Assembly: GCA_945643635.1 (NCBI GenBank)
Contig: CALZFC010000259.1
Location: forward strand, 423,501-487,500
Reading direction: 5' to 3'
From: Allodiplogaster sudhausi
Taxonomy: Eukaryota > Nematoda > Chromadorea > Rhabditida > Diplogasteridae
DNA length: 64,000 nucleotides
In this document: piece by piece, positions 1 through 64,000 of the stretch
Layout of the letters: the number at the start of each line of letters is the position of its first letter
Numbering within the stretch: position 1 is the first letter of the stretch
Notes under the pieces: model-generated
What the model was told of the DNA's origin: nothing
Databases searched by the model: none
Seen by the model: the letters and a program-made list of their open reading frames with translations, nothing else
Made by a program: the position numbers and the translations under genes

Positions 1-266
1 CTCCCCTTCCCTGTCTCTCTCTCAATCTCATTCGTCTCTCTCTCCCACTTTCTCTCTCTATCTCTCACGTTCTCTCTCGTTCTATTCTCTCTCTCTCGCT
101 CTCTCTCTCTTCCTTCCTCCCATTCTCTTCTCGGGAGGTAAACACTCTGCGAAGAAGGCGGAGATGCCTCTAATCATGCTCTGCGCTTCCGGCCGATTAT
201 CTTTCTTTCTTTGACCAGTTCTCTCTTTCTCTCGGACCCTCTCATCTTTATCTCTTTCACTCTTCT

Positions 267-297
<31 letters not shown>

Positions 298-475
298 CCT
301 CACTCTCTACCTCTTCTCTCTCTCACTTCTCTCTCTCTCACTCTCTCTCCCTCTCTCTCTCTGTCTCACTTCTCTCTCCCTCTCTCTCTTTCTCTCTCTC
401 TCGCTCTCTCTGTCTCTTCCCCATCTCCTCGTGCCGCGTCTGAAATCACTTTCATCGCCATGCACTGTCTATAGA
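1..475. repeat. (CT)n-rich low-complexity tract
   Basis: Pyrimidine-rich microsatellite with CTCTCT runs, broken near 130-210 by a non-repetitive patch in which I recognise no exon. From the tract to 1050 I see no gene, only AT-rich sequence and another CT tract at 961-1050 that leads straight into a splice acceptor. Confidence 0.9.
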
Positions 476-980
476 GTGTTCAGCTGATGCTCTTTCCCAT
501 GACAGTTCCACCCAGTCTGGACCGTGATCATCTTCAGACATCCCCCATTCCTCATTTCCACTAGAGAGTCCAGTGGTCACAAAGCCATGTACCTCTTCCC
601 CAGGCCTCCCCCCTAGGTCCTTTCTGCATTATCTTTTACTGTTTTGAAATGTTATGCTTGGAAAAACATTAGTATCTAATTCATGTATGTATTTAACATT
701 AAAAAAGAAATTATTTGACCGTGATTACACTAGAGTGTTTTTGATGGCAAATAATTCATTTGATACTACACTCCGTTTCCTGCTTATCAATCTCACATCA
801 GAGCGTCCTTATATCAGTCAATATAATCATCTATGTATGTACATATGTATGTAAATACGTACATCTGTATTTATTTGAGTGCACCTGATAACACGCGATT
901 TCTGACTTTCCCGTGTCTACTCTCGTTCTTTTACCTTCTTAAAGTTCATTCTACTTTATCTCTTGTACTCTCTCCCAGTT

Positions 981-1021
<41 letters not shown>

Positions 1022-1050
1022 ACGCTCTCTCTCTCTCTCTCCTCTTCCAG

Positions 1051-1636
1051 TGACCTCAACAGCTTGCGCAACTCGTTCCTGCCGGCCGTGTGGTTCCGCA
1101 TCGACGGCGGCATGAAGGACTACGCGCACGACTTTGTTGAGGTCAACTTTAAGCTCCGCCCACTTTATTTGGGTCAGCCTTAAGCTCCGCCCACCTGTCC
1201 ACTTTCATTTCAAACCCTCCCTTTAAATTCTCTAAAACAGAGAAAAAGTCTAGTAAATAATTTCTTGTGAGTTAATAAAAATGTTTGCAAATTAATATGT
1301 ATATAATTTTTTTAATATTTAAAAATCTCACAATCGGCCTGATACAACGATAAATTGTTAAATTGATAAAAATAGAGTTACGACACATTTTGCATGCGCT
1401 CGACTTCTGACTGACTTAAAAAGACTTTGAGAGATTTGTCCTTCCAGAGATTTATGAAAAACTGCGAATATGGTGTCAAGCTCAAATAGGAGTCTTTTAG
1501 TTGTGCGTAATGTTAGAAGCCCTAGCGCTGCATACGATTACGCTTATTGCCATCATTGAGCGTGTTCCTTGCATTATCGAGCCCTCTCTTCTTCTGGTTC
1601 CTCTCTCTCTGTCTCTCTCTTCGTCTCTCTCTCTCG

Positions 1637-1668
<32 letters not shown>

Positions 1669-1967
1669 TTCTCTCTCTCATACTCTTTCCCTCCATCCCT
1701 CCTTCTCTCTTTCTCTACTCTCTCCTCAACCCTCTGTCTGTCTAGTTTCCCATGATAGTTCACAGAAGACTCACAAGACAGACACAGCTTACTACCACTT
1801 CCTTTTTCTATTTCTATTCCTGATCCCTGCCGACCTAGACATTGAAATCCACAAGAATACACACACAAACACACACAAACACACGCATCCTGCTTTATAC
1901 ATAAATATATATACTATGCGGGACTTCTCTCCTTCTCTCTCTTCCTCTCTCTCTCTGTCTCTCTCTC

Positions 1968-2012
<45 letters not shown>

Positions 2013-4691
2013 ATTCGCTTGATCCTCTTATGGTGACCACCTTCGACCCCAGCATTTTCATCTCTCCTCCCTCCCTCTCTTTTCTCTCTCCCTACCCCTC
2101 TCTCTCTCTCTCTCACCTCTCTCGTCACCCTCTCTCTCCTTTCTCTCTCTCTCTCTTTTTCTCTCTCCATCTTTCTCTCTCTCCTCCCAGTCTCTCACTC
2201 ACACAGGGTCCCCTTTTATTGGCCTCAATCGAGAAAGATTAATGGGATGTTTGCAAAATCCGACAATTCACAATCTGAAAGCCTGCCCTATAATTTTCAC
2301 ATCGTTTGAGCTGAACACCCCGGCCTTCCTCCTCCATTATTTCCCTGACTCCTACTGTATCTACATACCTTGTCTAACAAAATAAATGCATATGTATGGA
2401 AGATGTTAAATATTTACCATTTGTTATTTTTAAGTTAAGCATTCTTTGGTGAAAATCGGTGTAGAAACTAGGTGGGAAAAATGTAATTTTCGAAATTTTA
2501 CTTATCTGATGTCACTGTTTAATAGTTCTCGTTGACCATGAGCAGTACTTCGTGATCTCTTCTCTCTCTTCCTCTCTTCTCTCTCTCTCTTCTCTCTCTC
2601 TTCTTCTCTCTTCTCTCTCTTTCTCTCTCTCTCTCTCTCGTCTCTCTCTCTCTCTTCCCTGTCTTCTCTTTCTCTCTCTTCTCTCTCTCTCTTCTGTCTC
2701 TCTCTTTCTCTTCCCCTCACATATTCATTCCCGCACCCTTACTCTCCCATATTGCTCCCCCTTCCCCTTTCAAGAGACTTGTGCTCGTTCCTCATTATGA
2801 CTGCATCTCTGCATGTGGCTGGTCCCACATTTGATCCGCTTATCCCTCACACCCATCGATACTTCTGTCTGGTTCCCTCTCTCTAATCTCCCTCTCCTCT
2901 TTCTTTCTCTCTCTCTCTCTCTCTCCCTCTCTCTCTCTCCCACTTCCTTTTCTGACACAATGCGCGTACAAAACAGTTGAAATGGCTGTGCCGCTTGCGC
3001 GCCTTTGATCTTTCTTGTTGTTGTTACCAGCGACATGGCGATGGCTATTGCGCTTGCCTTCTCTCTCTCTCTCACACTCTTCTCTCTCTCTCGCTCGCTG
3101 TCACTCAGTCGCTCTTACTATCTTCTTTATTTCTCTCGCTTTCTCTGACTCTTTCGCCTTCAACCACCCCCACCCACTCTTTTAAATCGTTTCCACTCTC
3201 TCTCTCCCGATGACCAGTTTTGTTGAACTGCCCAAATAGATCTCTCTCACAATCTAGTGCTCGCTCCCCTCAACCACTTTCACTCTGACTGCCCGTTCAC
3301 AGAGAAACGCATCTAATGTTCCTTTCCATTATTGGCCATTTTCCATTTTTTTTCGAAAAGAAAGTTAGTTCCGGTGGTTCTGCGTCGCAACTGCTGCCTA
3401 AATACTGAGTTTTGACTTTGTTCTCTTGTTAGCATTGCGTCCGCTGTCTTCATTGTAAAAAAAAATTAAATTTACAAATGAAGTAGAATTTATACACTAA
3501 ATGCCTCAATTTTTAGAAGTTTGTTAGAAATTGGCGGGAAGAAGAAAAATTTAAATTTTTTCCGAATCTCAGCTGACCTCCAAGACGATTCCGTCGATTG
3601 CACTCGGCGTCGGCATCGGCCTCGTGGTGCTCGCGGTGCTCCTCGCCGGCTTAGCTTACTACTGCATCCGGAGACGAGCGGCCAACAGTAATAAGGTTTG
3701 TTTTATCTTCAATTAATTAATTAATCTATTCGTTAATTTTTTTAAATAAAAAAATTAATACGTTTATTTTAATTATCAAAATATGTTTTTTTAAATCTTG
3801 CTGAAAACAAGCTGTAAGCATATTACTGTGCTTATGTTTACCAGAGTTTATTGCTAGTATGCATTACGCACTTTAGCTTTGGCCGGGCGTATCTGTATTA
3901 GAGGTTATAGATGCGCTCGTATACAAAGTATGTTCATCATAAATAAGCATGTTTCTCTCGTTCCATTTCTTTTCTTCTTCGCCATATGTCTAGCTTCTTT
4001 CTCGCTGAGTCTTCAGCCTGACCATGTCCTTATTGCCCTACGCATTGACATCTTTTGAAGTAGTCTATTGGTACCTGCGATGAGAAGAGATGAGAATGTA
4101 ATGCAGTACATACATACATATGTACATACATATGTATATGAATTGGATTGGAAGAATTTATGAAGAAAAAAATCTCTTTTTTTATAGTATGAACAGCAGT
4201 TATATCTCATTTTAAATAAACTTTTTTTTCCTAGGTCGCCGACTACCTCCCGAGTAGCAGCAGCGGAGGCCTCTCGGGCGACTCGCCCGTCGTCAGCGAT
4301 TCGCAGCACAGCCCCGCTGTCCTCAAGGCACACTCGCCGATCGTCGAGCGTGGCGCCGCCCTTCACACGCCCGTACAACCCGCAGAGTCTAGGGTGCGCA
4401 TAATGTTTTTGAAGCCAACGAGTCTAGGGTGCGCTATAGATTTTGCACTCTTGCGGTACGATTACAAAGGTGAGGAAAATCTAAAACAAAAAAACTTAAT
4501 TACGCATGAGCTTCGTGTTGCCTTTGCAGGAGAACCTGCACTGGCAGAGCGACACGCTGCGCGCCGAGACGCGACATAACCGGCCGCCGGCGTCGTCTGG
4601 CCGATCGACGCCAGCTTCGGCGCCGGCGCCAAATCTGGCATCGCCCGCGCCCAAGCCAGCGCCTCCCGAGGACGACAACACGTGGACATAA
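1051..4691 (+). CDS. CD36/scavenger receptor class B family protein, C-terminal part (gene 1)
   Basis: Four phase-compatible exons: 1051-1141, 3573-3695, 4235-4393 and 4530-4691 (TAA stop). The first carries the pre-membrane CD36-type block with FLPAVWFRIDGG, aligning with [11 protein letters not shown] in the second CD36 gene of this window. The second is the C-terminal transmembrane helix (ALGVGIGLVVLAVLLAGLAYY) followed by a basic stop-transfer CIRRR. The last two encode a Ser/Pro/Ala-rich cytoplasmic tail of about 106 residues, much longer than the few residues in vertebrate CD36. CD36 proteins are two-pass membrane receptors or transporters for lipids and lipoproteins. The ectodomain exons should lie before the window start. 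All junctions use GT-AG. The donor at 4394 is copied 35 bp downstream, so the second site would shift frame. Family confident, substrate unknown. Confidence 0.78.
1142..3572. repeat. Large CT-rich intron
   Basis: Intron of the first CD36 gene, dominated by (CT)n at about 1585-1735, 1925-2190, 2549-2720, 2875-2945 and 3060-3215. Open frames of 60-230 codons here read only Ser/Leu or Arg/Glu repeats and are not genes. No exon, RNA gene or element recognised. Confidence 0.85.
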
Positions 4692-5216
4692 GAGGAGGGC
4701 CTCGTAGTAGCCACGCCACTTACTCTTTTTTTTTGCAGAGAGCAGCGCAGAACACACACGGGTCTATAGAGGAGGAATTTTTTTGATCAATGTTTTCGAA
4801 ACTTAAAAAAAAATTTTCAAGCCTATATATCTATGTATTTAGAGGATTTTTTAGGGATACTTATTATTTGGCGCTAAATCTTCTCAAGTATATCTTGGAC
4901 TATGCTCTGTTAATCATATCCACCGGTTTCCTTTTTCAATATTTTGCTTGGATTGGGCTGATTTAAAAAATTAAGGAAAAATTTTATTATGCTTGTGTGT
5001 TATGGCAATGGTTCTGTATTGAAAAAATATTTCTCTCTCTCGTACTTCCTTTCTCTCCGTCTCTTCAGCAATCCCTTATTGTCAGCCATTTTTCTTTATC
5101 GTTGTTTGTTGATGAGTACGTCTTTAAAAAAATCTTTGGCTTATAGTGACGTGACCTAAGTCGATTATTCAGCCCTATTCGCTGACAATTAATTGGTTAT
5201 AATTTACTTAAATCTG

Positions 5217-5860
5217 CACACAGCGCAGATAGCTCAGAAATATTGGCACGCTAAGAATAGTTCAGTTTGATAGTTCGCCCTCGCCGTACTATCATGCCAG
5301 CCGACTGTGAACTATCAGGGCTAAAGTGAACTATCGTTTACTCGCTCCTTCCTCTCGCCCTGACCTGCTCGCAGTCCAATATAAATGTGCAGTCGAAAAA
5401 GGCCGGCTGATGTCGGTTGCGCTATGTTCTTTGGGTAACTTGCATCTTCAGTAACTTAGTGACGTTGTCGGCTCAATACTGGGTGGCCGACGCCTCTGCG
5501 GCTGCCTGAACAGCTTCAGCTACTGAAGCTGGCAGAAGAAGTAAAGACTATTTCGGCGGGCAGCTGTCTGTGGGTATTTTTTTTGTGGAGTACGATCGTG
5601 AGTATTATGGCGAAGATGGGATTTTTGGAAGAATCAGTGAGCGAATGAGGAGGCGAAATCAAGCAGATGGTATGGGGGCAATGCCCAGTGGGTTGCGCGC
5701 AATAGTTCGGTCTCGCTGAACTATCATGTCATACTATATAGCTCTCTTTAACAGAACTATCGATAGTAGCGTCAGGGTTACCTATTTAGTTCTGGTGGAA
5801 ATTGGTAACTAAATAGTTCTGCCTGATAGTTCGGCTTTGCAATACTATCTGCGCTGTGTG
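5217..5860. mobile_element. MITE-like element with 16 bp perfect TIRs
   Basis: The 16 bp cacacagcgcagatag at 5217-5232 is exactly inverted at 5845-5860. The 644 bp between is studded with the motif GAACTAT/ATAGTTC in both orientations, as expected of subterminal transposase-binding repeats. It has no coding capacity, and I see no convincing target-site duplication. It sits between two CD36-family genes; the rest of 4692-7984 shows nothing recognisable. Confidence 0.6.
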
Positions 5861-7230
5861 TGTTAGTATGCTCCCTCTTACCCACCTTGTCTCTCATTAC
5901 ATACCTTACCTTTATTTATCATTTATAGAATGTTTTATTTAGGAGTTTTTGTTCACTTTGACTATCGTTATTTTCTTTTGTAATAAAACTAGTAAAAGAA
6001 AACTGTTCCACAGCCCACCAATTCGTTCTTATTCAATGTTTTCCAATGTTTGACCAGTTTTCGTCCATTTAAAAATTTGACATAAATAATTTGATCGTTA
6101 TAATATTACCTTTTTCTTCTTTATTTCTTCGCTTTTGGTAATGAAATGTTAGCAAACTTCTACTTCTTGCAATCAAAAAATAAAATTCTAAACCAATACA
6201 ATCGTCATTATGTCAGTACTCAAAGAAATTATAAATATTATTTCTAATTCAAAATTGTTTGAAATCGTTTCGCAACACGGCGGTTTAAAGAGCAGTCTGC
6301 TCATTATCTTGTTTATCACATTCACACGGTTGATACGTTGTCACTGCGCCGTGGTTCTTATTGTCAGAAACTTAAAGTTTTTTTTATCTCATACACACGC
6401 ATTGTTTGGAGGGACTAAACTTGTAACTCTCCCTTTGCAGTAGAGCATTGTCACAATGACAATGACAATGATGACAATCCCTGTCACAATAACACTTTGG
6501 CTATAAAAGTAGGGTGATCATTGAAATATTTATGTGAGTTTTCAAATTGCCCTTCGCACGCTCATGCTGAGCATAACGTCTTCAAAGTGAGGCTTTGTGA
6601 AAAAAAATTATCTCTATATCGGAAGATAACACGTGCTTAATCCAAGAGGAGACGGAATCGTCCAAGACATTCGAATTTGCAAATCACATGCTTTCAGATG
6701 TTTAAATTCGAATTCTTATATATTTTTGGAGAAGAGTCCCTTCGACGGTTTTAGCTATACGTACTATTATATCATCCTGCCGATGTAGATGATAATCTCG
6801 ATTTACAACTGTTCACAGTGAAATTCTCTCACAAGATTTTTTTTTCTCATGCTTTCGCGGTTTTTTATAACACGTGTGGTCACATCACATATTTAATTGT
6901 GTAATAAATTATTATTAGAAGTTAAGTCTACGCAAGCTGACAATGAGCTGTTTTTTTCTTTATCCGTATTCCTCAATTTTACTGTGCTTTCTCATATGAT
7001 TTTTTTTTAACAAACCGGTGTTCTTCGAAAAAAAAAACCCAGTAATGTTAATCCGATGAAGGGTTTCATATTTTCCTACATAGCTGGCAGATTATCCTCT
7101 TTTTTTGTTTAAACTAAAGCATTCATATTACGTTACTTTAGCAAGTGTTCACCTTTTAAAGTTCTTTTAATTCATTATATTATTGAAACATGCAGTATTT
7201 CTTTATTATAGTTAATGCGAAAAAGTTTTG

Positions 7231-7257
7231 TAGAATTGCATAATCGCAATTCTACAA
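7231..7257. repeat. Short perfect hairpin
   Basis: tgtagaattgc, a 6 nt-class loop, then gcaattctaca, in AT-rich intergenic DNA. No poly-T tail, so no evidence that it is an RNA gene. Confidence 0.45.
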
Positions 7258-7965
7258 TCTTATAATCAAGAAATACATACATTCATCGTAATTCCGTGTG
7301 CACGGTACAGTAAGGTAAAATCGTGACCCTAGTTATTGTGCACTATTATATAGGAGTTTGAATTTAGGAGGAAATTAGGAGCAATTCCTCCAGCACGGAA
7401 GAGGAGAGAGAAAAAATCGTCTTTCTATGATAATCACACTACAAGTAGTGGGTGAAATAACAGGAGTCATTCATTTTATTCATCAGTAAAATAAAAAGGA
7501 TAATTCAACAACAACAATTAATGTCTTTGGTATTATCAATTTGTTGTTGTTGACCTGTCGTTTTTCCCTATTTCTCTAACCATTCTCTCACCCTCTCCTC
7601 CTCCCTGCACTTTTCATGTAATAGTTTATTTTATCATGCATATTTTTTCTTGAATGCTATCATCTTGCTAAAGATAACCGTTCAGTTCCACACTTATTGT
7701 TTTCTTCCCGCTGTTCCAGTGTTTGGTGACTGCTTACTGTCTGGTTTCCTTCATAAATTTGTTTATGTTTTTAATTTTTTTTACGTTTATTAAGGTTTCG
7801 TACTTAATTCTTGGTTTTTTTTCCATAACAGTACTTTAAAATGTTTTTAAATGTACTACCTTATTCAGAAGGAACTTAAATAAGACGAAAACAGGACATT
7901 TCGAAGCAACATAAATGTTATTAATGTTGAAGGATGTTTGAAAAAGAAAAAAAAGAAATCTTATT

Positions 7966-7987
7966 TTTGTTTTACTCTTAGGACATG
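7966..7987 (+). promoter_or_regulatory. 3' splice acceptor 3 nt before the start codon of CD36 gene 2
   Basis: A pyrimidine-rich stretch ends in cttag, three bases before ATG. This suits either a 5'UTR intron or a spliced-leader trans-splice site, both usual in nematodes. The collagen in this window shows the same arrangement. Sequence alone cannot separate the two. Confidence 0.4.
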
Positions 7988-10900
7988 TCGTCTCCGCTGA
8001 GTTATCATCACCATCGCTACGGGACCACGTACCAGAGTTCAAATCTTCGTCACCAGAAGATCTATCTGGCGGCGGCTGGCGTCCTGCTGTTCGCGTCGCT
8101 TCTCTGCCTCATCAATCGACTCGTGCTCGCCATCATTCGATCGCAACTTCCGCTTCGGTTCGTACTTGAAATATAAGCCTAAAAATTATAAAATAATAAA
8201 ATTTATAAGCAAAACTGATGGCTTCTTATCCAATGAATAGAAATTATCGACTTTTTTCAACAGTCCCATTCGCTCCCTATACGCAGAATAATGTATCATT
8301 AAAAAAATGTATTAGTTGGTTGATGGTCATATTGGCGAATATTGCATTTGGAATCCTCTGATTGTGAGTCGCTCGCCAAACCTCCTCGGTAGCAAGATAT
8401 CATCGTATCCCTTTGATCGATTCGATTTATTTGATTAGCGTTGTGCCCGCTTGAATTTCGACATTGTAATTATTATTACAATTGTATCTTTCGTTCTTTT
8501 TTTCCACAAGGAAAATTCATGAAAAAATGCTACAAAATAAAAAAAATAAATAAATAAAAATAAAAATATACAAAGATAAACCATTAGGCGTTAAGCGGAT
8601 GGCTCGCTCACCGAGATGACTGCATTTTGGGTGCGTCCGCCGGCCGACGAATCCTACCACTTCTACTTCTTCAACATCACGAATGTCGACGAGGTACTCT
8701 ACGAAGGCGCGCCACCACGCTTCGTGGAAGTAGGACCATATTTTTACAGGTAATCTCACTCTCACTCTGAGTCTCTCTCTCTCTGTCTCTCTCTCCTTAT
8801 ATTTCTTTCTCTCCTTCCTCTTTCTCTCTCTTCCTATCTCTCTTTATCTATCTCTATGTCTTTCTCTATCGCTTCCTCTCTCTCTCTCTCGCTCTCTCTC
8901 TTTCTCTCTCTTGCTCTTGCCGTAAATTTTCAACTCTCTCCTTTTCAATCAACGCTCTCTTTGCTCTCCGCTGCTTTTACGCCCTCCATTTTTATCTCTT
9001 GTCAATATTATAAACTACTATGTATCAATGCATTAATATTTATAGCTACTGTAGTTCTCACAATATTTTAGGGCCGAACAAGTGAAGGAGCACCTCGAAT
9101 GGCTGGACGGCGACACGAAGATTGCCTACCGTAACCGGCGTCGTTGGTGGTTCGACGGAGCGCGTTCATGCTCGACTTGTGATGCGCGAGACGTGGTGAT
9201 GCTGCCGAATATGGCATATGCTGTCAGTGGAAGATCCAATCGATTATTCCGTAAATTTTTCGCTGGGCCGTAAAGTCTAATTTCATGATAACATACTTTA
9301 CGGCCCAGCGAAAAATTTACTGTACCATTCATTGATTCTTATTTTACCTTTATTATTCACACTTATTGTTAGACTTATTGATCTACTTTAAAGGAGCCAA
9401 AACTCAAGCACATGAATTCGCACCCCTTTATGCCTGACCATGAGCAAACGGCGAGAGAGAGAGATAGAGAGAGACGCGATGAGAAAGTTCGCGAAAAATT
9501 CAAATAGATTACGGTTGATTTTGGCGCGTGCTATTTTAAAGGCCATGATCTACATTCGCTACCACCAAAAGGTGACGGCGTACGTCGTGGCAATGCTGGA
9601 CGGCCTGCTGCTGCTCACTGGCTCGGCGCCATTTCGGTTTTAAAAATTTGATCATTAAATTAATATTATTTACAAGAAGTACACACAGTATATATACATA
9701 AAAAATTTTTACTCCAACTAACATACAATTATTTATGCAAGGCAATATTTGCCGACTTTTTTTACACTACAGAAGGAGTCTAATGAGATGTGTCGTCAAA
9801 AATTCTGTCACAGGTAGTTTTGTGGTGCAAGCTGGAAATGATAGGTAAGGAGAAATAATACTAGTTGCTTTGCTCAACTTTGGCCATTTACTATGCTCTG
9901 GAAAGGAAACATGGACCGTACATGCATACATAGAGTTATTCAAATAAGATAAGATGATTGAATCCTTTAAAAAAATTAAATCTTTGCACGTTGCCAGATT
10001 TAATCTTGGCACTTTGCCAGATTTAATCTAGTGACGTTGCTAGATTTAATCTTGGCTCGTTGCCAGCTTGGTGCGCGTCGGCGACGTCCTCTTTGACGGC
10101 ACGCCCGATCCGCTGGTGGCGCTGCAGTCGAGCCAGCTGACGGCGGAGGTGCTGCGGCGGTTCGGCAGCGTCAAGGAGAGCCGGCTGTTTGGCGTGCGAC
10201 TCGCGCTCGACTTTGACCGCGCAGCCTACTTTCCGGGCGTTAGACTTGAATATTGACTTTTTTTATTGGTTTATTAAAAAAAAATGCTGATTTATTAATA
10301 AAAATTTTGATGTATTCATTTCAATCGAGTAATTAACTCACAATCAGTCACTTTTTACACATTAATGATTTATTTATTGATTTGGAAAAATAAATTATGT
10401 CTGTCAAACCTTACATTTATTACACATTAATTATTGATTTATTGATTTCAAAAACCTATTAAATCTGTCAATTCATTCATTTATTAAGCGCTCTATTTTA
10501 ACATGTCAATTAGAAAAGAAAGATGAATCAGGCAAAAACCCTTGAGCGAGCCGATTTAATGCACTACTTCAGGTCAATTTGACTTCTTAATACCGGCTAA
10601 GGAAAAAATGATAAGTTCCTTTTCCGAAATAATGTTAAGAATTAAATAGTTATCGGGTTCGTGGTTGAATGTATACAATTCCCGCTTTGCCGTAATTTTT
10701 TTAAAGCAATCTATGAACTTTCCATTTGTAAAGAAACAAAATTACCGAGTGGCTCCCTGACGGTGGTTTTCATGTCGTCATTACGGATATAAGTTCTCGA
10801 TTCACTGCCGGCATGAATTCGTATCATTTACTGCGCCTATTGCGTTAAAGTTATCTATGAATAAGGTTCAAAGAAGGATAGAATTATCGACGATAGTACA

Positions 10901-12629
10901 TGTGTTATAATGTTACCTATAGTGATACTTTATAATGTTATTTGTAAAGATACTTTATAATGTTACATGTGTTGATACTTTTTAAATACACACAAGTTCC
11001 CTTTAATCTTCAGTACAACGGCACGCACGATGAGATCGCTGTGGCGTTCACTGGCCAGGATGACGTCACGAGGGCGATGCATGCTTATTCATATGCTGGC
11101 CATCGCAAGATGCCGTGGATCGACGGCGACGCTGGCCAAGTCGAGGGCATCAGTGGTGAGAAAGGAGGTGGAAGGGAGAAGGAGGTAGGGGAGAGAGAGA
11201 AAATGAAAGTGTGAGAAAGAGTGCGAGAGAGAGCGAGAGAGGGAGAGAGTCATAGAGAGAGGGAGTGAAGGAGAAAAAGAGAGGAAGAGAGAGGGAGAGA
11301 GTGGGAGAGAGAGGGAGAGAGTAGGGAGAGAGATAGAAAGAAAGAACAGGGTAGTTGAGTGAGAGAAAGTTATTCATTTATGTATTTATGTAGGCGGAAA
11401 GGTCGCGTAAATCAGAGGAAACGTTCATACCATACAAACATATGTGTCTAAAATCATATGATTCATTTAATAACAGTGAAAACTAAAAAAAAAACAAAAT
11501 AGGACTCATGAGGAAATGAGAAAATGAAGGTGATTGATTGTGAAAAGGGATTGAATTCAATGTTAGCGATAATCAAGAGCCAAGGAGAGAATTAAACAGA
11601 AAATATGAGTTCAAATTTATAATATTGTATTGCATGCCTTTATAACCACCGGGGCATTAAATCCCTCCTTTCACAATTGAAGAGAAGTGTGTAATATCTA
11701 ATGTTCTAACAAGTACGATATTGAATTCAATAAAAGGTGAGTAAAAGATATAAATTTTATTTTATTTATTTTTACACTTTCAGATGGATCCTTCGTTGGG
11801 CTCGGCCTCACGACTGCTGACAATTTTCGCGTCTTTCAGCTCACCTACCTTGGCAGGTGAGCGAATTGAGAATTTTGGCGGCTATTTTAATGCCCTTTAT
11901 TTGTTTATGAATTCAATGAATTAGTTTTTTTTATGCTTGTAAACAACAATAGAAAACTGTTGTTTTTAAATATTATCTTATGGATTTATTAATTACTTTT
12001 TTTCTCTCAAATACTTCGTGGCAAAGCAATTCTCAAAACTGCTTTGCGGTGAAAAGCGCTGACGGGTGAAAACAGTGGAAAAGCGCCATGCTTGCGAGGA
12101 AAGATCGAGAACATATTGAGAGAATATAACTGGAAAAGTGTTTTGCTTCAAGTTATGAGTCTTTCCTGTACACATGTATGTATGTACATACGTCGTAAAC
12201 ACCGCTATCCCTCGTCCATTTCGCTCTGTTTCTTTGGCACTGTCTTTCTACATAGATAGCACTCGTTGTGATATGCTGCATCGTTATAACGAACCACTAA
12301 CCACAAAAGTGTGTACCGGGTGTGACCAGGAGCCTTTACCCCCCCCCCCCCCTCTATATTTTTTCCCTCGCGCTATTCCCCATAATCTTTCTTCTGCTTT
12401 CTCTCTCTCTCTCTCTCTCTCTTAATTTCTCGAATATTCCAACTCCATAGCAGAACTTTCTCCATCATACCGGCACAAGCTTGTCAAGAAGTTCAGTTAA
12501 ACTTTATAGACCGAAGCAAACGTTCTCCAGCGCACACTGCACTTTCACTTTCACCGAGCAATTACTGCTTCTGCTATGAAGTTGTGACGAGATGAGAGTG
12601 CTAGAGAGATGGAGAGAAGGAGAGGGAGA

Positions 12630-12661
<32 letters not shown>

Positions 12662-15600
12662 AAAAGAGAAAGAGAGAAAGAGAGGGAGAGAGAGAGAGAG
12701 AGAGAAGGGGTAAGAGTTGACATGTTAGGGTAAGATAGAGTGTGAGTTAAAGAACGAAAATGGTGACGCTTCCGTTACCATGGCGCAGTTCTCAGAATTC
12801 CAATGACTAAATCGGTGGAAAAGACGTCGACGAAGTTGCAAGTCTAAACTGATCCTCTGTCTCTTCCTTTCTCTGTCTCTCTCTCTGTCTCTCGTTCTCC
12901 TTTTTTTTCGCTTCTCTAACTTCCAATCCGAGTATAAAAGGCGCTGCAGAATGCTCTAGCAACACACCGCTTTAAAACATTTATATGGTACTTTCAGATT
13001 CTCTTTTTATTTTTATTTTCAAATATTCCTAATTTTCATAATATTCATGGGTATGTATGATAAACTTTTTTTGTTCGGCCATAATCATCATTCCGTTATC
13101 ATCATCATTCAAAAATTGCAGGTTTATTCATAATTAGGCTGTTAAACTTATGTATGTACCTAACCATAAGGATCGAATATTGCTAGATATTTATGAATAT
13201 TGTCGCTCATTTGATTTAATTTATGCTAGATAGGAAAATACCATCGGCGATTGACATTTCGGCCATCTTTCACTTTCATTCTCCTCTCATTCTTTGAATG
13301 GTTCTCAATTTGATCAATCGACATTTCTCCAAATCTTTCGATATTTTCTCAATGGATAGATATCCTGAAGCTTGCGCGATATTTTATCGAATGGGTATCT
13401 TTGAATGGACAATACCCCAGCTCCATTTCACTTCCCTCTGCCCGCAGATGAGTAACTTCGCCGTCGGCCTTTCGTCGGCCGCCTCGATCGCGGCCGTCCT
13501 CGTGGCTGTCGTCTGGTCGGCCTCCATCGTCAACGATCTGACTTCTCTTCAGCAAGAGGTCACCGACGAGATGCGCGACTTCAGGGTGAGTCTAATTAGT
13601 AGTGGATTACAAACTTTTTTTTTCTCATCTTAACTTTCACCAGAAATTTAGGCAGTACTTTCATGAGACTCTCTCTCTCTTTCTCTCTCTCTCTCCCTCT
13701 CTCTTTCTCTCTAAATCACACATCTCACCCTTGTGTCACGCGAAAAGACGCGAATTCAACAATGCGGATTTTGGGCTCATTCCAAGAATTAAAGGGGCTG
13801 TATCCGGCCGGTAATTCAAGGCGTTAATGAATAGGCACATACATACATATGGGAACATGAAATAATTAATTGACACCATAAAGGCGCTCGCTGACGACAC
13901 GTGGCACCAGCTGCTCGAGCAGCACGTCAACCCCTCTGGCTCCTCCGACGCGCCGCCCAACTTCGCCTCGCTCTTCACTCGCGGCAAGCGCCACTCGGGC
14001 GGCTCTTGCAACTGCGGCCCGTCGTCTCGCGGCTGCCCGGCCGGACCGCCAGGCCCGCCTGGCTCACCCGGGCAGCGCGGCAACGACGGCCACCCGGGCG
14101 AGCCTGGCCGAGGCGGCGCCTCGGGCATCTCGCTCGCCGTCACGCACGACATCCCCGGCGGCTGCATCCGCTGCCCGCCGGGCCCGCCGGGCCAGCCGGG
14201 CGCGCCCGGCTTCCCGGGCCCCGCCGGCCAACCCGGCGGCCAGGGCAACCCCGGTCCCGACGGCGCTCCCGGCTCGCCCGGCCCGCAGGGAGAGCCTGGC
14301 TCACCAGGCGAGCCTGGCCGTCCTGGCAATGCTGGCGCACCCGGCAATCCTGGCTCGGACGCTGTCGCATTCACGCCCGGCAACGACGGCCAGCCCGGTG
14401 GACCGGGAGAGCCTGGACGCCAGGGAGCGCCCGGCAACCCGGGCCAGGACGGAAGGCCCGGAAACGATGGAAGACCCGGCGAGCAGGGACGCCCTGGCAA
14501 CCCGGGCCGCGACGGACAGCCCGGATCGCAGGGAGAGAACGGCGCCGATGGCGCGCCTGGCTCCGATGCTGCGTACTGCCCTTGCCCTCGGCGTGGAGGC
14601 TCTTCGGGTTACACTGGCGCGAGCACCTCCTACTCGGCGACTGGAAGCTCCGCCTACACGTCCGGAAGCTCTGGGTATTCGTCCACCGGCAGCCCCTCTT
14701 ACGCTCCACGAGGCTACAACACTGGTGGATACCGCCGCTACCACAGCTAGACTTGACTCTCACTTGAACATCCTTCGAATTCACTCACTCTTCTCGAAAA
14801 TTGATGAGAACTTACGAATAAAAATGCTTGGATACCCTATTTTCAACTCATGTTTACTTATATACATATATACTAGAAGAAGAACCAAGAAGCTCTCAAG
14901 CTCGAGTGCGAGTGGTAAAGCTTGCAAAGAAATCATTAATGAAAAGAAAAACACAGCAGTGGACACAAATCATTTATAGTATATTTCTAATTGTAAGAGG
15001 TGAAATAAAGTTGTCCCCTCTCAAAACCACCTTCTGATCTGTGCAGGCCATTCCCGATGACTTTCTCGGCCGAGTCATCGATCCGTGGCATTGACGTCTT
15101 CGTGTTTCGCACGGCGGCCGACGCGCTCGACACTACGGTATGTCGAGGGTATGGACCGTTAGAACATTAGATATTACACACTTCTCTTCAATTGTGAAAC
15201 GAGGGATTTAATGCCCCGGTGGTTATAAAGGCATGCAATACAATATTATAAATTTGAACTCATATTTTCCCCGAGTCTGCCCACTGCATCCTCACTGACT
15301 GCCGACTCTCCAAACACTTTTGTGATGACTGCTGTCTGGGGAAGCAGACGGCGGAGGGGCTGCTGCTCATGCCGCCTGGATTCAACCGGGCCAGTCGACT
15401 GGCAGGTGGGGCTCTCTCTCTCTTACTCTCTCCCTCCCTCTCTCTCTCTCTTGCGCACTCTCTCTCGCTCCCTCTCTCTCGCTCTGTATCTGTTCTCTTT
15501 GCCTCACACCCAATCTCTCTCGCTCTCTTCTTTTTCTCTCGACCTATCACTCGCTTTCTCACAAACTCTTTTTTCTCGCCCTCTAATTTCGTATTTTTAC

Positions 15601-17614
15601 TCTCCATTCTCTCTCTCTCTTCTCTCGTCTTGCACAATGGTCGGGAAATTAGATCACGATTACGTTTTTCCCCCCAAAAGCGCGAATTCAAAAGTGAGTT
15701 TTTGAACTCCTTTAAGGTCGAACAAAGGAAGTGCCCTTGCTGGTGTTCCTCTCCGCCCCTCATATGCTCGGCGTGCCCAGCGAGGTCTGGCGACCCCTCG
15801 TCGGCCTCGCGCCCCGACCGGGCGTGCACGAATTGCTCGAGTTGCACCTTACGCCGGTTACTGTAGACACTACATATTTTAGCTATTATTTATCTCATCA
15901 ATTAACAACAGCAAAAAAATTAGTAGAAAATTTAATGGATAAATTGATAAAGTTTGATTTTGTTTTTTTTCTTTATGTGCACACACACTTTTGCTAGAAG
16001 CCCAATTTTCACACCCGGCTGTTTTAATTGAGCCTGTTAGGTTAAGAACCAACGGTGTTTTCGATGAATTGCTCCAATCTCCTGGCTTCCTTCTTCCAAA
16101 AAAAAACGGTTGGATCCATGTGCTGTTTGTGGGAACGTTGGCCAGGTCGGCACCGTGCTCTCCTTTAATTCACCCGGTGGTTTTAATTGGTACCTATGTA
16201 TTAGGCTAAGTACCAGCAACATTTTTGATGGATTTCACCGCTTCGAAATTTCAAAAGAGTTTGCTAGATAATATTATGTGATGTTTGTTGGAAAGTTGTC
16301 AAGGAAAGCACCCGCACTCCCTGCGTTCCCGGACCGGGCCCAGGCTGGCCATGAACATCCTTAGAGATCTAGCTATGGCCCGCGGAGTTAATTTTGTGAA
16401 TTGAGTAACAAATTTCAAAACGAGCAAGAAATGGTTGGCATGGGCCTATATTCGAGGTGTCAGAATAAGAGACGGTGTCAATATAAAAATTAGGGACTGG
16501 GTCTCGATTCTAGGTGCCAGAATAAGCGATGAGAGATTGCAGGTGCTCGGCACAACTCTGCGCGCCCGCGCCAGTAGCCAGATCAACATGCCACTCGGGC
16601 CGTCCCAAGAGTTTACGTCAGAGTTTTTATCATCTTGTAGTCTAAATAAAATTGCTACTATTTGATGCACGACTAGGATTTCTCCTAACAGCAGAGTCGA
16701 AAGGCCAATTAATTTCAAATGCGCTTATATTTTCAATGAAATCCACAGCATTGTAGCTACTATAATGAAAAAGAAGAGAAACAAATGCTTTCGCTAGAAT
16801 GAAAGCACTGAAATTGCTTCGGAGCATTTACGCTACATTCAAGTGCCGGCTTGAAAGTATCTCTCGGCGTAACTTCCTTTTCTGTGTTGTGTAAACGTAC
16901 ACCCTTTTACTGATGTCTCCTTTCTCCTCATGGTCAGCCAGCTCAGCCGCCTGCGCCCGACAATGTTTCCTGTGCTGTGGTTACGAGTCGCCGTGGATGC
17001 GCGGCCGAAAGTGCTCACAAAAGTTTGGGTGAGGCGCACTTTTAACATTCAACGATCAGAAGAAAATCAGAATAATCACTGAACAATAATTAATGAAGGT
17101 TTGAATTGCCGCGCGTTCACCCTGCTAATTGTCTCTCTCTCTCTCACTCTCTGTCTCTCAATTTCTATCTCTCTCACTATCGTTTTTCTGCTACCACCCT
17201 CTTTTTCTTTTCTTCTTCTTCTTGCTGATATAAAATGCATAGTCTGTTCGAGAAATTGATTATTGATTTATTTAATACTTGATTGATTAAAAAAAATTCA
17301 ATAATCACAAATATATTTGATTTATTCATGTGATAAGCGATTAAATTAAATATTAATTTTGATAATATAGTAATTTTATTCATTTAATACGTGATTTAAT
17401 CAAATAATAATTTTAATAATAATAATAAATAGTCGTCCTCCCCCTCTGCATCTTGCTCTGCTCTTTTCTCTTCCCCTCCGCCGCCTCTCTCCTCCTCTTT
17501 CTCTCCTGGCAGCGTGCCAAGAAGCAGAAGAGCCTCTCGCTCTTCTTCGCCAAGCACAGCATTCTGCCCGCGTTGCACGCTCCCTTGAGTGCGAAGAAGA
17601 AGAGTATTTCTTAG
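7985..17614 (+). CDS. CD36/scavenger receptor class B family protein (gene 2), rearranged
   Basis: Thirteen exons give a near full-length CD36 protein: 7985-8157 (Met, cytoplasmic head, first membrane helix and IIRSQL), about 8602-8749 ([13 protein letters not shown], then EVGPYFYR), 9072-9222 (VKEH to PNMAY), 9542-9636, 10067-10238 ([13 protein letters not shown]), 11014-11155 ([14 protein letters not shown]), 11784-11856, 15047-15137 ([10 protein letters not shown]), 15273-15405 (Cys-rich), 15717-15856 ([14 protein letters not shown]), 16543-16616, 16938-17028 ([10 protein letters not shown]) and 17513-17614 (TAG). Most junctions are GT-AG and in phase. Exceptions: the first intron does not join in phase with the acceptor I can see, and the Cys-rich exon has lost its 5' part and acceptor at a breakpoint (15269). 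No second membrane helix lies between 17028 and the Lys-rich C-terminus. Identical 3' exons recur inverted at 28-30 kb. Probably a broken or chimeric gene; family call secure. Confidence 0.75.
8761..8925. repeat. (CT)n tract in CD36 intron
   Basis: CT-rich microsatellite immediately 3' of the donor at 8750. Confidence 0.85.
9251..9320. repeat. Fold-back: 26 bp perfect inverted repeat, 18 nt loop
   Basis: 9251-9276 is the exact reverse complement of 9295-9320. It begins 28 bp after a CD36 exon donor (9222) and shows no terminator or miRNA context. Confidence 0.9.
9988..10066. repeat. 23-24 bp minisatellite abutting an exon
   Basis: About 3.3 tandem copies of a unit containing gttgccagatttaatcttgg. 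The last, partial copy ends in gccag and supplies the splice acceptor for the CD36 exon starting at 10067. Confidence 0.8.
11150..11345. repeat. (GA)n tract
   Basis: Purine-rich microsatellite starting at the donor of the CD36 exon that ends at 11155. Confidence 0.85.
11599..11710 (+). repeat. Inverted repeat, left copy (112 bp)
   Basis: Matches the reverse complement of 15158-15269 with one visible mismatch. The pair encloses two CD36 exons and the collagen gene. Confidence 0.92.
12596..12712. repeat. (GA)n tract upstream of collagen promoter
   Basis: Purine microsatellite 220 bp before the TATA box. A (CT)n tract at 12398-12422 and a C-run near 12341-12352 lie just upstream. GA repeats can act as promoter elements; a role here is inferred. 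Confidence 0.75.
12933..12940 (+). promoter_or_regulatory. TATA box of the collagen gene
   Basis: TATAAAAG followed by GC-rich sequence, on the collagen strand, 508 bp before its start codon. That distance requires a 5' leader or 5'UTR intron, consistent with the acceptor abutting the ATG. Confidence 0.5.
13448..14750 (+). CDS. Nematode cuticle collagen
   Basis: Exon 1 is 13448-13585 and exon 2 13884-14750 (TAG), in phase, 334 residues. Residues 1-46 are the hydrophobic nematode cuticle collagen N-terminal domain with a signal-anchor ([10 protein letters not shown]). RGKR at 79-82 is a furin/subtilisin-type processing site. Cys88/90, Cys140/143 and Cys278/280 flank Gly-X-Y blocks, as in the C. 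elegans col families; the Gly-X-Y stretch has short interruptions. The Tyr/Ser/Gly-rich tail suits di-tyrosine cross-linking. The secreted trimer is a cuticle component. The gene lies inside an intron (11857-15046) of a CD36-family gene on the same strand and has its own TATA box and polyadenylation signal. A degenerate copy of its 3' end is at 47 kb. GC content is far above its surroundings, as expected of Gly/Pro codons. Long ORFs in its other frames are shadows. Confidence 0.97.
14817..14822 (+). terminator. Polyadenylation signal of collagen
   Basis: AATAAA 67 bp after the stop codon. Another AATAAA lies near 15003. Confidence 0.6.
15158..15269 (-). repeat. Inverted repeat, right copy (112 bp)
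   Basis: Reverse complement of 11599-11710. Its outer end falls exactly where the Cys-rich CD36 exon loses its 5' part, so it marks a rearrangement junction. Confidence 0.92.
15411..15640. repeat. (CT)n-rich tract after CD36 Cys-rich exon
   Basis: Repeated almost unchanged at 20452-20690 and, inverted, at about 29650-29880. ORFs here read as Ser/Leu or Arg/Glu repeats only. Confidence 0.9.
15985..16400 (+). repeat. Dispersed repeat in CD36 introns
   Basis: Units contain gttttaattgagcctgttag and a following block with ccatgtgctgtttgtgggaa then ttcccggacc. Related copies: 28990-29285 (inverted), about 48980-49330 and 54590-54850. I find no stable ORF. It may be ancestral intron sequence spread with the CD36 duplications or an old transposon. 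Confidence 0.65.
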
Positions 17615-18120
17615 TGTAATTAAACATTTTTCGTTTGTTTATATTTACATTTCCGGCATATATCTATAAACTAATCAGATTCCAAATAGAATTGTTCATT
17701 TAGATACATTATGTTGTTGTCGGTTTTCTTGAGTGTTTTCGTGATAAATTACAAGCCGTTCTCGTCGATTTGCAACCTTTTTCTCTTCTCCCGCTTCCAT
17801 TCTCATTATCATTTGTTAAGAGAGCTATTTTTATTTTCGCAATTTCTCCATTTGTTTCTTCGTTCGTTTCCTCTAATACAAGCCGAACGCTTATTCGAAA
17901 ACTGGCAGAATTTCTTCCTGTTTTTGGTTCTCACGCTATTTTTATTTTCCTTGACCTGTGAATTAATGAGAGATTGATGATTAGGCTTGTTAAAGGAGAT
18001 CAAAGGCGACTTTAATAGTGTCTTATTTGGTCGGCTTGAGCTAGAACCTTAGATTGCAAGTGTCGCGAAGTCACAAAAATCTCCCGCGCTGAGGAAATAA
18101 ACAGCATTCTCTACTTTGAA

Positions 18121-18200
18121 TTCGCGTCAAAAACATTTGGTGGAACCACACCGTGGTCGACGAGGCCATTCAACAACTGCCCGTGAAATTTATACATAAG
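18121..18200 (+). other. Unassigned coding-like segment
   Basis: Open segment followed by a GT (plus-strand reading KNIWWNHTVVDEAIQQLP), duplicated at about 27160-27245 in the right arm. On the minus strand it ends VVPPNVFD, which could be an ODC C-terminal exon, but the match is too weak to call. Confidence 0.25.
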
Positions 18201-18379
18201 GTTCGAGCAACCTACATTTTTTTCTCTTAACGCATAGGCACGTGTCCCGTTGTCCATACCACAAGTTTCAGGGGAGAGAGGCGAGATGTAGTAGCTCCAT
18301 TTCTGAGGATAGCTAACACCGTACTTTTAAGTGATCGGATCGCTAATCGTGGTAGTAGTTTTTCAATTATGATCTCCTT

Positions 18380-18570
18380 TAAATGAGAAGACTCAAGGAG
18401 AAGGGGATGAAGGGACAAGCCAAAGAAGATTGGGGTGATGTCGCCGGCTTGGTCTTACTGTAGGTGGCTGACTGGTCGAGGTACTGTAGCTGGCTGGTCG
18501 GGCGGGACCACAGATTCCACCTAAGACCCCGAAGAGCAGGGGAAGTGGGCGGCGAGGGAGGAGCGGAGAA
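18380..18570 (+). repeat. Copy of MSP-gene 3' flank
   Basis: Contains tactgtagctggctggtcgg and gggaccacagattcc. Equivalent stretches lie at about 26840-27000 (inverted), 31525-31565 (inverted), 48390-48560 and 55365-55520. At 31.4 and 55.5 kb the block directly follows the last MSP exon, so it travelled with MSP gene copies. Confidence 0.7.
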
Positions 18571-18825
18571 CAGAGGAGATCTGAAGAGAGAGGAGTGTAA
18601 TAGAGCAAGGTGTACTGTGGAAGAGGCTCTCCATGGCGAGCAATTGGGATGAACTGAGAGGTGAGAAGAGGGTCCTGATATGGAAGAGGTTACGGTTGGA
18701 ATGGGAACACAAAAGAAACGGATGCGGTAGTTTAAGAATTAAGGGATCCTACATATCAAAGGTTGTGGGGCGCCCTGAGCAGGGGAAATGCCTGGTCCCG
18801 CAATGAAAGCGCCGGGTTACGGCAC

Positions 18826-18991
18826 CTCCTCAAATGTCGGCTTGTGTTGCTCGACGCCCGGGAAGCCGCCGACAATGTCGAGAATGTCCATCTTCATGCC
18901 GAGACTGGCGGCGAGATCAAAGAGCTCCCAGGAGTACTCGATCGCTTTGATATACGCTGACGCGTCAGCGCAGCCCGAGCCGACGTGGAAG
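18826..18991 (-). pseudogene. Ornithine decarboxylase exon (left-arm copy)
   Basis: 166 bp exon with acceptor and donor, reading FHVGSGCADASAYIKAIEYS, then MDILDIVGGFPG and PTFEEV. FHVGSGC and LDIGGGFPG are hallmark pyridoxal-phosphate-fold motifs of eukaryotic ODC and antizyme inhibitor (ornithine to putrescine). The next upstream exon in this arm is not contiguous, so this is an isolated remnant, duplicated at 26393-26558. Confidence 0.8.
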
Positions 18992-19189
18992 CTGAAAAGG
19001 AGACATTTGAAAAACAAATATGTGTAGTAAATAATTTCTCTTCATTTTGTATCTTTGCTAGTGCTTTCTAGTGTCTCACCGTTTTGCTTTTCGTTGCCTT
19101 TTTATTCCAAAAATCTCTAAAGACATGAATAGTTAACAGGTACAGAAAGATATGTATTACATCTCCGCCCCTTACCACATTTATTTATT

Positions 19190-19925
19190 TATTTATTACA
19201 TCAAAATTAATATGATGTGACAACACATGGAGAACCTTTCGTGCAGCAAAATCATAAAAGAAAAAAAATTATAGAATGAATCACCATGGCATAATTTTAG
19301 GACAGTGGAAGAAAGAGAAAATATAACTTGTAGAAATTGTTGTGTAGACTCAATGGCACCGATGTGCATTAGAAATAATATTAAAATGATATACTTAAAT
19401 GGGTGGGGAGGGTGTTTGGGCTTCGATCACAACATCTATGGCATCTTGGCGGGGTGGACGAGGTCCCGCATGGTTGGCAAAACCATGGGTGGTGCACAGT
19501 TGAAATTCACGCACAGACACCACAACCGAAGTATTGAAGGGAGGGCAGAGTGGATGCAGAGGAAGTGGCGGATGCAATACTAGGGAGCTTCATGAACAAT
19601 CTTGCAGCTCTGACAGAAAATGAGTTCTCAGTTAAGCTTAAACGAGTTCGCCTGACATGAAAATTAAATGTACAGAGATGGCCATTGCACTGAAAAACGA
19701 AAAAACCTACTAACTGGCAAATTTATTTGGCCTTTAAGAATTTTAAAACAGTAACGTAAGTCAGAACAGAATCTTCGTATCAATAAGGGGATCAAACAGA
19801 TGAACAGCTTCCGAAAGTTGTTGGTGATAGGTGAGGGAAGTTTTGGGGTCAAATGAAGTGTGTATTTTCACATCATCTGCGAAGATGGAATTTAAATGTT
19901 TTCCATCCTTCTCTAAATTCTCTAT
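19190..19925 (-). mobile_element. LINE 3' fragment (left-arm copy)
   Basis: Reverse complement of 25490-26215: the end of a reverse transcriptase with FADDVKI, downstream sequence with stops, and a 3' end of tandem TAAA-type repeats. Another copy is at 30435-31165. 5'-truncated non-LTR element. Confidence 0.75.
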
Positions 19926-20250
19926 TTTCATTGTTCATTGAATCGTTAAAGTGTAGTAATCCTTTAAAAAAAATTTAATAGTAAGCAGGTGGATTACATC
20001 CTTTCAATTTTTATAATAATAATACTGCATGGATTCATTTCCGTGATCGACGTGCCGTTGCATTCATTCTTATCATAGTTTCTGTCAATACACAACTCAT
20101 CCTCTTCTTTCCTGTTTTCTTTTCTTTTTTGCTAGCCTTTACTGGAAAGAAAAAAAAGAAACTCTTGGAAAGGAATCGAATCTAAAAAGGCCCTAACAAA
20201 GTAAAAGAAACTCTAAAAATAAATAGTAAAAGAAATAACAATATAACCCT

Positions 20251-20447
20251 CTTTATGTTCCTCTTGAGGACATCGCGCCCGGCTGGGGTGAGTGTCCCTC
20301 TTCTCGCAGTTACGAGTCTGCCCACTGCATCCTCACTGACTGCCGACTCTCCAAGCACTTTTGGGATGACTGTTGTCTGGGGAAGCAGACGGCGGAGGGG
20401 CTGCTGCTCATGCCGCCTGGATTCAACCGGTGCCAGTCGACTGGCAG
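20251..20447 (+). pseudogene. Extra copy of CD36 Cys-rich exon
   Basis: Reads YVPLEDIAPGWGECPSS, then [14 protein letters not shown] and [11 protein letters not shown], i.e. the full exon whose truncated copy is at 15273-15405. One base is inserted after the FNR codons relative to that copy, which changes the phase at the donor. No neighbouring CD36 exons follow in order here, so it is a displaced duplicate. Confidence 0.75.
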
Positions 20448-21143
20448 GTGGTGCTCTCTCTCTCTCTCTCTCTTTCTCTCTCCCTCCCTCTCTCTCTCTC
20501 TCTTTCGCACTCTCTCTCGCTCCCTCTCTCTCGCTCTGTATCTGTTCTCTTTGCCTCACACCCAATCTCTCTCGCTCTCTTCTTTTTCTCTCGACCTATC
20601 ACTCGCTTTCTCACAAACTCTTTTTTCTCGCCCTCTAATTTCGTATTTTTACTCTCCATTCTCTCTCTCTCTCTCTCTCTCTCTCGTCTTGCACAATGGT
20701 CGGGAAATTAGATCACGATTACGTTTTTCCCCCAAAAAGCGCGAATTCAAAAGTGAGTTTTTGAACTCCTTTAAGGTCGAATAAAGGAAGTGCCCTTGCT
20801 GGTCAAATACATATCTTTCTATGCTTTCTTCTTCTACAAAAATTCGGTTTCCTCGCACCAAATTGCCCTCGTGGGGCTAGTTTCGGTAAAAAAAAAACAA
20901 TTTTGGAAAAAATTTCATGGCCTTGCCGAAGGAGTACCGTAATAACTAAAATATCTTTTGTTCTTTGGACAGTCGCTGTTGCACTTCACGGCGTAGAAGG
21001 GCAGGCGATATTGTCAAAGTTTTAACTATGCTTTCTTCATCTACATATTGTTGGTACCTGAACTTGATGTAATAAAAAAATAATTTCACTATTAAATATG
21101 TTTTTTTAATATATTTCAGACATAATCTGGCTCGGCGCTAAAC

Positions 21144-21229
21144 CTGGACATCCGGCAGCTCTCGCCGCCACAGAAAGTGCCGATCGTAGAGCGCGTCCAG
21201 GCCAACGGCCATATAGGAGCCCGAATAGC
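21144..21229 (-). pseudogene. ODC-like exon (left-arm copy of 24184-24269)
   Basis: 86 bp block with ttcaag acceptor and gttta donor on the minus strand, encoding LDALYDRHFLWRRELPDV, comparable to the ODC segment before the PLP-lysine motif PFYAVKCN. That following exon is not seen in this arm. Confidence 0.55.
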
Positions 21230-21334
21230 CTTGAAAAAAATTGACAATTTCGTTTACTCCACATTACTTGTGTTTTATTAACATTGTATGTTTAAATTTC
21301 ACGCCTTTTTAAAAAAATTCAATATCACACAAAA

Positions 21335-21430
21335 AAAAATTGTTTGAAACAACATTGTTTTATGCACGATTGTTTTATGAATTGTTTGAAACAACAATTG
21401 TTTCATGGAAATTGTATGATATATCAAACA
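21335..21430 (+). repeat. AAACAATT-rich palindromic repeat
   Basis: Many copies of attgtttgaaacaac-like self-complementary words; inverted twin at about 23890-24085. Related stretches at 22053-22320, 31583-31800 and 32006-32105. One junction reads cacacaaaaaaaaattgttt and another ttttttgtgtgccgg, suggesting element termini. Confidence 0.75.
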
Positions 21431-21448
21431 ACCGCAGCGCAGCCGCGA

Positions 21449-21519
21449 TGGCGAAGTAGCGATCACGTCCGATCTGACGAGTTAGGCACCGTCGAGCAGC
21501 GACACAAGGGTTCAAACCC
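21449..21519 (+). repeat. tRNA-like SINE head
   Basis: A-box-like TGGCGAAGTAGC (21449-21460) and B-box GGTTCAAACCC (21509-21519), 48 bp apart, resemble a Pol III internal promoter of a tRNA with a long variable arm. I cannot fold an intact cloverleaf with acceptor stem. Inverted twin: B-box 23811-23821, A-box 23870-23881. Likely a SINE or tRNA pseudogene. Confidence 0.4.
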
Positions 21520-21689
21520 ATATGTGGTCAATGTTTTCCCAACATGTTTTGCGCGTTTTATTTTTCATAAAAACCGACAGTACGCCGTTCAATTGGGTAC
21601 CATTAGTCAACATATTCTCTTTCTCTTTATAAGTGAAATAGGAATTTTCCGTGTTGCAAAAGTTGGATCCCTCGCATTTGTGCGTGTAA

Positions 21690-21880
21690 TCAAACCGCTC
21701 AACTTTACTTATTCGCGTCTCTCTGTACCTCACTAGAACCACCTTTCTGTGTATAAGTGAAATAGGAATTTTCCGTGTTGCAAAAGTTGGATCCCTCGCA
21801 TTTGTGCGTGTAATCAAACCGCTCAACTTTACTTATTCGCGTCTCTCTGTACCTCACTAGAACCACCTTTCTGTGTAGAA
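21690..21880 (+). repeat. Direct duplication of about 97 bp
   Basis: The stretch with ttttccgtgttgcaaaagtt through ctagaaccacctttctgtgt occurs twice in tandem (about 21648-21755 and 21755-21877). The right arm (about 23580-23700) has one copy, so duplication or contraction followed arm formation. Confidence 0.8.
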
Positions 21881-21990
21881 TCTAATGACATAGAGAGAGA
21901 GTGACCTTTCCGTCTCTTTAGATTAAAAGAAACACAAAAACTCACAAATCTCACACGCAGTCGTTTCTGCGCTCAATTATCAATCAATAT

Positions 21991-22027
<37 letters not shown>

Positions 22028-22052
22028 TTCGCTCCCTCGCTCCCTCTCTCCT

Positions 22053-23330
22053 TGATATATCAAACAATTTCATACAAACAATTTGTAAATACCGTAAAAA
22101 TGTAATCTAAACAATTATACCAACAACAATTACAACAATGTAAATACCGTAAAAATGTAAAACAATCTAAACAATTGCCTCGGACTGGATAGCGTGCAAA
22201 TCTGTAAAACAAATTGTTTGATATGCCAAACAATTTTTTGAAACAACAGTTGTTTCAAACAATTCATCAAACAATCGTGCAACAAACAATATTGTTTCAA
22301 ACAATTGTTTTTTGTGTGCCGGTATAGGAAAGCTATCATTAATTAAAAAGTAATGAAATGTAAATTAATCTATAACTAAATAGTTATAAAAGAAGACAAA
22401 AAGAATAATTAAAAGAAAAAAAACAGCAATGTAAAAGGAACGAGGCTCTAAAAATAATTAAATAAAGAATAAAAAAATAAAAAATAATAAAATTTTTAGA
22501 CTACTTCGACGACTCGCGCGAGCTTCATTGTAATCGAGAAGAAAGTGATTCTGAAGATGCCGAATTTCGGCGGCACACAAGGAGACGTCATCAAAAATAT
22601 CAACGATTTTTTAAGATATATAAAAAATATATATCTCAAATTAATATAATAGATTTAAAAATAGCTTTACAGATATAAAACATACCTATATGGTTTTTTT
22701 AGTCAAAGGTTGTCCCGCTGCTCCGATTCTGTTCCTTCCTCCGATTGTCACGAAATTTGGCCGAAAATATGTCTCAAACACGACCCACAAACTAGCCAGT
22801 TAATCGTCTTTTGCAGCTATTATTGCGGTTTTCGCTATAAAACAGTTTAAACTGTAGGTAAATCGTGAGAACAAAAGCTGCTAAAGTTGAAAAACTGGCT
22901 AACCTGTTTGGGTGGAAGTGTTGACGCCGTCGTCATTGTATCTGGAATTATAATTAGAATTTTGCCTCCGACCGGACCCGAACCACCACCCCGCGCACCC
23001 CGTACCCAAGCCCCTACCACCACGCTACCCGCACTAGCGATCTGAATGTTGAAGAACTTATCCAGATGAAAAGGGCGGCGCCCATAGAGAACGTTGCGAA
23101 GAGAATAGAGAGAGAGAGACAGAAGAGCCAAAAGGTTTTTTCAAGAGTTTTACTGCTCAACGTGACTTATGTCGATTCTCTCTCAATCCTACATTTTTCT
23201 ACAGAAAAGGCGGTTTTTTGAGCTATTTAATGTTGTAATAAAGTAAGTCTGAACGATTAGACTTTTAAAAGAAGTTTCCTCATCCGAAGTCTGAGAAGGT
23301 CCATAGACAGGCAAGTGCCTGTAGAGAGAG

Positions 23331-23375
<45 letters not shown>

Positions 23376-23399
23376 GAGAGAGAGAGATAAGGAGAGAGA
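22053..23399. other. Spacer between palindrome arms
   Basis: The first 550 bp repeats, in direct orientation, the sequence at 31583-32450 (AAACAATT-rich part plus AT-rich part). At 22497-22600 there is a coding-like patch (one frame reads FIVIEKKVILKMPNFGGTQG) preceded by tttttag, also present at 32293-32400; function unknown. In 22700-23390 I recognise nothing except GA repeats at the edge. Confidence 0.6.
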
Positions 23400-23429
23400 A
23401 GGAGAGAGGGAGCCAGGGAGCGAAACACC

Positions 23430-23461
<32 letters not shown>

Positions 23462-25037
23462 CCATATTGATTGATAATTGAGCGCAGAAACGACTGCGTG
23501 TGAGATTTGTGAGTTTTTGTGTTTCTTTTAATCTAAAGAGACGGAAAGGTCACTCTCTCTCTATGTCATTAGATTCTACACAGAAAGGTGGTTCTAGTGA
23601 GGTAGAGAGAGACGCGAATAAGTAAAGTTGAGCGGTTTGATTACACGCACAAATGCGAGGGATCCAACTTTTGCAACACGGCCAATTCCTGGTTCACTTA
23701 TTAAGAGAAAGAGAATATGTTGACTAATGGTACCCAATTGAACGGCGTACTGTCGGTTTTTATGAAAAATAAAACGCGCAAAACATGTTGGGAAAACATT
23801 GACCACATATGGGTTTGAACCCTTGTGTCGCTGCTCGACGTTGCCTAACTCGCCAGATCGGACGTGATCGCTACTTCGCCATCGCGGCTGCGCTGCGGTT
23901 GTTTGATATATCAAACAATTTCCATGAAACAATCCAAACAATTGCCTCGGACTGGATAGCGTGCAAATCGGCAAAACAAATTGTTTGATATGCCAAACAA
24001 TTTTTTTGAAACAATTGTTGTTTCAAACAATTCATAAAACAATCGTGCACCAAACAATGTTGTTTCAAACAATTTTTTTTTGTGTGATATTGAATTTTTT
24101 TTAAAAAGGCGTGAAATTTAAACATACAATGTTAATAAAACACAAGTAATGTGGAGTAAACGAAATTGTCAATTTTTTTCAAGGCTATTCGGGCGCCTAT
24201 ATGGCCGTTGGCCTGGACGCGCTCTACGATCGGCACTTTCTGTGGCGGCGAGAGCTGCCGGATGTCCAGGTTTAGCGCCGATCCAGATTATGTCTGAAAT
24301 ATATTTTAAAAAACATATTTAATAGTGAAATTATTTTTTTATTACATCAAGTTCAGGTACCAACAATATGTAGATGAAGAAAGCATAGTTAAAACTTTGA
24401 CAATATCGCCTGCCCTTCTACGCCGTGAAGTGCAACAGCGACTGTCCAAAGAACAAAAGATATTTTAGTTATTACGGTACTCCTTCTGCAAGGTCATGAA
24501 ATTTTTTCCAAAATTGTTTTTTTTTTACCGAAACTAGCCCCACGAGGGCAATTTGGTGCGAGGAAGCCGAATTTTTGTCGAAGAAGAAAGCATAGAAAGA
24601 TATGTATTTGAGAAGTTACTACAGGTTTATTGCAACGTTGATTTACCTCTGATTCGAGGTCAGCGTCTCGATGGTGAACTTTGACAACGAAGAAGATTGT
24701 CGAGTGCGACGCAGTCACTGAAAAGTGCGAGGGAGATTAAAGGAGCACTTACATTTCAATAAATTATTCTCTTCCCTTAAATCCCTAAGTTCTCTAGTAA
24801 AGATCTGCTAGGCAGCTGATAAAGCGAGACAGTTGAATTATAATGGAAAACAAGAAAGATACTATTGATCTGCCTGTTTGATCTAATTGCTTTGATCTCC
24901 TTGCAGTCTGATGCTCCGCAACTCCGTGCATGACCCGACTGCCAAGTGCCGGCTCGACCTCAAAGTTGGCGCCGAACCAGAAAAGCTCGCGCCCGAACTC
25001 ATATGAGGCGCAGCAAGGCGCGGCATAAACCTTCACG

Positions 25038-25085
25038 GCACCATAAGAGCTGGGGCGCTGCATTAGCCCCAAGCTCTTATGGTGG
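25038..25085. repeat. Fold-back hairpin at ODC/LINE junction
   Basis: ggcaccataagagctgggg is followed after about 10 nt by ccccaagctcttatggtgg, one unpaired base in the stem. It lies at the 3' end of the ODC piece and just before the LINE. Confidence 0.8.
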
Positions 25086-25099
25086 TGCAATTTACACAA

Positions 25100-26215
25100 C
25101 ATAATACTAGAAAATGAACGCGGGTTTAGATCTAAGCGATCGGTTGAAACGAACTTGCTAGAGTGTATAGAGACTTGGATTAAGGCACTAGACGACAATA
25201 CATGTGTAAATCTTCACTATTTTGATCTCGCAAAGGCCTTTGATACAGTAGCTAATGAAAAATTATTTCACAAATTAAAAGGTCTCGCGTTTGGCGGAAA
25301 TCTATTGCGGTGGATAATCTCTTTCGTTTCAGGTCGGTCGTTTAGGGTTCGCGTTCGGAACTCCTTTACAGATGTCTTTCTAGCTTCTAGCGGAGTGCCT
25401 CAAGGGGCTGTTCTCTCTCCTCTTTTATAACATTTTTTTTATGTCCGATCTCCCTACAACTTTTGGCCTCTCTCTCTCTCTCACGGGAAATGCTCTCTCT
25501 TCGCAGATGATGTGAAAATACACACTTCATTTGACCCCAAAACTTCCCTCACCTATCACCAACAACTTTCGGAAGCTGCTCATCTGTTTGATCCCCTTAT
25601 TGATACGAAGATTCTGTTCTGACTTACGTTACTGTTTTAAAATTCTTAAAGGCCAAATAAATTTGCCAGTTAGTAGGTTTTTTCGTTTTTCAGTGCAATG
25701 GCCATCTCTGTACATTTAATTTTCATGTCAGGCGAACTCGTTTAAGCTTAACTGAGAACTCATTTTCTCTCAGAGCTGCAAGATTGTTCATGAAGCTCCC
25801 TAGTATTGCATCCGCCACTTCCTCTGCATCCACTCTGCCCTCCCTTCAATACTTCGGTTGTGGTGTCTGTGCGTGAATTTTAACTGTGCACCACCCATGG
25901 TCTTGCCAACCATGCGGGACCTCGTCCACCCCGCCAAGATGCCATAGATGTTGTGATCGAAGCCCAAACACCCTCCCCACCCATTTAAGTATATCATTTT
26001 AATATTATTTCTAATGCACATCGGTGCCATTGAGTCTATACAACAATTTCTACAAGTTATATTTTCTCTTTCTTCCACTGTCCTAAAATTATGCCATGGT
26101 GATTCATTCTATAATTTTTTTTTCTTTTATGATTTTGCTGCACGAAAGGTTCTCCATGTGTTGTCACATCATATTAATTTTGATGTAATAAATAAATAAA
26201 TAAATGTGGTCAGGG
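25100..26215 (+). mobile_element. Non-LTR retrotransposon fragment (reverse transcriptase, Jockey/CR1-like)
   Basis: Open segment 25104-25430 contains ERGFRSKRSVETNLL, palm motif A FDLAKAFDT, motif B SSGVPQGAVLSPLL, then a stop and frame change, then motif C FADDVKI near 25507. The two Asp of FADD and the Asp of motif A are the catalytic metal ligands. The endonuclease half is absent (5' truncation). The 3' end is tandem AAAT units at about 26195-26212. The clade cannot be settled by eye. It interrupts ODC exons on the same strand. Confidence 0.8.
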
Positions 26216-27972
26216 GCGGAGATGTAATACATATCTTTCTGTACCTGTTAACTATTCATGTCTTTAGAGATTTTTGGAATAAAAAGGCAACGAAAGGCAA
26301 AACAGTGAGACACTAGAAAGCACTAGCAAAGATACAAAATGAAGAGAAATTATTTACTACACATATTTGTTTTTCAAATGTCTCCTTTTCAGCTTCCACG
26401 TCGGCTCGGGCTGCGCTGACGCGTCAGCGTATATCAAAGCGATCGAGTACTCCTGGGAGCTCTTTGATCTCGCCGCCAGTCTCGGCATGAAGATGGACAT
26501 TCTCGACATTATCGGCGGCTTCCCGGGCGTCGAGCAACACAAGCCGACATTTGAGGAGGTACCGTAACCCGGCGCTTTCATTGCGGGACCAGGCATTTCC
26601 CCTGCTCAGGGCGCCCCACAACCTTTGATATGTAGGATCCCTTAATTCTTAAACTACCGCATCCGTTTCTTTTGTGTTCCCATTCCAACCGTAACCTCTT
26701 CCATATCAGGACCCTCTTCTCACCTCTCAGTTCATCCCAATTGCTCGCCATGGAGAGCCTCTTCCACAGTACACCTTGCTCTATTTCACTCCTCTCTCTT
26801 CAGATCTCCTCTGTTCTCCGCTCCTCCCTCGCCGCCCACTTCCCCTGCTCTTCGGGGTCTTAGGTGGAATCTGTGGTCCCGCCCCGACCAGCCAGCTACA
26901 GTACCTCGACCAGTCAGCCACCTACAGTAAGACCAAGCCGGCGACATCACCCCAATCTTCTTTGGCTTGTCCCTTCATCCCCTTCTCCTTGAGTCTTCTC
27001 ATTTAAAGGAAATCATAATTGAAAAACTCCTACCACGATTAGCGATCCGATCACTTAAAAGTACGGTGTTAGCTATTCTCAGAAATGGAGCTACTACATC
27101 TCGCCTCTCTCCCCTGAAACTTGTGGTATGGACAACGGGACACGTGCTTATGTGTTAAGAGAAAAAATGTAGGTTGCTCGAACCTTATGTATAAATTTCA
27201 CGGGCAGTTGTTGAATGGCCTCGTCGACCCCGGTGTGGTTCCACCAAATGTTTTTGACGCGAATTCAAAGTAGAGAATGCTGTTTATTTCCTCAGCGCGG
27301 GAGATTTTTGTGACTTCGCGACACTTGTAATCTAAGGTTCTAGCTCAAGCCGACCAAATAAGACACTATTAAAGTCGCCTTAGATCTCCTTTAACAAGCC
27401 TAATCATCAATCTCTCATTAATTTTGCCATCTCCATTTGCCAAAGATCGATAAATGCCTTGGAATATCTGTTAGTTACACGAATTCAAAACTTGAAGATT
27501 ATCACAGGATTCGGTAAAATGCAAGCAAATTTTTTCATAGATTTTTAAAATAAAATCTAGTGCTATTTTTTTTCATTACAAATATTTTTTTAATGAAGAA
27601 GAATAGTTCTACAAATAGAGTGAGAATACAGGTCAAGGAAAAGAAGAGTAGCGTGAGAACCAAAAACACGAAGAAATTCTGACAGTTTTCGAATAAGCGT
27701 ACGGCTTGTATTAGAGGAAACGAACGAAGAAACAAATGGAGAAATTGCGAAAATAAAAATAGCTCTCTTAACAAATGATAATGAGAATGGAAGCGGGAGA
27801 AGAGAAAAAGGTTGCAAATCGACGAGAACGGCTTGTAATTTATCACGAAAACACTCAAGAAAACCGACAACAACATAATGTATCTAAATGAACAATTCTA
27901 TTTGGAATCTGATTAGTTTATAGATATATGCCGGAAATGTAAATATAAACAAATGAAAAATGTTTAATTACA

Positions 27973-30150
27973 CTAAGAAATACTCTTCTTCTTCGCACTC
28001 AAGGGAGCGTGCAACGCGGGCAGAATGCTGTGCTTGGCGAAGAAGAGCGAGAGGCTCTTCTGCTTCTTGGCACGCTGCCAGGAGAGAAAGAGGAGGAGAG
28101 AGGCGGCGGAGAGGAAAAGAAGAGAGCAGAGCAAGATGCAGAGGGGGAGGACGACGGTGACCAACTATTTATTATTATTATTAAAATTATTATTTGATTA
28201 AATCACGTATTAAATGAATAAATTTACTATATTATCAAAATTAATATTTAATTTTATCGCTTATCACATGAATAAATCAAATATATTTGTGATTATTGAA
28301 TTTTTTTTAATCAATCAAGTATTAAATAAATCAATAATCAATTTCTCGAACAGACTATGCATTTTATATCAGCAAGAAGAAGAAGAAAAGAAAAAGAGGG
28401 TGGTAGCAGAAAAACGATAGTGAGAGAGATAGAAATTGAGAGACAGAGAGTGAGAGAGAGAGAGACAATTAGCAGGGTGAACGCGCGGCAATTCAAACCT
28501 TCATTAATTATTGTTCAGTGATTATTCTGATTTTCTTCTGATCGTTGAATGTTAAAAGTGCGCCTCACCCAAACTTTTGTGAGCACTTTCGGCCGCGCAT
28601 CCACGGCGACTCGTAACCACAGCACAGGAAACATTGTCGGGCGCAGGCGGCTGAGCTGGCTGACCATGAGGAGAAAGGAGACATCAGTAAAAGGGTGTAC
28701 GTTTACACAACACAGAAAAGGAAGTTACGCCGAGAGATACTTTCAAGCCGGCACTTGAATGTAGCGTAAATGCTCCGAAGCAATTTCAGTGCTTTCATTC
28801 TAGCGAAAGCATTTGTTTCTCTTCTTTTTCATTATAGTAGCTACAATGCTGTGGATTTCATTGAAAATATAAGCGCATTTGAAATTAATTGGCCTTTCGA
28901 CTCTGCTGTTAGGAGAAATCCTAGTCGTGCATCAAATAGTAGCAATTTTATTTAGACTACAAGATGATAAAAACTCTGACGTAAACTCTTGGGACAACAA
29001 ACATCACATAATATTATCTAGTAAACTCTTTTGAAATTTCGAAATCCATCAAAAATGTTGCTGGTACTTAGCCTAATACATAGGTACCAATTAAAACCAC
29101 CGGGTGAATTAAAGGAGAGCACGGTGCCGACCTGGCCAACGTTCCCACAAACAGCACATGGATCCAACCGTTTTTTTTTTGGAAGAAGGAAGCCAGGAGA
29201 TTGGAGCAATTCATCGAAAACACCGTTGGTTCTTAACCTAACAGGCTCAATTAAAACAGCCGGGTGTGAAAATTGGGCTTCTAGCAAAATTGCGTGTGCA
29301 CCTAAAGAAAAAAAACAAAATCAAACTTTATCAATTTATCCATTTAATTTTCTACTAATTTTTTTGCTGTTGTTAATTGATGAGATAAATAATAGCTTAA
29401 ATATGTAGTGTCTGCAGTAACCGGCGTAACGTGCAACTCGAGCAATTCGTGCACGCCCGGTCGGGGCGCGAGGCCGACGAGGGGTCGCCAGACCTCGCTG
29501 GGCACGCCGAGCATATGAGGGGCGGAGAGGAACACCAGCAAGGGCACTTCCTTTATTCGACCTTAAAGGAGTTCAAACTCACTTTTGAATTCGCGCTTTT
29601 TGGGGGAAAAACGTAATCGTGATCTAATTTCCCGACCATTGTGCAAGACGAGAGAGAGAGAGAGAGAGAGAGAGAATGGAGAGTAAAAATACGAAATTAG
29701 AGGGCGAGAAAAAAGAGTTTGTGAGAAAGCGAGTGATAGGTCGAGAGAAAAAGAAGAGAGCGAGAGAGATTGGGTGTGAGGCAAAGAGAACAGATACAGA
29801 GCGAGAGAGAGGGAGCGAGAGAGAGTGCGAAAGAGAGAGAGAGAGGGAGGGAGAGAGCAAGAGAGAGAGAGAGAGCCCCACCTGCCAGTCGACTGGCACC
29901 GGTTGAATCCAGGCGGCATGAGCAGCAGCCCCTCCGCCGTCTGCTTCCCCAGACAACAGTCATCACAAAAGTGCTTGGAGAGTCGGCAGTCAGTGAGGAT
30001 GCAGTGGGCAGACTCGGGCTGGTAACTGCGAGAAGAGGGACACTCACCCCAGCCGGGCGCGATGTCCTCAAGAGGAACATAAAGAGGGTTATATTGTTAT
30101 TTCTTTTACTATTTATTTTTAGAGTTTCTTTTACTTTGTTAGGGCCTTTT
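27973..30150 (-). pseudogene. Inverted copy of CD36 gene 2, 3' half
   Basis: Contains the Cys-rich exon (about 30150-29890), 29422-29561 ([14 protein letters not shown] to ELHVTP), 28569-28659 ([10 protein letters not shown]) and 27973-28074 (Lys-rich end with TAG). A roughly 320 bp deletion at about 28990 leaves only the last bases of the exon carrying [11 protein letters not shown], so the chain cannot be spliced in order. The N-terminal half is absent. Arms are nearly identical, implying recent formation or gene conversion. Confidence 0.8.
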
Positions 30151-30434
30151 TAGATTCGATTCCTTTCCAAGAGTTTCTTTTTTTTCTTTCCAGTAAAGGC
30201 TAGCAAAAAAGAAAAGAAAAAAGGAAAGAAGAGGATGAGTTGTGTATTGACAGAAACTATGATAAGAATGAATGCAACGGCACGTCGATCACGGAAATGA
30301 ATCCATGCAGTATTATTATTATAAAAATTGAAAGGATGTAATCCACATGCTTACTATTAAATTTTTTTTAAAGGATTACTACACTTTAACGATTCAATGA
30401 ACAATGAAAATAGAGAATTTAGAGATGGATGGAA

Positions 30435-31165
30435 AACATTTAAATTCCATCTTCGCAGATGATGTGAAAATACACACTTCATTTGACCCCAAAACTTCCC
30501 TCACCTATCACCAACAACTTTCGGAAGCTGCTCATCTGTTTGATCCCCTTATTGATACGAAGATTCTGTTCTGACTTACGTTACTGTTTTAAAATTCTTA
30601 AAGGCCAAATAAATTTGCCAGTTAGTAGGTTTTTTCGTTTTTCAGTGCAATGGCCATCTCTGTACATTTAATTTTCATGTCAGGCGAACTCGTTTAAGCT
30701 TAACTGAGAACTCATTTTCTGTCAGAGCTGCAAGATTGTTCATGAAGCTCCCTAGTATTGCATCCGCCACTTCCTCTGCATCCACTCTGCCCTCCCTTCA
30801 ATACTTCGGTTGTGGTGTCTGTGCGTGAATTTCAACTGTGCACCACCCATGGTCTTGCCAACCATGCGGGACCTCGTCCACCCCGCCAAGATGCCATAGA
30901 TGTTGTGATCGAAGCCCAAACACCCTCCCCACCCATTTAAGTATATCATTTTAATATTATTTCTAATGCACATCGGTGCCATTGAGTCTACACAACAATT
31001 TCTACAAGTTATATTTTCTCTTTCTTCCACTGTCCTAAAATTATGCCATGGTGATTCATTCTATAATTTTTTTTCTTTTATGATTTTGCTGCACGAAAGG
31101 TTCTCCATGTGTTGTCACATCATATTAATTTTGATGTAATAAATAAATAAATAAATGTGGTCAGG
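30435..31165 (+). mobile_element. LINE 3' fragment (third copy)
   Basis: Same segment as 25490-26215, beginning at FADDVKI and ending in AAAT repeats. Nearly identical, so copied as part of a larger segmental duplication (flanks match too) rather than by retrotransposition. Confidence 0.75.
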
Positions 31166-31343
31166 GGCGGAGATGTAATACATATCTTTCTGTACCTGTT
31201 AACTATTCATGTCTTTAGAGATTTTTGGAATAAAAAGCAACGAAAAGCAAAACGGTGAGACACTAGAAAGCACTAGCAAAGATACAAAATGAAGAGAAAC
31301 CCTCCCTCTCTTCTCTCCCTCTCTCTCTGTCTCTCTCCTCTCC

Positions 31344-31382
<39 letters not shown>

Positions 31383-31386
31383 TCAG

Positions 31387-31524
31387 GAGAAGCTGGTGGT
31401 GCAGTAGGCGACGGTGCCGAAAGAATAGGTGGATCAACGTAATCCATTCGTGGCCGAGTGCCAGGAAGGCGAAGTCGTCCTGACTCTCGCGGTCACCGCC
31501 GATTCGGCCGGCGCCGGGTCTTAG
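31387..31524 (+). pseudogene. MSP-domain last exon, dead copy
   Basis: 138 bp, same length and frame as the functional-looking exon at 55518-55655, but two in-frame TAGs replace sense codons (after EKLVVQ and after ATVPKE). The ending LAVTADSAGAGS and TAG stop are conserved. Preceded by a (CT)n tract and ctcag acceptor. Confidence 0.85.
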
Positions 31525-31582
31525 GCGGAAGCTCCGACCAGCCAGCCACCTACAGTAAGGCCATGCCCACACAAAAAACCTT

Positions 31583-32450
31583 GTTTGATATATCAAACAA
31601 TTTCATACAAACAATTTGTAAATACCGTAAAAATGTAATCTAAACAATTATACCAACAACAATTACAACAATGTAAATACCGTAAAAATGTAAAACAATC
31701 TAAACAATTGCCTCGGACTGCAAAGCTGTAAAACAAATTGTTTGATATGCCAAACAATTTTTTTGAAACAACAGTTGTTTCAAACAATTCATCAAACAAT
31801 GAGGCACAGCGATGGAGTGAGAAGATGGTATGGAGTGGGGAGAATGACAGGGAAGAGAAATTCACCGGCTTATCCGGGAAAGGCGAGCCGATGGGCTGGA
31901 AAGCCCAGCCGTGCAATTAATCTTGGAAGAAAACTGAAATGAACGTTGAGTGAAATTTGAACGAGTACAAATAAAAACTTCACGCAGGTTTTATGCGGGT
32001 TTACCAAATTGTTTGATATGCCAAACAATTTTTTTGAAACAACAGTTGTTTCAAACAATTCATCAAACATTCGTGCAACAAACAATATTGTGTCAAACAA
32101 TTTTTTTTTGTGTGCCGGTATAGGAAAGCTATCATTAATTAAAAAGTAATGAAATGTAAATTAATCTATAACTAAATAGTTATAAAAGAAGACAAAAAGA
32201 ATAATTAAAAGAAAAAAAAACAGCAATGTAAAAGGAACGAGGCTCTAGAAATAATTAAATAAAGAATAAAAAAATAATAAAATAATAAAATTTTTAGACT
32301 ACTTCGACGACTCGCGCGAGCTTCATTGTAATCGAGAAGAAAGTGATTCTGAAGATGCCGAATTTCGGCGGCACACAAGGAGACGTCATCAAAAATATCA
32401 ACGATTTTTTAAGATATATAAAAAATATATATCTCAAATTAATCTTTTTC
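31583..32450 (+). repeat. Copy of palindrome-spacer repeat with an inserted segment
   Basis: Direct-orientation counterpart of 22053-22610. A segment of about 207 bp (31797-32004) is inserted and followed by a short repeat of the flanking AAACAATT words. Confidence 0.8.
31797..32004 (+). repeat. 207 bp direct repeat, copy 1
   Basis: Begins aatgaggcacagcgatgg and ends ttatgcgggttta. Essentially identical to 32941-33149. Confidence 0.88.
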
Positions 32451-32940
32451 AATAAATGGTTATTTGATTTGCAGCGATTTTCAATGCAGACAAGTGGAGA
32501 GAAGCATAAAGTGAAATAAAATACATTATTTAAAATTACATTTGTAAATGAAAAATCACATAATTCATCCAGGGCGAGCATAACTAAAATCTGAGGAGTT
32601 TGCAAAATAAAATAATAAAAAAAACAATTTTACAAGGCAATAATTGCACGCAAAATTCACTAAACAAAAACAAGGCATCCCGGTAAATTATGGCTAGGCC
32701 AAATTTTCTTTACGATTCATAGTTGCTTCTGTTTACCGCTCTCTATGGTAAGCAGAAAAAGGGTCCATGAGTTCTGCTGGCCGAGCACGCGGACCTGTTA
32801 AGGGCAACGGATTAGGAATAACGTAGTGGGAAAAGTGATACAAATTAATGAGGAGGTCAAAGGAGGGGACTGAAGGTTCAGATAAGGAAACGAGAAATAA
32901 ATTGGATTATGTTAGATGAAAATATAAAAGGATCAAAGGC

Positions 32941-33149
32941 CAATGAGGCACAGCGATGGAGTGAGAAGATGGTATGGAGTGGGGAGAATGACAGGGAAGA
33001 GAAATTCACCGGCTTATCCGGGAAAGGCGAGCCGATGGGCTGGAAAGCCCAGCCGTGCAATTAATCTTGGAAGAAAACTGAAATGAACGTTGAGTGAAAT
33101 TTGAACGAGTACAAATAAAAACTTCACGCAGGTTTTATGCGGGTTTACT
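32941..33149 (+). repeat. 207 bp direct repeat, copy 2
   Basis: Second copy, in otherwise unrelated sequence. It has no TIRs or poly-A tail that I can see. The rest of 32450-34208 has no recognised gene apart from the tRNA-like sequence below. Confidence 0.88.
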
Positions 33150-33485
33150 ATGGAAAATTACCAAACTTCACTCACGTTCTAAATAACGAAAGGAAAACCT
33201 TGTGAACGTTTAAAAATGCAATCAGCAAAAAAATTCATTGAAGTTTGTCAGTGTAAACGAAAAAGTATTTGAAAGTGAGAGAGCAAAAGTTTGTAAAAGC
33301 TCTTTAGAAACTTTTCTTCTCTCACTGTTGCACGCTATTTCGTATCTTTGACTGAAAGATTGCTCAATTTAAAATGTCATTCAACTTCACGTTTTGCGCG
33401 CAAGAATTTCGGAACACAAAAATGATTCATGTGAGGCTAGGGTCTTCGATAGGCATTTTCATAGGACAGGCACATTCGGTCATCC

Positions 33486-33552
33486 AAGTGGTGGAGTAGA
33501 GTAATGCGAAAGGGTTGGACTATGAATCTTGAGGTACCGGGTTCGGTATCTG
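33486..33552 (+). repeat. tRNA-like sequence (SINE head or tRNA pseudogene)
   Basis: A-box-like TGGTGGAGTAGAG, a central GGACTATGAATC resembling an anticodon arm, and B-box-like GGTTCGGTATC at 33540-33550. The spacing is tRNA-like, but I cannot pair a full acceptor stem, so not called a functional tRNA. Confidence 0.4.
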
Positions 33553-35352
33553 GCGCGAGCAGAACTTTTGCCCGATTTAGAATAAATTCTATTTTGCATT
33601 ATCTTATTATTAATCATCAAAATATCTCTAAATACCTACAAATATATCTCTAAAAGGAAAACCTGTGAAAAAACCCGGTAAAAAGACATAATATAAAAGA
33701 TCTCTTAAAGGTCTCTCCAAACTCATGAAACAATTCACTGAAATTTCACTGAGATCAAAATGAAAACTTCATTAACATTTGGCCAAAGTGGCGTCAGTTT
33801 TGTCAAGATTAATTGCACGGCAGGAGTCGTCTTGAACTGAAGCAGGCATCCTATGAGAGCGAAGACGGGAATGATGGGAAATGTGCTGGAAGACGTCTTT
33901 TATAATCTCCGAAAACCACATTTGCATGCTCCTATTCCCTTCGAGAAACTTCGATAGAGATCCAGAAAAGCACTTTCAACGTGATAACGACAGAAATCGG
34001 TGCAAATCGCCAAGTTCAAACGCAATTTACATCCTTTATTTTCTCCTCGAAACTTTTGAAATAGCACTTGTAAGTACTTATAACGTGAGATCAACAGGAA
34101 CAGGTAAAAATATTTAATTTGCATTAATCTTTTACATTCCAGAAACTTCGAATACTCCTTGAAAATGTACACTTTAATCGTAATAGGAATAGAAAGCGGT
34201 TGAAATCAGCCGCCGTAGTAAAGTGTCGCTTTTTGAGGGGTAATCCTGAGGTTGTTACCCATGAGGGTAAAACCATTACCACTCAGTTTCGCCGGGCATT
34301 ATCCTGAGGGTAATGTCAGCTGAAAGATGCTATCTTTTCCTTTCGTATATTCTTTGCTGCTGTCATCCATCCCTCAGTCATCCCTGCTCCATTCCTGCTT
34401 CATCTTCATTCTTCTGTCGCTCCTATTTGGGACCATTCCGATGCGGACTACAACTACACCTTGCTGCAGCACACTTTATATCCATCATTTTCTTATTGGA
34501 AATTCACCTACAGCAAAAACAGCTATTTGTAACAATAATGTTATCAAACAGTGAATGAGAAGCTAATGGATGGGTCTAAACAAGAGTGTACATGGAAATC
34601 AGCCTTACAAAAGAGAAAAGAAGAAAAGAGGAAGAAAAACAAAAACACAAAAGAAAAAATCTGCGTATAATACAGACTAAAATGAGCTATTTGTTTTCAT
34701 TAAGTTGAACATTATCCACGCCATCACTAACTACCAAGTTACAAGGAATATCCTATAATAAAGTCGCTTTCTAGCACAAGAACTAGTAACTGTGGCAAGG
34801 AACAAAAGACTCTGAGCTGCTGGCTCTTTCACTTTCAATGTGTTCCTGAATCCGCAAGCTTAACTTATACCAAAAGAAAAAATGGAGGGAGAGCAAACAC
34901 ACAGATCACATCCATTCCACAACACAACAGGAATTTCCAGCATAAATACGGAATCATGGTAGAATCAAGATTCGAGTATGCATTCCAGATGGCCGAGACG
35001 GTACCGAAGGGAATACAGTGGGGAATGGCGAAACAGATGTCGAATCCCTTGGCGCTGCAGTGAGAGTCGCGGCAGGATCAAGCGTCAGACCAACTGAAGA
35101 AGAATTTTGAATTACATATGAAAATCCACCGTATTCAAAGTAGAAAGGAGCATTCCCAACTTACAGTATTACAGTAACCCGTAAAATGGCCCTTAAAAAC
35201 GTAAAATGCGTCGAAAAATGAATAATTCAAATAAAAAGAACATTGCCGAGTTGATGAGTCTATTGATGATAGCTAACTAACGTGTGGTCACGTTCAAATA
35301 ACGAATGAATTAATGATTTTAAAAAAAGAAGAAGAAAGAACCACGAACCGTC

Positions 35353-35484
35353 CCTAGTGCACGAGCAATGTGGAGCTGGAGAGCTGGAGAGTGGAGCTGG
35401 AGAGCGGAACTTTAGAGGCGACGGGAGCATCTCGGCCGGTGGAGCAGCGCCGTCTTGCGCGGCTGCCGCTGAGTCCACTTCCAT
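35353..35484 (-). other. Coding-like segment inside the TIR element
   Basis: Open from an ATG at 35484: starts MEVDSAAAAQDGAAPPAEML and runs through a Ser/Pro-rich stretch to the neighbourhood of gacggttcgtgg, which could hold a donor. Not recognised. Could be a captured first exon; low-complexity composition limits confidence. Confidence 0.3.
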
Positions 35485-35734
35485 CTTAAGAGATAGAAAG
35501 AGGGAGAGAGAAAGAGAGATGCAACTATTAGGATTGATTACACATTCATCTAAAGATCTTCACCCGAGTTGGAAAACAAAACGACAAAAAAGAAAAAGGC
35601 CTAGATTGGTGTTAGATTGGCCTAAATTGGTGTCAGTTGTGGCGCTATTCTAAGAAAAAGACACATGACCAATCACAAACAAACTGCAAACAATCCCCCA
35701 ATATGTTTAAGGTTTTCATTTACGAAATAAGCAT

Positions 35735-35835
35735 AAGCAGAATAAGGGCCTTCTCCTCTTCGTTCAGCTCGGGCAGATTGGCTGGCGCAGTTTCTGCTGC
35801 AGCCGCGGCGGCCTCCTTCGTCTTGTCGTCACTCA
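35735..35835 (-). other. Second coding-like segment inside the TIR element
   Basis: Minus-strand frame reads SDDKTKEAAAAAAETAP followed by LPELNEEEKALILLM, an acidic/alanine-rich then amphipathic stretch typical of protein sequence. Not recognised. Possibly a captured host exon. Confidence 0.3.
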
Positions 35836-37164
35836 CGTGATGGCATATATAAAAACAATAAAGCATAGACTTAACTGTAAACGGCAATTAAAATAACATA
35901 CTCATAATGAAATTACATTACTATTACAATCCAAATGCTAATTTAGAGTGAATCTTTCATGGTTCATGACAGTACGCCGTTACTTTTACCACAAATACTA
36001 TATTCGTAATTTGGAGCTGGACGATGAAAGGTAAAACGGTTATGGAAATGCGCATTGGCATAACCATTTTACACATGAGGTTGATCTCGTCTCCAAGAAT
36101 TGCATGCTCTCTCGGCCTGTCCTCGTTACCCAAACATTACCCCACAGCCTTTTCCATGCCATTACCTATGAGGGTAAACAATGGTGGCATGCTAGACAGT
36201 ACGAGAGAGCACGCTCATGCTAGAGATTCAGACAGATTATCCTCATGGGTAACATCCTGAGGATTACCCCTCAAAAAGCGACACTTTACTACGGCGGCAG
36301 GGCAAAAATATTACGAAATAATAATTTAACAAAAAAGAACGGAAAAGCAAAAGGGAATTTTATTTGTTGTCCAAAAAGAATTAAATAAATTTTCTTTCGG
36401 AATCTCCTTCGCAACACATGGCCTCGAATGTTACTTATTTATTTATAATTTTCATTTTCCACAGCAGCTTCGTTTAAGCAATACAAAAAATCTGCTTGAA
36501 AACTAATACGAAATTAATGCTTCTGATTCAGGTTCTTTGATTCGTCAGAAATGTTTTAAGAAATGCACATTTTTCTTTGCCTCCAGAAACTTCCCCCCAT
36601 ATCAGAAACTGCATTTGACACGTGATAAGTTCAGACATCTGCATGAACATTTTAGTTTTTTTTTATTTCAGCTCTTTCTCTCTTTCTCTCCCACTTTCCA
36701 TCTATCTCTGCATCTCTCACAATCTCCTTCTCACAATCAGCCGGCAGTGCTGACAAGTGATGCAAAAACTACGAACTGGAAATATGTTCAATTTTATTCC
36801 GTTCTTCTTGGAACAATGGATAGAAAAAAAAGTGGGAAGGAAGCCAACCGAGGTCGCAGAAGATGAATGATGAAAATATGAAGAAAAAAAAGAAAAAAAT
36901 ATGCAAAGCAAAAGTTATAGGCAAAATTTGCTGAAGAAAATTTTCAGGCCAAATTTACTAAATAATAATTAGGTCATTACGAGGTTTCTGGGATGATTGC
37001 TGATAAACGAGAAGTTTTGACAGTAAGTCCAACTTCATTATGCGAAAAAATGGGTGCTTTGAAAGTGCATATTGGGCGGTTAAAAGCAATGGATTTGTTT
37101 ATTTTCTCGTCATCTTTTTGTTCTCCTCGAGGGATCTCCGGAAGAAATCTGCTGCTGAGGTAAC

Positions 37165-37395
37165 TTTCCCTTATCCTCCTTCTAACTCTCCATCTCATCT
37201 TCTCCCTCTCATCTGTTCCCTCTCACTTTCCCTCTCATCTGCTTCCTCTCAATTTCCCTGTCATCTCGTCTCTCTTAACTTTCCCCCTCTTATGCTCTCT
37301 CTCTCTCACTTTCCCTTCCCTTCTTCCCTTCTCATTTTCCGTCCCATTCTCCCCTTCTCGCTTTCCCTTCACCTTCTCCCTCTCACTTTGCCAAA
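37165..37395. repeat. CT-rich tract
   Basis: Degenerate pyrimidine repeat (units such as ccctctcatct). The rest of 36299-37724 shows no gene. Confidence 0.7.
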
Positions 37396-37724
37396 TTCTT
37401 ATTTTTTTGGCTAGTAGAAAATGTTTGGCTGAGCGGGAAAACATTTAAACTTTTCCTAAAAGTGTAAAGTTATGATGAGTGCAATTACTGGATATTTGCA
37501 AGGTTGTCAAATATCAATATATGTAGATAATTAATGCCGATATTCGTACCAAATTTTAACACTTATTTATTAAGTTAGTGACGAAAAAAATTCTGCCTCC
37601 GTCATTGAAAGGTGCAGAAAGAGGACATCATGTCAGAATTGTTGTTCAATTTCAATGTGATTTTAAAATTTTTTTATTAAAAATACGTCAACAATGGATA
37701 GCGGGAGTGGATGCGCGGTTCGGC

Positions 37725-38450
37725 CTACTCGAAGTCGTACGGGAACTCCTGGTGGTTGTTCAGCGCCAATCGGAGCATGGTGTAGATCTGACTGTAACTG
37801 GGCCGATCCATGAACTTGTACCCGTCCACGAGGCTGAATGTTCTTTTTTATGTTCAAGTTTAGCTTTCATTATTTAGATAATTATAATTAATTACAACAA
37901 ATTTTTTTTTTGCTTACCCCATGATTTGCTGGTACTCGGGTGGGCAGCCGGTGAAGAGTTCGGAGATGGCAGGAGGCTTGCGGCAGCGCTGCTTGTACTC
38001 GCCGACCTGCTTCTCCTCTCGCACGTTCTTCCACGGCAGGCTGCCGGTGGTGATCACAACCTGCGATTCAAGGGAATTATGCGATAATTCAAATTGAGAA
38101 ATTGGCGGGAAATTCAAACCAGCGTGTAGAGCCAACTCTCGCAGTCGTCCTTGCGGGATAGGTCCTTGCGCAGGTGGGTTGAGATTGGCGCGTAGGGCAC
38201 AGTGCCCAGGAACGGCGAGTAGCTTCGCGGGTGAAGCTTCACCTTCTTCCCGTCCAAGTACTTACGGCCCATGCCAAAGTCGAGAATGACGACCTGTGCA
38301 AATATGCTCACTGGAAACTGTTGCATTAAATGTTTTCTGTGATACTGTAACACTAAAATGCAGCAGCGATACTGTATTACTATAGAAGCGAGATTTCAAA
38401 GTTGACCTGGCGAACGTCCTCGAGGCGGACTGCGTAGTTGGACGTCTCGA
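37725..38450 (-). pseudogene. Casein kinase 1 / tau-tubulin-kinase-like kinase, C-terminal half only
   Basis: Four in-phase exons: 38407-about 38450 (TSNYAVRLEDVRQ), 38120-38293 (VVILDFGMGRKYLDG, GTVPYAPISTH), 37918-38060 (ITTGSLPWKNV, PPEYQQIM) and 37725-37833 (MDRPSYSQIYTML, ending PYDFE, TAG). This covers the region after the catalytic loop: the DFG metal-binding motif, the CK1-type activation segment and the C-lobe. Nematodes have large CK1/TTBK-like expansions, many sperm-specific. The glycine loop, VAIK lysine, HRD motif and most of the N-lobe are absent: the sequence stops being kinase-like at a 12 bp inverted repeat (38413-38424/38446-38457), and an in-frame stop lies just upstream. 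Truncated copy, or a break in the assembly. Confidence 0.8.
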
Positions 38451-38457
38451 GGACGTT
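38413..38457. repeat. 12 bp inverted repeat at the kinase break
   Basis: aacgtcctcgag (38413-38424) and ctcgaggacgtt (38446-38457) with a 21 nt loop that still codes for the kinase. Confidence 0.75.
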
Positions 38458-38564
38458 TTAAAAATCAAAAATTTCCCATTGCAGAGGGCAGATCGAGCCT
38501 TACAGATAGGCTGTCTTAAGCTATCATGCTTACGCTTCCAATAGAATGTACAAAGCGTGAGTAC

Positions 38565-38815
38565 AAACTTATTTGGCTTCTTCATCAGAAAACCACCGAG
38601 TCGATTGAATTCTCTCTATTTCTCTGCTTCTCCGTTTATACCGTGCAAATTATTTCTCTTTCAAATCAATTCAAGCTTTTACACCAATATCAATTTCCAT
38701 TTGCTGTATCAGGGAGAGCGAAGACAGGATGCTTGTTGAATCTAAAAGCATTTTTAAAAATAAATATACAAAATTCAGGTCGAAAACGACGGAATTGCAA
38801 TTTATGAGGCTTTTT
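38565..38815 (+). repeat. Dispersed repeat, copy 1 (about 245 bp)
   Basis: From tttggcttcttcatcagaaa through gaattgcaatttatg. Counterpart at 57280-57515 in the same orientation. No stable ORF. Confidence 0.8.
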
Positions 38816-40091
38816 CGGCGATGAGAATGAGAATCTGGAAAAAGATAAGAATCTGGGAAAAAGTGAGAATATGAAGAGAAAGAGAAAGAAATCCTATATG
38901 TAAATCGGACATAAAGTAATGCAAAAAAAGATCATGCAATCTGCTTGAATAGTTCCAGAAATACGGCTTCGGCTGCCAAGATAACACAGAACTATTGACC
39001 ACATCTGGTATACATTCTTGCGAGGTATGCAAACCACTTGTTCACGATGTAGGTGCAAAATCTCATCATGGTGCAAAATCTCTCTTTTTTAATGTAAATA
39101 GGTAAGTTATTATTATACATATTTGAATGCTTTTTGGGCCTGTTTATTTATTATAATAAATTGTATTAGAAATTAATAGATATAAATAATATCCTCTTTT
39201 TGAAGGAAAGTTTTATTTAGAGAAAATCAAATTTAAAAGATTAACAAAGTGAGTCGATCCTATTTTTACCTATGCTTGTTAGGACGATGGTGAAACCACC
39301 TGACCTGGGGCTAATTGTTAGTAGTAAAATATAAGTTATATAATATGTACATACGTTTGACGTAATAAAAAGTAGAAAATATTGTTTAAAAAAAATCCCG
39401 TATTCCAACTTGGCTGCAATGATGCCGTCTGCTGATTCATACTTGATATTTACGTCATAATCTCATCAAAGTCCGCAAAAATGTTATCGATTGAAGAAGA
39501 TATTTTCGAGTAATTTGCTGTAGAGGCGCCCTTAAAAATATTCTTCTAGTTTGTACATTGTTATATTATTAGAATAGCATTCCGATACTTATTATCTTTA
39601 AAACGAAACAATCTGTGCAGACAAATGATGTCAGTCGATTTAATTTTGAGAGTTTTTTTTTCTCTTTTTTTTCCTTCTCTGTGTTTATTTTCCTATTTTA
39701 TTTCCGTGGACGACGTTTTCGATATTCCAATATTTTTTTGCTAATTTTTCTAATAAACAGCTTATACAAATGTTAACATGACATTAGGAATAACATAAAA
39801 AACCAAAAAGCCAAATCTGAACGAAAGCATTGAGCACCGGCTTTCGTGATAATGGCGCAGAGAAGGCTGGAAATGATGGCGAGGCCCTCTGTTTCGACTG
39901 TGAGAATGGGAATCGGGAATAAAATTCTAAATGTAAATCATACATTAATCCTTGCATCATCCAATTTGTTTAGTTCTTTAAAAAATGCATGCGGACAAGG
40001 TAACATGGAATTGCTAACCAAACCAGATATACATTCTTACTAGGAAAGCAAACCACCAGTTGCGCTGAAATACATAATATTCAGCTATTTC

Positions 40092-40207
40092 ATCAAAAAT
40101 TTTCTAGCCTTTCGCGCGTATCATGGAGCAAAATGTATCGTTTAAGTGGATGAATAAACGATATATTTTGCTCCATGATACGCGCGAAAGGCTAGAAAAT
40201 TTTTGAT
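40092..40207. repeat. Palindrome, 53 bp arms with 10 nt loop
   Basis: 40092-40144 pairs with 40155-40207 with one mismatch. The left arm is the normal sequence of the local repeat unit (cgcgcgtatcatggagcaaa); the right arm is its fold-back. Confidence 0.95.
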
Positions 40208-40241
40208 TTGGGCCGGCCGGGCCGGCCACTTTACACCTCTG
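40208..40241 (-). mobile_element. Orphan hAT-type terminus
   Basis: Reverse complement begins CAGAGGTGTAAAGTGGCCGG, like the GC-rich MITE at 40665-41094. No partner terminus is found upstream; it directly abuts the palindrome. Confidence 0.45.
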
Positions 40242-40664
40242 GGCGCGACAAACTTCTCATCAAAGTCCGGAAAAGTATTATCGATTGAAGAAGGCGTGTG
40301 ATGTCAGTCAATTTTCTTTTGAGTGCTTTTCAGTTTTTTCCTTCTGTGTGTTTATTTTTCTATTTTGTTTCGGGACAGCGCTTTGCTTATGCAAATGTTA
40401 ACATTAGGAATAATAAAAAAAAACGAAAAAGAAAAACCTGGACGAAAGCGCCGAGCATGTGCTCTCGCGAGAATGTAGGAGAGAAGGCGGGAAATGATGG
40501 CGTGTCTCTCTGTTTCAGTGGGGAGAATGAGAATCTGAAAAAAATTAGAATCGGGAAAAAGAAATCCTAAATGTAAATCATACATAAATTCTGGCATCAC
40601 CCAATTTGTTCTGTTCTTTAAGCATACAATGCCTTCATCGCAACATGGAATTGCTAACCCCACC

Positions 40665-41094
40665 CAGAGGTGCACGCGGGCCCAAATTTTTTGGGCCGGC
40701 CAAAATCTCGGCCCTTCCCGGCCCGCCGTTTTAGGGCCCTGGAATTTTGGGCCCGGGCCGGCCCGCTCCGGCCCGATTTTAAAATCCGTCTGATTTCAAT
40801 TTCTAATTCGTAATTTTCTTAGCGAAAATTTTTTCTTTTAGCTTGCCGTTCACAAGGCTTCTCATTTACTTCATTCTGAACAGGAATACAACCCCCGAGC
40901 TACAATATTATGTATGAGCAATATGAATTCGCTCTGTCATAAGCATGTTCGTTTGCAAATTTTTGAAAATCGTGCCCATTCGGGCTCAGGGCCGGGCCCA
41001 AGGTTGGGCCCGGCCCGGCCCGGCCCTACAGGGAGGGCCCTAGCTTGGGCCCGGCCCGGGCCGGCCCGGGCCGGCCAGGCCGCGTGCAGCTCTG
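40665..41094. mobile_element. GC-rich hAT-type MITE with 8 bp target duplication
   Basis: Termini CAGAGGTGCACGCGGGCC and its near-inverse. Flanked by the 8 bp accccacc at 40657-40664 and 41095-41102. GGCCCGGGCCGG-type palindromic runs lie inside both ends around an AT-rich centre. 430 bp, non-coding. 8 bp duplications and CAG-AGGTG ends fit the hAT superfamily. A paralogous repeat near 40020 shows the uninterrupted target. Confidence 0.85.
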
Positions 41095-41567
41095 ACCCCA
41101 CCACATATAAATTCTTACTAGGAATGCGAACCACCTGTTGCGCTGATACAATATTCTGTTATTTCGTTTAAAGGAGGTATCCGACGAAAAATTAATGTCT
41201 CGTAATATCTGTTTCCCAGGTCAGAAATGGCCTAAAAGATCGATTAGAAGTGGTCCCGTTCTCTGAAAGTAAGTATTATTGTTGATATAAAGCATTTACG
41301 TCCGGAATACGGTAGATTTTCTCTCTGATCTTGTGATCTTTGAACTCCGAGTTCACTCACAAGCGAAAGCGAGACAGAGATTCGCACCTCACTGGCCTGG
41401 TCAAAGGAGTGCAAAGAACGACCAAATCGGTGCCAATCAATCTGACACTCTGGAGAAAAGACACACGATCACACACATTTGATATAACAATGGTTTTTGC
41501 TGAGTAACCGTTTTCATTCTTCAAATCCAAATATGTACATACATTCATTGCATTTCATGCTTTTCCG

Positions 41568-42078
41568 ATGGATAACACCGTTCATCCGTCGCAATTTGAT
41601 CCGACCGTCGAACAAGTGCAGCGAACTCGTGAGCGTGTTCGCGTTCGTCTACTGGAGAATCAGCGGGCGTCGAAGATCGTCGCGGCCAACACGCCATCAG
41701 AGATACTCCGATGCAGATGCGGTCGCTGCGGAGTCGTCTCGGAATACAGCAGTTCCTATTGCTGCCAGACGGCGCTGTTACATCCCGAGAAGCTGCTCCG
41801 CACAGGAAGGGAAGTCAGTGACTTCCTGGCTGGGCTTGTCGGTGACGAAGTCGTCGACTGTGTCACTTCGTGCAACCGCTTCAAATCGCAGTTTCTGGAT
41901 GACAATAGCGCTCGCATCGCGGCGCGGCTCTACGAACTCTACGAAGACAGTACGACGCCGATCAGAGACACGCCAAGCAACAAGTAAGTAAACAACGAAG
42001 AGAAACTATTACAGAGAGAGAGAGAGAGTGAGAGGTAGAGAGTGAGAGGGGAAATAGAGAAGAAAGAGAGAGAAGGAA

Positions 42079-42115
<37 letters not shown>

Positions 42116-42478
42116 GAGAGAAATAGAGAGAGAGACAAAGGAGAGAGAGAGAGAGAGAGAGAGAGGAAAGAGAGAAGAAATAGAGAGAGAGAGACAAAGG
42201 AGAGAGAGAGAGAGAGAGAGAGCAAGAAAGAGGCGATAGCCAGAAGTGAAATGGAGAGGAAGAAAGATATAGACAACCAAAGTAAGCTAAGTGCTATGTA
42301 AAAAATCTTCAGATCTATGCGATACGGCATGTACAGATATCTTGCCACGGAAATTTGGAATAGAGCGGGCAGGAGCAACAGGATTGAGTTCCCTTCTTGC
42401 ATCGTGACCGCCATTCGCGAAAAGTGGCCAGAATCAGACGGTATCTACACCGGCTTTTTTGAAGTTGATGTTGAATAA
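41568..42478 (+). CDS. Cys-rich P2X7-cytosolic-domain-like protein of the Kolobok element
   Basis: Exon 41568-41980 joins exon 42313-42478 in phase (stop TAA), giving about 193 residues. It has a dense Cys cluster (CRCGRCGVVS at residues 49-58, YCCQ at 64-67, then VTSCNRFKSQFLDD), followed across the intron by MRYGMYRYLATEIWNR, NRIEFPSCIVTAIRE and FP/WPESDGIYTGF. This order resembles the zinc-binding P2X purinoceptor 7-like cytoplasmic domain found in many invertebrate transposon proteins. Probably nuclear, with a DNA- or protein-binding role in transposition; no catalytic residues. The intron holds a long (GA)n repeat. It is upstream of, and separate from, the transposase gene. Exon 1 could also start at an earlier Met, but this ATG gives the usual N-terminus. 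Confidence 0.7.
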
Positions 42479-42628
42479 TTTGGCGATAAACACGTACCTG
42501 CTGTTTCCCATGCTCCAATCTAACGAAGTGTGAAGCAAATTGCGGTCAACTTGTGCCCTTCGGCAAGTAATTTCCCGCCAAGAAAGTGATATGTGGGATG
42601 ACATTATAGGATAAGGTCAGTGTCAGCC

Positions 42629-45410
42629 ATGGTTCGTTTCTTCTGTTGCGTAGTATGCGCACGGAATAGAATAGAATATGAAATGGCTAGGTTCACTATA
42701 ATTCCCCTGAAGAGACGACTATGGATTCGCGAGATCTGCCAAGGAAACCCCTCCCAGGAGCCTCTGCTCTCCCATAATCTTTCCCTCTACCTGGATCCAT
42801 ATCTCTGCCACGTTCACTTCAACAGCAGCAACTTCCAACGAACTGTAAATGGACGTCTAGTTCTCGTCGGTTCGGCTATGCCTTTACCCTGCGAAGTCAT
42901 AACAATCCAGATAAGTCATCATTTTTATACATACAATTTTATAGTCATCATTTAAATACATATACAAACACCAGCATCGGGTTTACCGTGAGCGTACCGT
43001 GCTGGCGTGCCAAAGGGACACATAAAAACTACATAAAAAAGGACAGAAAACTTTAGGGACCGTCTGGCTCTCGAAGTAGGGCAGGCAGCGATAGCCAGCT
43101 TCTTCTCACGGCCGGGACGTCACCGACACCTCCCCGAATCCTTCCAACACCAGCTCGGCTACGACATCTCCTCACAGCTCCGTCTCCGCTCGCGCGCCCT
43201 TCCCGACCGATTCCTGCAATGCCGAGACTATCGAATGAGAGTGCTCCACCAGGGCGATTAGTTAGCAGTAAATCAACTATGCTTGCCCTGGCCTCTCCAA
43301 CTCAGCCACCCACTCTGACTCCCATATACAAAGGGGAATCTAGCGAACAAGTGACGGAGGTAAGTAATAAGGAGTAAAATGTAAACTGAATGAAAACTAT
43401 TTCATCTTTAGGATGAATGCGAGTGCGAATCGGATGACGTCTTCACACAGGAAACAAGCACCTGCTGCATCCAGTCTCCTGCAAAATGCGGTATTGTAGA
43501 CCTCGAACTGCTAGCAGATCTTTTTCGGGACTGTATAAAATGCGCCAAGGAGGACGTTTGTGATGTTAGTTTTCTTTAGAATCTAAAGAAATTTTAGAAT
43601 TTTACTTTAAAAAAATAAAAATATTTTTTTTAGACCATTTCTGCGCTGTTTTGAAGGTTGTTATAAAAACGGAGGGAGCAGTAATACAAGTGGAATCGAC
43701 ATGTCGAATCAACCGAGACCACCAACGGAAATGGGCAAGCAGCCGCAAAGTCCCAACTTCTGGAGGTTCACCCAAGGAGAAGCTATATGCTGTCTCACTC
43801 GACATAGTAGGCGCAGTGCTATCAACGTCTCATGGATACGGGGTACTATCGTGTACTACTAAATATGACGTGTAAAGGAATTTTTTTAGGCACTTGCTCC
43901 TACCATGAATGCATTGGGGGTTGCGATGATGTCGAAATCATCATTCTACGACATCCGCAATTATTACTATATTCAAGCCATCGACAACGTCTTCGAGCGA
44001 GACCATAAGTTTTGGACCTACTTTCTGACAAGATCAAGGTTTGGACACTAATTGAAAAAGTGCAAATTATTATAGAATTATCATAATAACTATCAGGGTG
44101 ATCCTATTCATATATGTGGGGATGGGGCCTACGACAGTAGGGGATACTGCGCCCTTATCTGTCGCTACGAACTAATGGCTCTACCGTACAACACAGTAGT
44201 CCAGTACAGCGTCACTGACAGAAGCGAAGCAGGTAATGATTAAATATAAAAATAAAGAAGAATCAGAATGGTAATCTGATTCAAGCATCCTCTCCTGCGA
44301 TGGAGCCGCTGGGTCTTCAGAAGGCACTTGACGTCTTGCTTGGAGAGCTTGGAGGAGCGGGAACGAATCCAGTTGCCACCATCACGACGGACCGAAGTCG
44401 ATCCGTGGCCGCTCTTCTTCGTCCCTACAATATCAAGCACATGAATGATTTGTGGCATATTGTCCGAAATCACACAAAAACCATTCTTGAGGTTCGCTAT
44501 ATTCAAAAAGAAAAAAAAAATTTTGTTTGTTTGAGATGTCTAAGAAGAGGAAATACGATGGTCTTCGTGACTGGGCAAGAAGCTTGATCAACCATGTCTA
44601 CTACTCGATAACCACGTCAGGGGGAGATGGTGAACTAGCACGACAGAAATACCTCGCAACACTGAATCACTTGGATGGAATACATCAGTGGCCGAAGGTA
44701 TAAAATTTAGACTAAGCGAAGGAATAAACAAAGATTTAGAGCGCTCGCTTCCCAACATTCACGAGCTGCACGCATGGCCCACTCCCACAAGAGGATAAAA
44801 AGCTTCCCAAAGTTGCAAGAGAATGGGTCGAAGAGTATTTCGAAGGACAAGCCGATGACATTGCTCGGACTTCACCATTTTTGACCACATCGCAGGTAAG
44901 CTTGCTTACAAAATAAGCCTAATGAATGAGAGCTAGTTTAGGTGGAATCTTTCCATGGATTCTGTGCCCGATTCTGCCCAAAGGATCACTATTTTACGAA
45001 AGAAGGCACAAATCTTCGAATGAAGATTGCGATCATTGCATGGAATGGCAGAAAGCGCGAATTTGTCGATGGGCAAATTAATCAAGTCGGAACAAACGGG
45101 TATATAACAAGACGAGGAAGATGTACAGGGACCAAATCGTCTACAGCCCGGCTTCTTACAACTATAGGTATGAAACTTTGTAAAACAATTAGCAATATAA
45201 CAACCACTTCAATGGAGGCAGGAGATAATAGCCGAAGCTCACCTCATTCGCCAATCAATGGCACATGCCCCTTCTCGGAAGGAATGCGCTGACGGTAATG
45301 AAGATGAGAGCGACGCCGAGTTGGGGCCAGCTGATGACTTCTCACAGCTTCTCGACAACGAGGACGAGGACCCTGATGAAGATGACGAAGTTTACAGCGA
45401 AGAGTTTTAG
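42629..45410 (+). pseudogene. THAP-DDE transposase of the Kolobok element, apparently frameshifted
   Basis: Exons 42629-42844, 43057-43359, 43412-43564, 43657-43842, 43890-44038, 44097-44232, 44286-44491, 44536-44697, 44740-44895, 44942-about 45166 and about 45219-45410. Residues 6-64 form a THAP zinc finger: C-x2-C, Pro26, Trp32, then C-x2-H in LCHVHF, with 49 residues between the pairs. Then come LFRDCIKCAKED, IQVESTC, GDGAYDSRGY (first Asp), ATITTDRS (second Asp), MNDLWHIVRNH, LNHLDGIHQWPK and VESFHGFCARFCPK (likely catalytic Glu), ending in an acidic tail, TAG at 45408. Two apparent breaks: the junction 44038/44097 is one base out of phase just before the first catalytic Asp, and a TA-repeat near 45095 shifts the frame away from KMYRDQIVYS. 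Otherwise all junctions fit. Confidence 0.8.
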
Positions 45411-46279
45411 TTGAGAATGCGAATATCCTTGACAATATATATAGTTATATTAGTTTATGTATAACAAGTCTACAAATTCAGTTCAATACTATTGTTTCCT
45501 TTCGTAAGAAAATACATTATTCATGCACGGTTATATTGCAATAACTAGCAGTTTCGAATAAAGCCATAATACTTTGCTGATTCTTCGTATTAAAGTAAGA
45601 ATATGTCAAAGGAGAAACCGTCCCTGCAGTTGCCAGTATCGAATCTGCGGAAGTTGTGCGATGTCCTGTTCGCAGAATGGAACGTTTCCAGTTGTCAGAA
45701 ACTGAAAAATTCATCACAAGCCGACACTGCATTCAAAGTTTGAAAAATATAACATATTAGGCAAGAATTAATGGAAAAGAAATGTTGCAATGAAATATAA
45801 AGAATACTTAAAGCTGCAGTTATTTTAGCCTTCATCTAAAACGAATAACATTCATTATAGCATAAAAAGACTGATCTAAACTATCCATTGGCGGATGAGC
45901 GATGCCCAGACTGACCCGACATACAAGCCTTTAAGAAAATAACGTTATTGCACGACCAGGTCTAAGGTAGAGAAATGATTGTAATGTGTTCAGCGAGAAA
46001 TACACGCCAAATGGTTATATTTAGGAGAAACGAATTACCAAAAAGTACATTATTATAATACAAACTAAGTAAGAAAATACGCAAATGACGCTCATTGCAT
46101 CACTGCAAGTGTCATGAAAATGCGCACTTTCTAGTTTGAAGTTTAAAATTTGAAAAAATTTGAAATTTTTGTAGGGCATTCAGTTAGGGCGTTTCCAGTT
46201 GGGAGTTTTTCTTAGTTTGAAATGTACTTTTATTAGATACGGTATTTGTTTCGTCGGATACTTCCTTTAAAAAAAATGA

Positions 46280-46720
46280 TTCTTGCCTTTCGCGCATATC
46301 ATGGTGCAAAATATATCTTTTATGTGGGTGAATTATGGGTTTGGTGCTTGTCTTTTTTTATAACAAAATTAAATCTTTTTTTATAAATATATGTATCTAT
46401 TAATTAAATATGAGATCCTAATTTTAATGAAATTTCGTTCTAATTATAACAGCTTAACTGACACATTTGAGGAGAGAGAAAGAGGAGGGCCGCCGTGGCA
46501 GTCGCAGCAAAAGCGAGCGCTGCCGGCTGCTGGCAAATATTATTTCCCTTACAATTAAACTTTATTTATAAATGAAATTTCTTTAAAAATTAATTTTTTT
46601 AAAATAATTTTATTAAAAAATAAATATAGGTATGTCCTGTACTACTCTTCTACCATGTACCCTTTCCTAGTTCTTTCTTTATCTTTTCTTCCCTTTTTTC
46701 TTCCGTAAGTCCAAAATGGC
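46280..46720 (+). repeat. Right part of the repeat unit that hosts the Kolobok element
   Basis: Resumes tcatggtgcaaaat and continues with a CG-rich patch and cttctaccatgtacc. Counterparts at 61900-62330 and 63750-64000. No gene between 45411 and 47000; the long ORF at 46716-47213 crosses a CT tract and unrelated frames. Confidence 0.7.
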
Positions 46721-47029
46721 CTACATAATTTGGAGAAGTCACGACTTTGCAACGTGTCTTTTCCGCTCTCTTCCTGTCCTTTCTCCGTCATCCCTCTCTC
46801 TCTCTCTTTATTCTACCCAGCCCCTCCCCTTTTCCAATCTCTCCCCCTCTCCAATCTCGACTCTTGCTTTCCTATCAACTCTCTCTATCTCTCTAACTCT
46901 CTCTCTATTTCTCTATTTCACTTTTTATTTCCCTCTCCGTCTCTCTCTCACACACTCTCTCTCTCACTCTCTAACATCTCACTTCTTGTGCACTTTCATT
47001 TTTAGTTTGACTTCTCTTTGCTTGTCTAA

Positions 47030-47300
47030 GCTCCGCCAACATGCCGACTTCCAGCTCCTTATATTCGTCCAGCGGTTGGCCGACATACGCTCCCAAGGTT
47101 ACTACATACCATTGTGTGGCTATCGCCGGCGGTGCTACTTCCAAGGCCCGGCCCGTGGCGAATTTTCAAGTGCAAAAAGGCTTGAGATCTGCAAAAACTA
47201 CTCCCACAGCTAGAATCGACTCTCACTTGAACGCCTTTTAAATTCACTCACTCTTCCTATTCTCGAATGCTAATAAGATCTTACGAAAAAGCGTGCTTGG
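47030..47300 (+). pseudogene. Relic of collagen 3' end
   Basis: Reads short Tyr/Ser/Gly pieces like the collagen C-terminus, followed by 3'UTR sequence matching 14740-14840 (ctcacttgaac, ttcactcactctt) and then the same intron end as at 15000-15046. Gly-X-Y repeats are gone. Shows that the collagen-CD36 block was duplicated together. Confidence 0.7.
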
Positions 47301-49429
47301 ACACCCTTGTCAATTCCTATGTCTGCACACCAGGAAAGAGGAATACCTATGAAGCTCTCAAACTCTCAAGCTCATGTGCAAGTGTAAAGCGTCTCAATGT
47401 AATAGTTTTAATTTCTAGAAAGAAGAGTGTCAACTCATCATTTATAAGATATTTCCAAGATTTGAAATAAAGTTGTCCCTGCTCAAAACCACCTTCTGAT
47501 CTGTGCAGGCCATTCCCGATGACTTTCTCGGCCGAGTCATCGATCCGTGGCATTGACGACTTCGTGTTTCGCACGGCGGGCGACGCGATGGACACGGCGG
47601 GAGAAGCGAAACAGACGGTAATACGGAGGGAATCGTACGCGTTAATTTTGCAGTTTATAATAAAAAATATGACAAAATAATGGAGCTTTGATATTTGCCA
47701 ATATTTCTACTTCCACAATGAATTTCGTGTTCTTTTATTCCATATAATTCAAAATAATTACTTGTGAATTCCACTCATTACTCCACTGACCATTGTTCAT
47801 AGTTCACTGAAACAATTTTTTTGATATTCCTTATTGAAAAAAAAACAAATTGCAAACTGGTGCATTTCTTACGCTCAATTTCAATCTATCAATGTGTGGA
47901 TTCGTTTTCGTGGTTAAAGTTGAAGCGGGCAGAGCATGGTACACGTTGTCAGAGTTTCTGTCAATACAAAATGACAGAAACCTAACGATTCTTTCTTTTG
48001 GTTTCAATTTATCACACGCACATAATTTGTAAAAAAAAAATAGAACTTCAAAAATTGTGAAACAAAATTAAGAAAAATTAATATTGCCATATTTTCTTCC
48101 TGATGACATCGCTTACGGCTGGGGCGAGTGTCCTTCTTCTCTTCGATACCAGCCCGAGTCTGCCCACTGCATCCTCACTGACTGCCGACTCTCCAAGCAC
48201 TTTTGTGATGAGTGCAGTCTGGGGAAGCGGACGGCGGAGGGGCTGCTGCTCATGCCGCCTGGATTCAACCCACTTTCGTCCATAACTCTGCGTTGTCTTC
48301 AATTTTTAAATTAGCGCTGAAAACAGATAACTAATTAATTTTAAGGCCCTTTACCGATCATTTGCAAATGTAGATGTCCGAATTATGGAGAGATGGACGA
48401 TTGGGGCTTGTTAAATGAAGAGACTCGAGGCGGCCAGAAAGTGAGATAGGGGCCGGGGATGGAGTGACTCCAAACGGCGCAGGAATCGTCATACTGTATG
48501 TGGTTGACTGGTCGGTGTACTGTAGCTGGCTTGTCAGGGGGGGGGGACCAGCCGCGGCATTAATCTTGCCGTTTGTCCAAGACATGTCAAGGACAATCGG
48601 TCATGAGCGTTCATGGTCATAACCATGTCAAGGACACGTCATGGATATGTCATGGACACCTGCACATATGCGCTTTAAAATACTTTTTTTTACATTTTCA
48701 ACCCTTTTTACTGTTATTCTACATTTATTTCACAAAAATAATCAAATTAAAAAAAAAGACGTGAAGTAAAGTTGGCGTGCCCAGCGAGGTCTGGCGACCC
48801 CTCGTCGGTTGCTCGAGTTGCACACTTTAGAAATTACATATTCTACGCTTTATTTATACGGGATTTGCAACAGCCAAAAAGAAAGAAATTGACATCGTTT
48901 GAAAAATTACGTACCTTAAATATCTTCGTTATGTTTTTCGTTATATATTTTTTAATGTTTATACACATATACACTTTTGCTAGAAGCCCAATTTTTACAT
49001 CCGGTGGTTTTAATTGAACCTGTTAGGTTAAGCATCTGCAGCATTTTCAAAGGATTATTCCTTCTTTGTTAGCTACATAAATTATGTCTACCATCCATGT
49101 GCTGTTTGTGGGAAAGTTGGTCAGGTCGGCACCCGCTGTCCTTGCGTTCCCGGACCTGGCCCAGGCTGGACATCCTTGGAGGTCTACCTATGGGCCGCAG
49201 AGTTAATTTTCCGCTCTTTGGAGCAGTCGATAAAACAGCGAGCGGTAGGCCTGGGACTCTATTGTACAAATTAGCTAAAATTCTGATTTTTACGTCCTGT
49301 GGTTTTAATTGAGCACGTTAGGTAAAGTAGCCGTAAAAGAGTTGCTGGATTGCTCGAGGTCCCCCTTATTTCCCTCATTCTACCTACAGCATTCAACAAA
49401 ACAGCAAATGATTGTACACACAGAAAATA

Positions 49430-49500
49430 AATTCTGTAGTTTTCGCCAGGAGGCGGAAAAGACCGAGGATAATTCGTGAAATTCGGCGCCTGCGCCAAAA
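49430..49500. repeat. Imperfect hairpin near transposon 3' side
   Basis: attctgtagttttcgcc pairs with gcgccaaaactacagaat about 40 nt away. Possible terminus or subterminal hairpin of the adjacent transposon; no matching partner at the other side, which is lost. Confidence 0.4.
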
Positions 49501-49971
49501 CTACAGAATGGGGGTCGAGTAGAATTCGTAGTTTCCGCGCAGTGAGAATACGCTGATTTCTAGGCTCCGCCCCTTTTTATCCTGGCCTCTCGAGAGATCT
49601 CCCCGCCCCACATTTTGCTGAACTTCTTATTCCTTTCGCCCTCCAGCATTTATTTTTCAGAACTCCAGTTTAAATCATCCTTAGGAGGCATGCGAATGCA
49701 AGTACATGTCATCATTTTACATAGTTTATTTTGTCTTCAGTATACAAGAAAATGGCACAAGAATTCATGATTATACTTCGCATATTTTGCTTCATAGTAC
49801 AAGAAAGTGGCAAAGTCCCGTAGCTTTCCCTTACCAGCCAAACAAATAAACAAGTTGATATTACAGCAGCGTATACTTTTCAACAACATAACAACATTTA
49901 ACAAGAAAAACTCAGGAAGTAGACATCTAAGTCTATGTCTACACAAAACGTATGTGCGATTAACAGGTAAT

Positions 49972-52340
49972 TTACAGCTGATCGATAGTTGCATTAATTG
50001 AGTTTGCAACTGAACGGCCAATATTGGACTTGATGTCCCAAGTATGTAGTCCAACCAGAAGAAGCATGACCAGCCAAGCGTCGGAAACGTCGGGGTCCCA
50101 TTTCAAATGGAACACGTAGTGCGAGGCCAGACACACGAGCACAGCATGGAGAAGGCCTTCGCTGCATACAACTTCGTTGCCCTATAAAAAGTCCTAGTAT
50201 TTCCCTTTAATAAATTGAAAATAACGCATGAAGGATCCCTTTTAGCCGAAGTACTAGTAACAACTGACTTGGATGAAGACTCCAAACTGTTTCCTGCTCC
50301 GACCATACCCCACGACCACAGGCTGCGTCTGCACTTTCTTCTTCTTGCCGTTATCGCATAACGACATCTTGGCCAATTGGGTCAGCACGCAAGACGCATC
50401 GGGTTCATCCTGATATAAGGCATTTGTGTATAATACACTACAGCACAAAGACTTGATAAGAAAGGTTTTTACAACAAACTACTCAAAAGTGAACAATGAA
50501 AACCAACGGGCATTTCGATAAAGATTCGGCTGAGTCTCGAGATGCGCTTTCTCTGGTCTTGATTCCTCAGCAGCACCATTATTCGAATAAATGTAAGATG
50601 AGTTAGGCCGTCTGGAAGCACATATAAGCACCCTCAGATTAGATTAAGCCAATTATTGAAGGTATTTCAACCTTCTCCTTCGAGTGTCACCATGCTCTCC
50701 AATGCACTGCGTGGTCGTGCTTCAGTCGTTGCGGCCGCCAGACATGCAACAGCTTCCTGCACTCGGTCCCATTTCGTCAGGAACGGCTCGAGGGCTATTC
50801 CCTCGGACACCTCGAAGTCTTGGAGAATCTGTTGAACAGTTACCATTATAAAGTTTCTTTTGCCAAAAACGTTATCAATTCGAACCAGGGAAGGAGTGTG
50901 GAGCTGCCTGATAGCGTTGAAAGAGGCAGCGACTCCTTTCTCCTTGATAATCATATAACGAAATTGCCTAAAAAGAGAATCAACATAACCTTAAATCAAT
51001 GAAATACATTGTTACTTGAGCAAAAAGTGCTGTAATTTACAATGTACCTCGTAGCGTCGACAAGCTGGTGAGCGAGATGAGAGTCGGCGATCTGTTGTTG
51101 AAGTTCTACATTTAGTTCCGCTTGTTCTTCGATGGTGTGCTCGGAGCTGAGAATGCGTCTCTTGCGGTAATCGCGTGTCGCATACAGCCCGTTCTTCTTT
51201 AGCTGCTGTTTCTTATTGTAGAAGAACTCGAACAAGATCGACTTGAAGTTTAAAACATAGACTTTCTACAACAACATTTTTATACGTTTATGTTTTCAAT
51301 TTAACTATTGCCAAAAGAAAACCTGGTCAATGCATGGATACTTGTCACACAAGTGGGCAACGAAATTCCGGACCTCGTCTGGTCGTGGTGAATATCGTCT
51401 ATGAAGTAAGCCCTTTATGCACTTCTTATCTAAGCCATCTAAATACTAACTTGTCACAGTGATCCAGAAGAATGTTGCCTAGCCTCCTTTTGAATCGATT
51501 TCGAGCAATAACATTGTGGTCGAAGCTGTCGCTCTGCATCAGCTGCTCGTACAGACCCTTGCAATCGCTTCCCGAAAGAACATCTAAACAAAGAGCAATA
51601 TGTGTTTCAGCACAATTCATGCTTAATATTTACCGTGAATCGAAAATGAAGAAAGATTGCTGTTGAGTGCAGGTGAGGTTTTCTGCAGGGGAAGCCGTAT
51701 TACCCTTGGTTCTCTCTTAAGAACAACATCAGAATTATTCCCATTAGTTAAAAAAAAAATTTTAATGAACAAAGTAACAAGCGTGCCTGACCTTTTAGAA
51801 TCCCAGAAACGGAAGCTTCCTGCATCCGCCCAGCCGTACGTTCAAAGACTCCTTCGTGATTCTCCTCAGAGTCCGAGACATCGTCCTAATAACGAAAAGT
51901 TACAGTAATATTAAATATATTTTTTCTCTTCAACACAAGAAGAAGAGTCCAATTAAAAATAAGAAAAAAGTAGTCTCACTCCATCAAATGAAGTTTCTGC
52001 GGAAGGAGGAGATGTTGCCGAATTCGGTCTCCTCTCCTGATGCGAACCGCCGGCCTGCATTATTCAAAGGTGATTTCCATGCACACGGTAGTTTTGAAAC
52101 AAACAATACCTCAACCGTTACGTGCGCTTTTACATGGTGGGCAACCGAGAAATTGTGCGGCATGAGGGAGAAGTGATTGTCACCAATAGTGTGCGAGAGT
52201 TTAAAAACTCTCAGCCTCGAGTTGTCCCATGCACTTTGAATGAATCCCTCTATTTCATCAATTGATGCCAGCTGGCAGGTACAAGTCCCCAAAGTCGCAA
52301 TAGGGACACAGTCCTTGTATAACAACGCCGTTATACGCAT
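49972..52340 (-). CDS. Accessory protein of a CACTA/EnSpm-like transposon
   Basis: Multi-exon minus-strand gene. Recognisable exons: about 52340-52111 (ALLYKDCVPIATLG), about 52060-51975, 51895-51792 (DDVSDSEENHEG), about 51720-51630, 51594-51455 (RNRFKRRLGNILLDHCD), about 51405-51322 (VRNFVAHLCDKYPCID), 51243-51045 (FEFFYNKKQQLKKNGL, coiled-coil-like Glu/Gln stretch), about 50830-50675 (ILQDFEVSEGIALEPF), about 50410-50270, and 50185-49972 (GLLHAVLVCLASHYVFHL, ends NATIDQL, TAA). The KYP and HYVF blocks resemble uncharacterised second ORFs found beside EnSpm-like transposases in invertebrates and fish. It lies directly downstream of the transposase on the same strand. Function unknown; boundaries approximate. 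Confidence 0.5.
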
Positions 52341-52488
52341 CCTAAATATTGCTTATAAAAAAGAACATGGCAATTGCAAGTAGAAGACGTGGAGAATAAC
52401 CACATCAAACTATGACGCAAATTAGTCAACATTTACTTTATCCATCAGAAATTCACACGAGTTAGTAAGAAGCATAAGATTAGCACAT

Positions 52489-54412
52489 TTAATACACTGG
52501 CCAGTGGCGGAGAGGAACGAGGAGTGCGGTGTCATGATAGTATGCATCAAGTGGGTGGGCATTCACAAGCGATTCAAATTCGACGATAGAGAACTGTTGC
52601 AAGGGTTGAATGTCGAAACAGTTAATATCATCACGCCAGGAGAGAGTCTCGCAATTCTGAACAACAATACGCCAGGCATCATTAGAATGGAAGAAGAATC
52701 GGACAAGAGCAAATGAGGGTTGAGCACCTTTTGACATTGAAGTAATCAAGACATCACGGTCACTGAAGGACATTCCACACCAGGTCATACGGTGGCACAA
52801 CTGTTCGGGGTGCGCGCACTTTAGGGCCCGTAACAGTTCAACCAACGGGGAATCATTCGGAAGTTGGTCGTAATCAATGGGCACAGTAGCAGGGGTGGCA
52901 GAAGGTGAGAACTTTGCGCGCTGGTTAGCCAAATGCAGCTGCAGGTGGTGGATGGTGCTATAAGGCATATTACGGTAGTTCTTGGACGTGTAAGACAAAG
53001 TCTTGACTGAAGCATTGACTTGCTCATAGTACATCGTCCATGACAGAACAGGCGGGCCATTATTGCGCACGAATTCAGCATAATGCAGTAAATGATGGCA
53101 TTTTACAGTGAACGACACCGAATCATCAATTGCAAGGCACGACTTAACAGACACGATATAGTCATGAACGGCATTCTCAAGGGCCGGGATGTCATCATGA
53201 GTGAAGTGCGGCTGCATAAGAAACAGAATGGCACGGACGAGCAACAAGAAAGACTTCCATTCAAGTGAAGAGGTATCAACAGATGCATGCAGGGCAAGTG
53301 GGAGTACTCTCATGAGAGTATAGGTTTGGGATGCGCGCTGCTTCGCAGTACAGCCGGACAAGACTTGATTGCTGAACGGAGTGGGACGCGAGGAGGAGTC
53401 TTGAGACCCGAACGGGAGAATGCTGACTAGTGCATTTACTTTGCAAACGCGCACGCCGCTTCTATTTGCAAAGTTCAGGAGTCTCACGATTGCCCTTTGG
53501 CACTCCCCTTCAAACAGATCGTGCATCAAATCTAGACCGTAGTCACTGAACATGTCGTATTCGGGGAATTTCAAGAGAGGGTGACATGGCTACACAATGA
53601 ACAATCAGGGAACTCTGAGCTGTGAGCCGTGCACAAGCGGCACGTGTATCCAACTCCAAAGTTCTTCGCAAGGCCTCGCAGCTCGTTTTGGGCCTTGTTG
53701 TCCGCGAGCAGCGAGAGGAGGACCGGCTGGTAGGCGACGCCGTCGACATGGATGCCTCCGGACTCCCGAATGGTAGTTAGGTCCTTCTAAAAGAAGAATT
53801 AACTTTATTAGTACAACCGAAAAAAAAATTATGCTTGAAAGTTACAAAACAAATCAAACTTGCTAACCAGGAGGACTTCCAGCACAGGTCGGAATTGGTG
53901 CGAGCTGTGGTCACTGGCGTAGGCGACTGAGAAGACGTGTTTGGCTGCTTGCGAAGAGCTCATCCGAAGGGGCAGGCCGGTCAGCTTGACGAGGAAGATG
54001 GCCAACGAGTTGCCGCTAGCCTTCGTACCGAGCGCTCCTCCAGGCGACATGTCGTCGAAGTAGAGGAGAAACGGGAGGTCCACCATTCCGGCCGTTCCTT
54101 GCTAAACGAAATCAATCAATATAATTACAAAGCGCATTCTTAAATGTGAAAAGATTCAGCGTTAAAGAGATAAAGTAATGTTACTCACCCTCTTGCCATG
54201 TAGCGCTCCGTCGAGGTGGCAGCAGAGATCACTCCGGTGGACGCCGTCAAACGCGCCATGTTTCTTCGCAAAGCTAATCGCTTCCCTCAGAACATGGCGC
54301 AGCGGAACGGTGTAGTAGAGCTCGGGCCGTTGTACTCTCTCGGCTTCTCCTTGTGCGTTCCGTTGAGTCAACTGTAGCACACCCATCGTGTGAGTCCATA
54401 TCTCCGCTACGT
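52489..54412 (-). pseudogene. CACTA/EnSpm-like transposase, 5' truncated
   Basis: Exons about 54412-54189, 54101-53868 (LPFLLYFDDMSPGGALGTKA, LTGLPLRM), then 53786-52489 (LLADNKAQNELRGLAKNF, TCRLCTAH, DLMHDLFEGECQ, KCHHLLHYAEF, GPPVLSWTMYYEQ). The order FDD-GSKA, D-N-x-N, Cys pair, MHDLLEG, KxHHLLHY, GP-W-M-E is that of TNP2-like RNase-H-fold transposases related to EnSpm/CACTA. The frame changes near 53574 (a frameshift, or a roughly 50 nt intron); otherwise 361 codons run open to the stop. The N-terminus is absent: the coding sequence runs into a 150 bp-arm fold-back at 54263-54581. Family name moderately sure; fold and element type more so. Confidence 0.7.
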
Positions 54413-54581
54413 AGACTCGAGGAGACTGCACACGTAGCAGAGATATGGACTCACACGATGGGTGTGCTACAGTTGACTCAACGGAACGCACAAGGAGAAG
54501 CCGAGAGAGTACAACGGCCCGAGCTCTACTACACCGTTCCGCTGCGCCATGTTCTGAGGGAAGCGATTAGCTTTGCGAAGA
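54263..54581. repeat. Palindrome, 150 bp arms with 19 nt loop
   Basis: 54263-54412 is the reverse complement of 54432-54581 with one mismatch. Both arms read the same transposase peptide (LTQRNAQGEAERVQRPELYY). Beyond 54581 the sequence is CD36-intron repeat, so the fold-back forms the transposon's 5' boundary. Confidence 0.97.
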
Positions 54582-55517
54582 TGGTGGTCATGTGTTTTCC
54601 GGCGATTTTAATTCAGCCTGCTAGGTTAAGTACCTGCAGTATTTATGATAGTTTGTTGCTTCTCCATCCAGATTTGCAAATAGTTTGATAAACCATCTCC
54701 CAAAGCCATGTGCTGTTTGTGGCAAAGTTGGCCAAGGTGGCACCCGGTCTCTCTGCTTTCCCGGATCTGGCCCAGGCTGGACATCCTTCGGGATTTAACT
54801 ATGGCGCCCAGAGTTGATTTATGCTCTTATTGTTAGTAAGAGTCGACGAAAAGTCAACGGATAGTAGGCCTGGGGATATATAATTCGAGGTATCTGAAAA
54901 GGTGCTCAGCACAACTCCGCGAGCCCGCCGCCCGCGCCAGCTCAACATGCCACTCGGGCCGTCCGCCGACTTTACGACAGAGAAACTTTCATTTTCTCAT
55001 TTTCACCCTGGATTCTTCGTTTCTTCGATCATTTCATCGTATGTAAGACGTTCGCGCAAGTTCAACAAAATACTGTCAGAACTTTTTTCTGTCAATCTTG
55101 GTTCTCACGCTACTCTTCCTTCCTTGATCTTTATTCTAACTCTATTTGTTAGATTCTATTCTCCTTCATTAAAATTGTTTATGAAAAAATTGTGTAGCCG
55201 GGATTCGAAAGGATTGCTTGTTAGTTCGTTTTCCCATTGATTTCGATCTGGTTTCTCTTTCTCTCCCTCTCTTCCACTATCTTTGTTGAGAGGCAATAAA
55301 AATTTTAATGATGCCCTTTATCGATCTTTTACAAATGGAGCTGGCAGGATTATTAGGAGATGGATGATTGGGCTTGTTGAATGAGGAGACTCGAGGTGGC
55401 CATAAGGGGACGGAGGGGCAAGCCAAAGGAGATCGGGGTAATGTCGCCGGCTTGGTCTTACTGTGGAGTGGTCGGGGTACTGTAGCTGGCTGGTCGGGGC
55501 GGGACCACAGATTCCGC

Positions 55518-56753
55518 CTAAGACCCGGCGCCGGCCGAATCGGCGGTGACCGCGAGCGTCAGGACGATTTCGCCTTCCTGGCACTCGGATACGAATGGAT
55601 TACGCGGATCCACCTCCTCCTTCGGCACCGTCGCGTACTGCACCACCAGCTTCTCCTGAGAGGGAGAGAGAGAGAGAGGAGAGAGGGATGGAGAGTGGAG
55701 AAAGGGAGAGAGAGAAGGAGAAGAGAAGAGAAGAAAGAAGGGTGGGAGTGTGAGGTATGTAGTGTGAGAGAGAGAGGAGAGAGAGAAGAGAGAAAGAGAA
55801 AGAGAGAGGATGAGAGTAGAGAGGGAGAGAGGAGAGAGGGAAATAGAAGAGAAGAGAGAACGAGAGAGTGCGCGAGAGAAGCAGAGACCTCCTTGGCCTG
55901 CCCTCCGCTCATCCGCACGACGTCGAGTGTCTCCTTGCCGTCGATAAAGCCGTAGACCGGCCGGACGCGGAAGAACGCGTTCGATGAGGTCTTGATCTGG
56001 AAAGAGAAATCAACGAATTTATAGCTCGTATTGAAAGATTGAATTTATCAATTGAATATCGATTCACTATATCGAATAATATATTTCATTGTTGTAAATA
56101 GACAAAGCTTGATCAGCAGAGAGAAATGAACTCGATCGATTGATTCCAGCAAACTAAATAAGCCATTAGTAAATTCGAACGCTCTAGCGAAAAGTTCAGT
56201 AATTGCATTTTTGAAATATTCAAATTCGGCGCCGGATTTCAAAACAATTTCTCTTGAAAAGATCATTTTGAAACGTCATACGTCTTCCATAAAAGGTCCG
56301 GTTGATCTCATAATTGAGGCATTTCTAGATTGGCTTACGATTTTCTGTCTGGCATCACCGAATTATTTTTTTCCCTTTGAAAGAGGGCATTTCCTTGAAT
56401 TACGAAACGCGAACTTCTAGAAAAGATGCATTATTTAGATGCATTCGGGTAAATGATCTACATTTGTGAGAGCTCCTTTGAAAAGCTGTCACATGACATA
56501 AATACGGCCAAGCTCTTGGGAGGGAGCCTTTTTCTTGCACATTTTTCAAGTTATATTCCTTAAATTGTTTTTTTTCTCTCTCTCTCTCGTGTATTCATCT
56601 CCTAAACTCCGGTCCTTGATCTCCTCTCCTAAATTCCGGTCCTTGATCTACCTCTCCTAAATTCCGGCCCTTGATGTACCTTGAAGGCGAGTCTCTCTGC
56701 CGACTGCGAGACGATGGAGTGCGAGGAGGAGCTGCCTGAGATGGCGAAGCCCA
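55518..56753 (-). CDS. Major sperm protein (MSP) domain protein
   Basis: Three in-phase exons: 56680-56753 (AISGSSSSHSIVSQSAERLAF), 55889-55996 (IKTSSNAFFRVRPVYGFID, VVRMSGGQAKE) and 55518-55655 (EKLVVQYATVP, DPRNPF, VLTLAVTADSAGAGS, TAG). The RLAFKIKTSSN...VRPVYGFID core and KEEKLVVQYA strand are typical of the MSP/SSP immunoglobulin-like fold, used in nematode sperm for filament assembly or cytoskeletal support. The first exon begins two bases into a codon, so the N-terminal 15-25 residues lie in an upstream exon not identified. Introns include a (GA)n tract at 55656-55880. Dead or partial copies lie at 31.4 kb and as 3' flanks elsewhere. It appears intact as far as seen. Confidence 0.85.
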
Positions 56754-57279
56754 CTGGAGAAAGAGAGATTTCAACAAATTAAGCATTTTGCATAATTTTT
56801 TTTAAAATTAATTTTTATTGAATAATAAGCTTCCAATATCATCAAATAAAAAAAAATTTTTTTCGCTATTTTTCTCTAAACCAAATGCTTTTACCATTTT
56901 TTTTTCGCAATTTGATATTGTTTTTTTTAAAGCAAGCCTATATATTTTTCTCAACTAATTAATTATATCGAAACCTGCTCATCAGTCATGTCGGAAGAAG
57001 CAAAGAAGTGAAGTTCGAGAGCGAGAGGGCGAAGCGACCACCTTCCGTTTCGGAGCGACTGTTAAATGACCGAGAATTGTGCGAATCATTTGAGATTGTT
57101 GTGCACTTTCATTTCCCTCTTGCACTTTTAATATATTTCATAATTGTTACACTCTTTGTCTTATTTGCATATCAATGCTTCACCGGCAATTTCTCTTCCG
57201 TTTCACTCATCTCGCTCCAAATATTTTTTTAAGCTATCCATTTTCTCAACCCAATCGAATTCAGAAATCCGGACAACTC

Positions 57280-57515
57280 TCTTCTTTGGCTTCTTCACCA
57301 GAAAACCACCGAGACGTTTGAATCCTCTCTATTTCTGTTTCTCCGTTTATATCGTGCACATTATTTCTCTTTCAAATCAATCCAAGCTTTAACACCAATA
57401 TCCATTTTCTGTATCAGGGAGAGCGAAGTAAGGATGCTTGTTGAATCTAAAAGCATAATCAAAAAATATACAAAATTCAGATCGAAAACAACGGAATTGC
57501 AATTTATGCGGCTAC
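57280..57515 (+). repeat. Dispersed repeat, copy 2
   Basis: Same family as 38565-38815, roughly 90 percent similar by eye. The rest of 56754-58779 has no gene that I recognise, only AT-rich DNA and two poly-G runs. Confidence 0.8.
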
Positions 57516-58106
57516 TTCGTAGGGGGGAGAAAGCGCTGGCTGCCGACTGAGAAACCACATTTATTTTAATTGAAACGTCTTTATGAGTAAAAAAATATAT
57601 TTTGCTAAATTGAACTCCTTACTTATAAAGAATTTTTTTTGCTAAATTGAACCCCATATTTGGAGTAAGGAAAAACTAATTAAGTAGACAGATGTCAGGA
57701 CGCTTCAATTAAAACCAAATAAGGTATCAGCTTGAAAAGCAAAAAAAAGCTGCAGCTACGAGATATTGCTGACCAAAATCGCCGGTTCAAACGAGAGATA
57801 AATGGCGAAAAACATTGTGACTTTGAAATCCAAATAATGAAAGGAGGCGAAAAAACAAACAGAACAAGCTGTTCACATCTGAGAGAGGCAAGCGGAATAT
57901 TTTTATATGACAAATTAGACATTGGCCAGCAAGTCTCTGAATTCTTGCAAGCTTTTAAAGGAGCCAAAAACTCAAGTTTGAATTCGCGCCTTTTTGTCTG
58001 AGACACAAGGGCGAGAGAGCATGTGATTTTGAGAGACGGGACTACAGTAGTCGGGGAAATTCAAATGGATTATGCCCTGAGTTTCGTGCTCCTTTAAGAT
58101 GGGAAA

Positions 58107-58186
58107 GGGGGGGGGGGGGGTTGGGGATACTGAACTACTTAGGAGATTATGAGGGGGAAGCACCTTATTTTGGGGGGGGGGGGGGA
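58107..58186. repeat. Two poly-G runs
   Basis: Runs of about 14 G near 58107-58121 and 58172-58185, candidates for G-quadruplexes or error-prone homopolymers. A further G-run is at 48538-48548. Confidence 0.8.
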
Positions 58187-58779
58187 AGATTTGTCTAACC
58201 TAAAAAAAGATGCGCAAGGCCCAGGGTGAAACTGTAATTTTGCTCGACTAAGGAAAAACTGTAATTTCGCTCGCTCGACTACGCACGAAATGAAGCGCTC
58301 GCTTGGCATGGGCTCAAAGGGAGAGAAAATTTTTTTAAAAAGCAACAAAAAAGCAGGCTCATATTTTGTGCTACCGAATCCGGAATGTAGCATTTAGAAA
58401 TCTTACAAGTAAGCTGAGGAGAAGCGAAGCGAAAAATGCACGAGATATACAAACATACACAATCTGTTAGCAATGATATACACCGATGCCAATAAATCAG
58501 CTACAACTGGGTCAAAATGAGAAAAAAAATACTTTAAAAGAAAACTGTTTCTAAGCTCGTAAAAACTATGCACAAAAAGACTTCTAAAAATCAACATTGA
58601 ATGGGTTAAATAAGATGAATGCAGAAAATTACAATAAATCGTGGACAAAGTGTATTCAACCCATATGAATACCAGAGAGGATGGCGGTAGACGAAGCGAG
58701 AGATATTTAAAAAGGATTTGGAGATTTCGGGGTCCCTCGGTTAGAGAATTGGGATCCCACGGATCCCGATTGGGTTTGG

Positions 58780-61700
58780 TCAGGTCAGAAATGGGTTCCA
58801 GAATGGGTTGGCGTTGTTGGTTGCCGGAGTCGAGTGCGCTATGCTTCCTCCGCTTGGAAATGCGCCGCCAGGGGGCTGCTGTAAGAGATTAGTTTTCTTT
58901 AGTAAGAATGTAAAATAATTACTTGTTTTAAATATATTCAATGGTCGAACACGTAGTCAATAAAAAAAAATGAGGTAAAAGAACAGTAGAAAGAAAATCA
59001 TTAATTATATGGCGAAAAACTATCTTACACTTCTATTCCATCGACTTTTAAATTTATTACTGGTCCTACAGCGATTGTCTCCCTTACCGTATACATTGTT
59101 GGCGCTGCGCCAAACGGGTTAACCATGGTTGGTTGATGAGGCTGCGAAGATGACGAAGCAGCAGTCCCTGCGTAGTATGCCTGCTGTTGAGGGGCAATCG
59201 CTCCGCCCCCAAATGAAGCTCCGCCCACTCCTGAAGCTCCGCCCACTAGAGCTTGGACACCAGAATAACCTCCCGGAGTCGATGAAGGCGTGTAGAATGG
59301 ATTCGAAACCAGATTCACTAAAAAAAATTATTTTAGATCGTATGCTTCAAAGAAAAATTAAAAGCCTATAAGTATGTTTTCTCTACATTTCATTTTGCTT
59401 TCTAAATTTCTATTAACCACTTGTATAAATAAACATATCCAATAGATGAAATGGAGAATATTTCAACAAAGAAAAAAAACAAATAATTATTCCCACTCTG
59501 TGAGAAGGAGTGTGGTGGTTGGTGGGCGGCGGAGGATGGATTTATTGGCATGTTGCCAAAAGCAGCCGTCGCTGTCGAAGTGTGGAAAGTGTTTGGCACC
59601 GATTGGCCGCCGGCGGCCACTGAAAGGGCGCCGAGAGTTGAACTCTTCGAGACTCCGCCCACTCCGTTAGAAGTGACACCGCCGTTGAAAAGACCGCTTG
59701 ACACAGGCGCCGGCGCTGAGAAGCCTTGAAAGAGGAAAGAGTAGAGACGGGAGAGAGGGAGAGAGAGAGAGAGTGAGAGAGAGAGAAAGAGAAGAGAGAG
59801 AGAGAGAGAGTGAGAGAGAGAGAAAGAGGAGAGAGAGAGAGAGAGAGAGAGCGACAAAATATCAAAGAGCGGGCGGATTTCCTCATTTCCTGAGAAACCA
59901 CTACGTCAAATACACAATATAGTTGAAAATCTGGGAAATGAATATTTTTATTAAATAATAAAAAAACAATCGACGAACCACTCGGAACCCATGCAGGCTT
60001 GTGGCTGTCCTTCGTATCGCTGACAGTTGTGGTGTGGAAAAGCTGAAGAAAAAATAACTTCTAGGTTCAAACTTTTGTTAATCAATATTCTATAGCAAAT
60101 AAGAACCCGTTGATTTCAAACGCATTCTACGTGTAAATGCTTTTCAGGAGAAGTGAATCCGTTCACAGACTGTCTGACTTTTCAAATGGTTAAAAAAATA
60201 TGTCTAGTGAGCCATAAAAATGGCTAAATATATGCCAAAGCGATCGATAAAACTTCTTAATCAATAAAAAAAATGAATACTACCTCATCAAGCTCCGCTA
60301 GCGCTGAATACTTGTCTGCATCGTGTATAGGCATCACCGGGATCTTGTTTTGCTGTTGCTGTTGTTGTTGTTCGAAAGCTCCTAATACTCCACCTCCTTG
60401 CCTCTCCTGGCTTACTGTAGTTGTGGAGGGGACGGGGGGTACGGTAGGCTGTGGTGGTTGGGAACATGAGGAGATGGGCAAGCCAAAGGGATCGGCCGTC
60501 TGGAGAAGAAGTCCGCCACCGGCTGAAAAATAAAGACAAAGAAATGGGAGGAGCCTGTTCAGTTAGGAAATCTTTAGTGAATATTTATTTATTTACTTAC
60601 TTATTCGTGCATCATAAATATATAGATTCCATTAACGGTGACCTACTACTAAAAATAGAAATAAAAGCCTATATATCAGCATGGTTAGCTTACTCAACTC
60701 AACAACTGTTGACAACACCCTACTATTCATTTTCATACGAAATGGTACGTTCGCATTAGCGAAAGATGTCGATCTTTCTTTTTTAACATATGTTATATGG
60801 TGGGGTGATGAAACCACCTGGGATTTGGGCCCAGCCTTGATTAGGGCAAATTGTTTTTTGTACCCTTTGTACATAAATATATATTGATGGAATAAATAAA
60901 TAACTGTTTAAAAGTAAAGTATTCTTATTTGGCTGTACAGTAGTGGATTTTTTTTAAATTTATATACAAAAATAAATAGATATATTTATATGTTGTTGGA
61001 ATAAATAAATAAATAAAATATTGTTTTAAAAGTCACGTAATCATACTTGGCTGCGAAGGTGCCGTTTGCTGAATCGTACTTGATGATGACGTCATAATCG
61101 ATGGAGGCGCGCCAAACTTCTCATCAAAGTCCGCAAAAATGTTATCGATTGAAGAAGGTATTTTCGAGCCATTTGCTGTAGAGGCGCCCTTAAAAATATT
61201 ATTCTCGTTCGTTCACACATTAAAATACATATGTTCTCCTTTATACACTGATCTTTTTGATTTTTACATTTCTATTTCAACGGATTTCAACACTTCTTCC
61301 TTCATCATTTATAGTTAAAATAGTAGCATTATTCCACAAATTACCCTTAATACACCGTTTGCGTTCTTTCTTCTCACTGTGTATTTTCTTCCAATGTTCT
61401 TTGTGTGGACAACGTTTCCGATCTTAAAAATAATAACTGCTAATTAATTTCGTATTAATTTTGCTTATTGTTTTTTTTTCAAATAAACTTCTTTATCATT
61501 GTTAACATGACGTTAGGGATACGGTAAGAAAAAAACCTAACCTGAACGAAAGCGTTGAGCACCGGTTCTCGTGATAATGGCGGAGAGAAGGCGGGAAATG
61601 ATGGCGTGGCAGTCTGCTTAGGCGGGGAGAATGAGAATCTTTAAAAAAAATGAGATTCTTAAAAAATGAGATCTAGAAAACAGATAGTCTGGAAAAAAGA

Positions 61701-63260
61701 AATACTATACATAAATCATACATAAAGTATACAAGAAATTAATATTTCTTTTATTTCTAATTTTTTGCATCAATCTGACCTAACCCAAGAACTCAACAAG
61801 GCTTGGCTAACAACAATTTATAAACACTATCATTAGCCATGCAAACCACCTGTGCCGCTCATATAATATTCTGCCATTTCATTGAATATTTTTCACGAAG
61901 CAGCAAGCCTTTTGTGCGTATCATGGTGCAAAATTTCTATTTTTTTTATCTCGGTGAATTGTATACATACATTTTTGGATCTTGTTTTTTTTACAATAAT
62001 TAAATATTTTGATACTTTATAGATAAATAAATAAATATAAATATATACATATAATATCCTCTTTATAAGGAATCAGTGCTGTCTCTGAACTTGGGCCGGG
62101 GGTTACAATATAAAAAAATAGTAAACCCGGGGTTTTAAAGTGAAAAATGGCCATCCTTGGGAGATAAACGCTGTCATGGGTCAGATCTATTTTAGCTCTG
62201 TAAGGAATTATTTTTAAAATATAATAGAAAAACTGACGCATTCGACGAGAGAAAGGGGGCTGCCGCCGCAGCAAACGCGAGAGCTGCCGGCGGTGGCGGC
62301 GCCATGAAATTTGGCGGCGAGAACGGCGGGTCGTGCACTCTTGATCTATGAAAATTTATTATTAATTAACTTATTAATTTATTAATTTATTCATCCATTC
62401 ATAATAAAGTCTTTACTTAAGACATCTTTTAAGTAACTTTTAAAAGATCAAATTTATCTTTAATGAATAAAAATTCAACTTTCTCCATTTCAATTTATTT
62501 CTAAAACAAAGGTTAATTTTTTTTTTTATTATCTGAAGACTCAAAAAACAATAGAATTTCAAAGTACACATTTCATCACTTTGCATAAAAATGAATCAGA
62601 ATTGAGTTTAAATTTTTTAGATTAGAATTTAAAAAATGAATAAATAAAAATTAAACCGAATAAAATAAAAAGTCATAGTTTGTCGAGAAACTAGTCGAAC
62701 CTGTTATCTGACGGAATAGGAATGCCGGTGATGAGCTTCTGCTGTTGTTGATGATGATGCTGTGGTTGCGGTGGCGCGAAGACTGAATCCAGCGATACCG
62801 ACGGAGGCGGGCCAGAGGGAGCAGAAGACGAGCCGAAGATATCGGACGCGAAGAGATCGACCTGTGCAAATCGGGGGCAAAATATAAAAATATTATTAGC
62901 ATTTTAAATTTGCATGTTTATCATTGCATTTTCAAGAAGAAATTTTAGGGCTATTTCGGCTTATGGCCTAATATAAGATATCCCCAGTCATCATGAGAAA
63001 CAGATGTTTACAGAAACTAGGGCAATAAAAAGATCGCATTTTTACAAACAGTATTCCATCGGTTTTTAGTGTTATTATACTTACGATTAGTAAAGTAAGA
63101 AAGTTACTGTACTCCACAGTAAAAAGCTCACTATATATACCTGTTGTTTCGGTGTGCTCGTCCGCAGTTGCTCACTCCTCGCTTCTCTCGCCTGGTCGAT
63201 GAGTTGTCGTTGTCTCTCCACCTCCTCTGCTGAGACGTACCACGTCTTCTTCTCGTATTT
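58780..63260 (-). CDS. AGFG1: ArfGAP with FG repeats (AGFG1/Hrb) orthologue, all but the N-terminus
   Basis: Eight exons: 63141-63260 (KYEKKTWYVSAEEVERQ), 62701-62861 (VDLFASDIFGS, His/Gln run), 61047-61188 (SSIDNIFADFDEKF), 60284-60522 (poly-Gln, ADKYSALAELDE), 59979-60042, 59497-59724, 59088-59317 (SNPFYTPSS, VNPFGAAPTMY) and 58780-58878 (NANPFWNPFLT, TGA). KYEKKxWY is the end of the ArfGAP domain; DLFxSDIF, DKYSALAELDE and terminal NPF motifs are AGFG hallmarks. NPF binds EH-domain endocytic proteins (Eps15), so the product is a clathrin-pit adaptor. Junctions are in phase except 62701/61188, where an unseen small exon or other acceptor is needed; that intron holds the dispersed repeat. 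The zinc-finger ArfGAP exons lie beyond the window end. Ser/Gly/Pro-rich, as in the family. Confidence 0.9.
59745..59855. repeat. (GA)n tract in AGFG intron
   Basis: Purine microsatellite 20 bp upstream of the acceptor at 59725. Confidence 0.85.
60800..61015 (+). repeat. LINE 3' tail-like sequence
   Basis: ttgtaccctttgtacataaa followed by ggaataaataaataa, and a second aataaataaataaa run about 110 bp on. Resembles 3' ends of CR1/Jockey-type elements; no reverse transcriptase nearby. It lies in an AGFG intron, and a counterpart lacking the tail is at 39290-39400. Confidence 0.4.
61380..62330 (+). repeat. Dispersed repeat unit, best-preserved copy
   Basis: Contains in order gttaacatgacgttaggg, ggcgggaaatgatggcg, aaaccacctgt, atcatggtgcaaaat and a GC-rich end. 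Other copies at 38.8-40.66 kb, 41.1 plus 46.3-46.7 kb (split by the Kolobok insertion) and 63.75 kb to the window end. No ORF. Origin unknown. Confidence 0.7.
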
Positions 63261-63351
63261 CTATAAATGAAATTAATTTATATAAGAATATATATATATG
63301 TACATTTTTTTGGATTTTGAATTATTTTAGTGTATATTTTAATTTATATAA

Positions 63352-63354
<3 letters not shown>

Positions 63355-63404
<50 letters not shown>

Positions 63405-63420
63405 TATATGTATATGTATA
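63355..63420. repeat. (TA)n microsatellite
   Basis: About 30 TA units with a few interruptions; the surrounding 60 bp (attttagtgtatattttaat) is itself duplicated on both sides. Confidence 0.9.
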
Positions 63421-64000
63421 TATACACATTTTTTTGGATTTTGAATTATTTTAGTGTATATTTTATAGCTATAAAAATCAGTACCACTATTCTTTTTTTT
63501 TCTAACCCGTAAATAACAAAGTCATCTCTCGTTAATAAAACAAAGCACATTTTTGAGTTAGCGAGTCTGCCTATATTCAACGTATCCTGTTTTCCATACC
63601 TTGTTTTAAAATAAACAATTGGATCATATCATATTCGCATATGAATTATCTTTCCCAATACGTTTGCTGTAATTCATATTTTCCTACTACGCACAGAACT
63701 GCACGAGCAATATTAGCACCATTCAATCAGCAGATAAAGCAACCGTGTCGGCCTGAAACCACGGGAACGCGTTTAGGCCAACTTGCAAATATTATTTTCC
63801 TTACAATTATTTCATTTAAAAAATGAATAACCAAAGAGCCAACACAAGGAAAAAATATTGCAAAAAAAAACTTTAATTAGAAATGACATTTCTTGTTATA
63901 TTCATAAAATTATGTTACAAAAATATCAAAATATGTATGCCCCAAACTACTCTTCTACCATGTTCCCCGGACTTAGTTCTTCGTTTTCTTTTCTTCCGTA

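What the first reader, a model, noticed from the sequence alone, without database searches (positions are those of the whole stretch)
41172..46266. Kolobok-type transposon with two genes: P2X7-like Cys protein plus THAP-DDE transposase
Seen: TTAA duplication, 18 bp TIR with one mismatch, a spliced Cys-rich ORF, and a separate spliced gene starting with a THAP finger and carrying D, D and E motifs in order. Known: Kolobok elements use TTAA sites and THAP-linked transposases. Inferred: the Cys-rich ORF is a conserved partner. This two-gene arrangement in a nematode, with some 11 small introns, may not have been described.
Basis: partly seen in the sequence, partly recalled or inferred. Interest (0 to 1): 0.75.

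Follow-up and report, generated by a model that had tools for sequence, protein, structure and literature searches.

The report
Two-gene Kolobok transposon in a nematode
This is a 5.1-kb cut-and-paste jumping gene of the already described Kolobok (Kol0/KolX) type in a roundworm, present in many copies; the copy in the window has a broken transposase gene, and shorter relatives carry pieces of a ribosomal-protein gene.

Summary
Window 41172-46266 is a transposon with 18-bp inverted ends (one mismatch), TTAA on both sides, a two-exon Cys-rich gene and an 11-exon THAP/DDE transposase gene. The 352-Mb genome holds further copies in two subfamilies (about 99% and 85% identical to it); 13 of 13 elements with both ends located are TTAA-flanked, and 4 of 7 insertions searched have related empty sites. 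Between subfamilies both genes are under purifying selection (dN/dS about 0.09-0.11 and 0.19-0.23). One distant family keeps the same gene order. The Cys protein passes Pfam P2RX7_C and keeps the seven cysteines of KolX. The host is a nematode (1,821 exact SL1 sequences). What is added is the worm host, many short introns and a KolX radiation. The window copy's transposase is broken by a 7-bp and a 1-bp deletion, and its first intron begins AT; four other copies read open. In passing: six 2-kb relatives carry pieces of ribosomal protein L19.

The parts
41168..41171 (.). left TTAA target-site duplication
41172..41189 (+). left 18-bp terminal inverted repeat AGGAGGTATCCGACGAAA
   Evidence: shared by other copies
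41568..41983 (+). KolX (P2RX7_C / ballast) gene, exon 1
   Evidence: donor GTAAGT identical in the 12 copies shown
41984..42312 (+). KolX intron, GT-AG, GA-rich, 329 nt
   Evidence: poorly conserved between subfamilies
42313..42478 (+). KolX exon 2 with stop
42629..42910 (+). transposase exon 1, THAP-like zinc finger
   Evidence: Pfam THAP below its cut-off
43057..43359 (+). transposase exon 2, proline-rich linker; follows intron 1 (AT...AG in this copy)
43412..43564 (+). transposase exon 3
43657..43842 (+). transposase exon 4
43890..44038 (+). transposase exon 5; 7-bp deletion relative to the 8 other copies that retain this stretch
44097..44232 (+). transposase exon 6, first catalytic D (GDG)
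44286..44491 (+). transposase exon 7, second D (TTDR) and DxxH (DLWH)
44536..44697 (+). transposase exon 8
44740..44895 (+). transposase exon 9
44942..45167 (+). transposase exon 10, catalytic E (VESFH); 1-bp deletion relative to the 11 other copies shown
45218..45411 (+). transposase exon 11, acidic tail and stop
46249..46266 (-). right 18-bp terminal inverted repeat (reads AGGAAGTATCCGACGAAA on the minus strand)
46267..46270 (.). right TTAA target-site duplication

Best explanation
A Kol0-type Kolobok DNA transposon in a nematode. Inferred from the family: the transposase binds the inverted ends (the THAP finger being the likely DNA-binding part), cuts with a DDE centre and pastes the element into TTAA, which becomes duplicated. 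KolX, a small zinc-coordinating ballast-type protein, is a co-encoded partner whose biochemical role is unknown; my best guess is a cofactor of the transposition complex. Shown: the ends, TTAA on both sides, copies, related empty sites, both genes in fixed order, purifying selection on both between subfamilies. The window copy cannot make the full transposase itself and could move only with enzyme from other copies.
For: TIR and TTAA. Copies. Single-TTAA related sites spanning the junction for 4 of the 7 insertions whose complete joined flanks were searched (13 were joined). KolX: Pfam P2RX7_C 43.1 bits, cut-off 23.5; 3 of 3 members of alignment A2 match it; P2X7 chains of solved structures at E 0.0019-0.033. 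Transposase: 3 fish proteins at E 1e-29 to 1e-34, all with PF20700 and one also with THAP, with GDG, TTDR and DxWH invariant and the E shared in 3 of 4 rows, the fourth having a gap there. dN/dS 0.09-0.11 for the transposase (3 A-B pairs, dS 0.44-0.45) and 0.19-0.23 for KolX (5 pairs, dS 0.33). Same two genes in the same order, with TTAA-AGGAG upstream, in a distant family, L072.
Against: Pfam THAP is below its cut-off (20.6 and 16.4 against 23.9 bits) and so is PF20700 (25.4 against 26.5). No DDE tree against reference Kol0 elements was made. Splicing is inferred; no RNA. Within-subfamily dN/dS is noisy and not low (0.40-2.34, few changes). One copy (L010) has lost one KolX cysteine while its transposase reads open, and the L072 KolX lacks another. 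For 3 of 7 insertions searched, the window's among them, no empty site was found. Whether KolX generally sits next to a transposase in this genome was not counted.
Confidence: 0.93

Rival explanations
1. The Cys-rich gene is an unrelated host gene caught between the ends of a transposase-only Kolobok.
For: Stand-alone ballast-domain proteins have been reported as host proteins in animals (PMC7016195, passages).
Against: It lies at the same place in copies of both subfamilies; a KolX search gives 146 exon matches in the genome from 98% down to about 27% identity (the weakest may not all be KolX); one distant family has KolX followed by THAP-DDE in the same order.
Confidence: 0.03
2. A piggyBac or other TTAA-targeting element, not Kolobok.
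For: [quoted passage not shown] The DxxH motif and the PF20700 (Mutator-like) match are not exclusive to Kolobok.
Against: Termini are 5'-AG...CT-3' (RR/YY) and start AGGRR; no piggyBac model among Pfam matches at E up to 1; nearest proteins carry PF20700, one with THAP; the piggyBac KolX-like proteins are said to lack most of the seven cysteines.
Confidence: 0.02
3. The family is dead and the similar copies are segmental duplicates rather than transpositions.
For: Of 11 copies with the transposase aligned, 4 keep the open 719-aa frame; 5 of 6 subfamily A copies carry AT at the intron 1 donor.
Against: Copies lie in different flanks, 13 of 13 with both ends located have TTAA at both, related empty sites exist, and copies within a subfamily are 98.6-99.7% alike.
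Confidence: 0.04

Closest known systems
Kol0 lineage of Kolobok (KolX plus DDD/E transposase; Kojima and Bao 2022, PMC9587614, passages read)
   Same: TTAA duplication, RR/YY termini, DDD/E transposase with C/DxxH, second gene KolX with P2X7 ballast similarity and seven cysteines
   Different: [quoted passage not shown] Kolobok in general is listed for nematodes); 10 introns in the transposase, mostly 42-58 nt, and one in KolX. The passages I read give no intron numbers
XKol / T2-MITE Kolobok elements of Xenopus (PMC6004289, passages read)
   Same: TTAA, terminal AGGRR, THAP plus DDE transposase, accompanying short non-autonomous copies
   Different: The Xenopus transposases were looked for and listed as single long reading frames (about 2.2-2.4 kb after trimming in the rows seen); this one is split into 11 exons; TIR sequence differs
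Ballast (ZCD) proteins of Haemonchus contortus and Ancylostoma caninum (PMC7016195, passages read)
   Same: Nematode proteins with the same cysteine module
   Different: Reported as proteins, not as part of a transposon; whether they are KolX genes was not tested here

Membership tests
Kolobok superfamily | 4-bp TTAA target-site duplication | tested here: met
   13 of 13 elements with both ends located; one single-ended copy, L022, has TGAA; empty sites for 4 of 7 searched
Kolobok superfamily | termini 5'-RR ... YY-3' | tested here: met
   AG...CT; definition from PMC9587614
Kolobok superfamily | D-D-E catalytic residues with C/DxxH between second D and E (shared with hAT, P, MuDR and Dada) | tested here: met
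   D369, D441, D460-x-x-H463 (numbering of copy L010) invariant with three fish homologues; E582 (counted by hand) in 3 of 4 rows, the fourth has a gap. Taking D369 as the first catalytic D is recalled
Kolobok superfamily | THAP finger (C2CH, P/W/F, AVPTIF box) | tested here: inconclusive
   Pfam THAP E 0.00077, 20.6 of 23.9 bits for the exon 1 frame, 16.4 bits for the 719-aa protein; C2CH and an AMPLPCE stretch seen by eye only
Kolobok superfamily | H2CH zinc motif of the transposase | not tested
   named in PMC6004289; pattern not compared
Kol0 lineage | second gene KolX with P2X7 ballast similarity | tested here: met
   Pfam P2RX7_C above cut-off
Kol0 lineage | seven zinc-coordinating cysteines | tested here: met
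   C49, C51, C54, C65, C66, C98 invariant in 4 of 4 rows; the PSC/PAC/PVC cysteine in 3 of 4, L072 having PSY. Copy L010 has lost C98. Zinc binding itself not tested
Kol0 lineage | DDE core groups with Kol0 families in a tree | not testable with these tools
   reference Repbase sequences and the paper's supplements were not available
piggyBac | piggyBac transposase domain | tested here: not met
   Pfam gave PF20700, DUF7229, THAP and DUF3000 at E up to 1, no piggyBac model

The most novel reading that the evidence does not exclude
In this nematode TTAA-Kolobok elements have captured intron-containing pieces of the host rpl19 gene, perhaps more than once, and spread them (behaviour like the Pack-TYPE elements of plants), riding on the KolX/THAP transposase studied here; and KolX families have radiated so far in this genome that the stand-alone nematode ballast proteins in databases are probably transposon genes.
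Probability: 0.45. Interest if true: 0.45.

Novelty: new member of a known kind. Interest (0 to 1): 0.27.

Why it matters
It puts a complete two-gene Kol0-type element into a nematode and points to a genome with many KolX genes, copies whose genes read open, and empty sites, useful for testing what KolX does. The origin of the P2X7 receptor tail from KolX is already in print; this adds diversity for that comparison rather than a new idea.

Tried and rejected
KolX single-sequence protein search: none of 275 candidates reached E 0.01; an alignment of three KolX then found one protein, from the ribbon worm Lineus longissimus. 18S rRNA to name the host: not answered in 5 tries, so the species stays unknown; a paper search for '351.8 Mb' with nematode found nothing. 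Genome-wide transposase search to count KolX-transposase neighbours: not answered in 12 tries; only one distant locus (L072) was read instead. Ribosomal L19 Pfam search of the genome: not answered. Structure prediction and fold search were not run. Considered and rejected: unrelated host gene for the Cys frame; piggyBac; segmental duplication.

Full report
What is there. Window 41172-46266 is bounded by 18-bp inverted ends that differ at one position and by TTAA on each side. Between them on the plus strand lie a two-exon gene for a 193-aa Cys-rich protein and an 11-exon gene whose open form in other copies is 719 aa. The exon borders were chosen by comparing copies: exons align, introns differ in length and sequence.

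Copies. The window lies in a 351.8-Mb genome of 382 contigs. A DNA search with 5.2 kb gave 70 matching pieces (40 of 1,765 candidates scored, so a lower bound). I fetched 20 stretches. Eleven of them were aligned with the window as elements (12 rows); L019, L021, L022 and L023-L028 were left out of that alignment. Subfamily A (L009-L013) is 98.7-99.2% identical to the window; subfamily B (L014-L018, L020) is 83.6-85.1% identical to it; five B copies compared with each other (L020 left out) are 98.6-99.7% alike. Of the window and the 20 stretches, 13 had both ends of one element located, and 13 of 13 have TTAA outside both: six full-length (window, L010, L014, L015, L017, L018), two internally shortened (L020, L021) and five 2-kb ones (L023-L027). 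The other eight are cut, decayed or nested: seven have a usable end next to TTAA, and L022 has an end next to TGAA. Of 7 insertions whose complete joined flanks were searched, 4 (L010, L017, L018, L020) have uninterrupted relatives elsewhere with a single TTAA, at 84-97% identity; the window, L014 and L015 had none among the candidates scored (40 of 773 scored).

State of the genes. Transposase: of 11 copies, four (L010, L014, L017, L018) read open over 719 aa; the window copy does not (7-bp deletion in exon 5, 1-bp deletion in exon 10). The intron 1 donor is GT in 5 of 5 B copies that keep it, AT in 5 of 6 A copies (window included) and GC in the sixth. That AT-donor copies nevertheless multiplied fits supply of transposase by others; this is inference. 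KolX: of 12 copies, six read the full 193 aa (window included), three more are open with small length differences (L013, L014, L018), one lacks its start (L011), and two are broken (L016, L020).

What the genes are. The Cys protein matches Pfam P2RX7_C at 43.1 bits, cut-off 23.5, and four P2X7 sequences of solved structures weakly, E 0.0019-0.033, besides one unrelated protein at E 0.36. Rump et al. 2020 (PMC7016195, passages) define three cysteine clusters; CxCxxC and CC are present, the cysteine of the second cluster follows only after a longer spacer, and PSC...IR..WP....YTG is close to, not identical with, the third. In an alignment with a Lineus 'P2X7-like' protein found by profile search six cysteines are invariant in 4 of 4 rows and the seventh is in 3 of 4. 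The transposase's relatives are three fish proteins carrying PF20700, one with THAP as well (only 7,994 candidates were scored). GDG, TTDR and DxWH are invariant and the E is shared in 3 of 4 rows. THAP and PF20700 themselves stay below Pfam cut-offs in our protein.

Is the Cys gene a partner? Between subfamilies dN/dS is 0.09-0.11 for the transposase (3 pairs) and 0.19-0.23 for KolX (5 pairs), at dS 0.33-0.45. Within subfamilies it is noisy, 0.40-2.34 with few changes. A KolX protein search of the genome gave 146 exon matches at E up to 0.001, from 98% down to about 27% identity; the weakest may not all be KolX. One distant family (L072, KolX exon 1 50%, exon 2 64% identical) was read: KolX, then THAP, then DDE exons, same strand and order, with TTAA-AGGAG upstream; its right end was not in the stretch read. 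The count over all families could not be made, since the transposase search did not complete.

Host. The SL1 22-mer (recalled) occurs 1,188 + 633 times exactly, with 0 + 0 for the reversed control; the window also holds a collagen reading frame. I take it for a nematode; the species is not determined.

How it works. Known for Kolobok (PMC9587614 and PMC6004289, passages) and inferred here: the transposase acts on the ends and inserts at TTAA. I saw no function for KolX in the passages read; a structural zinc cofactor of the transposition complex is my guess, about 0.5.

What is known. [quoted passage not shown] Kolobok in general is listed for nematodes too. Rump et al. report ballast proteins in two nematodes without mention of transposons (no 'transpos' in the text). 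A paper search for KolX, Kol0, Kolobok and nematode (at least 2 terms) listed 13 papers, of which only PMC9587614 holds KolX or Kol0; a survey of plant-parasitic nematodes mentions Kolobok-T2 and Kolobok-H only by name (PMC11118728, passages). So the finding is a new member of a known lineage, in a host group that these passages do not name for it.

By-product. Six 2-kb elements (L023-L028; both ends located in five), 98.6-99.3% alike, share about 260-284 bp of the left and 210-360 bp of the right end with the window element. Their middle carries, on the minus strand, pieces of ribosomal protein L19: in L023, Pfam Ribosomal_L19e_C at 61.3 bits against 25, and the N-terminal domain at 21.1, below 25. 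Of 16 fetched places with DNA similarity (L052-L067), 15 match the recalled worm L19 protein; two (L052, L053) cover it without stops and look like intact genes, the others are partial or decayed. A repeat pair, L056 and L057, 97.7% identical over 2,747 bp and bounded by TTAA-AGGAG with only weakly matching ends, also carries a decayed rpl19. One paper search on gene capture (listing only, 15 of 22 shown) showed plant Pack-TYPE work and no title on Kolobok gene capture in worms.

Noticed in passing
L023-L028 (G000 C242:3521736, C16:5974345, C264:515522, C15:332230, C117:886442, C4:2114709): Six near-identical 2-kb non-autonomous relatives of the element carry intron-containing pieces of the host ribosomal protein L19 gene in reverse orientation (protein pieces checked in L023).
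   Followed up: partly
L056 and L057: Another TTAA-AGGAG-bounded repeat, 2 copies 97.7% identical over 2,747 bp, also carries a decayed rpl19; eleven more of the 16 loci fetched hold rpl19 fragments.
   Followed up: partly
window 42911 and copies L009-L013: Intron 1 of the transposase begins AT in 5 of 6 subfamily A copies and GC in the sixth, while subfamily B has GT: an element that multiplied with an odd or dead donor site.
   Followed up: partly
L068-L071: Very short copies, about 450 bp in L069 and L071 where both ends were found, with the same kind of TIR and TTAA, MITE-like.
   Followed up: no
window 13866-14747: Open frame with a collagen triple-helix match (Pfam Collagen 75.9 bits), perhaps a cuticle collagen.
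   Followed up: no
window 52492-53589, minus strand: 366-residue open frame (contains DLMHDLFEGECQRAI) without a Pfam match at E 0.01; perhaps another mobile-element protein.
   Followed up: no
window 15258-15863 (+), 20239-20781 (+), 29566-30096 (-): A frame reading [15 protein letters not shown]...[20 protein letters not shown] recurs in the window, an unexamined repeat family.
   Followed up: no
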